The notes under the pieces are model-generated. The model made no database searches. It was not told the DNA's origin and was given only the letters and a program-made list of their open reading frames with translations. Shown here one piece after another: positions 1 to 64,000 of a stretch of DNA of 64,000 nucleotides. Position 1 is the first letter of the stretch. Each line of letters begins with the position of its first letter. The stretch spans positions 62,001 through 126,000 of the forward strand of contig NZ_JH947128.1 of the NCBI RefSeq assembly GCF_000302595.1, in the 5' to 3' direction. Both the position numbers and the translations under genes were made by a program. This stretch comes from Pedobacter arcticus A12. GTDB taxonomy: Bacteria > Bacteroidota > Bacteroidia > Sphingobacteriales > Sphingobacteriaceae.

Positions 1-1
1 C

Positions 2-2680
2 GTAATTCGCGGACCAGGTTCAATTACTCAGGACAACTCACCTTTATACGTTATTGACGGTTTTCCTATGGAAGATTCTGACAATAGCTCTGTTAACCCA
101 AATGATATTGAATCGATTGATATTTTAAAAGATGCATCTTCTACCGCGATTTATGGTTCAAGAGGTGCCAACGGCGTTATTATCATCACCACTAAAAAAG
201 GTAAAAAAGGCGATCCGGTAATCAATTTCAACTCGTACTACGGACTTCAGAACAACAACAAGCGAATTGATGTATTAAGCCCTTATGAGTTTGTTAAAGT
301 TCAAATCGAACAATCTTCTGGCGCAGCGGTGAATACTGCAGCACAATTATATACTCCAGCAGAGGTTCCCATTACCGATCCTTTCTACAACGCAAACGGA
401 AATACACTAGAGTCGTATAGAAAAGTAAAAGGCTTAAACTTACAGGATCAGTACTTTAGAACTGCAGCTGTACAAAACTATGACCTTTCGCTTAGAGGCG
501 GAACAGATAAAACGCTTTACTCGATTTCTGCCAACGTACGTGATATGCAAGGAATTATTATCAATTCTGGCATAACCAGATACCAAGGCAGAATAACCTT
601 AGACCAAACGGTAAACAAAAAACTTAAAGTTGGAACCAACATCAACTTAAGTAAAAACACAACTTTCGGTACTGTTCAAATCAATCCGAACGGAAGCGAC
701 AATCCATCGTTATATCAAATGTACTCGGTATGGGGATATCGCCCGGTTTCTGGTTTAGAGGATGTGAGTTTGGGAGAGGAACAATTTGACCCCGAAGCTA
801 CCGGCGATGATTACCGTTATAACCCAGTTATCAGTGCGAAAAACGAGCTTCGCGAGTCAATTAGCAATATGTTATCTGCAAATGGTTATGCAGAGTATGC
901 TTTCAATAAAAACTTTAAGTTAAGAGTTGCCGTAGGTTTAAATAACAGATTCTACAGTACAGAGTCATTCAATAACTCGATGACAGTTTCTGGTAATCCT
1001 CGTAACAACCCGTCTCGTGGACCTAACGGATCACTATATAATGGGATATCTACCAATATTTTGAATGAGAACACTTTATCGTATGTAAAAACTTTAAACA
1101 AGGTTCATAAGATAAACGCTGTTGTAGGTTACACTACGCAAACTAACAAACTAACAAGAAGTGGTTTTGCTGGTAGCCTTGTTCCAAATGAAGGTTTAGG
1201 CACCGACGGTATTGACGAAGGTTTAACCCAAATTGGTACATCAGGCAGTTCTAGCTGGGGCTTGATGTCTTATTTAGCTCGTGTTAACTATATCTATAAC
1301 GGAAAATACCTATTAACAGGCTCATTCAGATCAGATGGATCTTCCAAATTTGCCGAAGGACACCGTTGGGGTTACTTCCCATCTGGAGCTTTTGCTTGGA
1401 TAGCAAGTAAAGAAGATTTCTTTAAAAACCAGGATTACATGAGTAATCTAAAGTTTAGAGCGAGTTATGGCCACACGGGGAATAACAGAATTGGAGATTT
1501 TGACTATTTAACTACCATCAGTTTTCCAACAAATGGAGGTTATTCTTACAACAACGGACAACCAGAAAAAGGCGCTGTAATAAACGCTGTGGGTAACGTA
1601 GATTTAAGATGGGAAACCACAAAACAAGCTGATTTAGGTGTCGACATCGGTTTCTGGAAAGACAGGATTAAGATTACTGCAGACATTTACAGAAAAGTTA
1701 CCGATGACCTATTGTTAAAAGCAGATCTTCCAGGATCAACTGGTATTAGATCGGCTTTTAAAAACGTTGGTAAAATGTCTAACGAAGGTTTAGAGCTAAG
1801 CTTGAACACCGTAAATATCAACACTAAAAACTTTAACTGGTCAAGTAATTTTAACATCGCGTTTAATAAAAACGAAGTATTATCTCTTGCAGAAAACCAA
1901 AATGCTTTGGCCAGAACCGTTCGTTTTGACGGACAGTATAACGGACTTTTCTCTTATATCTCTTTAGTTGGGCAACCAATAGGACAGATATATGGATTAT
2001 TGTTTGATGGACTTTACCAGATAGAAGATTTTAATGTAACGGGCGATGGTGGTTATTTATTAAAAAGCAATATCCCTACAAACGGAAACAGCAGAGCCAT
2101 TATTAAGCCAGGGCATATCAAATACAAAGATTTGAACGATGACGGAATTGTAAACATTAATGATTACACCATTATTGGCAGAGGTTTACCTATCCACACG
2201 GGTGGTTTTTCAAACAACTTTATTTATAAAGGTTTTGATTTGAACGTATTGTTTCAATGGTCTTACGGTAATGATTTAATCAATGCTAATCGTTTGATTT
2301 TTGAAGGAAGCCCACGTAGAAGCTTAAACCAATTTGCAACATTTGCAGATCGTTGGACTTTGGATAATCAAAACAGCTTAATTCCAACAGTAGGTGGCCA
2401 AGGACCGGCTAACTTCTCTAACAGAGTAGTAGAAGATGGTTCATACATCAGACTGAAGACAGTTTCCTTAGGTTATAATATCCCAGCAACATTTGCAAAA
2501 AAATACGGAGTTAAATCTTTAAGAGTTTATACTTCGGCACAAAACCTAATTACTTGGACAAACTATTCTGGTCCAGATCCGGAGGTTTCGGTTGGTTTTT
2601 CAAACCTTACACAAGGATTTGACTACGCAGCATACCCAAGAGCAAGAACTATCACATTCGGACTAAATCTTTCTTTTTAA
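2..2680 (+). CDS. SusC/RagA-type TonB-dependent outer-membrane receptor (5' truncated by window edge)
   Basis: The reading frame is open from base 2, upstream of the first ATG at 68, and encodes [21 protein letters not shown]-type plug sequence there, so the real start lies outside the window. The plug continues with [20 protein letters not shown] and VIIITTKKG, the signature of SusC-family receptors. The rest is a 22-strand-type barrel ending in an aromatic residue (GLNLSF), as expected for Bam-assembled proteins. Family knowledge: SusC imports oligosaccharides across the outer membrane using TonB energy, with SusD as its lid. SusD follows after 11 bases, so they are co-transcribed. The signal peptide, carboxypeptidase-like domain and TonB box are not visible here. 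The identification is very secure; the substrate is not visible in this protein. Confidence 0.97.
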
Positions 2681-2691
2681 TTTAATTTGTC

Positions 2692-4536
2692 ATGAGATAT
2701 AAAATTATAATCGCTTTAATAGCAATAGTATCATTTACAGCATCTTGCACAAAGATTCTGGATACCAAACCAACAAACTTTGTTTCGCCAACAAATTATT
2801 ATGAAACTCCTGAGGATCTACAAAATGCCTTAAACGGTGTTTATGATATCTTAGGCTCCAAATCTTTATACGGGCAAGATATGCTTTACGCATTCAATGC
2901 GCAATCAGACGAAGCAGCCTTCAATTACTGGAATTCGAGCGGAAATGTAGCTTATGCCTATTTTGAATATACTTCCTCTTCTACAGAGATCAGTAACTTT
3001 TGGCTAACCCTTTATCAGGGAATCTACAGAGCAAATTCATTATTGGCAAATATTGATAAGCCAAAAATGCCAGAAGCGAAAAGGAACCTCATTAAAGGAC
3101 AAGCTTTGTTTTTACGTGGTTACTACTATTTCTTATTGTGCTCTAACTTTGGTGACGTTCCTTTGATTACCGAGCCAACCATGTCTGTTAAAGATGTTAG
3201 CATTGCAAGATCACCGCTTGCAGTAGTTTACAAACAGGTATTAGCAGATATGACGGAAGCAGAACAATTGCTTCAAACACAAACAGCTACCAAACTTGGC
3301 TTTGCTGGTAAGGTAAGTAAAACTGCTGTACAGGGAGTTTTAGCAAGAGTATGCTTACAAATGGCTGGCGAACCTTTGAAAGACGTTTCAAAGTACAACG
3401 ACGCAAAAAGTTGGGCCTATAAAGTTATCACTTCTGGCGAACATGAATTAAACCCAAGCTATGCAGACGTATTTATTAAACTGTCGAGCGATAAGTACGA
3501 TGTAAAAGAAAGTATCTGGGAAGCAGAGTTTTATGGCAATGCAACAGGTGGAAACGACGAGACAAATATCGCTCACGTTTTTATAGGTATACTTTGTAAT
3601 GATATGAGTGTAGGTTATTCATCCGGAAGGGTAAACGTAACCAAAAACCATTTCAATTTATACCAGGTTATAGATCCAACTTCTACCGCAGTAATACGCC
3701 CAACTTTAGATTTACGCCGCGATTGGAATTGTGCTAATTATAACTGGGGAACTAAAACTCCAGCGGTTAAAACAGACGTGACAAATCCTTGGTCGATGAA
3801 TATTGGAAAATGGCGTAGAGAGTACGAAACATTTACACCAAAAGGTAAAACAGAAAGTAATATAAACCCATCCTTACTTCGCTACTCCGACGTTTTATTA
3901 ATGTACGCAGAAGCTGCAAACCAAGTAAATGATGGTCCAACAGACAGTGCATACAATGCTGTTAATTTAGTACGAAGAAGGGCTTTCGGGAAACAAGAGA
4001 ACGGAAACACGCTAAAAACAATAACCGTTACAGACGGTGGCACTGGTTATACAGTGGCTCCTGTGGTAACGCTAACAGGAGGCGGTGCTTCTCAGGCCGG
4101 CACAGCAAAAGCTACTATTTCTGGTGGCAAGGTAACTGCAATTACAGTTGATACGCGTGGCAAATTTTATACAAGCGCACCAACTGTATCTATTGCCCCT
4201 CCTACAACCGGAACTCCTGCTATCGCTACTGCAGCGATCACCGATCTTGCCGATGTTGATTTAGTAAGAGATATGAACAAAGGAGATTTCTTAGATTTTA
4301 TTGTTGACGAAAGAGCCAGAGAACTTTGTTTTGAAGGTTACAGACGTATGGATTTAATTCGCTGGGGACGTTTTGTAGATGTAATGGCCGCTTACAATAC
4401 CTACGCAAAAAACAACGGCGCACCAGCAAATGCGTACAGGGCATCTGGCAACGTAACAAGTCGTAACGTTTTTATGCCTATCCCGTCTACAGATTTAATT
4501 CTAAACAGATTATTAACACAAAACCCAGGCTGGTAA
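2692..4536 (+). CDS. SusD/RagB-family glycan-binding lipoprotein with an inserted beta-rich segment
   Basis: A lipoprotein signal (FTASC, Cys19) is followed by the SusD N-terminal pattern [31 protein letters not shown] and a tetratricopeptide-like helical core with [13 protein letters not shown]. The C-terminal SusD signature is [21 protein letters not shown]. This surface lipoprotein should cap the SusC barrel and capture the glycan. Unusually, about 75 residues (roughly 444-518) are inserted between VRRRAFG and the [14 protein letters not shown] helix, which are normally close together. The insert is Gly/Thr/Val-rich with two related units ([12 protein letters not shown] and [11 protein letters not shown]), so it is probably a small beta domain on the SusD surface. 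That explains the length of 614 residues. The protein sits 11 bases after SusC and 10 bases before the DUF5017 gene. Confidence 0.96.
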
Positions 4537-4546
4537 TATTTAGATT

Positions 4547-5437
4547 ATGAAAAAAATATTTATCGCAGCAGCTGTTGCATTGTGTTTCAGCGCCTGCACT
4601 AAAGAAAATGTAGTTAACCTACCCTCGTTCGATGTTACTACAGAAAAGGCAACTTATAAATTAGGTGACACCGTAAGATTTAAGTTTAGCGGTGACGCCG
4701 ATTATTTGAGTATGTACACCGGTGAAACAGGTTCTAATTATATTTACAAAGACAGAACCAGAGCCGAAGGCAAGGTAACCGTTACAGCTAATACCAACTT
4801 ACGTAACGACAACGGTGTAAAAACACTGTCGTTATTTGTAATTACTGATTTAAACCCTTTAAGAGATTCTGCTAGCGTGGTTGATGCTCCTTGGATTGAT
4901 ATCAGTGATCGTGTTACTATTCCAGTGTTAACTACCGGAACTTCTGTATCAATAGGAACGGCTGATATCACAGACCTAACAAAACCCAATAAGCCTATTT
5001 ATTTAGCGTGGAAGTTTGCATCAAACAACAGTACTACTGCAGTGCAACCCCGCTGGACAATTACGGTGATGAACCTTTTTAACGAACTGCCTGATGGAAG
5101 CAAAACAACAATTGCAGGCATTGCTCAAATGGGCTGGAAAGGTGTTAGCGTTAAAAACTCAGCTTATGCTTGGATTCTTGGCCCCACGATATACACAAAT
5201 GCACCTGCAAAAAATTCAGGTGATACCGAAAACTGGGCAGTAAGTGGTCCACTGTATCCTGATGCAATCACCAGAGATTACCCAAAAGCTATTAAAGATA
5301 TCATTGCGGTAATGCCTGCAGATTATGAGTATATCTATAAAGCAAAAGGAACTTACAAAGTTTATTTTGTAGCACTCAACAGCCGTAATGGAATATCAGA
5401 AACCATTACCAAAGAAGTTGAAATTACCATAGAATAA
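4547..5437 (+). CDS. DUF5017-type surface lipoprotein of a PUL
   Basis: A lipobox (LCFSAC, Cys17) predicts a lipoprotein of 296 residues. The sequence FDVTTEKATYKLGDTVRFKFSGDADYLSMYTGE followed by Y.YKDRTRAEGKV matches the DUF5017 family, which is typically encoded directly after SusD. The C-terminal half has GIAQMGWKGVSVKNSAYAW and ends in a beta-rich Ig/PKD-like segment (YKAKGTYKVYFVALNSRNG). It is the third gene of the susCD transcription unit and is followed by a strong terminator. A homologous gene lies at the far right edge of the window (63216-64000), with the same YxLGD/KVGEE, SGE and NRT pattern. Probable role: a surface glycan-binding accessory of the SusCD complex (inference from position; no enzymatic motif seen). 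Confidence 0.88.
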   Translation: MKKIFIAAAVALCFSACTKENVVNLPSFDVTTEKATYKLGDTVRFKFSGDADYLSMYTGETGSNYIYKDRTRAEGKVTVTANTNLRNDNGVKTLSLFVITDLNPLRDSASVVDAPWIDISDRVTIPVLTTGTSVSIGTADITDLTKPNKPIYLAWKFASNNSTTAVQPRWTITVMNLFNELPDGSKTTIAGIAQMGWKGVSVKNSAYAWILGPTIYTNAPAKNSGDTENWAVSGPLYPDAITRDYPKAIKDIIAVMPADYEYIYKAKGTYKVYFVALNSRNGISETITKEVEITIE

Positions 5438-5453
5438 ACACAATCACATTCAT

Positions 5454-5485
5454 AAGCACAGGTTGGTTTTCTCCAGCCTGTGCTT
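5454..5485 (+). terminator. Rho-independent-type terminator after the susCD-DUF5017 unit
   Basis: Perfect 9-bp arms AAGCACAGG (5454-5462) and CCTGTGCTT (5477-5485), extended by TTGG/CCA, lie between the DUF5017 stop and the GH20 start. The hairpin is followed by an AT-rich tract without a long T-run, so read-through into the enzyme genes is possible. That would give lower expression of enzymes than of SusC/SusD. Confidence 0.7.
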
Positions 5486-5505
5486 AATTTCTAATCAAAT
5501 TATTT

Positions 5506-7149
5506 ATGAAAATTAAAGATGCCATTTTCTTTAAGTCGAGAAGTATTGTTCAAAAATCCTTCATCGGCATTTGTTTTTTATTTAACTGTGTGGTTTATAT
5601 CCCGTCTGCTAAAGCACTTGATGTTATCCCAAAGCCCCAAACAACCAAAGAATTACCGGGTACTTTTAGCCTTTCTAAAAAAACAAGGGTACTTGCATCT
5701 AAAGCTTTAGAAAACGAATCGACTCTTTTAAAAGAATACCTACAAACAGATTATGGTGTAAAAGCAAAAAACGGAAAATCATCCAAATCACAAATAAATC
5801 TGGTTCTTGATCAAAGCAATGCCAAAAACACAAATCCAGAACATTATAAATTAATAGTATCTAAAAACACGGTTACCATTACTGCTGCTGATAACAAAGG
5901 GATATTTTATGGTATACAAACCTTGCGTCAGCTAATTAATGATAAAAACGGTGCTGCTACGGTAAACTGTGTAGAAATTACAGACGAACCAAGGTTTGGC
6001 TGGAGAGAGTTTATGTTTGATGAAGCTCGTTACATCAAAGGTAAAGACGTTGTAAAGCAATTGCTTGACCAAATGGCTTACCTAAAAATGAACGTATTCC
6101 ACTGGCATTTAACAGATAATACCGGTTGGCGAGTAGAAATAAAAAAATATCCCCTATTAACGGAAATTGGCGCAAAACGTGATTCTTCAGAAATTAAAAT
6201 CAATAAAACAAGAGGTGGTTTTTACGATGGAAAACGCCACGACGGCTTTTACACGCAAGAAGATGTCAAAGAAATTGTTGCTTACGCAGCTAAAAGACAC
6301 ATTACCGTTGTACCAGAAATTGATATGCCAGGGCACACCAGCGCTGCCATTGCGGCCTATCCTTTTTTAGGAACCTTAGATTACGCCATTAAAGTTCCAC
6401 ATAGCTTTGCCAACCAGCCCAATGTTTTACGCGTATCAGACCCCAGAGTTTGGACATTTATCACAGAAATGCTGGACGAGATTATGGAACTTTTCCCATC
6501 GCAAGTGATACATGTTGGTGGCGATGAAGTAAAATACGAGCATTGGAAAAACTCTAAAGAAATTACAGAATTTATCAAAGAAAAAGGCTTGAAATCGCCG
6601 GCAGATCTGCAGGTGTGGTTTATCAATAAAGTTTCTAATTATATCGAAAGCAAAGGTCGCCGTATGATGGGATGGAACGATATTTTGGGAGTTAAATTAC
6701 ACGAATACACAGATGATGCAGACGTTTCCGTGAAAACGAAATTAGCGCCAAACACCATCGTAGATTTCTGGAAAGGCGATTTAGACCTTATGAAAGATGC
6801 CCTAAACCAAGGTTATACTGCTGTAAACTCTCTACACAGCGGCACTTACCTGGATTATCCAAATCTTTCTTTAAAAGAAGCTTATAGTTTTGACCCCGTT
6901 CCGGATGGTTTAGATGCAGCATCACAAAATAGAATTTTAGGTTCGGCATGCCACATGTGGAGCGAATGGATTCCAACCGTAAAAAATATGCAGGGAATGG
7001 TTTTCCCTAGAATTGCCGCTTACGCAGAAACCGGCTGGACAGCAAAAGACAACAAATCTTATGATGATTTCATGAAATCTTTACCCTCATTTCTGCGTCA
7101 GCTAGAGAAAAAAGGTATTTATTATAAAGTGGATCCATCAGCAGATTAA
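5506..7149 (+). CDS. GH20 family beta-N-acetylhexosaminidase, secreted
   Basis: The 547-residue protein has a hydrophobic N-terminal segment (FIGICFLFNCVVYIPSAKA) acting as signal peptide. It then has the GH20b small domain (DVIPKPQT..LPGTFSLSKKTRV) and the GH20 TIM barrel. Barrel motifs are GIQTLRQL, MNVFHWHLTDNTGWR, PEIDMPGHTSAAIAAYP and HVGGDEV. The last carries the catalytic Asp340-Glu341 pair of substrate-assisted hexosaminidases. A late WSEWIP motif supplies substrate-binding Trp. It should release terminal GlcNAc or GalNAc from non-reducing ends, probably in the periplasm. Its place behind susCD and before a heparinase-like lyase points to an amino-sugar polysaccharide. The first ATG fits the signal peptide and lies 20 bases after the terminator. 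Confidence 0.95.
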   Translation: MKIKDAIFFKSRSIVQKSFIGICFLFNCVVYIPSAKALDVIPKPQTTKELPGTFSLSKKTRVLASKALENESTLLKEYLQTDYGVKAKNGKSSKSQINLVLDQSNAKNTNPEHYKLIVSKNTVTITAADNKGIFYGIQTLRQLINDKNGAATVNCVEITDEPRFGWREFMFDEARYIKGKDVVKQLLDQMAYLKMNVFHWHLTDNTGWRVEIKKYPLLTEIGAKRDSSEIKINKTRGGFYDGKRHDGFYTQEDVKEIVAYAAKRHITVVPEIDMPGHTSAAIAAYPFLGTLDYAIKVPHSFANQPNVLRVSDPRVWTFITEMLDEIMELFPSQVIHVGGDEVKYEHWKNSKEITEFIKEKGLKSPADLQVWFINKVSNYIESKGRRMMGWNDILGVKLHEYTDDADVSVKTKLAPNTIVDFWKGDLDLMKDALNQGYTAVNSLHSGTYLDYPNLSLKEAYSFDPVPDGLDAASQNRILGSACHMWSEWIPTVKNMQGMVFPRIAAYAETGWTAKDNKSYDDFMKSLPSFLRQLEKKGIYYKVDPSAD

Positions 7150-7173
7150 TAAGCTCACTATTCATATAAAATC

Positions 7174-9228
7174 ATGAAGAAACAAAAAAATATAATAATG
7201 CTGATGCTGGCTCTGTTTAGCTTTAGCGCTTTTGCACAAAACACCCGCAAAGTAGATGTTTGTATTTATGGGGGTAGTTCTGCTGGAATAATTGCGGCTT
7301 ATACCGCAAAAAAATTAGGCAAATCTGTTATCGTTATCGAACCTGGACAAAATATTGGAGGTTTAACTACTGGCGGGTTAGGTGCCACAGACATTGGTAA
7401 TAAATATGCAATTAGTGGTTTATCAAAAGAATTTTACCGACAGATTGGAGCGCATTACGGTAAATTAGAACAATGGACTTTTGAACCTCATGTAGCTTCA
7501 AAAGTATACGATAATATGATTGCCGAAGCAAAATTAGAAATCGTTAAAAACCATCGTTTAATTGCTGTTCAAAAAAACGACGGTTATATCAAGCAAATTA
7601 CCGTAGAAGTTTCTGATAACCCAGCAAAAAACACCAACCAAAAAATCGAGGCTAAAGTATTTTTAGATTGTACTTACGAAGGTGATTTAATGGCCAAAGC
7701 TGGTGTTTCTTATGCTACTGGCAGGGAAGCAAACTCACAATACGGCGAAGCCTATAATGGCGTACAGGTTTCTGAATACCATCAGTTTCCGGATGGTATA
7801 GATCCTTATGTAATTCCGGGCAAACCAGAAAGTGGTTTACTTTACGGAATTAGCGATGCTAAATTGAAGAAGACTGGAAGCGGAGACAAACTGATTCAGG
7901 CATATAATTTCCGGATCTGCTTAACTCAAGATAAAAACAACCAGATCGCTTTTACCCAACCAGATAATTATAAGGCCGAAAAATACACTTTGCTGGCAAG
8001 GGTAATTGCTAAAGAAGCTTGGGATGGCATTACCGGAACTTTTAAACATGTTAAAATTGGAGATACAACGGTGGTTATTAACAAGGGTGGTTTTCTAATT
8101 AAACACATGCCGAACGGTAAAACAGATTTCAATAATTTCGGACCTTTTTCTACAGACATGGTTGGCGCTAACTATGATTATCCAGATGGTGATTATGACA
8201 CCAGAAAAAAAATCTGGAAAGAGCATGAAGATTATACAAAAGGTCTTTTTTACTTTTTAGCAAACGATAAATCGGTGCCGCTAACCATACGAAAAGAGAT
8301 GCAGAGCTGGGGTTACGCAAAAGACGAATTCAAAAGTACAAATGGGTTTTCTAACCAATTATATGTGCGTGAAGCTAGGCGCATGGTTGGGGAATTGGTT
8401 ATGACCCAGAAACACTGTGATGCCGTTGAAACTGTAACAGATGGTATTGCTATGGCAGCTTACGGAATGGATTCTCATACTACGCAGCGTATCCTTATAA
8501 ACGGAATGCTAAAGAATGAGGGCGATGTAGAGATTCCTGTGGCTGGTCCTTTTCCAATTTCTTACAGAGCATTAACGCCAAAAAAATCAGAGTGTAAAAA
8601 CCTATTGGTTCCAATTTGCCTATCAGCCTCACATATTGCCTTCGGTTCTATCAGAATGGAACCTGTTTTTATGGTAATGGGACAATCTGCCGCAACCGCT
8701 GCAGTAATGGCTATTGATGCCGGTGTAAGCGTACAAGACATTGATGTTACTAAGCTTCAAAATAAGCTAGCTACCAATCCATTGTTGAACAAAGAACCCT
8801 TAGAAATAATTGTTGACAATGATAATACCGACCAATTAATTATTAAAGGAAATTGGGGAAAAGTAAAAGCCGGATACGGTACAAGTTTATTGATTAGCCA
8901 ACCTTCTGCTGAAAAAAAATCAGTAACATTTATTCCTGAAATTAAGAAAAAGGGCAAGTACGCAGTTTATGTGTACATCTCCGAAGATGAGAGCAAAGCC
9001 TCAAATTCATTCTCTTTCATCATATCAGACGGAAAAACCAGCACACCAGTTACCATAACTCCGGCAGATATTAAAGTATTGGGCACCAATAACGAAAGCA
9101 ACGGAGAGTGGGTTAGCTTAGGTATTTATAAATTTAAAACAGGCAAAAAAGCATTTGTTGAGGTTATTGAAAATAGTGGAAAACAGCCAGCTATAGCAGA
9201 TGCTATTCTATTTAAACCCATTAAATAA
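7174..9228 (+). CDS. Secreted FAD-dependent oxidoreductase (PF12831-type) with C-terminal golvesin-like beta domain
   Basis: After a signal peptide ending SAFAQ come VDVCIYGGSSAGIIAAYTA (dinucleotide-binding motif, GGSSAG at residues 33-38) and GGLTTGGLGATDIG, the FAD_oxidored family pattern. This family is often annotated as xanthan lyase or hypothetical in Bacteroidota PULs. Further family motifs are DCTYEGDLMAKAGV and REARRMVGE. From about residue 550 a beta-rich module (GNWGKVKAGYGTSL...GKYAVYVYISED...NGEWVSLGIYKF) resembles golvesin/xanthan-lyase C-terminal carbohydrate-binding domains. The substrate is unknown; a redox step on an oxidised or uronic sugar is inferred only. The gene is 24 bases after GH20 and 5 bases before the lyase, so all three are co-transcribed. 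A cytoplasmic member of the same broad family is encoded at 43979-46255. Confidence 0.85.
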   Translation: MKKQKNIIMLMLALFSFSAFAQNTRKVDVCIYGGSSAGIIAAYTAKKLGKSVIVIEPGQNIGGLTTGGLGATDIGNKYAISGLSKEFYRQIGAHYGKLEQWTFEPHVASKVYDNMIAEAKLEIVKNHRLIAVQKNDGYIKQITVEVSDNPAKNTNQKIEAKVFLDCTYEGDLMAKAGVSYATGREANSQYGEAYNGVQVSEYHQFPDGIDPYVIPGKPESGLLYGISDAKLKKTGSGDKLIQAYNFRICLTQDKNNQIAFTQPDNYKAEKYTLLARVIAKEAWDGITGTFKHVKIGDTTVVINKGGFLIKHMPNGKTDFNNFGPFSTDMVGANYDYPDGDYDTRKKIWKEHEDYTKGLFYFLANDKSVPLTIRKEMQSWGYAKDEFKSTNGFSNQLYVREARRMVGELVMTQKHCDAVETVTDGIAMAAYGMDSHTTQRILINGMLKNEGDVEIPVAGPFPISYRALTPKKSECKNLLVPICLSASHIAFGSIRMEPVFMVMGQSAATAAVMAIDAGVSVQDIDVTKLQNKLATNPLLNKEPLEIIVDNDNTDQLIIKGNWGKVKAGYGTSLLISQPSAEKKSVTFIPEIKKKGKYAVYVYISEDESKASNSFSFIISDGKTSTPVTITPADIKVLGTNNESNGEWVSLGIYKFKTGKKAFVEVIENSGKQPAIADAILFKPIK

Positions 9229-9233
9229 AAACG

Positions 9234-12044
9234 ATGATTAATTACGCCAATTTAAAAACCATGAGTTACTCTTGGTTTTTTACTTCTTATGTACTTACAA
9301 TTGCTTTGTTGGCTTCCTTTAATGCAAAGGCAAATAACATTGCTTATGCTTCCGATTCGGTAAAAACAGAAAAAATCCGGATAAATATTGAGTCGGCAAA
9401 AGTAAACTCAAGCACTACAGAACTTGTTAAAGACGAGCGCTTGTCAACAAAAAAAGGTGCATCGCTTAAAGCTGCTATAAAAGCGGCAATTAACAACGAA
9501 AGAAACGAGCCAGATTTGGTTTTTAACGTTCAGGTACCAACCGCTGGCAGGTATACCATGCGTACTTATGCCACTACCAATGCAGAAGGTGCAGCGCTAA
9601 TGAAAAAAGCAAAAGGTAAATTGGAGTCATTATTTATCAAAATTCAAATTGATGATAACCGGCCTACAAAAAGGGTAGTTTACGTTCCTTGGGATATACC
9701 TTCACAAACCGCAGGAAAATTTGATTTTACCGGCAGGCCACAGCAAATAAAAATCTGGTTACCCCGAGGTGTTCAGTTTGATTATGTAGACCTTTCAACT
9801 TATACGCCTCCAGCGGTTCCGCTTAAAGCACAAAACTTCGTACCGCAGGTTGTTCCACCTGCATCACATCCAAGGCTTTGGGTTAACCAAGAATCGTTAC
9901 CCTTGATCAAATCTAGAGTGCATGCTTCTGAAAATGCTGTAGCTTGGGCAAATGTCAAAAAAGCCGCTCAAGAACCATTTGTTTTTAAGTTCGACCCAAA
10001 TGTAGAAACCAAATATAACGAAGCATTAGAAACTGCCGCAGAAAAAAAAGCATTTTACTACCTCATGACTGGCGATAAAACCATTGGTAAAGAGGCGCTA
10101 ACTTTAATGGACGAATACTTATATACAGTTGAGTACGGAAACGTTTTAGACGTTACCAGAGAGATTGGACGAGCAATTTTTATTGGTTCAGAAGTTTATG
10201 ACTGGTGCTATGATTTAATGGACGCCAAACAGAAAGACCGCATGCAACACAGCTTATTGCGACTGGCTGATGACATGGAAATTGGTTGGCCTCCGTTTTT
10301 AGAAAGCATTGTTTATGGCCACGGTAACGAGGCGCAAGTTTGTAGAGATTTACTTTCTATGAGCATTGCCATTTACGATGAAAATCCCCTACCCTACAAA
10401 TACACATCTTATGCTGTTTTAGAACAACTGGTACCCATGCGTAAGTTCCAATACCAATCTGGAAGGCATAACCAAGGTGTTAGCTATGGCGCTTACAGGT
10501 TTGGATGGGATTTACATGCAGCTTGGCTGTTTTACAGAATGACAGGCAAAGAGGTTTTTGATAGCAACATCAAAGACGTATCGAGCCAGTTTTTGTACAT
10601 GCGTACGCCAGATGGGCAAATGCTAAGAGACGGAGACGGCTTTGGCACCTCGGTTAACGGAAAACCTTATTATTGGAGCAATCCACAAACTACTTTATTG
10701 GCTTACGCGTACGGAGACAACCCGATGTTAAAAGCAGATTTTATACGCCAGGGCGGTTTAAATGCTAATCCAGTACTTTATTTGTTGCTAAACAATCCTA
10801 GTTTAAAACCAGCTACATCAAGTACATTGTCCTTAACCAAAGATTTCGGACCAGTTTTAGGAGGTATGGTGGCCAGAACTGGCTGGGATATCAGTGACGA
10901 AAGCGATGACGTAGTTGCAGAAATTAAAGGTGGCGGTTATCAGTTTGCTAACCATCAGCACAGCGATGCGGGATCTATGCAATTATTTTACAGAGGTTTC
11001 CAGTTTGGCGATATCGGGCTTTATAAGTTTTACGGTACGCCTTACGATATGAATTTCAATAAGCGTTCGATATCACACAGCATGATGCTTGCGGTTGACC
11101 CTAATGAGAAATTCGGGACGGCCGAATCTAACGATGGTGGTACTAAATCAGTACGCATCAATCCCGAAACCGAAGAACAAGTTGTTACAGATTCATTTTT
11201 CCATAACGGTAAAGTATTGTCAACAGATTTTGGCCCATCTAAAACAAAGCCTTACTTCAGCTATTTTTCTGTTGATTTAACAAGCGCTTACTCTTCTAAA
11301 ATAACTTCGTATAATAGAAATTTCTGTTTCTTAAATACCGGAATTAAAGAATTCCCTGCAATTATTATTGTGGCAGACGACATGACAACCTCTGATCCTA
11401 ATTTTAAAAAATACTGGCAGATCAATTCCATCAACAGGCCCGAAACTGATGACGACAAGCTTATTTTCCATGCAACCTACAAAGGTAGAACCGGAAAAAC
11501 GTTTATGAATATGTTAACGCCTAGTGCTTCAGAGCGTGAAACAACGACATTAAGTGGCGATGAGGCAATAAGTTCTTTTGGATTTAAATACACTGTTCCA
11601 ATTACTAATTATCCCGAATCGCATGCCAGTAGAACAATGATTTCTCCACTTAAAGCTAAGGCTAACGACCGCTTTGTTACCGTTTTCCAAGTAACTAATG
11701 AGCAAAATACGCCACTACCTGTTGAGCATTTCAAAACTAGTGTTAGTGATGTTATTCTGGTTGCCGACAGGCTGGTGAGCCTACCAACCAAACCTTCGCT
11801 AATTAAGGAAAACTTTGTGATTGACGTTCCAAAAAGCAAGAAAACTTATCAGGTGCTTCTTACCGGAATAAATACTGGCACTTGGAATGTTGTTGATAAG
11901 CATTCAAACCTAAAATTCAACGTGGAAGTAAAAAACGGCGAAAACACCATCTTCTTTATAGCTAAAAGTGGCGAATTCACTGTTAGTCCGGGTTTACTTA
12001 AAAACGCAAAAATGCTGGTTCGCAATGAGAAGTTAATGCCATAA
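9234..12044 (+). CDS. Heparinase II/III-family polysaccharide lyase, secreted
   Basis: The 936-residue protein begins with a hydrophobic leader (SWFFTSYVLTIALLASFNAKA) and a beta-rich N-terminal module of about 190 residues. Next comes HPRLWVNQESLPLIKSRV, typical of the (alpha/alpha) toroid of heparinase II/III-like lyases, with NQGVSYGAYRFGWDLHAA in the toroid. The C-terminal beta-sandwich starts with the Heparinase_II_III_C signature FANHQHSDAGSMQLFYRG, with His574 and His576. The family cleaves uronic-acid-containing polysaccharides (heparin/heparan, alginate, chondroitin-like, ulvan) by beta-elimination; the exact substrate is unknown. The start may be 9234 or the internal ATG at 9261 (MSYSWFF), which gives a more normal leader. 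A strong terminator follows, closing the PUL. Confidence 0.87.
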   Translation: MINYANLKTMSYSWFFTSYVLTIALLASFNAKANNIAYASDSVKTEKIRINIESAKVNSSTTELVKDERLSTKKGASLKAAIKAAINNERNEPDLVFNVQVPTAGRYTMRTYATTNAEGAALMKKAKGKLESLFIKIQIDDNRPTKRVVYVPWDIPSQTAGKFDFTGRPQQIKIWLPRGVQFDYVDLSTYTPPAVPLKAQNFVPQVVPPASHPRLWVNQESLPLIKSRVHASENAVAWANVKKAAQEPFVFKFDPNVETKYNEALETAAEKKAFYYLMTGDKTIGKEALTLMDEYLYTVEYGNVLDVTREIGRAIFIGSEVYDWCYDLMDAKQKDRMQHSLLRLADDMEIGWPPFLESIVYGHGNEAQVCRDLLSMSIAIYDENPLPYKYTSYAVLEQLVPMRKFQYQSGRHNQGVSYGAYRFGWDLHAAWLFYRMTGKEVFDSNIKDVSSQFLYMRTPDGQMLRDGDGFGTSVNGKPYYWSNPQTTLLAYAYGDNPMLKADFIRQGGLNANPVLYLLLNNPSLKPATSSTLSLTKDFGPVLGGMVARTGWDISDESDDVVAEIKGGGYQFANHQHSDAGSMQLFYRGFQFGDIGLYKFYGTPYDMNFNKRSISHSMMLAVDPNEKFGTAESNDGGTKSVRINPETEEQVVTDSFFHNGKVLSTDFGPSKTKPYFSYFSVDLTSAYSSKITSYNRNFCFLNTGIKEFPAIIIVADDMTTSDPNFKKYWQINSINRPETDDDKLIFHATYKGRTGKTFMNMLTPSASERETTTLSGDEAISSFGFKYTVPITNYPESHASRTMISPLKAKANDRFVTVFQVTNEQNTPLPVEHFKTSVSDVILVADRLVSLPTKPSLIKENFVIDVPKSKKTYQVLLTGINTGTWNVVDKHSNLKFNVEVKNGENTIFFIAKSGEFTVSPGLLKNAKMLVRNEKLMP

Positions 12045-12067
12045 GCTTTATTTTAAACCATTTTTAA

Positions 12068-12110
12068 AACAACATATAATAAGCTTTTGCTGTATTATAT
12101 GTTGTTTTTT
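12068..12110 (+). terminator. Strong intrinsic terminator closing the left PUL
   Basis: Perfect 14-bp arms AACAACATATAATA (12068-12081) and TATTATATGTTGTT (12093-12106) are followed by a T-run. This is a canonical stem-loop with U-tract on the + strand after the lyase gene. Confidence 0.9.
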
Positions 12111-12259
12111 TGTTTAGCGTTCACCGCTTTGCGTCTGTCTCTAACAATGAGCAAACGTCCAAATACTGCTTCCAGTAGATTTAAAATTACAAACTAACAT
12201 TCATTTACAAGTGCATTTTCTCTTTTATTAGATAAATTTCAAACAGATTCTAATATGGC

Positions 12260-12288
12260 TTGCCAATAAATTGTTTCAATTAAATTTG
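12260..12288 (+). promoter_or_regulatory. Bacteroidota housekeeping promoter for the sigma-54 activator gene
   Basis: TTG at 12260-12262 and TAAATTTG at 12281-12288 are 18 bases apart, matching the Bacteroidota -33/-7 consensus (TTG and TAnnTTTG). Transcription would begin near 12294, about 80 bases before the chosen ATG. The rest of 12111-12373 shows no gene. Confidence 0.65.
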
Positions 12289-12373
12289 CAAACATTATTA
12301 TCGGGTAAATGAAATAGATAACTTTGTTGCTCGCAATAAATTGCGAAACACAAACACTTGTCCGCTACTGCCA

Positions 12374-13711
12374 ATGGAAAGCACCGTATTAATTATTGAC
12401 GACGAAAAAAAACTGTGTGGTTTACTTGCCCGCATTATAGAACTGGAAGGATTTAAGGTTTTTCAGGCAAATACTGCAAAAGACGGACTTAAAATTCTTG
12501 CCAATCAAATGGTACTTGTAGTCATTAGCGATGTAAAACTGCCTGATTTTAATGGTGTAGAGCTGGTTAAAGAAATTAAAAAGTTAAGTCCATATACAGA
12601 AGTTATCAACTTAACTGCCTTTGGAACTATACAAGACGGGGTTGCCTCCATGCGAAATGGGGCTTTTGATTACATTACCAAAGGCGATGACAACGATAAG
12701 ATAATACCACTGGTTTATAAGGCTATGGACAAGGCAAAGCTGGCACTAAGGCTATTCGAACTGGAAAAAAAGATTTCCTCAAAATTTAGTTTTTCTGCCA
12801 TTTTGGGCCAATCAAAAGCAATTAAAAGTGCCATATCGTTAGCATCTAAAGTAGCGCCTACCGATACCACCGTATTGCTATTGGGAGAAACCGGTACCGG
12901 AAAAGAGGTTTTTGCACAAGCTATCCACTATGAAAGTCATCGAAAAAACAAAAATTTTGTTGCGGTAAATTGTAGTGGTTTCAATCCAGAACTTTTAGAA
13001 AGCGAACTTTTTGGGTATAAAAGCGGGGCCTTTACTGGCGCACATAAAGATAAGAAAGGTTTGCTGGAAGAAGCGGACGAGGGTACGCTATTTCTGGATG
13101 AGATTGGCGAAATGAACACTGATTTACAAGCCAAACTGTTACGGGTTTTAGAGAATCAGACTTATATTAAGGTTGGAGATACACAAACCAGGAAAGTTAA
13201 TGTTAGAATTATAGCCGCAACAAACCGCGATCTAAAACACGAAGCTGAAGCAGGAAAATTCAGGCTCGACCTTTATTACCGACTATCTGTATTCTCTATT
13301 GAGTTGCCTGCGCTGGCGCAAAGGAAAATGGATATTATGCCAATAGCCTTGCATTACCTCACAGGTTTTGCAACAAAACTAAATAAGCCCGACCTAAAAG
13401 TTGATCAAGAGTTTACGGATTTACTCACCGCTTACCATTGGAAGGGCAATATCCGAGAATTAAAAAATGTAATGGAAAGGGTAGCGATATTGGCAGACGA
13501 CGATTTAATTACCGCTACTTTATTACCTTTCGAATTTCACCAGCTATCAACGCAACTTACACCATCTAATTCGATGAATATGGAGTTGATGGAAAAACAA
13601 CACATCATTAAAGTTTTACAGCATACCCGAAACAACAAAACCGAAACAGCAAGGCTCTTGGGCATTGGTCTCACTACGCTTTATCGTAAAATAGAACTAT
13701 ATAATATTTAA
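12374..13711 (+). CDS. NtrC-family sigma-54-dependent response regulator linked to kdp
   Basis: The receiver domain starts STVLIIDDEKK and has its phospho-acceptor in VISDVKLPDF (Asp53 from this start). The AAA+ domain has GETGTGKEV (Walker A), the sigma-54-contacting GAFTGA loop in SGAFTGAHKDK, LFLDEIGEM (Walker B) and AATNRDLKHE. A Fis-type helix-turn-helix (NKTETARLLGIGLTTLYRKI) ends the protein. This is a complete sigma-54 activator. A longer frame begins with TTG at 12341 (adds 11 residues), but the ATG places the receiver strand at the normal position. The kdp genes follow with a -24/-12-like element in front, so this protein probably replaces the OmpR-type KdpE used by enterobacteria. 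Its partner kinase is probably the 20898-22652 product (inference). Confidence 0.9.
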   Translation: MESTVLIIDDEKKLCGLLARIIELEGFKVFQANTAKDGLKILANQMVLVVISDVKLPDFNGVELVKEIKKLSPYTEVINLTAFGTIQDGVASMRNGAFDYITKGDDNDKIIPLVYKAMDKAKLALRLFELEKKISSKFSFSAILGQSKAIKSAISLASKVAPTDTTVLLLGETGTGKEVFAQAIHYESHRKNKNFVAVNCSGFNPELLESELFGYKSGAFTGAHKDKKGLLEEADEGTLFLDEIGEMNTDLQAKLLRVLENQTYIKVGDTQTRKVNVRIIAATNRDLKHEAEAGKFRLDLYYRLSVFSIELPALAQRKMDIMPIALHYLTGFATKLNKPDLKVDQEFTDLLTAYHWKGNIRELKNVMERVAILADDDLITATLLPFEFHQLSTQLTPSNSMNMELMEKQHIIKVLQHTRNNKTETARLLGIGLTTLYRKIELYNI

Positions 13712-13735
13712 TCCCAACCTCTTCCATTTTAGAAA

Positions 13736-13765
13736 AACCACTCCATTCTGGGGTGGTTTTTTTTT
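13736..13765 (+). terminator. Intrinsic terminator between the activator and kdp
   Basis: AACCACTCC (13736-13744) pairs with GGGGTGGTT (13750-13758) with one G-T wobble. A run of nine T follows. It separates the regulator gene from kdp, so kdp needs its own promoter. Confidence 0.85.
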
Positions 13766-13831
13766 GCCTTAAAAACTCCTCAATCACCTTAAAAAGCTAT
13801 CAAATAACGCTTTAAGTAAAATCATTCTGCT

Positions 13832-13848
13832 TTGGTACGGCGGTTGGT
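13832..13848 (+). promoter_or_regulatory. Probable sigma-54 (-24/-12) promoter of the kdp operon
   Basis: TTGGTACG followed by GCGG and TTGGT matches the sigma-54 consensus TTGGCACG-N4-TTGCW. The invariant -24 GG is at 13834-13835, with exactly ten bases to the -12 dinucleotide at 13846-13847. That dinucleotide is GG instead of GC, the only deviation at a key position. Transcription would start near 13859, just before the micro-ORF. The element lies between an intrinsic terminator and kdp, directly downstream of a sigma-54 activator gene, which supports it. Confidence 0.65.
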
Positions 13849-13872
13849 AAGGGCAGATAAAAACAGATTCAT

Positions 13873-13956
13873 ATGCTTACAATCCTTTTATTAATTGCCT
13901 TGCTCGTATGTTGCTGGGCGTTTTACAAATCAATCGACTGGTTCGAAAAAATCTAG
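13873..13956 (+). CDS. 27-residue membrane micro-protein upstream of kdpF
   Basis: An ATG at 13873 opens a 27-codon frame: a hydrophobic helix (LTILLLIALLVCCWAFYK, residues 2-19) and a short tail SIDWFEKI. It ends 5 bases before kdpF. The size, single helix and position in the operon make a single-span membrane peptide likely, perhaps a second accessory of the KdpFABC complex alongside KdpF. I do not recognise a named family. The frame could be fortuitous because it is short, but the clean hydrophobic helix, tight spacing and placement just after the predicted transcription start favour a real gene. Confidence 0.6.
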   Translation: MLTILLLIALLVCCWAFYKSIDWFEKI

Positions 13957-13961
13957 AAATT

Positions 13962-14039
13962 ATGATCGCATTATTCTTCATCGCAATTGCAGTATTCATA
14001 TATATGATATATGTGCTGCTTAAACCCGAAAAATTTTAA
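13962..14039 (+). CDS. kdpF: Potassium-transporting ATPase small subunit KdpF
   Basis: This 25-residue peptide is one transmembrane helix (MIALFFIAIAVFIYMIYVLL) with a KPEKF tail, the typical KdpF pattern of a single span followed by a Lys-Pro-Glu-x-Phe-like end. KdpF stabilises the KdpFABC complex in the inner membrane. It ends 8 bases before kdpA. It is too short for standard gene calling but is secure from sequence and position. Confidence 0.9.
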   Translation: MIALFFIAIAVFIYMIYVLLKPEKF

Positions 14040-14047
14040 TCACTATT

Positions 14048-15766
14048 ATGAACACAGAATTACTTGGTATAATTGTTACCTACGGACTAACATTGTTGTT
14101 AGCTATACCACTCGGTATCTACCTGGCAAAAGTATTTGCTGGCGAAAAAGTATGGACTGACTTTTTAAATCCATTTGAAAAAGGAATTTATAAGTTATCC
14201 GGAATCAACCCTAAAGAGGAAATGAACTGGAAACAACATATGAAAGCCTTAATTACCATCAACGCTGTTTGGCTGGTTTACGGTTTCTTCATGTTGATGT
14301 TTCAGGGATATTTACCGCTAAACCCCGATGGAAACCCTGGGATGACACCCGATCTTTCCTTTAATACGGTAATCAGCTTCGTGGTAAACTGTAACCTACA
14401 GCACTACTCTGGCGAAAGTGGCCTTACTTATTTAACACAACATTTCGTAATCATGTTTCTGCAGTTTGTAAGTGCAGCAACCGGTATTGCAGCTGCCGTT
14501 GTACTATTTAAAGCTTTTAGAGATAAAACAACAACCAATCTTGGTAACTTTTGGGTTTTCTTTACACAGTCAATAACCCGCTTACTGTTACCTATTTCCG
14601 TTGTGATAGCTATTATTCTAGCATTCAACGGCACACCAACCAGTTACGAGGGGAAAGATCAAATTGTTTCACTTCAAGGTGATACCGTAAACGTATCACG
14701 AGGACCTGCCGCAGGAATGGTTGCTATTAAACATTTGGGTACTAACGGTGGTGGTTGGTTTGGGGTAAATGCAGCCCATCCGCTTGAGAATCCAAACTAT
14801 GTAACTTACATCACAGAAATGGTGGCGCAGGTTTTAATTCCTATCGCCATGATATTTGCTTTCGGCTGGTTCATCCGCAGAAAAAAAATGGCTTGGGTCA
14901 TATTTGGAGTCATGACACTCGGTATGCTCTTACTGCTTGTACCCACGTTAATAAGTGAACTTGGTGGTAGCCCGGCAATTTCCAAAATGGGAATCTCGCA
15001 GGCAACTGGCGCAATGGAAGGCAAAGATGTTCGGTTTGGACCTACCGCAACAGGTTATTGGAGCACCGTTACAACAATTATTTCTACAGGGTCTGTAAAC
15101 TCTATGCATGACAGTACCATGCCTTTAACCGGCATGCTTCAGCTTGTTGCAATGATGATGAACTGTTTTTACGGCGGTGTTGGTGTTGGGTTACTCAACT
15201 ATTTCACATTTATCATTATTGCGGTATTTATTTCTGGTTTAATGGTAGGGCGAACGCCAGAATTTTTAGGGCACAAAGTGGAAGCCCGAGAGGTAAAGAT
15301 TGCCTCAATTATTGCATTGTTACATCCTTTTATCATACTGGTGGGTACCGCAATAGCGACTTATACCCTCGTTTATTTTCCAGATGCAGCATGGGCTGTT
15401 AAACCCGCAAATTGGTTAAACAATCCTGGATTTCACGGCTTCTCTGAGATGCTGTATGAAAACACCTCTGCCGCAGCAAACAATGGTTCTGGTTTTGAAG
15501 GCCTGGGAGACAACAACGTATTTTGGAACGTATTAACAGGTTTTGTGCTCATACTCGGCCGTTTTTTACCAATCATTGGGCCGGTTGCAATTGCCGGACT
15601 TTTAGGAGCAAAGAAATACATTCCCGAATCTAACGGAACATTAAAAACAGATACTGTAACTTTTGGTGTGATGACCTTTGTGGTGATTGTTATTATTGCC
15701 GCACTTGCGTTTTTCCCAGCACTAACTTTAGGTCCTTTGGCCGAGTACTTTACCTTAACTAGATAA
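14048..15766 (+). CDS. kdpA: Potassium-transporting ATPase subunit KdpA
   Basis: The 572-residue polytopic membrane protein has KdpA motifs: SFVVNCNLQHYSGESGL around the first selectivity loop, GTNGGGWFGVNAAHPLENP around the second, and GGVGVGLLNYF and NNGSGFEGL in later loops. It is the potassium-selective channel-like subunit of the Kdp P-type ATPase. Length matches the family (about 560-590). It follows kdpF by 8 bases and precedes kdpB by 4, so translation is coupled. No missing residue is apparent. Confidence 0.98.
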   Translation: MNTELLGIIVTYGLTLLLAIPLGIYLAKVFAGEKVWTDFLNPFEKGIYKLSGINPKEEMNWKQHMKALITINAVWLVYGFFMLMFQGYLPLNPDGNPGMTPDLSFNTVISFVVNCNLQHYSGESGLTYLTQHFVIMFLQFVSAATGIAAAVVLFKAFRDKTTTNLGNFWVFFTQSITRLLLPISVVIAIILAFNGTPTSYEGKDQIVSLQGDTVNVSRGPAAGMVAIKHLGTNGGGWFGVNAAHPLENPNYVTYITEMVAQVLIPIAMIFAFGWFIRRKKMAWVIFGVMTLGMLLLLVPTLISELGGSPAISKMGISQATGAMEGKDVRFGPTATGYWSTVTTIISTGSVNSMHDSTMPLTGMLQLVAMMMNCFYGGVGVGLLNYFTFIIIAVFISGLMVGRTPEFLGHKVEAREVKIASIIALLHPFIILVGTAIATYTLVYFPDAAWAVKPANWLNNPGFHGFSEMLYENTSAAANNGSGFEGLGDNNVFWNVLTGFVLILGRFLPIIGPVAIAGLLGAKKYIPESNGTLKTDTVTFGVMTFVVIVIIAALAFFPALTLGPLAEYFTLTR

Positions 15767-15770
15767 TACA

Positions 15771-17801
15771 ATGAAAAATAAATCTAATAAATTGTTTGAA
15801 CCTGCTTTAGTAAATACAGCGCTAAAACAGTCTTTTATCAAACTTGATCCCCGATTGATGGCCCGTAACCCAGTAATGTTTACGGTAGAAATTGGAACAG
15901 CTGTAATGCTATTTGTTACCATATATTCAATTAGCAATCCCAGTCAGGGTTCTTTTGGCTATAATTTAACAGTGTTTATAGTACTATTGCTTACGGTATT
16001 ATTTGGAAATTTTGCTGAAGCTATTGCCGAAGCAAGAGGGAAAGCTCAAGCAGATAGCTTAAGAAAAACGCGTGAAGAAACCCCCGCCAAAATTCTGATG
16101 AGCAATGGTAAAATAGAAATTCGTTCTTCCAATCTGCTTAGAAAAGGTGACGTTTTCATGTGCGAAACTGGCGATACCATCCCCACGGATGGAGAAATTA
16201 TTGAAGGAATTGCAACAATAGACGAATCTGCAATTACGGGTGAATCTGCTCCTGTAATCAGAGAATCTGGTGGCGATAAATCTTCTGTAACCGGTGGCAC
16301 CAAAGTGCTTTCAGACCAAATCAAAGTGCAGGTAACTACACAACCAGGAGAAAGCTTTTTAGATAAGATGATTGCTTTGGTAGAAGGTGCATCTCGTCAG
16401 AAAACACCAAACGAAATTGCTTTAACCATTCTGTTGGCAGGTTTTACTTTGGTTTTTATCATTGTATGTATCACTTTAAAGCCCTTTGCTGATTATGCAA
16501 ATACGCCAATAACCATCGCAGCTTTTATCTCTTTATTTGTATGTCTGATCCCAACGACTATCGGTGGCTTATTATCTGCAATTGGTATCGCAGGTATGGA
16601 CAGGGCTTTACGAGCTAACGTGATTACCAAATCTGGTAAGGCGGTAGAAACTGCCGGAGATATTGATGTTCTATTATTGGATAAAACTGGCACAATCACC
16701 ATTGGTAACCGTAAGGCAACTCATTTTTATAGCGCTCAAGGCGGAGATAATGAAGCTTTTGTAAATGCTTGCGTGTTGAGCTCAATGTCAGATGAAACAC
16801 CTGAAGGTAAATCAATTATAGAACTTGCTACTGTTCAAAACAATAAAATTTTAACAGCGCCAAAAGGATCTACATTCATCAAGTTTACTGCAGAAACAAG
16901 ATCAAGCGGAATGGATACCGCTGATGGCAGAAGAATTAGGAAAGGTGCTTTTGATTCTATTCGTAACATAGTTATTAAAGCCGGAAACCCTTTCCCAGCA
17001 GATATTGAAGAGCAGGTAAAATTGATTGCCGGAAATGGAGGCACTCCTTTAGTTGTTGCCGAAAACGAAAAAGCACTAGGTGTAATTGAGTTACAGGATA
17101 TTATTAAACCCGGCATTAGCGAGCGTTTTGAACGTCTACGCAAAATGGGTGTAAAAACCGTAATGGTAACCGGTGACAACCCTTTGACTGCAAAATTTAT
17201 CGCTGAAAAAGCTGGTGTAGATGATTTTATTGCCGAGGCCAAGCCCGAAGATAAAATGAATTACATTAAAGAAGAACAGGCTTTAGGTAAATTGGTAGCC
17301 ATGATGGGTGATGGTACAAATGATGCTCCTGCATTGGCCCAAGCAGATGTTGGTGTTGCCATGAACAGTGGAACGCAAGCCGCTAAGGAAGCTGGAAACA
17401 TGGTTGATTTAGACAACGACCCTACTAAGCTTATTGAAATTGTAGAGATTGGCAAACAGTTGTTAATTACCAGAGGAACGCTAACTACATTCTCTATCGC
17501 TAATGACGTGGCTAAGTATTTCGCTATTGTTCCAGCTTTGTTTATTGTTGCTATTCCAGCATTAAGTAGTATGAACATTATGAACTTACACAGCCCAGAA
17601 TCGGCAATTTTATCCGCTGTTATTTTCAATGCACTCATTATTCCTTTACTTATTCCAATTGCATTACGTGGTGTTTCTTACAAACCTATTGGTGCAAGTG
17701 CACTTTTACGCCGGAATATATTCATCTACGGTATAGGTGGTGTAATTGCTCCCTTTATCGGAATAAAATTAATAGATATCGTTGTTTCCCTAATCGTTTA
17801 A
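15771..17801 (+). CDS. kdpB: Potassium-transporting P-type ATPase subunit KdpB
   Basis: The 676-residue catalytic subunit has the P-type phosphorylation motif LLLDKTGTIT (Asp304 is the phospho-acceptor). The actuator loop is ITGESAPVIRESGGD, and the hinge sequences are VTGDNPLTA and MMGDGTNDAPALAQADVGVAM. The family motif IAGMDRALRANVITKSGKAVE precedes the phosphorylation site. It hydrolyses ATP to drive KdpA transport. Length is standard. It is separated from kdpA by 4 bases and from kdpC by 33. Confidence 0.98.
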   Translation: MKNKSNKLFEPALVNTALKQSFIKLDPRLMARNPVMFTVEIGTAVMLFVTIYSISNPSQGSFGYNLTVFIVLLLTVLFGNFAEAIAEARGKAQADSLRKTREETPAKILMSNGKIEIRSSNLLRKGDVFMCETGDTIPTDGEIIEGIATIDESAITGESAPVIRESGGDKSSVTGGTKVLSDQIKVQVTTQPGESFLDKMIALVEGASRQKTPNEIALTILLAGFTLVFIIVCITLKPFADYANTPITIAAFISLFVCLIPTTIGGLLSAIGIAGMDRALRANVITKSGKAVETAGDIDVLLLDKTGTITIGNRKATHFYSAQGGDNEAFVNACVLSSMSDETPEGKSIIELATVQNNKILTAPKGSTFIKFTAETRSSGMDTADGRRIRKGAFDSIRNIVIKAGNPFPADIEEQVKLIAGNGGTPLVVAENEKALGVIELQDIIKPGISERFERLRKMGVKTVMVTGDNPLTAKFIAEKAGVDDFIAEAKPEDKMNYIKEEQALGKLVAMMGDGTNDAPALAQADVGVAMNSGTQAAKEAGNMVDLDNDPTKLIEIVEIGKQLLITRGTLTTFSIANDVAKYFAIVPALFIVAIPALSSMNIMNLHSPESAILSAVIFNALIIPLLIPIALRGVSYKPIGASALLRRNIFIYGIGGVIAPFIGIKLIDIVVSLIV

Positions 17802-17834
17802 AGAATAACATCCATCAATATTTATAAAAATAAA

Positions 17835-18401
17835 ATGAAAAAATACATCATACAATCCTTACGTCTTACAGCAGTTCTATTGGTTTTGCTTTGCGTATTA
17901 TATCCATTATTTGTAGCCTTTGTAGGAAGCTTTTCAATAGGCGGAGGTGGCGGAGAAAAGATAATGAAAAATGGAAAAGCAGTAGGATATACTGCTATTG
18001 GTCAGTCATTTACCAAGCCTGAATATTTTTGGGGAAGACCATCTGCTGTAGATTATAACGCTGCAGGTTCTGGTGGCTCAAACAAAGGTCCATCAAACCC
18101 TGAATACCTGCAACAAGTAGCTGATAGGATAGATACTTTGCTAAAATACAATCCAACTATTGAGAAAGCTGATATTCCTGCGGAAATGGTTACGGCTTCT
18201 GGTAGTGGATTAGACCCGGATATTTCTGTGCAGGGTGCAAATATTCAGATTACACGAATTGCTGTTTACAGGCAATTAGATGAAAAAACCGTTGAAGACC
18301 TTGTTAAAAAGAACATCGAAGGCCCACTTTTAAACATGTTTGGTCCGTCAAAAGTAAACGTTTTAAAATTAAACGTAGCACTAGACGAGCTGAAGAAATA
18401 G
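17835..18401 (+). CDS. kdpC: Potassium-transporting ATPase subunit KdpC
   Basis: One N-terminal transmembrane helix (LTAVLLVLLCVLYPLFVAFVG) is followed by a periplasmic domain with KdpC motifs: GQSFTKPEYFWGRPSA, DYNAAGSGGSN, MVTASGSGLDPDIS and QITRIA. The 188-residue length is normal. KdpC contacts KdpA/KdpB and raises affinity of the pump. It is the last subunit gene of the operon; a structured spacer and a porin gene follow. Confidence 0.97.
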   Translation: MKKYIIQSLRLTAVLLVLLCVLYPLFVAFVGSFSIGGGGGEKIMKNGKAVGYTAIGQSFTKPEYFWGRPSAVDYNAAGSGGSNKGPSNPEYLQQVADRIDTLLKYNPTIEKADIPAEMVTASGSGLDPDISVQGANIQITRIAVYRQLDEKTVEDLVKKNIEGPLLNMFGPSKVNVLKLNVALDELKK

Positions 18402-18417
18402 CAAAAAATTAGAATTT

Positions 18418-18465
18418 CTAGCCACATGAATGCCCCTTTTGAAAACCTAATCAAAAGGTGGCTAG
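18418..18465 (+). terminator. Two-tier hairpin between kdpC and the porin gene
   Basis: Outer arms CTAGCCA (18418-18424) and TGGCTAG (18459-18465) enclose inner arms CCTTTTGA (18435-18442) and TCAAAAGG (18451-18458). The inner stem abuts the outer 3' arm and leaves a 10-base bulge on the 5' side. No T-run follows directly, so it may be a processing or mRNA-stability element instead of a true terminator. Confidence 0.55.
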
Positions 18466-18507
18466 GAGTTTCTTTGTCCAAATTTTTAAAAATTATCTCA
18501 AAAACAA

Positions 18508-19578
18508 ATGAAAAAATTATTAATTATCACTGCTTCATTAGCAGTAGGCACAATGGCTTATAGCCAAGAAAAATCAAATATAAAAATATCAGGCTACCTA
18601 GAAACCTATTACGGATACGATTTTAACAAGCCAGCAGACAATAACAGACCCGGGTTTATTTATTCGCACAACAGGCATAACGAAGTAAACCTTAACTTAG
18701 GTTTTATCAAAGGAAGTTATGAAAATGATGCTGTACGGGGAAATATTGCTATACTCACCGGAACTTATGCCAACGCCAACCTAGCGGGCGAACCGGGAGT
18801 TTTAAAGAACATTTACGAAGCAAATATTGGCGTAAAACTTTCTAAGAATGCGAACCTATGGTTAGATGCAGGTATTTTTCCATCACATATTGGCTTTGAA
18901 AGTGCAATTTCTAAAGACTGTTGGTCGCTAACCCGCAATATCTCGTCAGAAAATACACCATTTCAGAGCACTGGGGTTAAAATAACCTACGGCACACCGG
19001 ATAACAAACTTACCGCGACATTAATTTATCTAAACGGATGGGCCAGAATAATCCGTCAAGATGGTAATACAAAACCCGCCGGCGGCTTACAATTGACCTG
19101 GAAACCAAATGATAAAATCACACTTAACTACAGCAACTATTTAGGTACAGAAGGTGCAAACGCAGTACGCGTAAACCGGTTTTATCAAAATATTTATGGC
19201 GTTTTCCAATTTACAGATGAACTTGGTTTAACCATGGGTTTTGATTACGGAACGCAACAACAAGCTAAAGGCAGCGATGATACGAACCAAGTTTTATCTC
19301 CGGTTGCAATAGTTCAATACAAATTTGCTGATAAATTTGCGGTAGCGGGCAGAGTTGAATACTACGAAGATAAAAATGGTGTTTTTATACCAACCGGCAC
19401 TGCTAACGGGTTTAAAACCACAGGCTATTCTTTAAATTTTGATTACGCCCCTATCAGCAATGCCGTAATTAGATTAGAAGGAAAAACCTACAGCAGTAAA
19501 GACAAAGTGTTTGTACGCGACCTAAATTCTGTAAACCATAATGCAGCAATTACAGCAAGTATCGCACTGTCATTTTAA
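18508..19578 (+). CDS. Outer-membrane beta-barrel porin of the kdp cluster
   Basis: A signal peptide (KKLLIITASLAVGTMAYSQ) is followed by 330 residues of alternating beta strands starting KISGYLETYYGYDFNKPADN and ending NHNAAITASIALSF with terminal Phe. This is the BBP2/OmpL-like porin pattern in Bacteroidota. Barrel strands include ANLWLDAGIFPSHIGFESA and RLEGKTYSSKDKVF. Genes of this type often travel with kdp in Bacteroidota (known association as I recall it), suggesting a general or cation-passing channel that supplies the Kdp pump. It is 106 bases behind kdpC, across a hairpin, and ends in its own terminator. Confidence 0.82.
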   Translation: MKKLLIITASLAVGTMAYSQEKSNIKISGYLETYYGYDFNKPADNNRPGFIYSHNRHNEVNLNLGFIKGSYENDAVRGNIAILTGTYANANLAGEPGVLKNIYEANIGVKLSKNANLWLDAGIFPSHIGFESAISKDCWSLTRNISSENTPFQSTGVKITYGTPDNKLTATLIYLNGWARIIRQDGNTKPAGGLQLTWKPNDKITLNYSNYLGTEGANAVRVNRFYQNIYGVFQFTDELGLTMGFDYGTQQQAKGSDDTNQVLSPVAIVQYKFADKFAVAGRVEYYEDKNGVFIPTGTANGFKTTGYSLNFDYAPISNAVIRLEGKTYSSKDKVFVRDLNSVNHNAAITASIALSF

Positions 19579-19588
19579 ATAATAAAAA

Positions 19589-19618
19589 CAGGTTGCACTT
19601 GGTGCATTCCTGCTTTTA
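19589..19618 (+). terminator. Terminator-like hairpin after the porin gene
   Basis: CAGG..TGCAC pairs with GTGCA..CCTG across a TTG loop with small internal bulges. A short T-stretch follows. It would separate kdpFABC-porin from the sensor genes. Confidence 0.6.
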
Positions 19619-19722
19619 TAAAATAATTAACCACTAGATTCAAACAACGCTTTTGGTATTTATATTTGGCAAAATGGATCCTCTGGCTAAGCTATATTAT
19701 TTTCAAAAAAATACATCCCTTA

Positions 19723-20853
19723 ATGGAAGAAGAAAATAGAACAGAGTCGGTCAAAAAATTCCTTAATTTAATTAAGAACTCGAGACGGGGAAAATTAAAA
19801 ATTTATATCGGGATGAGTGCTGGCGTGGGGAAAACCTACAGAATGTTGCAAGAAGCCCACTCCTTATTAAAAAACGATATCGATATTAAAATTGGTTATA
19901 TAGAAACACATAACCGCGAAGAAACACATGCGCTTTTAGCCGGAATCCCTTACATTCCCAGAAGAAAAATTTTTTATAAGGGTAAAGAGTTGGAGGAAAT
20001 GGATGTTAGAGCCATCATAAACGCAAGACCTGTGGTGGTTATTGTGGATGAACTTGCACATTCAAACGTGGAGGGGAGCAAAAATGGTAAACGCTGGCAG
20101 GATGTTTTTGATATTTTGGAAGCTGGAATTAGTGTAATTACCGCTGTAAACATCCAGCATTTAGAAAGCATCAATGAAGATGTTGAAAAAATAACTGGAA
20201 TTGCGATTACAGAAAGAATTCCGGATAAGGTTTTAGATGTTGCTGATGAAATTGTAAATATCGACCTCACCGCTGATGATTTGATTGAACGCTTAAGAAC
20301 AGGGAAAATTTACGACAAAAGCAAAATTGCGATATCATTATCAAATTTTTTCCAGCCAGAGCGAATTCTGCAACTACGCGAACTAGCTTTAAAAGAGGTA
20401 GCGCATCATTTGGAGCGAAAGATAGACATCGAGATTCCAAAACAGATAAAATTAAGACCAGAAAAATTTATGGCCTGTATTTCTAGTAATCATGCAACAG
20501 CAAAGATTATCATCAGGAAAACGGCAAGACTGGCTTCTTACTATCGTTCTCCTTGGCTGGTGCTTTACGTACAAAAAGAAAGTGAAGGCGGCAATAGGAT
20601 AAAACTGGATACCCAGCGACATTTGATTAACAACCTAAAACTAGCAACAGAATTAGGTGCCGAGGTACTCAAAATAAAAAGCAACCATGTAACCGAAACA
20701 ATTATCAACACCGCAAAAGAGAAAGAGATAACCACCATATGCATTGGCAAACCACATTTAAACCTTTTTCAGATTATTATGAGAACGGCCATTTTTAATC
20801 AGCTTTTGCAAAGCATCTCTCAAACAGAAACAGATTTAGTAATATTATCATGA
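19723..20853 (+). CDS. KdpD N-terminal sensor domain protein (no kinase core)
   Basis: The protein begins with the KdpD N-terminal domain: GKLKIYIGMSAGVGKTYRMLQEAH (Walker A-like GMSAGVGKT), IGYIETHNREET, VVIVDELAHSNVEGS and TAVNIQHLESINE. A C-terminal universal-stress-like domain follows (FMACISSNHATAKIIIRKTARLASYYRSPWLVLYV...ICIGKP). It stops at about 376 residues without the four-helix membrane domain or histidine kinase core of E. coli KdpD. The kinase is encoded separately 44 bases downstream. The frame extends 5' to an ATG at 19666, but those 19 residues are hydrophobic and unlike KdpD, so 19723 is preferred. Likely role: cytoplasmic sensing and binding of the neighbouring kinase (inference). 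Confidence 0.88.
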   Translation: MEEENRTESVKKFLNLIKNSRRGKLKIYIGMSAGVGKTYRMLQEAHSLLKNDIDIKIGYIETHNREETHALLAGIPYIPRRKIFYKGKELEEMDVRAIINARPVVVIVDELAHSNVEGSKNGKRWQDVFDILEAGISVITAVNIQHLESINEDVEKITGIAITERIPDKVLDVADEIVNIDLTADDLIERLRTGKIYDKSKIAISLSNFFQPERILQLRELALKEVAHHLERKIDIEIPKQIKLRPEKFMACISSNHATAKIIIRKTARLASYYRSPWLVLYVQKESEGGNRIKLDTQRHLINNLKLATELGAEVLKIKSNHVTETIINTAKEKEITTICIGKPHLNLFQIIMRTAIFNQLLQSISQTETDLVILS

Positions 20854-20897
20854 TGATAGATAATAAAAACCGAGGTAACACCTAAATAATTAATCAG

Positions 20898-22652
20898 ATG
20901 AAAATAAAAACAAAACTCCTGCTCGGATTTGGGTTCCTTTTTGTGGTTGTACTTTTTTTTGGTGCCGTTTCTCTATATAACATCAACGCCATCGCTATCA
21001 GTTCAAAAGAAATTTTAAAGGATAATTATGAAAGCTTAAATTATACCAGAAAGCTACGCTCAATCTTAGATAATAACGCATTGCCTTTGTCTCAAAACCA
21101 AGCTGCCAAGTTTAATAGCCAACTTATTTTGGAGGAACAAAACATTACAGAAACGGGCGAAGATAAAGCAACTTCTACGATCAGAAAGCATTTCTCGACC
21201 TTAATAAATACTACTATTTCAGCTAAAGAAAGCCAACATATACGTTCCATTATTTATAGTGAACTGGGTAAAATTGACGAAGTTAATATGCGAGCCATCG
21301 TTAAAAAAAACGAGATAGCGCAACAAGGTGTAAAAACCGCGTCCACATACGTTATGGTTACCGCCACCATATGCTTTTTGGTGCTATTTACCTTTAGTGT
21401 AAACTTTCCGGGTTTTGTAGCGAACCCACTTGGCGAGTTTTCTGATGCTATTAAAGAAATTGGCAAGAAAAACTACAAACAGCGACTGCATTTTAATGGG
21501 ACTGATGAGTTTGCGGTTTTGGCTACTGAGTTTAACACCATGGTTGAACAGCTTAACAAATGGGAAGGAAGTAATATCGCCAAGCTACAATCGGAAAAAC
21601 TGCGTATCGAAGCGATTATTGAGCAGATGCGTGATGCGATTATCGGCTTAAACGAAAAAAACGAAGTCCTGTTTTTTAATAAAGTAGCGGGAGAATTGCT
21701 TAATCTGAATAAAACAAATGTAATTGGAGCTGATGCAAAAGAGCTAATGATGAAAAATGATTTGCTATACAGCATTTTACACAACACCAATTTGGATAAA
21801 GCGATAAAGATTTATGCCGATGGCAAAGAGTCGTATTTCCAGTTGGAAAAGAGGGAAATCTTAGTTCCATTAACGGAAGAGCAGGTTGAAAAACCGATGT
21901 TATTAAGCCGTAAGCCAGCGGGAGAGGTTTACATTCTAAAAAACATTACTCAATACAAAGAATTAGATGAGGCCAAAACGCATTTTATTGCCACTGTATC
22001 ACACGAGCTAAAAACGCCAATCTCATCCATAAAAATGAGTCTTATATTGATGGATGATGAACGAGTGGGACAAATGAACACTGAGCAGAAACAACTGGTA
22101 CAACATATAAAAGAGGACTGTAATAGGCTATTGAAAATTACCAGCGAATTATTAGATCTTGCCCAAGTAGAAACGGGAAACCTGCAACTCCATTTTGCAC
22201 ATACAGACCCCATTACACTTGCCAATTACGCAATAGATTCGGTAAGGCTACAGGCCGAACAACAGGCAATTACCCTTGAGCTAATTACATCAGAAAATCT
22301 TCCAAAAATAAATGTTGACACAGAAAAAACAGCCTGGGTGCTGGTGAATTTTCTCTCGAATGCCCTGCGTTACAGTCCTCAGAAATCAAAAATAATTATT
22401 GAGATCGCATCAAAAGATAAATATGTGGAATTTTCGGTTAAAGATTCTGGAAAAGGTATTGAAGAACAATATCAAAAAAGATTGTTCGACAAGTACTTTC
22501 AAGTACCTACAGATGGTAATAATAAATCTGGATCTGGTCTGGGCTTAGCCATTTCAAAAGATTTTATAGTTGCAGAAAATGGAACCATTTGGGTTGAAAG
22601 TGCGCTGGGTGAAGGCAGTAGATTTTGCTTTAGTTTACCTGTGGTTTCTTAA
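20898..22652 (+). CDS. Membrane sensor histidine kinase (HAMP-PAS-HisKA-HATPase), probable kdp kinase
   Basis: Two transmembrane helices (about residues 7-29 and 152-175) flank a roughly 120-residue periplasmic domain. HAMP follows (NPLGEFSDAIKEIGKKNYKQRL), then a PAS-like domain (IEAIIEQMRDAIIGLNEKNEVLFFNKVAGELL). The HisKA box is FIATVSHELKTPISSIKMSL with phospho-acceptor His369. The HATPase has NFLSNALRYSPQ, VKDSGKGI and GSGLGLAISK. It should autophosphorylate and pass the phosphate to a response regulator, plausibly the sigma-54 activator at 12374. With the separate KdpD N-terminal protein, this is a split KdpD arrangement. Confidence 0.92.
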   Translation: MKIKTKLLLGFGFLFVVVLFFGAVSLYNINAIAISSKEILKDNYESLNYTRKLRSILDNNALPLSQNQAAKFNSQLILEEQNITETGEDKATSTIRKHFSTLINTTISAKESQHIRSIIYSELGKIDEVNMRAIVKKNEIAQQGVKTASTYVMVTATICFLVLFTFSVNFPGFVANPLGEFSDAIKEIGKKNYKQRLHFNGTDEFAVLATEFNTMVEQLNKWEGSNIAKLQSEKLRIEAIIEQMRDAIIGLNEKNEVLFFNKVAGELLNLNKTNVIGADAKELMMKNDLLYSILHNTNLDKAIKIYADGKESYFQLEKREILVPLTEEQVEKPMLLSRKPAGEVYILKNITQYKELDEAKTHFIATVSHELKTPISSIKMSLILMDDERVGQMNTEQKQLVQHIKEDCNRLLKITSELLDLAQVETGNLQLHFAHTDPITLANYAIDSVRLQAEQQAITLELITSENLPKINVDTEKTAWVLVNFLSNALRYSPQKSKIIIEIASKDKYVEFSVKDSGKGIEEQYQKRLFDKYFQVPTDGNNKSGSGLGLAISKDFIVAENGTIWVESALGEGSRFCFSLPVVS

Positions 22653-22699
22653 GTCGGTACAAATCCTAAATTTATGATCTAATATTAAGACCCATAAAA

Positions 22700-22723
22700 A
22701 AAGCCACCTTTCTAGGTGGCTTT
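22700..22723. terminator. Bidirectional terminator between the kinase gene and tRNA-Met
   Basis: AAAGCCACC (22700-22708) and GGTGGCTTT (22715-22723) form a perfect 9-bp stem with a six-base loop. A-runs upstream give a U-tract on the minus strand, so it terminates the tRNA transcript as well as the kinase mRNA. Confidence 0.85.
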
Positions 22724-22732
22724 CATTCCAAG

Positions 22733-22806
22733 TAGCGGGAAGGAGAGTTGAACTCCTGACCTCAGGGTTATGAATCCTGCGCTCTAACCAACTGAGCTAC
22801 CCCGCC
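22733..22806 (-). tRNA. tRNA-Met (anticodon CAT)
   Basis: On the minus strand a full cloverleaf is visible. The acceptor is GGCGGGG with TCCCGCT (two G-T pairs). The D-arm is GCTC..GAGC and the anticodon loop is TTCATAA with stem CAGGA/CCCTG (one A-C mismatch at the loop-proximal pair). The T-arm is AGGAG-TTCAACT-CTCCT and the discriminator is A. It is 74 bases and CCA is not encoded. The D-loop and G-C pattern suggest elongator Met, not initiator, although tilS-type CAT Ile cannot be excluded by eye. The 5' half of this gene (22768-22806) lies inside the left copy of the island's flanking repeat, so the working gene is a hybrid of chromosomal 3' half and island-supplied 5' half. Confidence 0.95.
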
Positions 22807-22952
22807 ATAATTTCAACTTTCTGTCTTATTCTTCTCAAATCTTATTCAGCAACGGTAAGCCTGTGCGCTGTTAATTAATTATCCAAGCCACATAAACGGC
22901 TTGAAATTTGAGTTGCAAATATAGAGGAAATTACTTTCCTTTAGAAAAGAAA
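22768..22952. repeat. Left 185-bp attachment repeat of the island (attL)
   Basis: This block is identical to 38019-38203 except for one base (G at 22926 versus A at 38177), at a constant offset of 15,251. It begins exactly at the anticodon loop of tRNA-Met and runs through the tRNA 5' half and 146 bp upstream of the tRNA. The boundary at the 7-base loop TTCATAA fits the crossover region of tyrosine integrases that use anticodon loops. Confidence 0.95.
22916..22923 (-). promoter_or_regulatory. -7 box upstream of tRNA-Met within the attachment repeat
   Basis: The minus strand reads TATATTTG, a perfect TAnnTTTG box, 110 bases upstream of the tRNA 5' end. No convincing TTG lies at the expected -33 distance. 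The only base that differs between the two repeats (22926) is 3 bases upstream of this box. The leader to the tRNA would be about 100 bases, long for a tRNA, so another start is possible. Confidence 0.5.
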
Positions 22953-23139
22953 ACAAGCTTTAAACCTATTTAAAAGGCTATTTGCTTCTTGCCAATCTAA
23001 AAGTAAACATAATCTAATCTCCTTTTTCTAGTTAGTAAATCGATAAAGAAATTCTAAATAGTTTGCAAAAACTTGATACTATTGTTTGTCAATTTTCAGC
23101 ACAATCGCTGTGCAGTTTAAACTATAACTTCTCATAAAT

Positions 23140-23193
23140 TTGGCTCATCTGTTGGCGCATTTGATGACCTATTTGGCGCATCTGTTGGCGCAT
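23140..23193 (+). repeat. Cluster of four TTGGCKCAT nonamers, probable integrase arm-type sites (left)
   Basis: TTGGCTCAT at 23140-23148 and TTGGCGCAT at 23152-23160, 23173-23181 and 23185-23193. They form two pairs, each with a CTG spacer (12-base repeat), and the pairs are 33 bases apart, about three helical turns. The same nonamer recurs at the right end of the island at 37937, next to the integrase start. Arm-type integrase or excisionase binding is the simplest reading (inference). Confidence 0.65.
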
Positions 23194-23443
23194 GAGAAAT
23201 GAGTCATGCTTAAGAGGTTGCAAAGATGCAACTTTTTTTAAATAATCTCTAAAGTTTCTTGAATTTTTGAGCCTTAGGATTTTAATTAAAGTAATTTAAT
23301 GATTATCAGTTAATTAACCAGCATGAGACAAGGGTGTTATCAAAAAAATAGAGTGATATTTAATTAAATAGTACGACTGTTTGTCTTAACTGCTTACAGC
23401 ACTCCACTAAAAGGTCGTTTAATTTAATCAGTTTTCGACTGAG

Positions 23444-23461
23444 ATTTGGCGCGCGCCAAAT
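23444..23461. promoter_or_regulatory. 18-bp perfect palindrome containing two opposed TTGGCGC cores
   Basis: ATTTGGCGC and its exact complement GCGCCAAAT abut with no spacer. The core TTGGCGC is the same as in the nonamer cluster, present here in inverted orientation. It may be a dimeric binding site for the same protein or for a regulator of the first island gene. Confidence 0.5.
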
Positions 23462-23581
23462 AGCTTAATGTTTTGATTTTAAGAAAGATACAGGAGTTTA
23501 TAAAAGTCAAAAATTGGAGATATTCCTGAAATGAAATACATAAGAAAGACTAGAAAGGATTTCAATTTTAAATAAACAACT

Positions 23582-23612
23582 AAGCAGGGTGTGAAAAGCA
23601 TCCTGCTTTTTT
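23582..23612 (+). terminator. Terminator-like hairpin in the leader of the 23661 gene
   Basis: AAGCAGG (23582-23588) and CCTGCTT (23602-23608) form the stem, extended by GTG/CAT pairs, followed by six T. No gene precedes it on this strand within the island, so it more likely attenuates the leader of the gene starting 49 bases later. Confidence 0.55.
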
Positions 23613-23660
23613 AATGAATAACTAAACCATTTTAATATTTTTAGGTTTTCTCTAAAAGCT

Positions 23661-24506
23661 ATGCGTTCATTTAAAATCAATAAAAACAGAATATTTCCAT
23701 TATTATCTAAATATAATTTGCCTTTTGTAAACGAGGACTTTTTTATTGAAGAGTTGGGAGGTGGAGATTGTCAAGTAATCTTTAAAATTAACACCGTCAA
23801 AGATTTTTCATTAAATAATAAGACTTACGAAAAATACGATTTTGAAAAATTAAACAACAAGCTTAACGAAACTATTAAAACCCATACTTCTATAAATGTA
23901 ACTGACCAGAACCTTTATGATGAGCTAATATTTTTGATACTTTATATAGGGTATTCTAAAAGTACTATTCGCCAGAGCAACGCCTTTTTTGGATTTGATA
24001 ATAACAAATTATTTAATTTTATGAAGCTCAGGAAACTGATCCTCGATTCAGGAGGACTTAAAAATGTGACATTAGAATTCAAATCGAATCTTTCAGACGA
24101 AAATTCAGCTCTAACTGCTGAATTCGCTAATTTAGATTTGGAATACTTTTTCCTAAATCACTTCTTAAAGTCTTTATCAAAATTATTGAATTTAAACATT
24201 AATGATGAACTACTAAGCGAAAGTTTAAGTGAAGAACGCATAATTTCACAAATATGGGAAACTGGTCTTAAGGTAATGGAAGAAGAGGATAAACTCCGGC
24301 TAAAGATTGAGGCGAGGGGTGCGTTTATTCTGAAAGATTTTCTAATTGATAATTTTGAAGTGAAACCCTCCAGAGCTATGCTCTCATTTCCTCAAGTCAA
24401 AATCATATACCCTTTCTATTATGAAATGGGTTGGCGAGCCCAACCTGATAAAAAAGAAAAATATAAAGACCAGTTTAAAAAGGAGATTCTCGCTAATTTC
24501 GCATAA
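23661..24506 (+). CDS. Island protein of unknown function, 281 residues
   Basis: I do not recognise this protein. It is soluble-looking, rich in Asn, Lys, Leu and Phe, and without a signal peptide or membrane helix. It has several amphipathic helices in the middle (LDLEYFFLNHFLKSLSKLLNLN and EERIISQIWETGLKVMEEEDKLRL). The C-terminus is basic (KKEKYKDQFKKEILANF). No catalytic motif is visible. It starts at the ATG at 23661 behind a terminator-like leader hairpin. It is the first gene from the left attachment site, a position often occupied by replication, excision or regulatory genes, but nothing in the sequence proves such a role. Confidence 0.75.
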   Translation: MRSFKINKNRIFPLLSKYNLPFVNEDFFIEELGGGDCQVIFKINTVKDFSLNNKTYEKYDFEKLNNKLNETIKTHTSINVTDQNLYDELIFLILYIGYSKSTIRQSNAFFGFDNNKLFNFMKLRKLILDSGGLKNVTLEFKSNLSDENSALTAEFANLDLEYFFLNHFLKSLSKLLNLNINDELLSESLSEERIISQIWETGLKVMEEEDKLRLKIEARGAFILKDFLIDNFEVKPSRAMLSFPQVKIIYPFYYEMGWRAQPDKKEKYKDQFKKEILANFA

Positions 24507-24577
24507 TAAAAATATTCACGTTTCCTATTTTATTTCGTAAAAAAAATCTTTTCTAAGGGCTCTCTTCCTACGACGAA

Positions 24578-24611
24578 TTGGCGTTTCGACTATAGGTTTA
24601 CTTTATATTTG
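24578..24611 (+). promoter_or_regulatory. Promoter of the 24780 gene
   Basis: TTG at 24578-24580 and TATATTTG at 24604-24611 (perfect TAnnTTTG) are 23 bases apart, at the long end of the known spacing. The start near 24617 gives a leader of about 160 bases that contains the alternative hairpins below. Confidence 0.6.
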
Positions 24612-24693
24612 TAGTATACTTTTTGAAAATGATTAATTCAATTTGTTAATGATTAAAGAAATTAATCGATTCTTTAGTTGTGAATTATGAGCC

Positions 24694-24739
24694 TAACCAA
24701 CTCAGAAAAGTTAAGGAAGTTGGTTACTTCTTTAACTTT
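24694..24739 (+). promoter_or_regulatory. Two mutually exclusive hairpins in the leader of the 24780 gene (attenuator-like)
   Basis: Hairpin A: TAACCAACT (24694-24702) with AGTTGGTTA (24718-24726). Hairpin B: AAAGTTAAGGAAG (24707-24719) with CTTCTTTAACTTT (24727-24739), one G-T wobble and a 7-base loop, then T-rich sequence. The arms overlap at 24718-24719 and the loop of B is used by A, so both cannot form together. This is the geometry of an antiterminator/terminator switch; no ligand or leader peptide is evident. Confidence 0.55.
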
Positions 24740-24779
24740 TAAAAGTAACAAATTTTAAAAATTATTAAAAATAAGAATC

Positions 24780-25211
24780 ATGTTAAATGAATCAAATGAT
24801 GGTAAACCATCGATAGTCGACGAGATAATAAAATCTCGCGCATCCGAACAGAATGCTTTAGGTCCAGAAGTTAAAAAAATGGATATAGATGCTGAAGCAT
24901 TCTTTAAACACCAGTGTTCTAAAGAAGATTTTAGAGCCTTAATAGCAAGTTGCTCTAAAAGTGAGTTAATTAGCTTAGAAATTGGCTTACAGCTTATGAA
25001 AGATAAAGCATCTTTTGAGGTAACTCCTTATGAAACAACTGACAACAACGGCAAGCCTTGTGTTTGGTTTAAAATAAGACAGAAGTTAGTAACCAAAAAC
25101 CTTAAAATTAGAACTGCAGGAAAAATGTGGCATCTAATAAACGTTTATGGGTTTGGTTTTGTAAATTTTAACACTACACTAGCCGAGCTTTTTGAAGCTT
25201 CAAAAGAGTAA
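24780..25211 (+). CDS. Island protein of unknown function, 143 residues
   Basis: I do not recognise the family. The N-terminal 35 residues are acidic and probably disordered (SNDGKPSIVDEIIKSRASEQN). The rest alternates helix and strand (EDFRALIASCSKSELISLEIGLQLM, then VWFKIRQKLVTKNLKIRTAGKMWHLI). The gene has its own promoter, a switch-like leader and a perfect terminator, so it is an independently controlled single-gene unit. That resembles well-expressed regulatory or DNA-binding accessory proteins of mobile elements (inference only). Confidence 0.8.
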   Translation: MLNESNDGKPSIVDEIIKSRASEQNALGPEVKKMDIDAEAFFKHQCSKEDFRALIASCSKSELISLEIGLQLMKDKASFEVTPYETTDNNGKPCVWFKIRQKLVTKNLKIRTAGKMWHLINVYGFGFVNFNTTLAELFEASKE

Positions 25212-25225
25212 ACAATTAATTCAAT

Positions 25226-25253
25226 AAAGGGGAGAATTCTCTCCCCTTTTTAA
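25226..25253 (+). terminator. Intrinsic terminator after the 24780 gene
   Basis: AAAGGGGAGA (25226-25235) and TCTCCCCTTT (25240-25249) form a perfect 10-bp stem with loop ATTC and a T-tract. Confidence 0.92.
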
Positions 25254-25325
25254 TTCAAAAACTATTCTAAATATTAATTAATGGGCTATATATAGACCCA
25301 ATCACTAAACTTATGTTTAAAAATT

Positions 25326-27092
25326 ATGAAAATTAAACACGGTCAATTCCTTGGAGATGTAATCGAATCACTGGAAACCAATTCAATATATCATAAAAAG
25401 TTAACTTCTATTGGTGCTACCACATTGGAACTTAGCACTAAACGCCACTCAATTATATTAGAACCTAACGTTCCTGTAATCATTGGCAAAAAGAGTAAAT
25501 CAATACTTGGTGTTCATGAGGGCGTAGGTGTTGACAGGGTTGTAGAATATCTACTTTTTAACAAAGTAAAACATAAAAAGATTTTGGTTACTCCCGAATC
25601 ATTTTATAAAGTTAAGGAGGCGGTTAAGCTTTCTAAGATGAATCTATACGAAGATTTCTTTTTGCTCTTTGATGAGTGTGACAGGATTATAAAGGATATT
25701 GAATTTAGAAATTCCATCCTTCTGCCAATGGATGATTTTTTTAAATTTAAAAACAAGGCTTTTATTTCCGCAACTGCAATCAGACCTTCAGATCCATTAT
25801 TTGATAAGCATGATTTCAAAGATGTTTTAATCCTACCTGATTTTGATTTTAAAAAAGATTTAGAATTGATCACGACAAACAATGTTCAACTTTCTTTGAA
25901 AAAGATACTTCGAGAAGTTGAGAGTGAGAATTATTGCATTTTTCTTAATTCCACCAAATTAATAGGTTCATACGTTAAAAAGTTGGAACTTTTAAACGAA
26001 TCAGCTATTTTTTGTTCAAAAAAAGCAACCTATAATTTTAAAATTGCAAAATTTAAAAATACCCACGAGCATCTAAAAGACTTTAAAAAGTACAATTTTT
26101 TTACAAGTAGATTTTTTAGTGCCGTAGATATTTATATGGATACTCCGCCAGTGGTAATTATGATTTCAGAAATAAAAACTTCACCACACTCGATGATTGA
26201 TCCGTTTACGGATGCAGTCCAAATCGTGGGCAGATTTCGCAAGGGAGTCGGCCGGGTTATTCATATCACCAATCTTGATGACAGTTTGGAAGCAATGACC
26301 AAAGATGAAGTATTCGCTTATTTAAACGGTTGCGAAACGAGCTACAATCAGATTAAATCTTTAAGAAATGGAGCTACTAACAACGGAGCTAAAGACACTT
26401 TGAACGAGGCTTTAAGATTAGTGCCGTTTGCTAATTATCTTAATGAGGACGGGACAAAAAATTTCTATATGCAGGACTATACAGTTCACGATGAAAAGGT
26501 TAAACATTGCTATATAAATAGCAAAAATTTAATTGATGCTTTAGGCATTGAACATTTTAAAGTCAACCATAAAGAAGAAAAATATCCATTGGATGATTTA
26601 GGGAACAAAAAGCTTTCCTCCGGACTTTCCTTGCAAAATATCGTAACTGAAATTGTTAAAACGTTAGATTGGGCATTAACTAATCTAGAAGAATTTACAT
26701 TAGACAATAGAAACGAAGTTTTAATAGAACTGAATAAATATTGGCCGTTTATTGTTCATGCATACAAAGAATTAGGTTCTGAGCTTTTGCTAAAAAACAG
26801 CTATTCAATGAAACAGATTATTAAAACATTGAAAAGAAAAAAACAAACTGGATATAAGTCAAATTTTGAATTTATTGAAGCTTTAAATGATGAACTTCTG
26901 GGGGAAACTGCGCCGACATTTGAACTTTTATCAAAATTTGGGAATATTATTTGTGATTATGACCTTGATTTGAGGCCTTCGCTTAAATCTTTATCAGAAT
27001 ATTTCAAGTTAAGTAAAAGAAAAACCTTAAGATGGACAGCAGGAGTTGAAATGAAAGGTTATACAGTTTTGAAATCTCATTTTACTCAATAA
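25326..27092 (+). CDS. SF2-helicase-like protein with degenerate nucleotide-binding motif I
   Basis: Three superfamily-2 helicase motifs are in the right order and spacing. LLFDECDRI is motif II (DECD at residues 116-119), AFISATAIRP is motif III (SAT at 148-150), and DAVQIVGRFRKGVGR is motif VI (Gln299, Gly302, Arg303, Arg305). A normal Walker A GxGKT is not visible; the segment PVIIGKKSKSI is the closest candidate. The C-terminal 250 residues are helical and unassigned. It may be a helicase or translocase with unusual nucleotide binding, or an inactive relative acting in replication or defence of the element. It stands alone between a terminator and a 393-bp tract without genes. Function is inferred from motifs only. 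Confidence 0.72.
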   Translation: MKIKHGQFLGDVIESLETNSIYHKKLTSIGATTLELSTKRHSIILEPNVPVIIGKKSKSILGVHEGVGVDRVVEYLLFNKVKHKKILVTPESFYKVKEAVKLSKMNLYEDFFLLFDECDRIIKDIEFRNSILLPMDDFFKFKNKAFISATAIRPSDPLFDKHDFKDVLILPDFDFKKDLELITTNNVQLSLKKILREVESENYCIFLNSTKLIGSYVKKLELLNESAIFCSKKATYNFKIAKFKNTHEHLKDFKKYNFFTSRFFSAVDIYMDTPPVVIMISEIKTSPHSMIDPFTDAVQIVGRFRKGVGRVIHITNLDDSLEAMTKDEVFAYLNGCETSYNQIKSLRNGATNNGAKDTLNEALRLVPFANYLNEDGTKNFYMQDYTVHDEKVKHCYINSKNLIDALGIEHFKVNHKEEKYPLDDLGNKKLSSGLSLQNIVTEIVKTLDWALTNLEEFTLDNRNEVLIELNKYWPFIVHAYKELGSELLLKNSYSMKQIIKTLKRKKQTGYKSNFEFIEALNDELLGETAPTFELLSKFGNIICDYDLDLRPSLKSLSEYFKLSKRKTLRWTAGVEMKGYTVLKSHFTQ

Positions 27093-27102
27093 AGATTGAG
27101 AT

Positions 27103-27153
27103 TTTGGGACACTAAATTTTGGGGGTCTATATACCCTTCGATTTACTGTCCCA
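27103..27153. repeat. Concentric inverted repeats TTGGGACA and GGGT
   Basis: Outer arms TTGGGACA (27103-27110) and TGTCCCAA (27146-27153) share a centre near 27128 with inner arms GGGT (27122-27125) and ACCC (27132-27135). Such two-tier dyads usually mark protein-binding sites or cruciforms. It may also terminate the upstream SF2-like gene, whose stop is 11 bases away. Confidence 0.5.
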
Positions 27154-27341
27154 ATTTTAAAATTTTATTTTTTTTAAAAAGTCAAAAATTAAACATACCC
27201 CTGTAGTCGCCGGACATAGACTCTAACAAGATAAACCCCTATCGTATCACTGGGGAAAAATGGTTTCCTTACACTCATTATTATACACCTAATGCCTACA
27301 ATTTGAATTTTTAAAAATCCAAACCGGCAAATCTCAAAAAA

Positions 27342-27391
27342 CAATGAATTTTTAACACGAATAACGTGTGAATCGAACCGGAAATTCATTG
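27342..27391. repeat. Inverted repeat CAATGAATTT with inner ACACG/CGTGT dyad
   Basis: Perfect 10-bp arms CAATGAATTT (27342-27351) and AAATTCATTG (27382-27391) enclose ACACG (27355-27359) and CGTGT (27365-27369). AACCGG occurs near the left arm and again just before the right arm. Function unknown. Confidence 0.5.
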
Positions 27392-27426
27392 ACCCACCTG
27401 TAAATTCTCGATTTCCAAAACATTTC

Positions 27427-27454
27427 AAAGCCTTGGTTTAGCAACCAGGGCTTT
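27427..27454 (+). terminator. Terminator-like hairpin in the leader of the 27486 gene
   Basis: AAAGCCTTGGTT (27427-27438) pairs with AACCAGGGCTTT (27443-27454) with one G-T wobble and a 4-base loop. It ends 31 bases before the start codon. Confidence 0.55.
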
Positions 27455-27485
27455 TCCATTTATTAACATTTTAAATTTTTAAACT

Positions 27486-27812
27486 ATGATTCACTTTGAA
27501 TTTTACAATTTCATTATTCCAATTAAGACGTTGGATGAAAAGTATCCTGGTAAACTCAGATACTTTATTAAAGATGTTCCAAACAACACCTATACAGATG
27601 ATGGTCAGCTTGCATCTGTTAGATTCTTAAGCCTTGAAGAAGTCAATGACTTTGTTGATTTGGTTGCCAAGAAAGGTCTGCATTTCCATAGAATGGATTT
27701 TATGAGTGATGATTTTACAGTTTGCACCAGTTTAGGAATGTGGTGGAAAGTAAAATGGCTCAATTACCATATAGGAATATGTTCTTATAACGAATTACAA
27801 AATAGTATTTAA
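27486..27812 (+). CDS. Small island protein of unknown function, 108 residues
   Basis: No family recognised. The protein is mixed alpha/beta, with IHFEFYNFIIPIKTLDEKYPG at the start, a central LSLEEVNDFVDLVAKKGLHF helix and a C-terminal MWWKVKWLNYHIGICSYNE segment rich in Trp and Tyr. No signal peptide. It is followed after a short hairpin by another small gene, with which it may be co-expressed. The leader hairpin and small size resemble other single units in the left part of the island. Confidence 0.7.
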   Translation: MIHFEFYNFIIPIKTLDEKYPGKLRYFIKDVPNNTYTDDGQLASVRFLSLEEVNDFVDLVAKKGLHFHRMDFMSDDFTVCTSLGMWWKVKWLNYHIGICSYNELQNSI

Positions 27813-27822
27813 CTCAAATCAT

Positions 27823-27852
27823 GCCTTATCGATGTTCTCTCATTGATAAGGC
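27823..27852 (+). terminator. Hairpin between two small island genes, in the leader of the second
   Basis: GCCTTATCGATG (27823-27834) and CATTGATAAGGC (27841-27852) pair over 12 positions with one G-T wobble, followed by TTTACTT. It lies 22 bases before the ATG at 27875. It can end the first gene's mRNA or attenuate the second. Confidence 0.6.
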
Positions 27853-27874
27853 TTTACTTATTAATTATATTATC

Positions 27875-28246
27875 ATGGAAAATCTAACAGATCAAAGCAC
27901 AGCGTCTGAGTATTTAAAAGAATTTATAGAAGATTTCTTTGCATCAAAGCTGAGTACGGTTGAAATATCTTACTCCCAAAATATCTTTATAATAGACCAC
28001 AAAGATGCTTTGTTTATACCACCTCTGGAAGAATACGAAAAGGTTATTAACAGCCCTGATAAATTTGACAGCTCTACAATCGCTACTCATCAAATGATGC
28101 TTGAAAGTTATATAGAGAGGGTTAAATTCGGTCATTTACAAATGCTCCATACTTCTCTGCTAACTAGAATAGCACAGATAAAAACTGTTGAAGTAAGAAT
28201 AAAGGGTAAATTTTATTTTACAATTACAGAGCAAGAGCTTTACTAA
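27875..28246 (+). CDS. Small island protein of unknown function, 123 residues
   Basis: No family recognised. It is a soluble alpha/beta protein starting ENLTDQSTASEYLKEFIEDFF with a helical middle (SSTIATHQMMLESYIERVKFGHLQML) and a short beta end (VEVRIKGKFYFTITEQEL). The frame is open upstream to an ATG at 27821, but that would place the hairpin arms inside the coding region, so the ATG at 27875 is preferred. It converges on the XRE gene across a shared terminator. Confidence 0.68.
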   Translation: MENLTDQSTASEYLKEFIEDFFASKLSTVEISYSQNIFIIDHKDALFIPPLEEYEKVINSPDKFDSSTIATHQMMLESYIERVKFGHLQMLHTSLLTRIAQIKTVEVRIKGKFYFTITEQELY

Positions 28247-28325
28247 GTGAGCAATTGATGCAATTAAAAGTCGCATTGATTTATCTCTTACCAATCTTTT
28301 AAAAATTCAAATTTTAATCAAGAAT

Positions 28326-28366
28326 CTATTATTGACCTTTTGCAATTTAAAGGAGGTCAATAATAG
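28326..28366. terminator. Bidirectional terminator between the 27875 gene and the XRE gene
   Basis: Perfect 13-bp arms CTATTATTGACCT (28326-28338) and AGGTCAATAATAG (28354-28366) with a T-tract on the + side. The right arm overlaps the TGA stop of the XRE gene (28357-28359), so the same bases encode its last residues and terminate both transcripts. Confidence 0.85.
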
Positions 28367-28596
28367 TTTTCAGGCAGAAACTCTTTAGGAGAGCAATCGA
28401 AAATCTTCGATAATTTATTTAGATGATTAAGATTGTATTTTGCTGGATATTTAGTGCTTTCCACTTGTCCAATAAAACCATTTGATACGTCTAATTTGAC
28501 TGCAAGTTCAGATTGAGAGAGATTAAACTGCTCTCTTTTCTCTTTAACCTTTTCAATCACGAAGAGCTCTATATCCGATTTCAAAGGCTTATTCAT
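28357..28596 (-). CDS. XRE-family helix-turn-helix regulator
   Basis: The 79-residue protein is essentially one HTH_3/XRE domain: VKEKREQFNLSQSELAVKLDVSNGFIGQVESTKYPAKYNLNHLNKLSKIFDCSPKEFL, with the recognition helix around SNGFIGQVES. It should act as a dimeric DNA-binding repressor. It is divergent from the gene at 28682, and a palindromic operator-like site lies between them, so autoregulation and control of the neighbour are likely. Comparable small XRE proteins often govern mobile elements and defence units. Confidence 0.9.
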   Translation of the reverse strand: MNKPLKSDIELFVIEKVKEKREQFNLSQSELAVKLDVSNGFIGQVESTKYPAKYNLNHLNKLSKIFDCSPKEFLPENYY

Positions 28597-28629
28597 CAGA
28601 TACTAAGGACTGAAAAGAAAACGCACCCT

Positions 28630-28651
28630 TTACTTAGTAATAGCTAAGTAA
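28630..28651. promoter_or_regulatory. Palindromic operator between the XRE gene and the divergent 28682 gene
   Basis: Perfect 8-bp arms TTACTTAG (28630-28637) and CTAAGTAA (28644-28651) separated by TAATAG, with further TTAC/GTAA-like half sites to 28672. Location 34 bases from the XRE start and 31 bases from the start of the divergent gene is typical for an autoregulatory operator. Confidence 0.65.
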
Positions 28652-28681
28652 TTATTACTTTTACTAAATCAAACCAAACTT

Positions 28682-29053
28682 ATGCTACAGAAAACCCTAT
28701 TAATGATTGCGCTATGCGTAGTGAGCTATGCATCTAAAGCTCAATTTATGGAGTACGAACCTTTACCGCTCCCAAATCAAAACTCTCAACCAAAAGAAAA
28801 TAAGGCTGAGGTAACCATTGTAAATGCATACATACTTAACGGAGAGAACCAACCCATTAAGGTTAAACTTAAAGTCACTCAGTCGAGATATGGGATTTAC
28901 GTTAAGGCATTTAAAAGATTGACTGATGAATATTGGTTGGAATACGGAAATTTATCACATCAAGCATCTAAAGTTTATTCAGGTTCGGAGTTATCAAAGT
29001 ATTTCGAATACGAGGTTTATATTCCATCCTTACAAAAGAAAGTTTACTTCTAA
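28682..29053 (+). CDS. Small secreted or periplasmic protein of unknown function
   Basis: The 123-residue product has a clear signal peptide (LQKTLLMIALCVVSYASKA, cut before Gln). It then has a proline-rich linker (YEPLPLPNQNSQPKEN) and a beta-rich domain of about 85 residues (VTIVNAYILNGENQPIKVKLKVTQ...). No family recognised. It is divergent from the XRE gene across the operator, so probably repressed by it. It is the only exported protein in the island and may act at the cell envelope (inference). Confidence 0.7.
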   Translation: MLQKTLLMIALCVVSYASKAQFMEYEPLPLPNQNSQPKENKAEVTIVNAYILNGENQPIKVKLKVTQSRYGIYVKAFKRLTDEYWLEYGNLSHQASKVYSGSELSKYFEYEVYIPSLQKKVYF

Positions 29054-29063
29054 TTTTATAGTA

Positions 29064-29615
29064 ATGAGACAAATAGAATATGAAGTTTTATGCAAAAAAT
29101 GCAATACATTCTGGGATTGTAATTGTGTAATCAGTGTGCCTCCATCACAGGTAAGGTCTAGTATGCAAAAATTGCATGATTCAGATAATTGTGTTAATTG
29201 TGGAAGTAACGGGTATCTAGAAATATTATCTATTGAGGATCCAAATCAAAACAGCCTTACCTCTTACAACTTGATGTTGTCGATTATTATGAAATTGAAA
29301 TCATTTTATTTTAAAAAATCCTACGGATTTTCAAAAACTGATTTCGATAAAGCAGAAGATTCATTAGTTGGTAAAATCAGTTTTTTTAAAGGAAGTGAAA
29401 TGATGATTACCTATGAATTGTCAGCCGTGAGAATGGATAAATTTGATAGGATTATTTCTATTCAAGTGATTGGAAAAAAAGAAGAAATTGATGAGGTAGA
29501 ACAAATAATTTCGTACGAAGGTCACAACTTTATGAAACTACCAGTTATGGGATGTTCACTTAGTGAATTGCCAGATGAAGAGGCTGTGCTAATGATAATG
29601 TTAAGCAAATATTGA
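29064..29615 (+). CDS. Island protein with N-terminal cysteine cluster, 183 residues
   Basis: The N-terminus has CKKCNTFWDCNC and later DNCVNCGSN. CxxC pairs about 40 residues apart suggest a small zinc ribbon. A basic helical middle (IMKLKSFYFKKSYGFSKTDFDKAEDS) and a C-terminal alpha/beta part follow. The frame is open further 5' to 28926, but that part overlaps the previous gene in another frame. The ATG at 29064, 10 bases after the previous stop, starts directly before the Cys cluster. Possibly a nucleic-acid-binding accessory; function unknown. It is probably co-transcribed with the secreted protein gene. Confidence 0.68.
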   Translation: MRQIEYEVLCKKCNTFWDCNCVISVPPSQVRSSMQKLHDSDNCVNCGSNGYLEILSIEDPNQNSLTSYNLMLSIIMKLKSFYFKKSYGFSKTDFDKAEDSLVGKISFFKGSEMMITYELSAVRMDKFDRIISIQVIGKKEEIDEVEQIISYEGHNFMKLPVMGCSLSELPDEEAVLMIMLSKY

Positions 29616-30376
29616 AAATCCCAAACCTTACCATTCCCACTTTTGGTCCATACGACGGAAATGGTAAGGCTTGGTCTTTAATTGGTGCAAGGGAAGAAAG
29701 TTCCTTCTTCTTTAAAAAGGGGCATTGCTTAAAGTTTTTGGTTCTGTGTTTCATAGGTTGGGACAGTGCCAGTACATTAGGTAAAAAGGCATTCGCAAAG
29801 GCTACGAACGCACATAGAACGCCAAATTCGTTGCGTTGATTAGTCTTGCAGACACATCAACTTCACTACTCCACTACGTTCCGCAATTTGTCATTCTAGA
29901 TGCCAAGTTCTCCGGTTTGCTCATAGATACTCCCCTTAGATTTATTGGATATTCGCTAACGTTCATGAAAAATTCACTGTCTCTCATACCCCATAAATCT
30001 AACCGTATCTATAGTTCTGCGAGCCTTGCGTTTTCGTTCAAGCTTCGTCTTTGTCATGGTTATTGGAGCAATAACACACGCCAAAAGCCTTGTGTTGAAA
30101 AAACATATCTTGTTGCCCGTTTTTACAAAACTCCTGCAACAAGAACTTTCACTCTTCTCGCAATGCTGACTCGCGAGGTTTGTGCTGTCAATTAAGATTT
30201 GTGAAATTTTAAATGAAAGAAATTAGTTTCGATAGTTTATAATTTTTTACCTTAGAAAACAGAAATTTTTAAACCCAAGAAAGCTTTTCAATGATAGATG
30301 GGTTTTAGAGGGTTATTGCACATATATTAGCTGATTTCATATTAAAGAAACACTCCAACATAAATAGAAAATATAA
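29616..30376. other. 760-bp tract without genes upstream of the reverse transcriptase; candidate structured RNA or element relic
   Basis: Frames exist here, but their translations look like translated non-coding sequence. From 29616 to about 30195 the base composition is visibly less AT-rich than the island genes on both sides, which suggests a different origin. It holds a 15-bp imperfect hairpin (29621-29674), TCTTGTTGC/GCAACAAGA arms (30108-30116 and 30136-30144) and an AAACCCA/TGGGTTT hairpin (30271-30305). Because some defence RTs use an upstream non-coding RNA template, this is the natural place to look for one. An alternative is the remnant of another mobile element. Confidence 0.5.
29621..29674. 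repeat. Long imperfect hairpin at the start of the pre-RT tract
   Basis: The 15-base arms at 29621-29635 (CCAAACCTTACCATT) and 29660-29674 (AATGGTAAGGCTTGG) are complementary except for one A-C pair, with a 24-base loop. There is no U-tract on the + strand. On the minus strand a short T-stretch follows, so it could be the end of a minus-strand transcript or part of a structured RNA. Confidence 0.6.
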
Positions 30377-33300
30377 ATGGCATTTGAATTAACAGATATC
30401 AAGGAGGCATATAAGAAACTGAAAACTTATATCTACTATGATAATACCGATATTATTTTAAGAAGAAAGTTGGTTGAGTTTGAAACAAATTTGACTAAAG
30501 ATTTCAATTCAATATTTAGGGCGAGTGAGAAACCTTATCGAACAGGGAATGAACTGGATATTTTTAAAAATGATTTTGGTATCCCTCAATCAGTTGAGAG
30601 TAAATTACAGATTTTCACCAATGAATTAAACAATTACAACCGTTCTAAAGATTTTTTTGATTTTTTTTTAAATAAAATTGACGCAAACCTTTATCCGAAA
30701 AAATATGAGAAAACCGAAAAAGCAGATAATTTAATTACTAACCAAAGAATTAAAAAAGAATATCCAATTGAAAGACTTACGGCATTTATAGATGCGCCAA
30801 TCGAAATACATTTAATTTCTGTTCTTTGGACCATTCATTATGGAGCAACAATGGACTCAAAACTTAGTAGTAATTGTATCGGAAATAGATTATTATTGAG
30901 CAAAGACAAAAAAAACATTGTCAATGGTTCAGGATTGTTCAAACCTTACTTCAAACAATATCAACAGTGGAGAGACGAGTCTGTCAATATTGCTCAAGAA
31001 TTAATAAAAAAGGAACGAGATGTCCTATTTCTCAATCTAGATATTAAAGATTACTTTCATTCTGTTCGAATACGAAATGAGGTAATTCATAGTGAAGATA
31101 AAACCCATTATATAACAGCTCATAATAATTTAAATAAGCTATTTTTAAAAACGCATCATATTTATACAGAAAAGATTTCAAAACAATATCAACAACCTTA
31201 TGACTTTTCTTCTGAATTAGAACGTAATGACAACAATGAACTCCTCGAATTTATATTACCTATTGGTCTGCTATCTTCATTCGTTCTTGCAAATGATTAT
31301 TTAAAAGACTTTGATAAAAGAATCGTTGAGAAATATAAACCGGCATATTACGGTAGATATGTAGATGATATTTTATTAGTCCTTGCCGACCCTAATCCTT
31401 ATTCAAGCGATGAAGAAGAGAATGAAGATTTTAAATTTTCATTTACTGAATACAAAAGCAGGATTAAAAAGAAATATAATAATGTTGAAAATGTTCATTA
31501 TAAAATCACTTTTGAAGAAGAAACTCTTAGTGAAATTGAGAAATATGTTATATCTAACTTTAGCCCTTTAATTAACCTTATTGACTCTCCTTTTACGAAA
31601 GATTCAAACGACCCTAAAGGACGAGTTTTTAAAATAAATGGTAAGAAATCATTATTCTGCCAAAGTGAAAAAACCCTTCTTTATTACTTTGATGCCGAGG
31701 AATCAGATATGGTAATAAATAAATTAAAAAGAGAGTTAGAAGAGAGAACTAGCGAATTTAGAGATTTACCAAGTCACGATAACTCTTTAGGGGAATTTGA
31801 AATGAGTGCGTATCATTTGGATTATAATGGAACAGAAGGAAAGATTAAAACTCTTCAAGATTATAAAGAGAATAGATATGGATTAACTTTATTTCTCTCT
31901 AATCAAATATTCAGTTCTTTAAACCATGAGCGTAATATTTCAGAAAAAGAAAAAAATCAAGTTCTTAAATTCTTTAAAGGCTCTACTTGTCTGGAGTTTT
32001 ATCGTTTATGGGAACGTATTTTTACTTATTTCTTGGTTAACAAAGAACCAAAATCGTACATCGATTTTTATATTCATTGTGCCGAGCAAATAGATAATAT
32101 TGGAAAAAAAGATATGAGATTTATTGAAGGCACAACAGTAGAGTATTCTATTGTTCAAAAATCAATGGCTGAATATTTAGATTGCGCACACGAACTAACT
32201 ATTTCATTAAATCCAATGTTCTTGAATCAAAGCAGAGATGTTGAATTACACTTTGATTTTAAAACTAAAGAATTATCTAATTCACTGTTAGTTTATTATA
32301 TGAACAATACAGAGGTTACAAAATCGAATTCAGGTTGGCAAAATAGATTCCGGGAGACAAATATGATTAGGCATCAATATGTTTCGACTCCATTATTAAA
32401 TTACACTAAAGAAGCTAAAAAAGGTTACAGCAACCTATTAAAACTCCAATTAGACGTTGAAATATTTGAATTAGATGATGAGTTAATAAAAAACTCGCCG
32501 AGACCAATAAAGTTCTGGGAATGTTGTTTTGCTTCAACTTTTTCAGAATTATCTAGATTTAATAAATCAAAATTAAAAGAAGAAAATGGGTATCACTTTA
32601 CAAATATTTTAGGACCTATAATTAAAACTGAAGAAGCCAATTTAATTACGAAGGAAACTACAAGAGAGGAATACTATTTAGATTACGCTTTTGATGTTTA
32701 TGTGAATGGTAATTCAAATCATTTACCCCACTATATTTTAAGCGATAAAAATTTAAAATCTAGCTTTTTTAACTTAGTAAATCGAGATAAAAATCTAGAT
32801 AACAAGAATCAGCTTAAGGAGTTTCGTATAAATTCGAAAGACAAAATTAAGGAGCCTAGTATTTCATTTGCCAATACAGAAGTAACAGAGGATAATATTG
32901 TTAAAGGTGTCAGAAATGAACCAAATTTGTCGATAGAAAGATACCAGCGTTTAGCTTTAATCTTAAATCAAGCCAGAAAAGAAAATTCGGATATAGTGTT
33001 ATTCCCTGAATTTTTCATCCCAATAAATCTACTTTCAAGCTTAGCACGCTATTCTCAAAAAAATCAAACTTTAGTAATTTCTGGATTAGAACATATTATT
33101 TCTAACAAAACTGCATTTAATTTTGTAGCCACTATTCTTCCTGTTGAGATAAACGGAATAAAGGACGCAACTGTCGTTTTTAGATTAAAAAATCATTACG
33201 CACCCGTTGAAGAATTTCTAATATCTCAAAACCATTTAACTGTTCCAAAACCAGCTATTAGTAGATATGATATTTTCAATTGGAAAAATATATATTTTTC

Positions 33301-33700
33301 TGTATTCTATTGTTTTGAGTTAGCCGATTTGGAGCATAGAAGCTTATTGAGAAGTAAAATAGACTTATTAATTGCTTTAGAGTGGAACAAAGACACTCCA
33401 TATTTTGCTAACATTATTGAGGCTAGTGCAAGAGACTTGCATTGTTATGTTGCACAAGTAAACACGAGTCAATTTGGAGATACTAGGCTAACTCAACCCA
33501 CGGAAACAGCAGTAAAAGATTTACTAAGATTAAAAGGTGGTACTAATGATGCCATTCTTGTTTCCAAATTAAATATCCAGAAACTTAGAGAGTTCCAGCG
33601 CAAAAAGTTTTTTGTCTCAAATAAAACCTTTAAACCACTTCCTCCGAATTTTTCAATTGATGAAATTCTAAAAAGAATTAAAAACGAAAATATTACTTAA
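30377..33700 (+). CDS. Reverse transcriptase-nitrilase fusion, DRT type 1 (UG1)-like antiphage protein
   Basis: The 1107-residue protein combines two enzymes. The N-terminal half is a reverse transcriptase: motif A LNLDIKDYFHSV (Asp222), LPIGLLSSFVLANDYL as the template-contact motif, and the polymerase box YGRYVDDILLV (Tyr328-Asp331). The C-terminal about 250 residues are a carbon-nitrogen hydrolase. Its triad is Glu878 (VLFPEFF), Lys938 (FRLKNHYAPVEE) and Cys979 (FYCFELADLE). Both active sites look intact. Family knowledge: RT-nitrilase fusions of unknown-group 1 are antiphage DRT type 1 proteins; some other unknown-group RTs also carry nitrilases, so class assignment needs a tree. The middle 400 residues are helical and unassigned. 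It starts a cassette with the next two genes (46- and 33-base gaps). Confidence 0.92.
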   Translation: MAFELTDIKEAYKKLKTYIYYDNTDIILRRKLVEFETNLTKDFNSIFRASEKPYRTGNELDIFKNDFGIPQSVESKLQIFTNELNNYNRSKDFFDFFLNKIDANLYPKKYEKTEKADNLITNQRIKKEYPIERLTAFIDAPIEIHLISVLWTIHYGATMDSKLSSNCIGNRLLLSKDKKNIVNGSGLFKPYFKQYQQWRDESVNIAQELIKKERDVLFLNLDIKDYFHSVRIRNEVIHSEDKTHYITAHNNLNKLFLKTHHIYTEKISKQYQQPYDFSSELERNDNNELLEFILPIGLLSSFVLANDYLKDFDKRIVEKYKPAYYGRYVDDILLVLADPNPYSSDEEENEDFKFSFTEYKSRIKKKYNNVENVHYKITFEEETLSEIEKYVISNFSPLINLIDSPFTKDSNDPKGRVFKINGKKSLFCQSEKTLLYYFDAEESDMVINKLKRELEERTSEFRDLPSHDNSLGEFEMSAYHLDYNGTEGKIKTLQDYKENRYGLTLFLSNQIFSSLNHERNISEKEKNQVLKFFKGSTCLEFYRLWERIFTYFLVNKEPKSYIDFYIHCAEQIDNIGKKDMRFIEGTTVEYSIVQKSMAEYLDCAHELTISLNPMFLNQSRDVELHFDFKTKELSNSLLVYYMNNTEVTKSNSGWQNRFRETNMIRHQYVSTPLLNYTKEAKKGYSNLLKLQLDVEIFELDDELIKNSPRPIKFWECCFASTFSELSRFNKSKLKEENGYHFTNILGPIIKTEEANLITKETTREEYYLDYAFDVYVNGNSNHLPHYILSDKNLKSSFFNLVNRDKNLDNKNQLKEFRINSKDKIKEPSISFANTEVTEDNIVKGVRNEPNLSIERYQRLALILNQARKENSDIVLFPEFFIPINLLSSLARYSQKNQTLVISGLEHIISNKTAFNFVATILPVEINGIKDATVVFRLKNHYAPVEEFLISQNHLTVPKPAISRYDIFNWKNIYFSVFYCFELADLEHRSLLRSKIDLLIALEWNKDTPYFANIIEASARDLHCYVAQVNTSQFGDTRLTQPTETAVKDLLRLKGGTNDAILVSKLNIQKLREFQRKKFFVSNKTFKPLPPNFSIDEILKRIKNENIT

Positions 33701-33746
33701 GTCTAGCATCGTACAATGAAAACTCTACCAATTAAATTTTCTAATA

Positions 33747-35810
33747 ATGGAAAAAAACTCTCTTCCTGAACTTCACACCAACATATCGGGTAAAATTAGA
33801 AATACCAAACTGCCAATAGTAAAATCTTTATGGCCAATATTTGAGGCTATTAGTAATTCCATTCACGCTATTGAAGATAAAAAATCAACTAACGGCCTTA
33901 TAGAGATCAGGGTGTCTAGACAAGGAAGTATTGAACTTCTAAAAGAATGTTCGGAAGTAGAAATTTATCCTATTTCTGACATAGAAATAGTCGATAATGG
34001 AATTGGTTTAAATGAAGAAAACTTCAATTCTTTTTTAACCGCAGAATCGGATTTTAAAATAGAAAGAGGAGCTAAAGGAATTGGTAGGTTCGTTTGTTTA
34101 AAAGCATTTAAAAACCTAAAATTTACGAGTGTCTTTAAAGATGAAGGGGATAATCTATTTTACCAAAGAGAATTTGTTTTTAAACCAGAAGGTAAAGGGA
34201 TTTATGATTATTCTCTGACCCCTTCACAAACAAATAAAGTGGGAACAAAAGTTTCTTTGATATCCTATTTAGAGGGTTATCAAAAAACTTGTCCTAAAAA
34301 ATTAGAAGATATTTCAGAAAAAATCATAGAACATTTTTTAGTAACATATATAAATCATAAAGCTCCACGAATTGAATTAGTTGAATCAATTAATGGTTTT
34401 CGGATTAATCTAGATAGTATTTTCAACACTCAATTTCGGGCATCAATAAGACAATCCAATTTTCAACTTTACGGTAAGAAGTTCAATATTAATCTAGTAA
34501 GATTATTTGATTCAAAAAAAGGGCACAGAATTCATTATTGTGGGAATGATAGAGTTGTAAAAGAGGAGAAACTAAACAAATACATTCCTGATCTAGGAGT
34601 TTCAATTGTTGAAGAAGACAACAACTATTTTACTTATCAGGTCTATGTCACAAGCTCTTTCTTAGACGAACATGTTGACACCGAGCGTATTGATTTTGAT
34701 TTTCCGGAAAATATAGATGATGCCAACTTTAATGATTTAGTTGAAGATGAACCTAATTTGGAGAGAATTAGAGAAAAAATAATTGAGGTACTGGAAGTAA
34801 TGCTTACCAGTTATTTGACAAATGTCAGAATGACAAAGTTTGATACTTATAGTGATTACATTTCTGAATATGCCCCACAATTTAAAGCATTATTAAAATA
34901 CCGTCCGGATGTGGTAAAAAAAATGTCTCCAAATCTTACAGGAACCAAATTGAATATTGAACTTTTTAAAGTACAGACTGATTTGGAGGTTGAAGTAAAA
35001 GAGCTTGGAGAGAAAATATTAAATGAGAGTAATTCTTTTAAAGACTCTCAGGATTATATTGATTTATACGAGGAATACATAGAGAAATTCAACGATATAG
35101 GAAAGGCTAACCTAGCTAAATATATTGTTCATCGTAAATCGGTTATAGAATTACTGGATAAGTTTCTAGGTGTAAATGAAGATGATGAATTCTATACAGA
35201 AGACACAATTCATAAAATATTTTTTCCGATTAAAAAGGAATCTGATGAAATAACATTTGAGCAACAAAATTTATGGTTAATTGATGAAAGATTATCTTAT
35301 CATAGTTATTTATCGTCTGACAAGTCATTTAAAGAAATTAAAGTAGTTGAAGATTCAGGAAATTTAGATAGACCCGATCTTTTAATATTCAATAATTCTT
35401 TCTCATTTGTAAATGATGAAGCGCCTCATAATTCTTTTGTTATTGTTGAATTCAAAAGACCAGAGCGAAAGGATTACAATACTAGGGACAAAAAGAAAAA
35501 TCCAATAGACCAAGTTCTTTCATATATTTCAACCATTAGAGCAAATACAGCAAAAGATAGACGAGGCAAAATCATCAACATTGATAAGGACAGAACCCCA
35601 TTTTATGCATACATAATATGCGATTTTAATGAGAATATCACAAAATTAGCTGATGAGAAGAATTTCAAACAAACACCAGACGGGCTTGGCTACTTTTACT
35701 TTCATGATAAGTTTAATGCATATATCGAGTTAACATCATACTCGAAGCTTTTAAAAGACGCGAAAAATAGAAATAGAATTCTGTTCGATAAATTGGGACT
35801 TCCAAGCTAA
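33747..35810 (+). CDS. GHKL ATPase fused to a PD-(D/E)xK-like nuclease domain
   Basis: The N-terminal Bergerat-fold ATPase shows the N box EAISNSIHAI (Glu33, Asn37), the G1 box VDNGIGL (Asp83) and the G2 box GAKGIGRF (108-115), as in Hsp90/MutL/MORC proteins. A transducer-like region follows, including DEHVDTERIDFDFPE. The C-terminal part has RPDLLIF (Asp544) and FVIVEFKRP (Glu568-x-Lys570) followed by a conserved-looking PIDQVLSYISTIRANT helix, matching a PD-(D/E)xK nuclease core. An ATP-gated DNA clamp that cuts nucleic acid is a plausible model (inference). It lies 46 bases after the RT gene and 33 before the DUF4365 gene on the same strand. It could be a DRT partner or a separate defence gene sharing the operon. 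Confidence 0.85.
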   Translation: MEKNSLPELHTNISGKIRNTKLPIVKSLWPIFEAISNSIHAIEDKKSTNGLIEIRVSRQGSIELLKECSEVEIYPISDIEIVDNGIGLNEENFNSFLTAESDFKIERGAKGIGRFVCLKAFKNLKFTSVFKDEGDNLFYQREFVFKPEGKGIYDYSLTPSQTNKVGTKVSLISYLEGYQKTCPKKLEDISEKIIEHFLVTYINHKAPRIELVESINGFRINLDSIFNTQFRASIRQSNFQLYGKKFNINLVRLFDSKKGHRIHYCGNDRVVKEEKLNKYIPDLGVSIVEEDNNYFTYQVYVTSSFLDEHVDTERIDFDFPENIDDANFNDLVEDEPNLERIREKIIEVLEVMLTSYLTNVRMTKFDTYSDYISEYAPQFKALLKYRPDVVKKMSPNLTGTKLNIELFKVQTDLEVEVKELGEKILNESNSFKDSQDYIDLYEEYIEKFNDIGKANLAKYIVHRKSVIELLDKFLGVNEDDEFYTEDTIHKIFFPIKKESDEITFEQQNLWLIDERLSYHSYLSSDKSFKEIKVVEDSGNLDRPDLLIFNNSFSFVNDEAPHNSFVIVEFKRPERKDYNTRDKKKNPIDQVLSYISTIRANTAKDRRGKIINIDKDRTPFYAYIICDFNENITKLADEKNFKQTPDGLGYFYFHDKFNAYIELTSYSKLLKDAKNRNRILFDKLGLPS

Positions 35811-35843
35811 AAATTAAATAAAGACAATTAATTTTTCAGTAAA

Positions 35844-36722
35844 ATGAAATTTCCAAAGAGAGTTCCACAACATATTTCAGAATCTGCAAGTTTTAAATTA
35901 CTCTCTTATAATATTCCCGGCAAATGGATTATAAGAGAAATAACAGAAAAAGATTATGGTATTGATTGTTATATAGAAATTGTGGGCGAGGAAAATGAAC
36001 TTACAGGAGCACTCGCAATGATTCAATTAAAATCAAGAAATCTTATTAAATGGTCAGATGATGATAAATTTAATTTGACGGGAATAAAAGTTTCAACTTC
36101 AAATTATTGGTGGCGTTTCCCTGTTCCTGTATTTATTTTTCTTGCGGATATGACCAATCATTCCATATACTTTCTTTCAGTTAAAGATCACATAAGAAGA
36201 AACTTCTCAGAATATTGCACACAAAAGAAGTTTTCTTATAAGATGGAAAAAAAGTACAGTATTCAAAGAAATAAGCATACTGGTCGATTCTATTTCGAGT
36301 ACCTTTATTTACAAGAAAATTTTCGTCTTCAATTCGAAAATGAGCTTTTATTTTTCCTTTCAAATTTTGAAAACATGAAGGATTTCCAAAACCTACACGA
36401 TAATTTAGATTTTCATCTAGGTTTAGAAGATAACGATTTAGTCTATTTCGAAGCTATGCACAGAAACTTTCAATTTCTATGCTCCTATTTTCAAATAAAT
36501 AATCAAATTCCAGAATTATCCATTTTAAAAGATAAAAGTTTGGAGAGGTTTAAAGATGGTTTTTATGAACTTTACGAATACGACTTAATTCAATATATGG
36601 ACGAGTTTAAGCGGATTTTAATTAAGATTAAATCAAAAATTAAAATTTTATTTATAAATGAAAAGAGTTATTGGGAGATAATGAATTTAACTTTATTTAG
36701 ATATATTAATGACTTAGAATAA
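35844..36722 (+). CDS. DUF4365-family protein, probable restriction-endonuclease-like fold
   Basis: The first 160 residues match DUF4365: PKRVPQHISESASFKLLSY, then EKDYGIDCYIEIVGE (Asp41, Glu45) and AMIQLKSR (Gln61-x-Lys63). The pattern Glu...Asp...QxK is that of PD-(D/E)xK nucleases. WWRFPVPVFIFLADM follows, as in the family. The last 130 residues are helical and lysine-rich without known motifs. DUF4365 proteins are commonly found in prokaryotic defence loci. It is the third gene of the RT cassette, with a 33-base gap, so it is probably co-expressed. Whether it is a nuclease effector of the RT or an independent gene is open. Confidence 0.82.
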   Translation: MKFPKRVPQHISESASFKLLSYNIPGKWIIREITEKDYGIDCYIEIVGEENELTGALAMIQLKSRNLIKWSDDDKFNLTGIKVSTSNYWWRFPVPVFIFLADMTNHSIYFLSVKDHIRRNFSEYCTQKKFSYKMEKKYSIQRNKHTGRFYFEYLYLQENFRLQFENELLFFLSNFENMKDFQNLHDNLDFHLGLEDNDLVYFEAMHRNFQFLCSYFQINNQIPELSILKDKSLERFKDGFYELYEYDLIQYMDEFKRILIKIKSKIKILFINEKSYWEIMNLTLFRYINDLE

Positions 36723-36851
36723 TTGATATTGAATTAAAATTTAAGAACATATTGATAATATCGAATGAAGGATATTATAGTTTCTCAGATGAAGGAATGA
36801 TGTAATTTATAGAAGCTCTCATAGTAAAACTAAGAGAGCTAATTTTAAAAC

Positions 36852-37937
36852 TTATAATTCGGGCAACGCATCTCTCAACTCTTCACTATTAACCTCTCCT
36901 AGCCCTCTTAAATACTTCATAGTGACTATAATGCTAGAGTGACCTAGAAGCTTTTGAAGGATATAAATATCTTTAATTTTTTTGTACACATTTACAGAAG
37001 CAGAATGTCTAAAAGAATATAAAGTCTGATTCTCTTTTATTAAAGATTTAGCTTTCATCTTATTTTTTGCCCTGCTCCACATGGTTTTAAAATAGTCATC
37101 ATTAATTAACCAATTTGTACCAGTAAATATATAGGAATTATCATTTTCACAGTTCTCTATAAAAGGGAGAAGAGCTTCATACACATAGTTCGGGATATCC
37201 ACTACCCTAATTTTCTTTCCCTTATTTTCATTACCGGATAAATAAATCTTGTGCTCTTTAATGTGCCTTTTCTGCAAGAGTCGGCTTTCCTCATGAGGCC
37301 TTAAGAAACAGCCATAAGCCAATAAAGATAAAAGATGAAGTTTGGGGTAATGCTTTTTTAAAAACGCTAACACCTCCTTCATTTCCTCTTTAGTGTAAAT
37401 CTCATGCAACTGTTCATTGCATTTTTTCCTTGGGGTTCTAGAGATAGTGTTTGGTAACAGAACATTTAGAGTTTGCCGTTTATTCATATAATTCCGGTTT
37501 GAGGAATTGAACTGCTCTAGAAATTCTATGACTCTGGAAGTCTCTAACTTGTCAACGGAGCATTTCTTTTCGGCAGAAGTAAGGAACTGTAAAAACTTGC
37601 CACTAAGAGCAACTAGGTCTTTCTTATAACTTCTGCTATAATTCTCATTGAGTTTGGATTTTAGGATTTCTTTGACACTATTCTCTAAGGAAAGAACAGC
37701 TTTCTTTTCAGCAGGCTTCTCAAACGATAAAGGATTCCAGCCTTTCTCTAAAGCTTTGTGAAATTCAAATTTTAATTTGCTAAGTAGTTTGTTTTTCTCT
37801 GACTGGCTTTTAGCCTTGTTAGGAAAGATACGCAATTCAAGTCTTTTGGCATTGTACTCTCTCTGTCGAATACCGTCAAAATAATACTCTACGTAGGCTC
37901 TTGATTCTGGGCTTTTAATTTCTAATTCAGTAAACAT
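36852..37937 (-). CDS. Tyrosine recombinase (integrase) of the island
   Basis: The catalytic set of a tyrosine integrase is present: Arg in LAYGCFLRPHEESRLLQ, the second Arg with His in LYSFRHSASVNV, His in KLLGHSSIIVTMKYLRGL, and the nucleophilic Tyr in MKYLRG. The N-terminal half has a SAM-like arm/core-binding domain (SYKKDLVALSGKFLQFLTSAEKK). The open frame runs up to a TTG at 37982. The ATG at 37937 is preferred and gives 361 residues. It lies 81 bases from the right attachment repeat. An orphan tRNA-Met promoter and 5' half read straight toward it, and a TTGGCGCAT element overlaps its start region, suggesting autoregulation. It should catalyse integration and excision at the tRNA anticodon loop. 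Confidence 0.93.
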   Translation of the reverse strand: MFTELEIKSPESRAYVEYYFDGIRQREYNAKRLELRIFPNKAKSQSEKNKLLSKLKFEFHKALEKGWNPLSFEKPAEKKAVLSLENSVKEILKSKLNENYSRSYKKDLVALSGKFLQFLTSAEKKCSVDKLETSRVIEFLEQFNSSNRNYMNKRQTLNVLLPNTISRTPRKKCNEQLHEIYTKEEMKEVLAFLKKHYPKLHLLSLLAYGCFLRPHEESRLLQKRHIKEHKIYLSGNENKGKKIRVVDIPNYVYEALLPFIENCENDNSYIFTGTNWLINDDYFKTMWSRAKNKMKAKSLIKENQTLYSFRHSASVNVYKKIKDIYILQKLLGHSSIIVTMKYLRGLGEVNSEELRDALPEL

Positions 37938-37957
37938 TGGCGCATTGGGTGGCGCAC
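37937..37957 (+). repeat. TTGGCGCAT and a diverged copy at the integrase start (right arm-type sites)
   Basis: TTGGCGCAT at 37937-37945 and the diverged GTGGCGCAC at 37949-37957, 12 bases apart as in the left-end pairs. It is in the same + orientation as the left cluster, 62-82 bases from the right crossover point. In the excised circle these would flank the core together with the 23140-23193 cluster. Confidence 0.6.
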
Positions 37958-38018
37958 AGTTTCTAACTGTACTAAAAATCAATGTTTACAATATTATCAA
38001 GGGGAAATGGCAGTGGGC

Positions 38019-38057
38019 TTATGAATCCTGCGCTCTAACCAACTGAGCTACCCCGCC
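38019..38057 (-). pseudogene. Orphan 5' half of tRNA-Met left by island integration
   Basis: The minus strand carries GGCGGGGTAGCTC... up to the anticodon loop TTCATAA and then diverges into GCCCACTGCC. It lacks the 3' half of the anticodon stem, the T-arm and the acceptor strand, so no tRNA can form. It is identical to the 5' half of the intact gene at 22768-22806. It now serves as a leader in front of the integrase gene. Confidence 0.95.
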
Positions 38058-38166
38058 ATAATTTCAACTTTCTGTCTTATTCTTCTCAAATCTTATTCAG
38101 CAACGGTAAGCCTGTGCGCTGTTAATTAATTATCCAAGCCACATAAACGGCTTGAAATTTGAGTTG

Positions 38167-38174
38167 CAAATATA
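38167..38174 (-). promoter_or_regulatory. tRNA-type -7 box now facing the integrase gene
   Basis: TATATTTG on the minus strand, the same box as at 22916-22923. Transcription from here would pass the tRNA 5' half and reach the integrase ATG after about 220 bases with no gene between. Confidence 0.5.
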
Positions 38175-38255
38175 GAAGAAATTACTTTCCTTTAGAAAAG
38201 AAATTTAAAAAAAATTAAAACTTGTTTTTCCCCTTGTTATTTAGTAAAATTATCC

Positions 38256-38639
38256 ATGAGCGAGAAAGTAAAATTTAGGTTGGAGTACGAAATCAGATCA
38301 TCCGCAAAAATTCTGTATAGTTTTATTAGCGAATCAAATGGTTTATCCGAATGGTTTGCAGACAAAGTAAAAATAAACGAACAAATTTTTACTTTCATTT
38401 GGGACGATGGCGAAGAACAAAAGGCAAAACTGTTATCGCTCAAAGAAAACAAATCTGTTAAATTTCATTGGATTGATGATGAACCCTATACATATTTTGA
38501 ACTCGAGATTATTAAAGACGAGCTCACCAATGATGTAGCATTAGTGGTAACAGATTTTGCATCGCAAGAAAACCTGAAAGATCGTCAAGCAATTTGGAAT
38601 GTTCAGATTGAATCCTTGCTCAGTGTAATTGGCGCATAA
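38256..38639 (+). CDS. START-like (AHSA1/SRPBCC-type) domain protein
   Basis: The 127-residue protein is a single START_2-type domain: KFRLEYEIRSSAKILYSFISESNGLSEWFADKV, then TFIWDDGEEQKAKLLSLKENKSVKFHW, and a C-terminal helix WNVQIESLLSVIGA. The family is common in Bacteroidota next to an LptF/G-type permease gene, as here (21-base gap). It may bind a hydrophobic ligand; exact role unknown. Start at ATG 38256, 52 bases beyond the right attachment repeat, so its upstream region borders the island junction. Confidence 0.88.
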   Translation: MSEKVKFRLEYEIRSSAKILYSFISESNGLSEWFADKVKINEQIFTFIWDDGEEQKAKLLSLKENKSVKFHWIDDEPYTYFELEIIKDELTNDVALVVTDFASQENLKDRQAIWNVQIESLLSVIGA

Positions 38640-38655
38640 TTTTTTGCTATTTTTG
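38629..38655 (+). promoter_or_regulatory. Promoter abutting the permease start codon (possible leaderless mRNA)
   Basis: TTG (38629-38631) and TATTTTTG (38648-38655) fit the Bacteroidota consensus with 16-base spacing. Transcription would start within a few bases of the GTG at 38660, leaving almost no leader. The -33 element overlaps the end of the START-like gene. Confidence 0.5.
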
Positions 38656-38659
38656 TAGC

Positions 38660-40096
38660 GTGAAAAAAATACACCTTCTCGTATTAAAAGCATTCATCAA
38701 ACCATTTATTGTCACTTTTTTTATAGTGATGTTTTTGCTGTTGATGCTTTTTCTTTTTAAATACATTGATGATTTAATTGGAAAAGGTTTTGAGTGGTAT
38801 GTAATTTTAAAATTGCTGTTTTATGCTGCGGCCACCAATGTTGCCATGGCACTTCCGCTAGCCATATTGCTCTCGTCTATCATGACTTTTGGCAACTTGG
38901 GCGAAAACTACGAGTTGGTTGCAATTAAGTCTGCCGGTATTTCTCTGCAAAAGGCAATGGCTCCGCTTTTTATTCTGATTACCTGTTTAGGCATTAGTGC
39001 TTTTTTCTTTTCGGATTATATGCTACCAGTGGCAAACCTTAAAATGGGCTCTTTACTGTATGATGTAAGAGAACAGAAAGCCGCTTTTTTAATTAAGGAA
39101 GGAGTTTTTAACAATAGTATACCCGGCTACTCCATACGTGTAGAAAAGAAAGAAAAAGACGGACAAATACTTAAAGACATCGTAATATACGACCAATCTA
39201 AAGGCCAAGGCAACACAAACATCCTTATGGCAAAAGAGGGTGAGATGTATAAAACCGACGACGGAAACTATCTGATTTTACGATTAAAGGATGGTGTACG
39301 TTATGAGGAAGCGCAAGGAAAAACCGGCTACAATCCACGCCAACAACTTACCCGATTAAGATTTAAAGAAACAGAGCAAAAGTTTGACCTCTCCAGCTTT
39401 AAATTTAAAAGAGAAGACGAAAATCTGTTTAAAGGAAATTACCAGATGTTGAACATCAAACAGCTGACTGCAAATAGAGATTCCGTTACCAAAATAAACG
39501 ACAGCATTAGCAATAACGTTTTTAAAGAGATAAGACCTTATCATAAGATTTACTACGCCACACAAAACTATAAGAGCTCAAAGCCTTTCAAAGGATTGAA
39601 TTTTAAATCACAAGGAGTTTTCGCTGGCGTTGGCGATTCGTTAAAAAAACAAACAGTAGTTTCAACTGCTATTGACAATGTACGAATGTTAAAAGAGTCG
39701 TTACAGAATACCATTACCACAAAAAAAGACAATACCACTATTATTAGACGGTATATTATAGAGTACAACCGTAAATTTACGTTGGCGGTATCGTGTTTGG
39801 TTCTGTTCTTCATCGGTGCTCCGCTAGGCGCAATCATCAGAAAGGGAGGCTTGGGATTACCTGTGGTGGTATCAGTAATATTCTTTTTGATTTACCATAT
39901 CATCAGCACCGTTGGCGAAAAATCTGTAAAAGTAGGTAACCTGGATCCAATACTGGGCATGTGGTCAGCGATATTCATTCTTACTCCGGTAGGCCTATTT
40001 TTAACCTATAAAGCAACAATTGATTCTGCTTTGTTTGATGTGGATCTGTATAAAAACCTGTTTAAAAAGTTTTTCAAAAAGAAAGTAAAAGCTTAA
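38660..40096 (+). CDS. LptF/LptG-family (YjgP/YjgQ) permease
   Basis: The 478-residue protein has the family layout: one N-terminal helix (FIKPFIVTFFIVMFLLLMLFLF) and further helices to about residue 120. A large periplasmic beta-jellyroll-like domain (about 125-345) follows, then three C-terminal helices (CLVLFFIGAPLGAIIRKGGLG, PVVVSVIFFLIYHII, MWSAIFILTPVGLFL). In Gram-negatives LptF/LptG with LptB extract lipopolysaccharide from the inner membrane. Bacteroidota often have a single-family version, so I do not assign F or G. The start is a GTG; no ATG is near. It follows the START-like gene by 20 bases. Confidence 0.93.
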   Translation: MKKIHLLVLKAFIKPFIVTFFIVMFLLLMLFLFKYIDDLIGKGFEWYVILKLLFYAAATNVAMALPLAILLSSIMTFGNLGENYELVAIKSAGISLQKAMAPLFILITCLGISAFFFSDYMLPVANLKMGSLLYDVREQKAAFLIKEGVFNNSIPGYSIRVEKKEKDGQILKDIVIYDQSKGQGNTNILMAKEGEMYKTDDGNYLILRLKDGVRYEEAQGKTGYNPRQQLTRLRFKETEQKFDLSSFKFKREDENLFKGNYQMLNIKQLTANRDSVTKINDSISNNVFKEIRPYHKIYYATQNYKSSKPFKGLNFKSQGVFAGVGDSLKKQTVVSTAIDNVRMLKESLQNTITTKKDNTTIIRRYIIEYNRKFTLAVSCLVLFFIGAPLGAIIRKGGLGLPVVVSVIFFLIYHIISTVGEKSVKVGNLDPILGMWSAIFILTPVGLFLTYKATIDSALFDVDLYKNLFKKFFKKKVKA

Positions 40097-40254
40097 TCAA
40101 CTCCACCACATAGCACACTAATTTTTAGCGCTCACAATACCGTTTCTATGGCTCCAAAAACCAACGATAACGAGTACTGTCTAATTACACTGTAATATTT
40201 ACAGTCCATTTAAACTAAAACATTTACCTACTCAAAGCAAGCCAATAATTTGGT

Positions 40255-40262
40255 TAAATTTG
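40255..40262 (+). promoter_or_regulatory. -7 box upstream of ribBA
   Basis: TAAATTTG, a perfect TAnnTTTG, lies 78 bases before the ribBA ATG. The leader would contain ACTGGC/GCCAGT arms (40284-40289 and 40314-40319). An FMN riboswitch (RFN element) consensus is not visible. Confidence 0.45.
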
Positions 40263-40340
40263 CTTCATAGGCATCTCAAACAAACTGGCTAAAATTATGG
40301 TTTTATAGCAAGCGCCAGTGGTTTAAGAAAACAATAAAAT

Positions 40341-41549
40341 ATGATGTTAAATACGATAGAAGAAGCGATTGAAGATATAAAAGCTGGTAAAATCATTATT
40401 GTAGTAGATGATCAGGACAGAGAAAACGAAGGTGATTTTTTAGCAGCAGCCAGTATGGCAACGCCAGAAGTGATCAACTTTATGGCAACGCATGGCAGAG
40501 GCTTGATCTGTGCTCCTTTAACCCAGCACAGATGTCACGAATTAGAGCTCGACCTAATGGTTGGCCACAACACGGCAGTACATGAAACGAACTTTACCGT
40601 TTCGATAGATTTAATTGGAAACGGATGTACCACAGGCATTTCGGCCTCGGATCGTTCAAAAACCATTTTGTCTTTGATAAATCCGGCTACAAAACCCAGT
40701 GATCTGGGCAGGCCTGGACATATTTTTCCGTTAATGGCAAAAAACGGCGGCGTTTTAAGACGAGCCGGCCATACAGAAGCAGCCATCGACTTACCTGTTT
40801 TAGCAGGATTGGAACCCGCCGGCGTAATTTGCGAAATTATGACTAAGGATGGTGAGATGGCTCGTTTACCGGAGCTGTTAATACTAGCAAAGGAACTAGA
40901 CATGAAAATTATATCTATTGAAGATCTAATTTCTTATCGTTTAAAAACCGAATCTTTAATAAAGCGAGAGGTTTCTATTAAACTGCCTACAGAATGGGGC
41001 GATTTTGAAATGATTGCTTTTACCCAAATCAATACTCAAGAAAACCATATAGCACTAATCAAAGGAGAGTGGAACGAGGATGAACCTGTATTGGTGCGTG
41101 TTCACAGTTCATGCGTTACAGGTGATATTTTTGGGTCATGCCGATGCGATTGTGGGCCTCAGTTACATAAAGCTATGGAGATGATCCAAAAGGAAGGCAA
41201 AGGCGTGGTTATTTACATGAACCAAGAAGGCAGAGGAATTGGTTTGATCAACAAATTGAAAGCTTACAATCTACAAGAAAACGGCATGGATACCGTAGAC
41301 GCTAATTTAGCTTTAGGCTTTAAAATGGACGAACGCGACTATGGCGTAGGTGCGCAGATTTTACGAAGTTTGGGCGTTAGAAAAATGTGGTTGATGTCAA
41401 ACAATCCTACAAAAAGAGCAGGTTTGGTAGGTTATGGGTTAGAGATAGTAGAAAACGTTGCAATAGAGATTGATTCAAACAAGCATAACGAGCTTTATTT
41501 AAAAGCGAAACGCGATAGAATGGGCCATTCTATTATGGGTAAGGTTTAA
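40341..41549 (+). CDS. ribBA: Bifunctional 3,4-dihydroxy-2-butanone-4-phosphate synthase / GTP cyclohydrolase II
   Basis: The N-terminal RibB domain has [40 protein letters not shown] and [12 protein letters not shown]. The C-terminal RibA domain starts near residue 210. It has the zinc-binding motif [22 protein letters not shown], then [18 protein letters not shown] and [17 protein letters not shown]. It supplies both substrates of the lumazine synthase branch of riboflavin synthesis in the cytosol. The 402-residue length is standard. It is a single gene with its own promoter. Confidence 0.98.
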
Positions 41550-41728
41550 AGCGTAAAAATTACCTTTATACACAAAGAAGTGATATTTCTATATAGAGGT
41601 GTCGCCTCTTTATGTTTTAAATAAAACATAACCAACTTATGTTCAGTACGATAAAAAACAGCATCTCAAAAAACACACCAATTGGCATAAATTTAGCTAG
41701 TGTTATTTAAATCAAACAAATTATAACA

Positions 41729-42193
41729 ATGAAAAAACTATTTATTTTAACCTTCGTTGCGATATCGTTGTCTTTTGGGGCAAGCGCACAATCTTACAAA
41801 AACAGTATTGGCTTAGGACTGGATTTTGGTACAGGTCAAACATTAGTAGGACCGTCTTTCAAGCATTTTTTTAATGCAAACTCTGCTATCCAGCCAGAAT
41901 TACTATTTGGTGACCATACCACAAGATTACAAGCTTTCTATCAGTACCATCAAGCAATTAAAGGTGCAGATGGCTTAAGATGGTATATCGGTGGTGGTCC
42001 GGGTGTAAATTTCTTTAAATACGCAGGCTATAACAACACCACTTTTTTATTAATGCCACAAGCCGGATTAGATTTCAAAATTCCAGGAGCACCAATTGCT
42101 TTAGATTTTGATTGGAGACCGACTGCATTTATCGGTGACAATAGTGATTTTGAAGCTGGAAGATTCGGTTTCGGATTTAGATTCACTTTTTAA
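41729..42193 (+). CDS. Small outer-membrane beta-barrel protein
   Basis: A signal peptide (KKLFILTFVAISLSFGASAQ) is followed by about 134 residues of beta strands: NSIGLGLDFGTGQTLVGPSFKHFF, AIQPELLFGDHTTRLQAFYQYHQ, GLRWYIGGGPGVNFF and PIALDFDWRPTAFIGDN. The C-terminal strand ends in Phe (RFGFGFRFTF). An eight-stranded barrel of the OmpW/OmpX-like or porin-family type is likely. Function unknown. It is a single gene closed by a terminator shared with the convergent symporter gene. Confidence 0.85.
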   Translation: MKKLFILTFVAISLSFGASAQSYKNSIGLGLDFGTGQTLVGPSFKHFFNANSAIQPELLFGDHTTRLQAFYQYHQAIKGADGLRWYIGGGPGVNFFKYAGYNNTTFLLMPQAGLDFKIPGAPIALDFDWRPTAFIGDNSDFEAGRFGFGFRFTF

Positions 42194-42212
42194 GAGTAAC
42201 AATTCTTGACAT

Positions 42213-42252
42213 AAGCCCCTTCAGATTCGTTCTGATGGGGCTTTGTTTTTTT
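42213..42252. terminator. Terminator between the barrel gene and the right PUL
   Basis: AAGCCCCTTCAGA (42213-42225) and TCTGATGGGGCTT (42231-42243) pair with one mismatch, followed by a T-run. It lies between convergent genes. Confidence 0.88.
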
Positions 42253-42276
42253 ATAGAATTTGATCCGATAACTTAC

Positions 42277-43965
42277 CTAGTCCTCTTTTTTGGCAAGAAC
42301 ACTTTTTGATTTTCTATTAATTAGCCATGCACTTATTCCTATACATACTCCTAGCAGTAAAGTAACGTTCATTGCTTTACCAGCTAAGAATGCCAATACA
42401 ATAAATATCACTGAAATTAAAGCCATTGTTCTTGCCAGCACTTTTAGGCCAAATACGTTTTGAGATTCGCTTGTTTCGTTTAACTCATCATCTTCCTCAG
42501 CAACAGCATGAAGGGCTTCATCTGTTTGGCGTTTATAGCCGAGGTAATCTTCTGCAACCTGGTTTTTTGATTTTGCCCACACTTCATAAGCTACCAAAAG
42601 TGCCAATGGAATAAACGCACCTGCCAACATTTCTTGGGTTCTAGTAAAGGAAATACCAGTAATAAGCGGATGAAAGAATTTGAAATAAACATTAACCGAA
42701 AGTCCTAAAATTGTACACCAAAGGATGGATTTACCAGTATGACGCTTTGAAAACAACGCCCATATTGGCGGGCCATAGAGCGAACAACCCGTAACTGCCC
42801 CTACACTTAAAACAATTTCAACAATTCCGCCTGCCAGTGGCACCAACAAAGCCACCAAAATGGTGAGTACGCCAAAGACTGTAGTTGCCAATTTAGCAAC
42901 AAACATCAACTGTTTTGGCTTGGCTAATGGTTTAACAGACTTATACAAGTCATTTGTAAAAACTGCGGCCGCAAGGTTTAATGTGGTATTTACCGAACTT
43001 CCCGTTGCAAACAACATTCCGCCCAGCATTAATCCAATCATTCCTTTTGGCAATACCTCTTTACACATCATCAGGTAAGCTCCTTCGTTCGCCAACCCAG
43101 ATAAATTAGGATTTAAAACCCTATACATCATCGGTGGCAACATCCAGATAAAAGGACTTATGAGGTACAACGCCGCAAAAAGATAGCCCACTTTACTGGC
43201 CGATTTTGGAGTACTCACACTCGTATAACGCTGAACGTAGGCCCAGTTTCCTCCTATAAATATCCCATTGTACACCCCGAAAGCCAACAGAAACAACCAT
43301 GTATACTCCTCGTTAACGGGAGAAAAAAAGGTATCTGGTACGCTCGAAAAGAACTGTTCAACTCCACCTATCCGATCAAAGGCCAACGGCACCACAATAA
43401 TAATGGCCGCTGTAAGCACTACAAACTGCAAAACGTCTGTAATCATTACCGCCCAAAGGCCACCTACAACTGTATAAATAATTATAAGAATACCGAAGAC
43501 AACGATACAGGCCTCAATAGAGAAACCTGTAGACACATTAATAATTTTGGCCACAGGATAAAGAAAAGCCCCAGTGTACATCAACGAGATTAACAAAATC
43601 AGATAGCTGTAAAACTTTTGAACCTTAACTCCCAATCTTTTTGAAACAAACTCCGCAGCTGTTAATGAATGTGATTTTTGCCAAGCGGGTGCAATAAATA
43701 AGCCAACCAACAGACCTGCAACGCACATGGTTAACTGGATAGCGATAGATACAAAACCATATTGATATGCCAAAGATCCCCACACCACAAAGGTACCCGC
43801 AGAGAAAAAACTCATAAATAAGGAGAGTGAACTAATTTGCCAAGGTACAGCTCCTCCTGCGGCAAAATAAGATTTCATATTGCTTCCGGATTTACCGAAA
43901 GATAGTCCCGCTACAATTATTACAATTGTAAAAACGAACATAGTTACATAGTCGAGAAAGCTCAT
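42277..43965 (-). CDS. Sodium:solute symporter (SSS family)
   Basis: The 562-residue polytopic protein has SSS-family features: TMFVFTIVIIVAGLSFGKSGSNMKSYFAAGGAVPWQISSLSLF near the start, GGLWAVMITDVLQFVVLTAA in the middle and GGMLFATGSSVNTTLNLAAAVFTNDLYK. A soluble insertion (EVWAKSKNQVAEDYLGYKRQTDEA...) precedes the last two helices. It should import a small solute such as a sugar or sugar acid with sodium across the inner membrane. It is the last gene of the right PUL unit, 13 bases after the FAD oxidoreductase, suggesting it feeds that enzyme's substrate or a monosaccharide product. Confidence 0.93.
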   Translation of the reverse strand: MSFLDYVTMFVFTIVIIVAGLSFGKSGSNMKSYFAAGGAVPWQISSLSLFMSFFSAGTFVVWGSLAYQYGFVSIAIQLTMCVAGLLVGLFIAPAWQKSHSLTAAEFVSKRLGVKVQKFYSYLILLISLMYTGAFLYPVAKIINVSTGFSIEACIVVFGILIIIYTVVGGLWAVMITDVLQFVVLTAAIIIVVPLAFDRIGGVEQFFSSVPDTFFSPVNEEYTWLFLLAFGVYNGIFIGGNWAYVQRYTSVSTPKSASKVGYLFAALYLISPFIWMLPPMMYRVLNPNLSGLANEGAYLMMCKEVLPKGMIGLMLGGMLFATGSSVNTTLNLAAAVFTNDLYKSVKPLAKPKQLMFVAKLATTVFGVLTILVALLVPLAGGIVEIVLSVGAVTGCSLYGPPIWALFSKRHTGKSILWCTILGLSVNVYFKFFHPLITGISFTRTQEMLAGAFIPLALLVAYEVWAKSKNQVAEDYLGYKRQTDEALHAVAEEDDELNETSESQNVFGLKVLARTMALISVIFIVLAFLAGKAMNVTLLLGVCIGISAWLINRKSKSVLAKKED

Positions 43966-43978
43966 TGTTGGTTTTTAT

Positions 43979-46255
43979 TTAATTGTAACAGCGGATAGAG
44001 AACAGTGCAGCCGGAACATTTTCTGACGGATGCTCCAATGAAATTGTTAGCTGGTTTGTGGTAATTGGCTCCGAAAACGCTATGGTATCTCTAGTCTGAT
44101 AATTTCCCTCTTTTTTATAAATAATTTTGCCTTTGTCATCTTTAATCTCATAATTTCTTACACAAAATGGCATTGCATCTTCTGGGTGTCCCATTAATAC
44201 ACTTTCCATTGGGTGATCATAATCCGTATCAAAGAAAAGATCTATTTTACTGATTTCTTTTGGCTTGTCCCAACTCATCTTTAATTGAGGCTTCTTATCT
44301 TCAAATGCGGCTACCCACGCATTTGGCGCTGTAGTAGGGCGGTAAACTCCTGTTCTAAGATTCTCTTTACCAAATCTCTTTATCGCCGGTTCTAATTTCA
44401 TAGCTATATTATGCCCTTCTGGCCTACGTTGTGGGCACCAAAACTCAAATGTTTCCATTCCAATATCTTCGGGAGGAGTTTGTTTACCAAAATTAGAAAC
44501 CGCCTTGTTCACCGAATTAAAAACGGAAAGCACTCCGGTTATCCGCTGGTTCGAAAGATGCAACTTTAACGCTGGGTTTTTATGAAAAATCACAAAAGCA
44601 TATGCTTTTTCTTTAATTTCTGCTGAGAATGAAAGGCTTAAGCAATTACGTCCGGCATTTATCGCCAAAGTCTGCTTTTCTAAACTAATATCTGGTGTAT
44701 AATTACCCGTTTTATTACTGATGCGAAGTTCTACTTCTAACACTGTATTTGTGTCTGATTCCGCATGAAAAACAATCTGAGGCACCTTCCCTTCAATTAA
44801 GGGCAACATTTGCGCAACAGACAGGTCTAACGGTTTAGCAAAATCCGACGATAACTCAGATAACTCGTATTCACTTGAGACTTCAATTTTAGCAGTTTGC
44901 ACCAAATCTGAATCTTCTTTTAATTCAAAACCCGGAATGTGCTGACCGCTCTTCAGCAACTCATCTTGTAAAGTTCTGAGGAATTTCTTCTCTAAAAGAT
45001 CTCTGGGTTCAAGGTTGTTTTCTTTGGCCACGTAAGCTGCCATTCCTATAGACTGGCCGATATGGGCCGCGGTAGCCATTACCCTAGTAGAAGCGAAAGC
45101 CACATGCGTTGCACTGATGATTCTACCGCCCAGAAAAAGATTTTTAATATTTTTACTATATAAACAGCGATACGGAATCTGGTAAATACCTTTTCCATGC
45201 CATTGATTGCAACCAGGCTTTTCACTAAAAACCCCATCGGCCGGGTGAAGATCTATAGACCATCCGCCAAAAGCAACGGCGTCTTCATGACTTTTCTGTT
45301 CTACAATATCTTGTTGGCGGAGCATATAATCACCCTCAAAACGTCGGCTTTCTCTTTTACCCGGTATGGTACCTACCCATTCCAAAGTCATGGTTTCAGC
45401 TTCTGGGAAATCACCTGAATTTTTAATATAATCCCAGGCCCCATAGGCTACTTTCCACAATTCCCATTTTATTTCTTCAGTGTCATGAACGGTATCCATA
45501 CGCCCACCATACTCTAACCACCATAATTTACAGCCATGTTCTTTTGCATTAAAGCTCTTAAACCTAGGAATTTCTTTGACAACATCTATCGCAAAACTGG
45601 GTGCTGTAAATTTTACTGGTTTACCCGTGTCTTTGGTGTAAAAGTATAAGCTATGCCCAAGTAGTTCGCCGTACTCATCTGTCGGTGCAAATTTTTCACC
45701 AAATTCTTCTCTACACTCCGCCCCCATCCTAAATGCTGCACCAGAAAGGAAACCAACAATACCATCGCCAGAAGCATCACAGAAAAGTGGCGATTTTACT
45801 AAATATGATGTTGAATTTTGGCTACAGAATGCTTTTACGGAGGAGATGGTATCAGGATCTGATTTTTCTATTTCATAAACTGCTGTATTCAGGAGCAAGG
45901 TGATATTAGGTTCTGATACAACCTTATCTAACAATATCACATCAAATATTAATGGATTACCTTCTTTATTCTGGTAAGTATTCTCAACTAAAATCTCATC
46001 AATTACGCCACCTTCCCGGCTCCATCGGTTGTTATTGCCCATATGCGAAGTAGCACCCAATATCCACAAACGTACTTCACTAGATGAGTTGCCACCTAAC
46101 ACTGGGCGGTCTTGTATTAAAACCACTTTCACACCTTTACGAGCTGCAGTAATTGCAGTGCACACACCAGACAAGCCGCCGCCTATAACTGTTAGATCTG
46201 TGTTGAAATTTTCTATTTTTAATTCCCTGCTTATTTCGAATGCCTGTGTTATCAT
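43979..46255 (-). CDS. Cytoplasmic FAD-dependent oxidoreductase (PF12831-type)
   Basis: The 758-residue protein lacks a signal peptide. NTDLTVIGGGLSGVCTAITAARKGVKVVLIQDRPVLGGNSSSEVR is the FAD-binding N-terminus (GGGLSG), with LFCDASGDGIVGFLSGA and LFLGGRIISATHVAFASTRVMAT as further family motifs. The C-terminal 250 residues form a beta-rich domain (EISKIDLFFDTDYDHPMESV). It is related in its first 450 residues to the secreted enzyme at 7174. Substrate unknown; oxidation or reduction of an imported sugar is inferred from the partner symporter. A promoter with AAACC repeats precedes it. Confidence 0.87.
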   Translation of the reverse strand: MITQAFEISRELKIENFNTDLTVIGGGLSGVCTAITAARKGVKVVLIQDRPVLGGNSSSEVRLWILGATSHMGNNNRWSREGGVIDEILVENTYQNKEGNPLIFDVILLDKVVSEPNITLLLNTAVYEIEKSDPDTISSVKAFCSQNSTSYLVKSPLFCDASGDGIVGFLSGAAFRMGAECREEFGEKFAPTDEYGELLGHSLYFYTKDTGKPVKFTAPSFAIDVVKEIPRFKSFNAKEHGCKLWWLEYGGRMDTVHDTEEIKWELWKVAYGAWDYIKNSGDFPEAETMTLEWVGTIPGKRESRRFEGDYMLRQQDIVEQKSHEDAVAFGGWSIDLHPADGVFSEKPGCNQWHGKGIYQIPYRCLYSKNIKNLFLGGRIISATHVAFASTRVMATAAHIGQSIGMAAYVAKENNLEPRDLLEKKFLRTLQDELLKSGQHIPGFELKEDSDLVQTAKIEVSSEYELSELSSDFAKPLDLSVAQMLPLIEGKVPQIVFHAESDTNTVLEVELRISNKTGNYTPDISLEKQTLAINAGRNCLSLSFSAEIKEKAYAFVIFHKNPALKLHLSNQRITGVLSVFNSVNKAVSNFGKQTPPEDIGMETFEFWCPQRRPEGHNIAMKLEPAIKRFGKENLRTGVYRPTTAPNAWVAAFEDKKPQLKMSWDKPKEISKIDLFFDTDYDHPMESVLMGHPEDAMPFCVRNYEIKDDKGKIIYKKEGNYQTRDTIAFSEPITTNQLTISLEHPSENVPAALFSIRCYN

Positions 46256-46279
46256 TATTTTAGAATATGTTCGATTACT

Positions 46280-46311
46280 GGTTTGGTTTGGTTTGGTTTA
46301 AAACAAATATA
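46280..46311 (-). promoter_or_regulatory. Promoter with AAACC tandem repeats in front of the oxidoreductase-symporter unit
   Basis: The minus strand reads TATATTTG (46304-46311, perfect TAnnTTTG) followed by four tandem AAACC units (46280-46299). Transcription would begin inside the repeats. The same repeat occurs at 54401-54420, upstream of another unit of this PUL. Confidence 0.6.
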
Positions 46312-46438
46312 TAACTTTATATTATTATGGACAATAGTTTTTGCACAATAGCTAAAGAATCTAAAATAGACTTAGAGATTTATGTTGAGTTTAATCGGCT
46401 AATTCCATGTATCAGAATAAAATAAACTAAGGTTGGTT

Positions 46439-49400
46439 TTAATTTTCGGTTCCGTTTATAGTGACTGAAACATTTTTAATTACCCCATTTAATGTTAATG
46501 CTAAATCCAACACAACATCTGTGTTATAAGCTATATGTTGCACAGACCATTCGTAAGGATACGCTACACGTTCTATATTTAAGTTGTTGATATTCGTTTG
46601 CAAATTAGCTTTTGCATTCTCCAGTGGTGGCGTATCTAGATATGCATAGATAGAATCCCACCCGAATGGAGATCTTATCCTAAATACATAAAATTTTCCC
46701 CAATCATTATCAACAGTAACGGTTTGCATCCCATTTTCAACCTTAGGTATTTTTGCTTCAATTATTGGATTTGTTAGAGGGAATGAAATTGCTACCGCAT
46801 TCTTCTGGTTTAATGTGGTATTAATCTCTCTCCCATTCATATTTAGAGAAGACGAGATGCAATCATCATTTGAGTAAACTTCGGCTACCGAGTTTGAAGC
46901 GACATTAACATTATTGGTAAGTATTAAATTCACTACGGAAGGATCAGGAGACTCGTTTAATAAAACTACCCAAAACTTATTATCAGAAATAGCAGTAATA
47001 TAATTCACTGCAGGATTATCAAGAGTAACAAGGTCTTTTTTAAAATACAAACTCACTTCTTTATCCGAATATATTTTACCTTTTCCTCCTCCAAAAATCC
47101 TATTATTAAACCAAACAAACCCTTCTTGCCTGCTGTAAGGGAAATTGATATTCCCTTGAGATCTTTGCATGGCTTCGGTGATTAAAAAATCGTGTGTGAA
47201 CGCCAATTGAGATGGGATATGATGATAATACATAGAAGTTACGTCTGGCCCTGTATATGGATAATCGGGCTTCATAGGAAGGTCTGTAAAACCTCTTGCA
47301 TAATATCCAGGATAATTAGAAAACCTCCCAATAATAGAATTACGGGCATAAGTTTGAAATATTTCTCGATTGTTATACTGGAAAACACGCAATAAGTTGG
47401 GAGACCAATTTGACATGTAAACATGAAGAATAGGGTCTTTAGGGAAGAACAATGTAGTTGGTTGTTCAAACCCTAACCCAATAGGAGAAACAATATCTTG
47501 CTGGATCTGTTTTTCTTGCACATCTCCTGCTGTACGAGGAAAACCTAATCTATACTTTTCACTCCCTTTCCACCAAATTGTTGTGGTTCCGTTATAACTG
47601 TTTCCAGGGTGGATGGTTTGTAAATTGGCAGTTACTTTAGGGTAAGATCGCAAACCTGCGATAGTGTAAAATGCCGATTTTTCTGCAGCGGCCAAATATT
47701 TACTGTCCTTAGTAACTTCGTAAATATCTACTAGATCCCACCAGTTTGGGTAATAGGTTACGTTATAAAATCCGTTCGCTCCTAAGGGATCTGTTTTAAC
47801 ACCATAAACATCGTTTATTAGAAAATCATCGGCGCTACGTATTGCTGCATTTAACCAGTTAGCACTTTGTGTGAGTCTATATGCCGCCAATTTCTCCGAC
47901 CAACTACTAGTTGCTCTTAATTCTCCATTAGGTAAGGCTAAATCTTTAATCCATGGATTAGCGTTGTTTAATAATTTATCTAACCCTTCAAAATAAGCAA
48001 CATTAAATTCTTTGCTATATGGACTTAAACGAAGTGAGCTTGCAGTTGGCGTAAATAATGTCCCTTCTTTATTAGACCACCTGTATCCTCGACGTGAAAG
48101 TGTATATTCAATAGCAGGAAGTGCCCTTTTAATATACATATTTTCATCTTTGGACATTACAGCTGATGATAATAATGTTAAAGTTGAAGTATTGACAACC
48201 ACAGGAGCTATTACTGGATCCATTTCTATATCATAAAATCCTTTCATTGTACTATCCCAACCCGATGCAACATCACTATTAATCAAATCAACCATGTTTA
48301 TTGCCGAATTGGTAAGGGATGTTGTTAACTGCTGACGATAGTCTTTAACTTGATAAACCTGATTAGAGAAATATTCTAAAGCATTATCCCAAGTGCTACA
48401 AACAGCACCAATTTCAAATTCTCTTTGTAGAGATTGCCCTACATTAAGTTTTGAATCGGCAAAACCTAATATGGGTGCAAAAGAGATCGGCTGGACTTTA
48501 TTACTTTCATTTTTTAGAGAAAACCCAAAAGGTGATGTTTCTCCCGTTGCCCATTCCAACGGATAATTTGACAATGCCCCAGAAATAAAAAAGCTAAATT
48601 CCTGATTATTTATAGTCGTTTCTACAATACTCACTGGTTGGGGAGTTAGTGCACTTGGCACCAACAAAGGCTGATCAGGCAAACGCTGATACTGAAACAT
48701 TGGGGGCAATTGTACATTTTTTACCGCCTCCAGATTAATTGGTTGTAAAGCAGTCACCCCAAAACTATAATATCCTTCCGTTTGTGCTTTAAAGTCAAGT
48801 GCTAAACTTAAATGGCTGGCATCTAGCGCTAATTTCCACGTTCCGTAGATAATCTCGCCACTATCAGTAGTATATTTTACTTTTAATTCTTGATTAGATA
48901 TTTTCTCTACTGTTATCGCATTGCAAAGCAATAGTTGCCCCGCACTAAAAGGATTTCTTGCTTGAGCTTGGTCAAATACAGAAAACGTTTGTCCCAAGCT
49001 TTGAAATGTAATTTTTGCCATTTCATTTTCCCATGCAGGATAAACTCCCATATAATTTACTGAAGGGTTGGTTTCATTCAAAAGAAAAACCCTATTTGCC
49101 TCTCGTTGGTCGTCAATCGTTAGCCACTCTCCATCTTTAAAAATACTTGTTGTAGAAACGATATGGGGAGCATTCGTTTCGTCCAAAACTGTAACAAAGC
49201 TTAACTTAAGTTTACCATTACTTATTTCTGCATTAACTGCAGATATATCATTAACAAGACGGTATGGCGCTACTGCTTGCGATGAGGTAGGGCTTGAAGG
49301 TAAGATTTTAGGGCTTATTTTAAAATCCTTTAGATCATTTAAAGTAACGGAATTAGGATTAAAAGCAGTTAATTTTGTTAAGATAATTGCATCGCATCGT

Positions 49401-49849
49401 CCATAATATCCTCTGGTATCCTTTATTCTTAAAAGTGCCTCTCCAACATTTAGAACTGCAGTACCAACTTTTTCCCAGTAATATCCCTGCTGACCATGTG
49501 CGCCAGATTCCTGACTCATCGCAACTTCATTAATATACATTAAAAAGCGACGGGTACCTGGGCGGTTATCTGGGTAATCTGACGAACGAGTCCAAACATC
49601 ATAAGTTCCAGCGGTTTGAACTTCAATGGCGGTATAAGCATTACCATTAGGAATTGCTGTTTGTCCTACACTTAAAATTTTTGATCCAGAAACTCCTATT
49701 TCATTACTTACCAACCATTTATCAGGAAATTGAAATTCTTCTGCCTCAATCATATAAGTGTCAGCCGTTGTTTGTGCCTTAACTTGCGTAAAACAAATGC
49801 ATAAAAAACAAACACTTATTAAAAGCGTATAATTTGATTTAGAAAGCAT
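46439..49849 (-). CDS. Giant secreted PUL protein with N-terminal carbohydrate-binding-like domain and alpha-toroid
   Basis: The 1136-residue protein begins with a signal peptide (YTLLISVCFLCICFTQVKAQ). Next is a beta domain of golvesin/CBM type (YMIEAEEFQFPDKWLVSNE...TYDVWTRSSDYPDN...GEALLRIKDTRGYYGRCDAIILT). The middle is beta-rich (about 190-540). A helical toroid-like region follows (YIKRALPAIEYTLSRRGYRW, WWDLVDIYEVTKDSKYLAAAEKSAFYTIAGLRSYP). The end has WGKFYVFRIRSPFGWDSIYAYLDTPPLE. It is a paralog of the 57004-60447 product along its whole length. The toroid suggests a glycoside hydrolase or polysaccharide lyase, but I cannot assign a family or catalytic residues. Confidence 0.8.
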   Translation of the reverse strand: MLSKSNYTLLISVCFLCICFTQVKAQTTADTYMIEAEEFQFPDKWLVSNEIGVSGSKILSVGQTAIPNGNAYTAIEVQTAGTYDVWTRSSDYPDNRPGTRRFLMYINEVAMSQESGAHGQQGYYWEKVGTAVLNVGEALLRIKDTRGYYGRCDAIILTKLTAFNPNSVTLNDLKDFKISPKILPSSPTSSQAVAPYRLVNDISAVNAEISNGKLKLSFVTVLDETNAPHIVSTTSIFKDGEWLTIDDQREANRVFLLNETNPSVNYMGVYPAWENEMAKITFQSLGQTFSVFDQAQARNPFSAGQLLLCNAITVEKISNQELKVKYTTDSGEIIYGTWKLALDASHLSLALDFKAQTEGYYSFGVTALQPINLEAVKNVQLPPMFQYQRLPDQPLLVPSALTPQPVSIVETTINNQEFSFFISGALSNYPLEWATGETSPFGFSLKNESNKVQPISFAPILGFADSKLNVGQSLQREFEIGAVCSTWDNALEYFSNQVYQVKDYRQQLTTSLTNSAINMVDLINSDVASGWDSTMKGFYDIEMDPVIAPVVVNTSTLTLLSSAVMSKDENMYIKRALPAIEYTLSRRGYRWSNKEGTLFTPTASSLRLSPYSKEFNVAYFEGLDKLLNNANPWIKDLALPNGELRATSSWSEKLAAYRLTQSANWLNAAIRSADDFLINDVYGVKTDPLGANGFYNVTYYPNWWDLVDIYEVTKDSKYLAAAEKSAFYTIAGLRSYPKVTANLQTIHPGNSYNGTTTIWWKGSEKYRLGFPRTAGDVQEKQIQQDIVSPIGLGFEQPTTLFFPKDPILHVYMSNWSPNLLRVFQYNNREIFQTYARNSIIGRFSNYPGYYARGFTDLPMKPDYPYTGPDVTSMYYHHIPSQLAFTHDFLITEAMQRSQGNINFPYSRQEGFVWFNNRIFGGGKGKIYSDKEVSLYFKKDLVTLDNPAVNYITAISDNKFWVVLLNESPDPSVVNLILTNNVNVASNSVAEVYSNDDCISSSLNMNGREINTTLNQKNAVAISFPLTNPIIEAKIPKVENGMQTVTVDNDWGKFYVFRIRSPFGWDSIYAYLDTPPLENAKANLQTNINNLNIERVAYPYEWSVQHIAYNTDVVLDLALTLNGVIKNVSVTINGTEN

Positions 49850-49858
49850 ACAAATAAA

Positions 49859-51472
49859 TTATTGTTTAATGAATTTTGTTCTAGCGCTTCCGCTATTTCC
49901 AGTAATTGTAGCTACGTAAACTCCTGAGGCAAGATTAACCATTGGCTTTACCTTATTAAACCCTGCATTCAAATAAATACCATCTTCGTCCATTAGTTTC
50001 CCTGCCATATCGTAAATTCTTAGTGTTGCGAGATTTGGATCTGGCATATTAATCAAGAATTCGGTGATGTAATTATCTATACATACTATTTTAACAATAT
50101 CTTTTTCTGTATCAAATTTCACTGACTGAACAGCTGAAAGACTGAATTTTCCGTCGAGATCTAATTGTTTAAGACGGTAATAGTTAATTCCCATCAACGG
50201 GTTTTGATCTATATAACTGTAGGTTTTTACTTTGTTGGAATTACCAGCGGCTGGCATAAACCCAATATTATCAAATGACCGTCCATCCTGTGATCGCATA
50301 ATCTCGAAAAAAGAAGTTCCCTTTTCTGAATAGGTAGACCAAGTGATTTTCGCTTTCTGATTTTGTTTGAAAACATTTAATGAAGCCATTGAAATGGGTA
50401 AAACTGACTCCGTAGGTAAGTTCGGAAAAGCGTAACTAACACCTCTAAACACGGTGTTTGGTTGTGCTGTTGCCAAAACTACTGGACTTGCAGAAAATGT
50501 ACCGTTTAAACCACTGCTATCTGTTATACTAACCAATTCTCCACCTCCAACATCACTTGTTCCGCTTTTACGGGTAGCATACATTACCACACTTCCATTA
50601 ACAGCACTGCCCGTTAAACCAACATATAAATCACTTGCTGTCCCTACTTTTCCGTTACTAACCCATGTACCATTAACTAAAGAATATTTTAATATTCCTG
50701 AAGTATTATCTGCAACATATAAAACATCTATACCAGGAGTACTGTTACAAACATCTGCCAAAAAAAACTGACAGGGGCTTCCTGTTATTGGATACCCAGG
50801 TAAATTTACCACGCTTTGCCCTCCAATTGGTAAAACACCTGGTCCAACGGTAGTTAATCTCCGTTCACCGCTGGTGGACGACATAAATAACTGACCATCA
50901 AAAACATTAATTGCTCTTCCAGTGACAGTGGCTACAACGGTAGATGCTGAGGCGCCTAAAAGAGCATATCTTACTCCGCTTACCCCACCCGTCATCCAGA
51001 TTCCATTATTTCCATCAAAAACGGCACCCCGGGCATTAACGGATGAAAATGCATCTTCTAAACTTGTACTTGTATTTATTGAACCATTAGCATAAACAAT
51101 ACCTGCTGTTCTGTTAATTACACTGCTTGAAGTTGCACCTACCATGTTTGTACCTACTGGTGCATTGTATCCTAATATACATACTGATTGTCCGTCGGGA
51201 GATAAGGCGGGGTAGCCTTCATAAACATATCTGCCTGATAAGGTTAGTTTTTTATTGTCACCAAAATCAGCAATCGGCATTGCTATGGTTTTTACCAAAA
51301 CACCGTTAACATTATATTCATCAAGATAAACTGGTGTAGCGTTATTTGTTAATAAATTACTACCGTCACCAATCCTAACTAAAAATAAATTCCTGTTTGA
51401 TAAATTTTGGCCGTAAACCGTTGGTTTTACAGCAAAAACCAATAAGATTAATAAACAATAAAATATCTTCAT
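49859..51472 (-). CDS. T9SS-exported protein, paralog A of a three-gene family
   Basis: A signal peptide (IFYCLLILLVFAVKPTVYGQ) is followed by about 340 residues beginning LFLVRIGDGSNLLTNNATPVYLDEY, with propeller-like repeats. Next is a fibronectin-like linker (AKITWSTYSEKGTSFFEIMRSQDG) and a C-terminal sorting domain ending SGVYVATITGNSGSARTKFIKQ. That end is the type A signal for type IX secretion and cell-surface attachment. It is homologous to the products at 51598 and 53210. Function unknown; surface or secreted recognition protein of the PUL is inferred. It lies 9 bases upstream of the giant protein gene in the same unit. Confidence 0.85.
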   Translation of the reverse strand: MKIFYCLLILLVFAVKPTVYGQNLSNRNLFLVRIGDGSNLLTNNATPVYLDEYNVNGVLVKTIAMPIADFGDNKKLTLSGRYVYEGYPALSPDGQSVCILGYNAPVGTNMVGATSSSVINRTAGIVYANGSINTSTSLEDAFSSVNARGAVFDGNNGIWMTGGVSGVRYALLGASASTVVATVTGRAINVFDGQLFMSSTSGERRLTTVGPGVLPIGGQSVVNLPGYPITGSPCQFFLADVCNSTPGIDVLYVADNTSGILKYSLVNGTWVSNGKVGTASDLYVGLTGSAVNGSVVMYATRKSGTSDVGGGELVSITDSSGLNGTFSASPVVLATAQPNTVFRGVSYAFPNLPTESVLPISMASLNVFKQNQKAKITWSTYSEKGTSFFEIMRSQDGRSFDNIGFMPAAGNSNKVKTYSYIDQNPLMGINYYRLKQLDLDGKFSLSAVQSVKFDTEKDIVKIVCIDNYITEFLINMPDPNLATLRIYDMAGKLMDEDGIYLNAGFNKVKPMVNLASGVYVATITGNSGSARTKFIKQ

Positions 51473-51542
51473 CGCAAAATCTATTTGGGATTTAAACCGT
51501 TAAATTTATAAGTGAGTTTTTAATAGATACTTACTGGATTCT

Positions 51543-51580
51543 TAAAGAAGATATAATCACAAATGATTATATCTTCTTTA
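51543..51580. terminator. Perfect 16-bp hairpin between paralogs A and B
   Basis: TAAAGAAGATATAATC (51543-51558) and GATTATATCTTCTTTA (51565-51580), loop ACAAAT. There is no clear U-tract in either direction, so termination is likely but not certain. Confidence 0.7.
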
Positions 51581-51597
51581 TAAGAGAAAAAGGATTT

Positions 51598-53199
51598 TTA
51601 TTTAATAAACTTTTTTGTAATAATTTTATTTCCTTTTTTTATAGATAAAACATAAACACCAGGAGCCTGAAAGAAAGGAATATTAATCAGGTTTACCTCG
51701 TTATTTAAGTTAGCAGATGTTTCAATTAGCTTTTGACCAGAGATGTTCTGGATAATAATCTCAGCTTTTGATGATGAGCCTAAAATAGTTAGCTCTATAC
51801 TATTTTCTTTAACATTAATCTTTCCATCGTCGGTTTCTTGTAGGCCTGAATTGATAACAATTGGTCCATATTCTGTGTGTTTTCCATCCAAATCGACCTG
51901 ACGCAATTTATAGTAATTATTACCCGCAGTTGCAAACTGATCTAGAAACGAATAAGTTAACACCCTATCTGAAGTTCCGTTTCCTTTAACGTCACCTTGC
52001 ATTATAAAGCTTTGCCCGTCGGTTGAACGGAAAATTTCATAATGTGAATTATTTTGTTCGGATGCTGTTTTCCAATTTAACTCGACTCCTTTGATGGTTA
52101 ATTTACCTGTAAAAGAACTAAGGGACACTGGCGTTGTAGTCTCTTTTGGAGAAAGTGCAATCCCATGAAAAACAGTGTTTGTGCCCGCAGTTGCAAGAGT
52201 TGTAAGTGGGGTTAACACATCTGATATATCTTCATTATAACCTGTATTATCGGTTATTTTAAATAACGTATTGGCTGAAGAACCAAATTTTATTCCATAA
52301 AGTGTTACTGTAGTTCCAGAAACAACTCCCGTTAAGCCCGTGTACTGTCCGGTTACAATACCATTTGAAACCCAGCTACCAGAAACAAGCGAATATTTAG
52401 CAATACCACTGGATGTTGCAGCGTTAGCGACGTACAATACATCATAACCTGCTATAGTCGCATCAACATCTGCGAAGAAATATTCTCTACCTGTTGCTGC
52501 GGTTGTGGGTAAGCCCGATAAACCTGCCACAGTTTGTCCGGCCGTTTTAGGCAAGCCCGAACCTATGGTAACGACTGGACCATCCGAACCTGAAATTTGA
52601 GAAGTGTATAACTGGCCATTAAAAATACGCATTGCCCTACCTGTGCGGGAAGCTATAGAAGTTGCTAAAGTAGCCCCAATAGTAGTATAATAAATATTAG
52701 CACTACCACCTGATATCCATAAATCATTTCCATCAGCAACAGCTGACGATATTAAAGCTCCATTGTAAATATCTAAAGCTGTTGCTGTATTTACGGTACC
52801 AGCACCATCTATTACACCTACAACCCTTTTATTCGTAGCACTTGCAGAAGTAGCTACAGTAACTGTGCCTACTGTAGCATCGTAACCTGTTAAAGTTAAT
52901 TTCTTTCCATCTTGAGATAAAGATAGAAGACCTTCAGAAGAAGAGACACTGGAGGTATTACCATCTAAGGTTAATATTTTGTTACTTCCTGAACCTACTT
53001 TTGGTAAGGAAATACTTCTAACCAGTGCTCCCGCGGTGGTATATTCATCTATAAACACAGGAGCAGCAGACGTCCCTAAAGTTGTTGTTCCATCACCTAC
53101 CCGTAAAACGGAGAGTGTACCAGTTTGAAAAGCTGTTTGAGCAAACGTTAACTGAGTTGCCACAGCAAATAAAAAGCTTATTAGTAATTTTTTTTTCAT
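51598..53199 (-). CDS. T9SS-exported protein, paralog B
   Basis: A signal peptide (KKKLLISFLFAVATQLTFAQ) is followed by the family start GTLSVLRVGDGTTTLGTSAAPVFIDEYTTAGALVRSI. Repeats include SGLPTTAATGREYFFADVDATIAGYDVLYVAN. The C-terminal third has ELNWKTASEQNNSHYEIFRSTDGQSF and the sorting-domain end APGVYVLSIKKGNKIITKKFIK. It is secreted through type IX. It is the full-length relative of the truncated neighbour at 53210, with 10 bases between them. The tandem arrangement points to recent duplication. Confidence 0.87.
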   Translation of the reverse strand: MKKKLLISFLFAVATQLTFAQTAFQTGTLSVLRVGDGTTTLGTSAAPVFIDEYTTAGALVRSISLPKVGSGSNKILTLDGNTSSVSSSEGLLSLSQDGKKLTLTGYDATVGTVTVATSASATNKRVVGVIDGAGTVNTATALDIYNGALISSAVADGNDLWISGGSANIYYTTIGATLATSIASRTGRAMRIFNGQLYTSQISGSDGPVVTIGSGLPKTAGQTVAGLSGLPTTAATGREYFFADVDATIAGYDVLYVANAATSSGIAKYSLVSGSWVSNGIVTGQYTGLTGVVSGTTVTLYGIKFGSSANTLFKITDNTGYNEDISDVLTPLTTLATAGTNTVFHGIALSPKETTTPVSLSSFTGKLTIKGVELNWKTASEQNNSHYEIFRSTDGQSFIMQGDVKGNGTSDRVLTYSFLDQFATAGNNYYKLRQVDLDGKHTEYGPIVINSGLQETDDGKINVKENSIELTILGSSSKAEIIIQNISGQKLIETSANLNNEVNLINIPFFQAPGVYVLSIKKGNKIITKKFIK

Positions 53200-53209
53200 G
53201 ATTCTTTTT

Positions 53210-54289
53210 TTAGTTATTAATATTTGCTTTCCCTTGTGGTGAAAGTGAAAGCCCTCGAAATATTGTGTTTTTTTCTGTTTTTGTTAAAATAAGTCTACTT
53301 AATTCCGAAATAGAACCATTGTAGCCCGTATTATCCGTTATCTTAAACAACTCTGACGATGATAGGCCAAATTTAATTCCGTATATAAAAACCTCGGAAC
53401 CAGAAATTACCGCTGTAATGCCTGTATACTGTCCTTTTATTGTTCCATTTGAAACCCATTCTCCATTTAATAAAGAATACTTTGTTATACCATCTGAAAT
53501 ACCACTGTTAGCAACATAAAGCACATCAAAACCTTTTATTTTTGGATTTACATCTACAAAAACAAAATCACGACCTGAGGGTGTGGTTCCATTGATCGTC
53601 ATTCCTGGCAATGGAGCAACTTCCTGCCCTTGTGTTGTTGGCAGACCCTTACCTACAGCAATTACTGAACTTGCCGTTCCTGTGGATTGAGCGGTATATA
53701 ATTGATTATCAAAAATCCCAAGACCTCTTCCTGTACGAGAAACTATTGATGTAGCATTTGTAGCTCCTATCGTTGTATGATAAATATTTGGCTTTCCGCC
53801 AGATATCCATAGGTTATCTCCATCAACGACTGCCGAGCTGATAAACGTTTTAGGAAAAATATTTAATGCCGTTTTGGTGTTTACCTGTCCCAAACCATTA
53901 ATTACGCCAACCACTCTTTTAACCTCATCACTTTCTGTAGAGGTGACCGCATCAGTCCCTACAGGGGCATTATAACCTGTTACGGTTAGCTTTTCTCCGT
54001 CTTGAGATAATGACAAGATTCCTTCATAAGAAGAAATTCCAGAAGTGTTTCCATCTAAAGTCAATACTTTGTGATCTCTTGACGCTTTAGTGGGCAGAGC
54101 AATGCTTTGAATCAATTTACCTGCGGTAGAATATTCATCGATAAATACAGGGGTGGCTGCTGTCCCTAATTCTTTGGTACCGTCTCCTACTCTTAAAACC
54201 GACAGACTTCCTGACGTAAAAGCTTTTTGTGCAAAGGCCGAGTGCATTGCTGTAACTAGTAAAAAGCTTAATAATAATCTTTTCTTCAT
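53210..54289 (-). CDS. Paralog C, lacking the T9SS sorting domain
   Basis: The 359-residue product (ATG at 54289; an upstream ATG at 54322 would add 11 charged residues before the signal peptide) starts KKRLLLSFLLVTAMHSAFAQ. It has the same propeller-like domain as paralog B (SVLRVGDGTKELGTAATPVFIDEYSTAGKLIQSI). It ends at FRGLSLSPQGKANINN, just where B continues into its linker and sorting domain. Either it was truncated after duplication or it is a soluble periplasmic version. No frameshifted remnant of the sorting domain follows, since the next gene starts after 10 bases. Confidence 0.8.
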   Translation of the reverse strand: MKKRLLLSFLLVTAMHSAFAQKAFTSGSLSVLRVGDGTKELGTAATPVFIDEYSTAGKLIQSIALPTKASRDHKVLTLDGNTSGISSYEGILSLSQDGEKLTVTGYNAPVGTDAVTSTESDEVKRVVGVINGLGQVNTKTALNIFPKTFISSAVVDGDNLWISGGKPNIYHTTIGATNATSIVSRTGRGLGIFDNQLYTAQSTGTASSVIAVGKGLPTTQGQEVAPLPGMTINGTTPSGRDFVFVDVNPKIKGFDVLYVANSGISDGITKYSLLNGEWVSNGTIKGQYTGITAVISGSEVFIYGIKFGLSSSELFKITDNTGYNGSISELSRLILTKTEKNTIFRGLSLSPQGKANINN

Positions 54290-54400
54290 TATTTTCCGTT
54301 CTAAATTTATATGAATTGGCATACTGATATTTACTCGCTAATTAACCTCCATATTAAATCAGTTATCTTTTTGAGACGATAAAATAGAAAGAATAAATTA

Positions 54401-54420
54401 GTTTGGTTTGGTTTGGTTTT
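54401..54420 (-). repeat. AAACC tandem repeat upstream of the paralog unit
   Basis: On the minus strand three to four AAACC units precede the paralog C gene at a distance of about 110 bases, matching the array at 46280-46299. A -7 box is less clear here. Probably a shared 5'-leader or promoter element of this PUL. Confidence 0.5.
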
Positions 54421-54492
54421 TATTATAAAATAAAAGTAGGATTTTATTTTATAATTCCAAAATTATATTTAAATAATAGTTTATAAACGAAG

Positions 54493-54590
54493 AACCGCTT
54501 ATTGAATAGACGTTTCTACAATAAGCGGTTTTACAACATCTGCTTTTAAAAAACAGATGTTGCCTATCTGTAATAAAGCACTGCTTTATT
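54493..54590. terminator. Three consecutive hairpins after the SGNH hydrolase gene
   Basis: Arms AACCGCTTATTG/CAATAAGCGGTT (54493-54504, 54519-54530), CAACATCTG/CAGATGTTG (54534-54542, 54554-54562) and AATAAAGC/GCTTTATT (54572-54579, 54583-54590), all perfect. The last overlaps the hydrolase stop codon. They separate the two halves of the right PUL; tight control of read-through is likely. Confidence 0.7.
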
Positions 54591-55509
54591 TAACTTTTTT
54601 TGCAGCTACGCTTTTTAAATATTGAGCAAACTTTGGCGCTACCTCTTTAGGTACAAATTTCATTTTCAAAGGCGATTCGTTAAACAAAACTGAATACCAA
54701 ATTAACCCACCAAGGTATCTTCCTGCCTCGTTGGCGTGATTTGGATCAAACACTAGTTTTTTATCTTTCCAATAATAACCCATATTTAAAGAATTATCCT
54801 GTTTCGGAAGATTTGGAAAAACGGGATGATCATAATCAAAACTATCATCTTTTTTAAAACCAAAACAACTATCAGAAGCAACTGTATAAAAAGCATCGCC
54901 TACAGGAATAATTTTTAAATTTAATTGTTTGGCTACGGTATGGTAAGCTTCTCTAGATTTTTGCCACATCTCTGTTTGATTTTGAGCTAATTTCCCAGTC
55001 GCTACTCTTCCGAATTTTTTCGCATCCGTTCGATAAGCCCATGTTTGATGTAAAAAAATGTGTGCATTTGGTTGAATTTTCTTAATAAAGTCATAAAACT
55101 TTTGAGCATAAGGCCCGTAACTTTCCAAGTCTGCAGACAGATATGAATACTGCTGTATGGTAACAACATCCCATGTGCCTTCGGACAACAGCATACGTAA
55201 TGATTTTCCATTGTAAGGTTTTCCTTTAGGATCATCTGGATTTGCCTCGGCAAGTTCTACAAAACCCCAATGCTTTTCTAAAGAGCAGCCTCCTAATTCA
55301 GCTCTTCCTATCACTAACTCTTTCCCTCTCTCTTTTGCAAATTCAGGTAAATACGCAGTAGCATTCTGCGAAAAGCTATTCCCAATAACAAATAGCCTTA
55401 ACGCTTTACTACCATCCTGAGCGTTAGAAAAAATACTTATGAAACTTAAAAAAACAAAAAAGATAATGCCTTTTATCTTAAATGTACTACGTGAAAATTT
55501 GTTATTCAT
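54586..55509 (-). CDS. DUF4886/SGNH-like secreted hydrolase
   Basis: A hydrophobic leader (GIIFFVFLSFISIFSNAQ) precedes LRLFVIGNSFSQNATAYLPEFAKERGKELVIGRAELGGCSLEKHW. This is the DUF4886 pattern with the block I Ser in GNSFSQNA. DPNHANEAGRYLGGLIWY near the C-terminus supplies the block V Asp-His. An SGNH esterase, for example a carbohydrate deacetylase, is likely, located in the periplasm or outside. It is 47 bases behind the other SGNH protein gene, in the same transcript. Confidence 0.85.
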   Translation of the reverse strand: MNNKFSRSTFKIKGIIFFVFLSFISIFSNAQDGSKALRLFVIGNSFSQNATAYLPEFAKERGKELVIGRAELGGCSLEKHWGFVELAEANPDDPKGKPYNGKSLRMLLSEGTWDVVTIQQYSYLSADLESYGPYAQKFYDFIKKIQPNAHIFLHQTWAYRTDAKKFGRVATGKLAQNQTEMWQKSREAYHTVAKQLNLKIIPVGDAFYTVASDSCFGFKKDDSFDYDHPVFPNLPKQDNSLNMGYYWKDKKLVFDPNHANEAGRYLGGLIWYSVLFNESPLKMKFVPKEVAPKFAQYLKSVAAKKVK

Positions 55510-55556
55510 TACCGTTTATATTTAAAGTGTTTACTTAAAAAAGATACGTTTAAAAA

Positions 55557-56999
55557 TTAATTGATCACTTCTCCTCTTATCAATATTTTACCGATATAGA
55601 CATTTGTTTTATCGTATTTTTCAGGGTTACTTTTTATATCCTGCAATTGTGATTCTCCTAAAATCTGTTTCTTATTTACTTTTTCTGGGGAAACAATAAA
55701 CTTAACGATATGAATGCCTGGCGGTAGTTCTATAAACTCGGCCTGTCCTCTATATCTATTGTTGCAAAAACCATTAAATCTATTAATCAAATCTTTTGAC
55801 TGATTATTGGCATTTGCTTTTAGTACAAGTGTTCCTGTTTGTTTTTCTACACTTGCTATTTTACCATCTACCTCTAATATAAGTTGCCCTACCTCGGGCC
55901 CACCAATATCAAAAAAGCCAACCATTGTTCCGTTAAATTTAAAAGTGAAGGTTTCGCCTGGGGCTTCTGCTTTCATCACATAAGAAAACCAATCTGCAAA
56001 CTGATTAAACTCGCGAACCATTTTTGGTTTTATAATAGTCCATCGGTCACTAAATTCAGCAATATCCAACGGTGAAAACATTTTAGCATCTTCCCAATTA
56101 TCTGCAGTAATAGCCTTTGGAATATTATGTTTTACAACTCCTTTATGCGCTTTCATCTTGATAAAAGAGCGGAAAATAGATTGAGCATACAAGTTTCCAC
56201 CAGCTTCTACAGGATGTGTTCCATCGTTTGAAAAAATGATTTTATCTGTTGCTGTACCAGAAGGTGCTTTCCATAATAATTTTCCTTCACTCTCCAGATA
56301 ACTAGCTTCGAGCCCCATATGAATAGATGGAATTTGGTAATGATCTGCTATTGCTTCGAGTGCCATAATATTGGATGGCACTTTGCCAGCAGCATAAATT
56401 TTAGATTGACCATTGAATATGGTGTAAATCATGCAGATATCAACAAATGGGTTATCCTTCCATATCTGACGAATCATACCTTCCATACCGTCCTCAAATG
56501 CATTATTTACGGCAAACTCAATAAATATTAAATCGGGCTTAAACTGAAGTATTTGTTCCTGAATTCTACAGGCGCCAAGATCGGTTCCTGTTCCTGATAT
56601 TCCTGCATTAATAAATTTAATATTATTGTTAGGAAACATATTTTGGATAAATCTGGCAGATTGCATTCTGTACAAGTTTATTCCTCGCGTAATACTTCCA
56701 CCTATATAACCAACAACCAAAGAATCTCCTTTTTTTGCCTTATTGAAAAAATTCGGTAATCCTTTTCTAGCATACAGTTCCTCCTTATTATTAAATTTAC
56801 TAGGATTAATAGTTGGAGTTGCTGGAACGTTTGGATTAAAAAACAAGGGCATTCCGCCAGTTTGACTAGATGCAATTAGTTTTTCCCGTTCCAATTTTTC
56901 CTTTTCATCCGAGTTTTTTTCTTGAGCACTACCCGGGCTTATTGCTATCAAAAGCATTAAACAAGAAAAACCTAAAAAAAACACCCTTTTCATTTTCAT
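55557..56999 (-). CDS. SGNH/GDSL-family hydrolase, secreted
   Basis: A signal peptide (RVFFLGFSCLMLLIAISPGSAQ) is followed by a lysine- and glutamate-rich spacer and an SGNH core. The core has LVVGYIGGSITRGINLYRMQSARF (GGSIT block I), INAGISGTGTDLGACRIQEQI, IFIEFAVNNAFEDG and SNDGTHPVEAGGNLYAQ (block V Asp and His). A beta domain of about 130 residues follows (VGFFDIGGPEVGQLILEVDGK). It probably removes ester groups (acetyl or similar) from the glycan. It is 47 bases upstream of the second SGNH gene and 4 bases downstream of the giant protein gene. Confidence 0.87.
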   Translation of the reverse strand: MKMKRVFFLGFSCLMLLIAISPGSAQEKNSDEKEKLEREKLIASSQTGGMPLFFNPNVPATPTINPSKFNNKEELYARKGLPNFFNKAKKGDSLVVGYIGGSITRGINLYRMQSARFIQNMFPNNNIKFINAGISGTGTDLGACRIQEQILQFKPDLIFIEFAVNNAFEDGMEGMIRQIWKDNPFVDICMIYTIFNGQSKIYAAGKVPSNIMALEAIADHYQIPSIHMGLEASYLESEGKLLWKAPSGTATDKIIFSNDGTHPVEAGGNLYAQSIFRSFIKMKAHKGVVKHNIPKAITADNWEDAKMFSPLDIAEFSDRWTIIKPKMVREFNQFADWFSYVMKAEAPGETFTFKFNGTMVGFFDIGGPEVGQLILEVDGKIASVEKQTGTLVLKANANNQSKDLINRFNGFCNNRYRGQAEFIELPPGIHIVKFIVSPEKVNKKQILGESQLQDIKSNPEKYDKTNVYIGKILIRGEVIN

Positions 57000-57003
57000 T
57001 AAT

Positions 57004-60000
57004 CTATTTTTTTATTCCTTCAAACTCGAGGTTTACTTGACGGATTTCGGTAGTTTGTTTTCTTCTTAATTTCAAATTGATTGAAACTGGCTTGTCTGGA
57101 TCTATTTTATTGAATGACCATTCAAAGGGATAGTCCATTTTTTTATTTCTAGTTAATGCATCTTCATTTAATTCAATCTCTACTTCTGCCCCCTCAAGCG
57201 GAGGTGTGCTTAGATAGGCATAAATAGAATCCCAGCCAAAAGGTGAACGAATACGAAATGCATATAACTTACCCCACGGAGCGCCTAAATTTATTTCCTG
57301 CAAACCATTCTTAACCGGAGGAATATCCTTTTCGCTTTTCACAGTTGTCAATGGAAATGAATAGGCCGTTAATCCTTTACCTGCAATACTGGTGTTGATT
57401 TTATTTCCAGACAAGGATACATTGGTTATATTACTGGCTGTCCCTTTATAAAATTTCCCATCATCACCTTTAATATTAATCTGGGATTTGTCTAAGTTGA
57501 TCTCAAAATTTTGTTTTTCTCCAGACTCATTCATCAGTACTATCCAGAAACGATCATTGGATACTGCAGTAAGGTAATTTATTGCTGGATTAGCAATATT
57601 AACAAGCCCTTTCTTCAACCATAGCTTTACGTTTTCATCATCGAAAATAGTTCCTTTTCCGCCACCATAAATTCTATTATTAAACCACACAAAACCCTGT
57701 TGTTTACCCCATGGAAAACTTATCGCTCCGTTTGACCGCTGAACTGCTTCGGTGATCAAAAAATCGAAGGTAAAGGCCAAGTGTGGCGAAATATGATGAT
57801 AATAAATGGAGTTAATATCTGGACCTTGATAAGGATAGTTTTCTCGATAAGTTAAATCTGTAAACCCAGTGGCATAATAACCTGGGTAATTAGAAAAACG
57901 ACCAATAATAGAATTTCTTGCATATATTTCAAAAATACCATGTTGCGTATCTGCGGACAAACGTAACAAATGTGGTGCCCAGGTGGACATAAAAATGTGG
58001 CGTACATTTTTCTTTGGAAGGAAAAATGTAATTGGCTGTTCTAAGCCTAAACCAACGGGTGAAACTAAAGATTCACTTACTTCTTTCTCTTTAACATCTC
58101 CATCTTTACGCGGAAAACCTAAACGAAATTTCTCTCCGTCTTTCCACCATAAATTGGTGTTTCCTTCATATTTATTACCTTCATGTATCAGTTGCTTTTT
58201 CTCTTCAACCATCGGGTACGAACGAATACCTGCCAAGGTGAAATAGGCAGAATACTCAGCCGCTTTCAAGAACGTTTTATCTTTACTAACTTCATATAAA
58301 TCTGTTAAATCCCACCAGTAGGGATAAAAAGAAGTATTATAAAAAGGTTGTGCTGTTAATAAATTTGTTTTTTGCCCGTAAACTTCGTTATCAACAAAAG
58401 TTTTTGCGCTTCCTATAGCATTTGTTAACCACTTTTTATCTTTTGTAAGCCTATATGCGGCCAATTCCTGAGTCCATGCTGGTAAATTTACGCTATAACC
58501 TGAAAGCTGCCTTGGTTGCTTTTGGGGCATTGCAACATCTACTAACCATGGGTTTTTATAAGCTAGCAGTTGGTTCAGAGATTCAAAATAGGCCGTATTA
58601 AACTGCACATTAGTGTACGGATTTAGCTCTAAAGAAGCAACCGTACGATTATATGCCGTCCCCGCTGCCTTCGCCCACCTAAATGCACTTCTAGACAGTG
58701 TGTATTCAATAGTTGGTAATGCTCGTTTAATATAAAGATCTTCATCTTTACCCATAATAGCAGCAGAAATAACTGCTAAAGGAGCAGATTGAGCTACCGT
58801 TGGTGCAATTTTAGGGTCTGCTTCAATATCATAAAACCCTTTTAATTCTTTACTCCAGCCTGATGCATTATCATTTTTTATAAGGTCTATAATGTTAAAT
58901 GCAGCTTCTGTTAATGACAGAGAATCTTGAGACCTGTAATCTTTTACTTGATAAATATTGGTAGATATATACGCTAATGCAGCAGTCCAATCATCGGCAA
59001 CTGCTCCTAAGTTAAAGGATCTTTTTAAAGTCTGGCCTGCTAGTATCTTTGAATCTTCTAAACCCAAAATGGGAGCAAATGCAATTGGTTGAATTTTGTT
59101 GAATTCATTTTTTAAGGAAAAACCAATACGCGAAGTAATGTCCTTAGCCCAATCTAACGGAAAATCCTTTAATGAACCCGTAATAAAAAAACTCAATGGC
59201 TTATTATTCTGATTAATTTCCACAATTGCCAAAGGTTGTGGAGTCATGGCGCTAGGTATCAATAATGGAACTTCGGGTAAACGTTTATAATTAAACATTG
59301 GCGGAAGCTGAACATTTTTTATGCTACTTTGGGGAGCATCTTGAAAAGCAGAAACAATAAAACTATAATACCCTTCGTGTGATGCTTTATATTCTAAACT
59401 AAGTTCATAATGTGCCAACTCGGGATTAAGTTTCCATATTCCTTTCACCTCATCGCCTTTTTCGGTAACATAGGTTACCCATAATTCATTCGGTGAAAGT
59501 TGTTTTACACTTTTCGGTTCACATAGTAAAAGATCCCCTGCAAGAAATGGGTTTTTAGCACCTTCCTGATCGATAGTTTTATAAGTTTTACCATTAACAG
59601 TAAACTCGGTTAAACTTGAGGCATTTTTCCATTGCGCAAAGTATGCCCCAAAATCTATTTTTGCGGTTTTAGTTCTTAATAAAAAAATCCGTTGCGATTC
59701 TATTTTATCATTGATGCTAACCCATTTTTTATCTTGAAAAACAGCACTGCTAGCAACAATTTTTTGTATTCCAGTTTGCTCGTTAATTACCTGTTCAAAG
59801 CTTAGACTTATATTGCTATTAGCTAGTTTTCCTAATACATTTTCTTTTTTTGTAAATAAAAACGGAGCTGTTATAGCTAAAGCAGAAGGATTTTCTTTTA
59901 CTTTAAATGGCTTTAAAACATAGCCATTTAACGAAGAAGCTTTATTGGGATCTAAGTTCTCATCTGTAGTAAAAAAGATAGCATCGCACCTGGCAAAGTT

Positions 60001-60447
60001 GAGCTTGGTGTTTTTTAACCTTAAAATATTTTGACCAATTTGTAGTTGAGCACTCCCAATTTTCTCCCACTCGTAACCATTTTTTAAATGCGCCCCTGAT
60101 TCTTTATCCATAGGTTGATCATTGCAAAACAATAGGTACCTTCTGGTTCCTGGACTGTTATCTGCATAATCTCTGGACCTTGTCCAAACAAAAAAACTGC
60201 CCTTTGTTTTAACCTCAATAACCGTAAGCGCATCTGAAGTTTCTTCTTTCGAAAAAGACCCCAATAAAGCACCTTTCCCCGAAACATTAGTTCCTGCTTC
60301 CTTACTTACTTTCCAACCAGCGGGAAACTGAAACTCCTCTGCTTCAATTAGGTAACTTGTACTTTTTTGAGCATATAAACTTTGGGATATTAATAAATTA
60401 AATCCGAGCAAAACATATATCGAAGGGAAAAATTTAAGTCTATCCAT
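57004..60447 (-). CDS. Giant secreted PUL protein, paralog of the 46439 product
   Basis: The 1147-residue protein has the same layout: signal peptide (FFPSIYVLLGFNLLISQSLYAQ), golvesin/CBM-like domain (YLIEAEEFQFPAGWKVSKE, FVWTRSRDYADNSPGTRRYL), a beta-rich middle, and a toroid-like helical region (LYIKRALPTIEYTLSRSAFRW, WWDLTDLYEVSKDKTFLKAAEYSAYFTLAGIRSYP). The end is WGKLYAFRIRSPFGWDSIYAYLSTPPLE. Shared motifs between the paralogs include NSIIGRFSNYPGYY, DFLITEAVQRS and QGFVWFNNRIYGGGKG; these strongly conserved segments are candidates for the active centre. It is 2 bases behind the 60450 gene, so translationally coupled. Confidence 0.8.
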   Translation of the reverse strand: MDRLKFFPSIYVLLGFNLLISQSLYAQKSTSYLIEAEEFQFPAGWKVSKEAGTNVSGKGALLGSFSKEETSDALTVIEVKTKGSFFVWTRSRDYADNSPGTRRYLLFCNDQPMDKESGAHLKNGYEWEKIGSAQLQIGQNILRLKNTKLNFARCDAIFFTTDENLDPNKASSLNGYVLKPFKVKENPSALAITAPFLFTKKENVLGKLANSNISLSFEQVINEQTGIQKIVASSAVFQDKKWVSINDKIESQRIFLLRTKTAKIDFGAYFAQWKNASSLTEFTVNGKTYKTIDQEGAKNPFLAGDLLLCEPKSVKQLSPNELWVTYVTEKGDEVKGIWKLNPELAHYELSLEYKASHEGYYSFIVSAFQDAPQSSIKNVQLPPMFNYKRLPEVPLLIPSAMTPQPLAIVEINQNNKPLSFFITGSLKDFPLDWAKDITSRIGFSLKNEFNKIQPIAFAPILGLEDSKILAGQTLKRSFNLGAVADDWTAALAYISTNIYQVKDYRSQDSLSLTEAAFNIIDLIKNDNASGWSKELKGFYDIEADPKIAPTVAQSAPLAVISAAIMGKDEDLYIKRALPTIEYTLSRSAFRWAKAAGTAYNRTVASLELNPYTNVQFNTAYFESLNQLLAYKNPWLVDVAMPQKQPRQLSGYSVNLPAWTQELAAYRLTKDKKWLTNAIGSAKTFVDNEVYGQKTNLLTAQPFYNTSFYPYWWDLTDLYEVSKDKTFLKAAEYSAYFTLAGIRSYPMVEEKKQLIHEGNKYEGNTNLWWKDGEKFRLGFPRKDGDVKEKEVSESLVSPVGLGLEQPITFFLPKKNVRHIFMSTWAPHLLRLSADTQHGIFEIYARNSIIGRFSNYPGYYATGFTDLTYRENYPYQGPDINSIYYHHISPHLAFTFDFLITEAVQRSNGAISFPWGKQQGFVWFNNRIYGGGKGTIFDDENVKLWLKKGLVNIANPAINYLTAVSNDRFWIVLMNESGEKQNFEINLDKSQINIKGDDGKFYKGTASNITNVSLSGNKINTSIAGKGLTAYSFPLTTVKSEKDIPPVKNGLQEINLGAPWGKLYAFRIRSPFGWDSIYAYLSTPPLEGAEVEIELNEDALTRNKKMDYPFEWSFNKIDPDKPVSINLKLRRKQTTEIRQVNLEFEGIKK

Positions 60448-60449
60448 TT

Positions 60450-63059
60450 TTAATAGTTTATCTCAATTACTTTTAAGCCATAAGGAGCTATTGCTATATT
60501 CCAAGCACTTCCATTTCCTTTCAATTTTTCCTTTTTTCCTTTTGAATTGATAAAAGCTACGCCTTTGATTTTGGCGTCTGAAACTCGTGGTATCTTTTCA
60601 GCATCAAATTGGACTGATGTTTTTAAAGGTTGCCCATTATTATTTAACATAATTAAAAAGCACTTCCTTTCTTTTTCATTCACTGCAGATACATGATCTA
60701 AATACGGATTATCAGTTTTTAATAATCCCTCGCTAATAATTAAGGAAGCTGTAGTACCATACACTTTTCCTGGGGCAAAGCCATAACTTTGATGTGGCCC
60801 TACTTTTGGGGTAATAAATCCGCGTGGGAATATAATTTCTCCTTTACTACGCAACTCAATTTCTGCCATTAAGTAATCTGTTATCCATCCTATTTGCCAC
60901 CAAGCGTGGTGTGGGAAACTACCTGGTCCATTATTCATTGCCGACCAGTAATAAGATGCTACGTTAGTTTTATTATCAACAAAAGCATCCCTACCTAAGG
61001 CCGCCGCTCTAGCCATTTCTAAATAAAGCGAGTCTTTAGTTAAATTGTACATTCTAATAAACAGCCCCGCATGACTTGCCAAAAGAATGGGACCAAGCGA
61101 ATTTGTAGAACCAATATTTCCGCCATGCTCAAAACTTAAACCCACCTGACTAATTTCCCAGTCTTCACGTTTTAACCCTTTAACCAGTTTAATATCTTTA
61201 TTAGGGATAGGGTGAGTATAAATGGAAGTTGTATAAAAGCGAGCTGTTTTTATTGTAGCTTGTAAATAGGAATCCATTTTTGTGAGGTCATAAAGATCCA
61301 AAAGAGCCTGAACACTTTGTCCAGTAGCAAAATCAGGAACAAAACGAGCATCCCCACAAACACCTAAGAAATGTCCTTTGTCTACTGCATTTTTGATATA
61401 CCAATTGGCACCTTTTTCTGCTGCAGTTAAATATTTTTTATCTCCCAAAATCCGGTAAGCTACTACCAAACCATAAAATGTTGGACGCAAATCTTCTAGC
61501 TCAGTAAATAAGGGCTTATCGGAAGCTCTGTCATAAGCAACAACCCATTCGCCTTTAGCTCCCTGCCATTTCAACAAGCGTTCTGCTCCTTGCCTTAAAC
61601 GCTCTTTCAATTCATTGTCCCCAGGCTCAAACAGCAACACATTACCTATATCCATCATGGTATAATATGTTAAACCAATGGGTTCAACATAAGGGCCCCA
61701 TTCTTCAGTAAATTTTTTACTTTTCTTTAAATAATACTGCCCTACTGCGGCTCCTTGGAAAAAACCAGGTTCTGCTTGTTGTTGAAGCAATTTAAAATTA
61801 CGAGCATAAGGCAGTCGATTTGATTTCAAAACACTATCGTCTGTGATTTTTGCAAGCATCCACATGGCGCCATAATCAGAATTTTTCATAGCGTCTTTAT
61901 CTGAACCTAAAACACCGCCCAAATAGGCCTGTGCTCCTATGGTAGTCCCCAGGTATTGCTCAGTTTGCCACATAGACGTTTTATCATCCATTAAATAGCT
62001 ATGCATTGCCGTGATCCGATCTGTTAACGATTGGCTGGTCTTTTTTAAATCCAAAAAATCATTAAACCGAAAAATATCTGTAACTGCATGTTTAAATACG
62101 GGATACCAATCAGAAACTTGCAACGTATACCTAAATTCAAAACTTACAGTTTCTCCAGCTTTTAAGAAAGAGCCTTTTTCTCCTAAAACAGGGTGGTACA
62201 AAGTAGGCATCAATTGCGACTGACGGTTCATCAGCGATAAACCCAAATCCCACTCGTTATGGGTGTTTTTATCATTAGTCCAGGGATTACGACCTACGCT
62301 TGGATCAGGAATTACAGCCATTGTAATGCCGTTTTTTAAACTTATTAATGGTGACAATGTGCTAGCCGCTCTTTCTCTTACAACTACAGGTTTATGGGGT
62401 ATTCCCTGGCCATATGCGTAAGCTTTTACAAAGTTTTTTTCTATTTTGTCTCCTTGAAAATAGCCTGGAAGTAAACCCCAAGAAAGTTGCTCCTTAGAAA
62501 TTTTAGCAAGAGAAGGGCTTGCCATAGAAAAATATCCGTCTTTTTTTGCTATCAGCGTTAGCTTTACCAATACGTCTGTAGGATATTTTGGATCGATTTG
62601 CCAGGTTGATTTTATAGTAGCAAACTCTGCTTCTTCAAAAAAAGAAAGATTTTTATTTTCACCATAATAAGCTTTCTTAGGGTAAAAATGATGTGCCTCG
62701 CCGGCCGTATTTAATTGTACCGGACTGATGACCCCTTTCCAATGTGATGCAGCATAACGATATACTGGTTCGGGGAAATCTATTTTTTTACCATCAATAT
62801 AAAGTACAGAATCAGTTATTGGTGGTTTTTTTTCGGAATATAATACTGTATATCCAGCATCAGCACCCGATACATCAATCCATTGACTTCTGCTTTTAAC
62901 CTGTAAAACTGTTAATTTCCATCCTTCTGGTTTTTCTTCCCAACGCAAATTAAGTGTTGCGCCTTTAATTGCCATGGTTTTGTCAACCTGCCAACTTACT
63001 GTCGCTATTATAAAAAGGCCACACAATAGGCAAACAAACAAAAAGTACTTTCTTAACAT
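60450..63059 (-). CDS. Secreted toroid-fold PUL protein, probable glycan-active enzyme
   Basis: The 869-residue protein starts with a signal-anchor-like helix (YFLFVCLLCGLFIIATVSWQV). A beta-rich N-terminal half follows (to about 330), then a helical region with repeated tetratricopeptide-like or toroid pairs (YRILGDKKYLTAAEKGANWYIKNA, LLDLYDLTKMDSYLQATIKTARFY, MYNLTKDSLYLEMARAAALGRDAF). It ends in a beta domain. It is distantly similar in fold and some motifs (FPRGF, GKVYG, DNPYLDHVSAVNEK) to the giant paralogs next to it. A polysaccharide lyase or hydrolase role is inferred; no catalytic set recognised. It opens the enzyme part of the right PUL. Confidence 0.78.
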   Translation of the reverse strand: MLRKYFLFVCLLCGLFIIATVSWQVDKTMAIKGATLNLRWEEKPEGWKLTVLQVKSRSQWIDVSGADAGYTVLYSEKKPPITDSVLYIDGKKIDFPEPVYRYAASHWKGVISPVQLNTAGEAHHFYPKKAYYGENKNLSFFEEAEFATIKSTWQIDPKYPTDVLVKLTLIAKKDGYFSMASPSLAKISKEQLSWGLLPGYFQGDKIEKNFVKAYAYGQGIPHKPVVVRERAASTLSPLISLKNGITMAVIPDPSVGRNPWTNDKNTHNEWDLGLSLMNRQSQLMPTLYHPVLGEKGSFLKAGETVSFEFRYTLQVSDWYPVFKHAVTDIFRFNDFLDLKKTSQSLTDRITAMHSYLMDDKTSMWQTEQYLGTTIGAQAYLGGVLGSDKDAMKNSDYGAMWMLAKITDDSVLKSNRLPYARNFKLLQQQAEPGFFQGAAVGQYYLKKSKKFTEEWGPYVEPIGLTYYTMMDIGNVLLFEPGDNELKERLRQGAERLLKWQGAKGEWVVAYDRASDKPLFTELEDLRPTFYGLVVAYRILGDKKYLTAAEKGANWYIKNAVDKGHFLGVCGDARFVPDFATGQSVQALLDLYDLTKMDSYLQATIKTARFYTTSIYTHPIPNKDIKLVKGLKREDWEISQVGLSFEHGGNIGSTNSLGPILLASHAGLFIRMYNLTKDSLYLEMARAAALGRDAFVDNKTNVASYYWSAMNNGPGSFPHHAWWQIGWITDYLMAEIELRSKGEIIFPRGFITPKVGPHQSYGFAPGKVYGTTASLIISEGLLKTDNPYLDHVSAVNEKERKCFLIMLNNNGQPLKTSVQFDAEKIPRVSDAKIKGVAFINSKGKKEKLKGNGSAWNIAIAPYGLKVIEINY

Positions 63060-63215
63060 TATATTAGTTATTGAATTGATGGGTTCTTGAATTCTTATTA
63101 AAGATTTTTCAAACCATTACATCTAAACCAATTGTTATCCGCATTAATAAAGAATAACAACCTGTGTGTATCATCAGTTAAACAAGAGGTTTTCTACTAA
63201 TTTATTATTAGCTAA

Positions 63216-64000
63216 CTAAGGCGTTATAGTGATGGTAAGTTCTTGAATTGCTTCTTTAAAAGTATCCCCAATTCGATTAGAAGCAAGAAAACTCACTTTA
63301 TAAACACCTGCTTTTAGGTATTTGTAAGTAAAATCTGATAGTGGAGCACTTATATTTTTTATAGCAAGGCCCACATCAGATTTAATCACATTTGGATCTA
63401 ATTGTTTTGAAACCACCCAATCTTCATTATCTTCAGAACCAACTGCTCCTCCGTACATTAACAATTGAGCAGAAGTAATAGTCCAAACTGCAGTAGGATT
63501 TTTAAAACTTACCCCTAACCATCCTGCATCAGCCATCACCGCTAAAGAGGTAATGGAGTTTTCGCGAACAGAAGATGCATTAAATGTTCTAATTACCCAT
63601 CTGTTTTGCTGTGCTGTAGTTTTCACATCCGTATATTTAAACGCAATTGTCACCGGCTTTCCAGTATCAGAAAAATCAGACAGGTCAATAATTCCTGAAG
63701 GCGTTTTATCAACGCCAGTTGAAAAAATCGCTCTAGAACTAACATCATCCCACTTTGCCGATTTTACCGTACTTGAATCTACCTTTCCGCTTATATCTGT
63801 AGTAACCATTAACGATAGGTTTTGCCTTAACCCTCTATCTACCAATGAAGTAAATTCAACTTGCAATTTACCAGGCAGAGATGTCCGGTTTCTGTATTCG
63901 TATTGGTTGCCTTCTTCTCCTGAATAAAATGTGATATTATCTGGATTTCCTTTAAAATCAAATTTAATTTCTTCTCCAACTTTATAGTTTAAAGTTGAAG
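63216..64000 (-). CDS. DUF5017-type lipoprotein, 5' end beyond the window
   Basis: The reading frame stays open to the window edge past the internal TTG at 63866. Upstream codons give LNYKVGEEIKFDFKGNPDN, SGEEGNQYEYRNRTSLPGK and so on. This aligns with YKLGDTVRFKFSGDADYL and the NRT motif of the 4547 product. The visible part ends GVYKVSFLASNRIGDTFKEAIQELTITITP. The lipobox is outside the window. By analogy with the left PUL, a SusD and a SusC gene should lie just beyond 64000 on the minus strand. It is 156 bases from the next gene. Confidence 0.85.
   Translation of the reverse strand, partial: STLNYKVGEEIKFDFKGNPDNITFYSGEEGNQYEYRNRTSLPGKLQVEFTSLVDRGLRQNLSLMVTTDISGKVDSSTVKSAKWDDVSSRAIFSTGVDKTPSGIIDLSDFSDTGKPVTIAFKYTDVKTTAQQNRWVIRTFNASSVRENSITSLAVMADAGWLGVSFKNPTAVWTITSAQLLMYGGAVGSEDNEDWVVSKQLDPNVIKSDVGLAIKNISAPLSDFTYKYLKAGVYKVSFLASNRIGDTFKEAIQELTITITP

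Follow-up and report, generated by a model that had tools for sequence, protein, structure and literature searches.

A Pedobacter island that carries the promoter of its target tRNA-Met gene in its attachment repeat, with possible consequences for integrase expression

Background

Transcription of integrase genes from host tRNA promoters is already known in principle. In integrated ICEKp1 the tRNA terminator is displaced and the host tRNA-Asn promoter drives int, whose output is lowered by stem-loops in the leader (PMC13023037). Similar evidence of a tRNA-promoter-driven int is available for ICEclc and ICEEc1; all three elements use a site at the 3'-end of the tRNA, leave the near tRNA whole, and switch in the excised circle to another promoter, that of the element (PMC13023037). 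In KplE1 the intS gene likewise lies behind a codirectional tRNA (argW); integrase sites cover its expression region, and its own promoter overlaps attL (PMC2951348). A further layout is that of the displaced-5'-fragment islands of Islander, where a tyrosine integrase uses an anticodon-loop site and an intact tRNA at one end faces a 5' fragment at the other (PMC4383910). The sections of the Islander account concerned with this type count it as a minority (159 of 3919 islands) and do not treat the promoter content of the repeat or its effect on int (PMC4383910).

The locus described here, a mobile element of about 15 kb in Pedobacter arcticus A12, is comparable to each of these. With ICEKp1, as well as ICEclc and ICEEc1, it shares a displaced tRNA terminator, an int gene placed behind a host tRNA promoter and a predicted structure in the int leader; unlike in ICEKp1, only a broken 5' half of the tRNA is present at the near end, and both copies of the repeat carry the tRNA promoter. 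With KplE1 it shares the codirectional tRNA before int, and it may also have integrase sites over the expression region, but no consensus promoter was found in the position of the intS promoter. Its tyrosine integrase, probable anticodon-loop site, and division of an intact tRNA and a 5' fragment between its two ends are those of the displaced-5'-fragment islands. What is different from the known cases is the 5'-half layout and a repeat that contains the promoter and would thereby do away with a switch.

Results and Discussion

Architecture of the island and its attachment repeat

The window, i.e. the whole 64-kb stretch of DNA that was analysed, contains a single intact tRNA, a tRNA-Met(CAU) detected by ARAGORN at 22732-22806 on the minus strand, on which the repeat copies, promoter boxes, integrase gene and control elements described below are also read. 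A direct repeat of 188 bp (22765-22952 and 38016-38203; 98.9% identity, spacing 15.25 kb, offset 15251) comprises the 5' half of this tRNA and 146 bp of upstream sequence that include the -7 box of its promoter. Its two mismatches fall at tRNA nt 40 (38018) and at a base just upstream of the -7 box (38177/22926). The 185-bp repeat starting at 38019 that had been reported in the preliminary description is right, the mismatch at 38018 being what separates it from the 188-bp span. The near copy consists of the host-derived tRNA 5' half, of which nt 1-39 are stranded at 38019-38057, with its native upstream region, and the DNA beyond it resembles the flank in an empty-site relative (L024). The far copy would enter the excised circle; if the crossover was in the anticodon loop, the intact tRNA combines a host 3' half with a 5' half (nt 1-39) supplied by the element. 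The native tRNA terminator, a hairpin followed by a T run (22692-22728), lies beside the far copy rather than near int.

This arrangement shows the Islander signature of an intact tRNA and a cognate fragment in the same orientation flanking an integrase-bearing interval within 2-200 kb. Across the genus the orthologous tRNA-Met keeps its neighbour gene, several genomes have an uninterrupted site, and the joined flanks of the island match as one piece in four same-genus relatives (G005, G004, G001 and G003). Scans of genome contigs, viral contigs and phage records recovered no close relatives. The ten ORFs scanned with Pfam contained no transfer domain, relaxase and transfer genes being the mark of an integrative and conjugative element. 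The cargo includes a 1107-aa reverse transcriptase (30377-33700) matching the defence family RT_UG5-nitrilase (DRT) with E 3e-243, and the ORF after it has a weak HATPase domain match.

The integrase gene (36852-37937) encodes an intact, full-length tyrosine integrase with a Phage_integrase match in Pfam (E 1e-15). An ORF with a TTG start reaches 37982, but homologues align from ATGTTTAC, and the likely start is therefore the ATG at 37937 (361 aa; stop 36852).

The tRNA-Met promoter and its path to int

Promoters and terminators were judged by a purpose-made scan, as the standard sigma-70 consensus is wrong for this phylum and a standard terminator rule missed obvious tRNA terminators. The TATATTTG box that had been pointed out on the minus strand is indeed present at 38167-38174, with its far copy at 22916-22923. 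It matches the published flavobacterial -7 element, TANNTTTG (PMC6847099, PMC9723704). The two strands of the window together hold 74 copies of this element, so that about 0.03 would be expected by chance in 60 bp of one strand, but it lies within 60 bp upstream of 8 of the 32 tRNA loci of the same genome, with several more at 69-71 bp; at these tRNA loci it is usually followed by CA(A/T/C)(T/C)CC. It also lies upstream of the orthologous tRNA-Met at 14 of 15 same-genus loci (the exception being L030), at a distance from the tRNA that is most often about 33 bp. No clear -33 TTTG precedes the TATATTTG box. Judged from its conservation across the genus, the enrichment of the element at tRNA loci and the fit to the flavobacterial consensus, the box is the true tRNA-Met promoter. 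Its +1 is expected near 38160-38165, and from the position of the published flavobacterial element (PMC6847099) would be near 38162. A leader of 109 nt separates the box from the tRNA; an interpretation of this leader as a worn tRNA stub was rejected, as the similarity was not significant (p ~0.45).

Neither a terminator between the TATATTTG box and int nor any TANNTTTG between the tRNA stub and int was found in the scans of these intervals. The earlier statement that only the broken tRNA lies before int is nearly right, but has to be extended by the 109-nt leader and by about 80 bp of element DNA between stub and ATG, which carry regulatory features. As in ICEKp1, a tRNA promoter thus lies codirectionally upstream of int with its terminator displaced. 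The different promoter that ICEKp1 uses when excised has no counterpart here: since the repeat encloses the entire promoter, the circle would retain it, and int would face one and the same box whether integrated or excised. A terminator is absent between stub and int throughout the codirectional 5'-half class of the integrase family, and is present in L140 and L141, which are the closest relatives and in which the tRNA before int is intact. A broken tRNA-Met 5' half separates the intact tRNA-Met from the one TANNTTTG detected upstream of it in five relatives (L024, L025, L027, L031 and L032), which suggests that transcription can pass through stubs of this kind. Two of them have broken tRNA-Met 5' halves in tandem (L027 at 1840-2820, L025 ahead of the tRNA at 961-1035), which are joined to CCGCCAGYTGGCGGACGGCAG palindromes and are perhaps a small tRNA-derived repeat family; those of L027 adjoin small ORFs that by eye resemble GIY-YIG nucleases.

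Candidate control elements at the int start codon

A doublet of TGCGCCA with 12-bp spacing (37938-37956) abuts the int ATG, and a motif scan recovered three copies of TGCGCCAA at the far end of the island (starting at 23152, 23173 and 23185; 23152-23192). Doublets are present in 38 of 57 members of the integrase family against 2.7 expected, and the simplest reading is that both sets of repeats are likely arm-type integrase sites. Such a candidate site next to the ATG, recurring at the far end, would be comparable to the integrase sites over the int expression region in KplE1. Further, in a long transcript the segment GTAAACATTG (37980-37989) is predicted to pair with CAATGTTTAC (37930-37939), which includes the start codon. 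This hairpin had z-scores of -2.75 and -4.3 in two computations; the whole 261-nt leader is not unusually stable (z -0.82), and the predicted hairpin still forms in it. Similarly strong start-region folds are seen in L105 and L140, but most of the family lack them (median z -0.9). In F. johnsoniae, structure in the start region tunes translation (PMC6847099). The doublet and the hairpin, both overlooked in the preliminary description, probably hold int output below the strength of the tRNA promoter.

Distribution of layouts in the integrase family

Homologues of the integrase were recovered in 65 of 400 same-family genomes, and 70 family members were analysed. A recognisable tRNA piece lies near int on the opposite strand in 45 and on the same strand in 12. 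Where the near-end halves are clean, 5'-half cases end at nt 39-51 and 3'-half cases start at nt 28-32, and the shared core of the family is accordingly placed in the anticodon loop. The crossover in the window is inferred from these relatives to lie in the same loop; the mismatch at 38177 did not help to place it, as this base varies among relatives. On the tree the codirectional layout with a broken 5' half needs at least three changes: the window, L047/L052/L070, and L129. Of the codirectional cases 11 of 12 have TANNTTTG in the 330 bp upstream of int, as against 1 of 44 opposite cases, a contrast that largely follows from orientation and is not independent proof. Conversely, 43 of the 44 opposite-orientation homologues (L006, L019 and 42 others) are without it in that range. 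One of them, L019 (G000:C3:603565-604704), is another member of the integrase family encoded in the genome of P. arcticus A12 itself, and adjoins the 3' half (nt 32-74) of a tRNA-Phe on the opposite strand.

The tRNA is rebuilt from its 5' side in the window and in seven other elements (G292, G175, G141, G391, G340, G199 and G205). A repeat that covers the promoter is present in the window, G292 (165 bp), G175 and G141, and ends 29, 58, 17 and 25 bp upstream of the -7 box, respectively. G292, G175 and G141 are members of a single integrase clade from another genus, so promoter capture is represented by two lineages, not four. The repeat of G391 shares only tRNA nt 1-41, and that of a group at tRNA-Arg (G340, G199 and G205) includes only a few upstream bases; since these repeats reach barely or not at all beyond the tRNA, the upstream region that the far tRNA gains from the elements is a different one. 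In G340 and G199 that region contains TATATTTG.

A model for int expression and its alternatives

We propose that the island with its tyrosine integrase entered the anticodon loop of tRNA-Met, the far end restoring the tRNA by supplying a 5' half together with its promoter and the tRNA terminator staying with that copy. At the near end the native host promoter would point through the broken 5' half into int, and transcription from about 38162 would give a stub-int RNA. In the excised circle the far copy would yield essentially the same RNA, so that there would be no promoter switch. The output of int might be kept low in two ways, by integrase bound to the likely arm-type doublet that abuts the ATG, and by pairing of the AUG in the hairpin of the long transcript. 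We assign a probability of about 0.6 to this reading, i.e. anticodon-loop insertion, int read from the tRNA promoter in both states, and control at the start codon. The preliminary proposal that int lies downstream of a tRNA promoter in both states is borne out in its layout, promoter identity, lack of a terminator, repeat extent and recurrence in an independent lineage, whereas its transcription from there is what we infer from these features and the suggested tie to growth is a conjecture.

Some observations weigh against transcription from the tRNA promoter. The missing -33 TTTG is one; another is that long transcripts might be shut off completely by the hairpin and the integrase sites, in which case a shorter internal RNA would be the productive one. 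Moreover, the opposite-orientation members have no consensus promoter near int, and the family, including the element in the window, may use another kind of promoter. It is conceivable, if on balance unlikely, that int has its own promoter between stub and ATG, e.g. near TAATATTG (37989-37996), and that the hairpin silences read-through from the tRNA promoter, as in self-protecting insertion sequences. Such a role would suit the hairpin, in which the AUG is paired only when the RNA includes 37980-37989, the doublet at the start would fit an autoregulation of the KplE1 type (PMC2951348), and the opposite-orientation relatives must use some non-tRNA promoter. However, TAATATTG is one off the consensus, TANNTTTG itself is absent from the stub-ATG interval, and most family members lack a strong hairpin.

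Two other explanations seem far less probable. Repeat identity alone cannot place the crossover, and the repeat ends shortly upstream of the -7 box in four elements, as would be seen if recombination took place at its upstream end; the island would then have inserted upstream of the tRNA promoter, and the copy beside int would be a stray promoter and 5' half. The G391 repeat and the 3'-half cases starting at nt 28-32 instead indicate an anticodon-loop common core, making this reading very improbable. Hardly better is the chance that the layout is without regulatory meaning, with the promoter in the repeat only for restoration of the tRNA and int effectively silent in a decayed island: rebuilding a needed tRNA from its 5' side requires a promoter in any case, but the integrase ORF is undamaged and the likely arm sites are in place at either end.

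Conclusions

With respect to the family as a whole, we tentatively consider, at somewhat less than even odds, that there is a recurrent class of Bacteroidota islands that captures a whole tRNA promoter in the attachment repeat, so as to have the same int transcription when inserted and when excised, with control via integrase binding and a start-codon hairpin. An element that rebuilds a tRNA from its 5' side must carry a promoter, and this carriage would put the integrase under a housekeeping promoter without a switch of the ICEKp1 type. The family, in which one kind of integrase occurs with several tRNA/int layouts, also offers a clean comparative set for how tRNA promoters shape excision.
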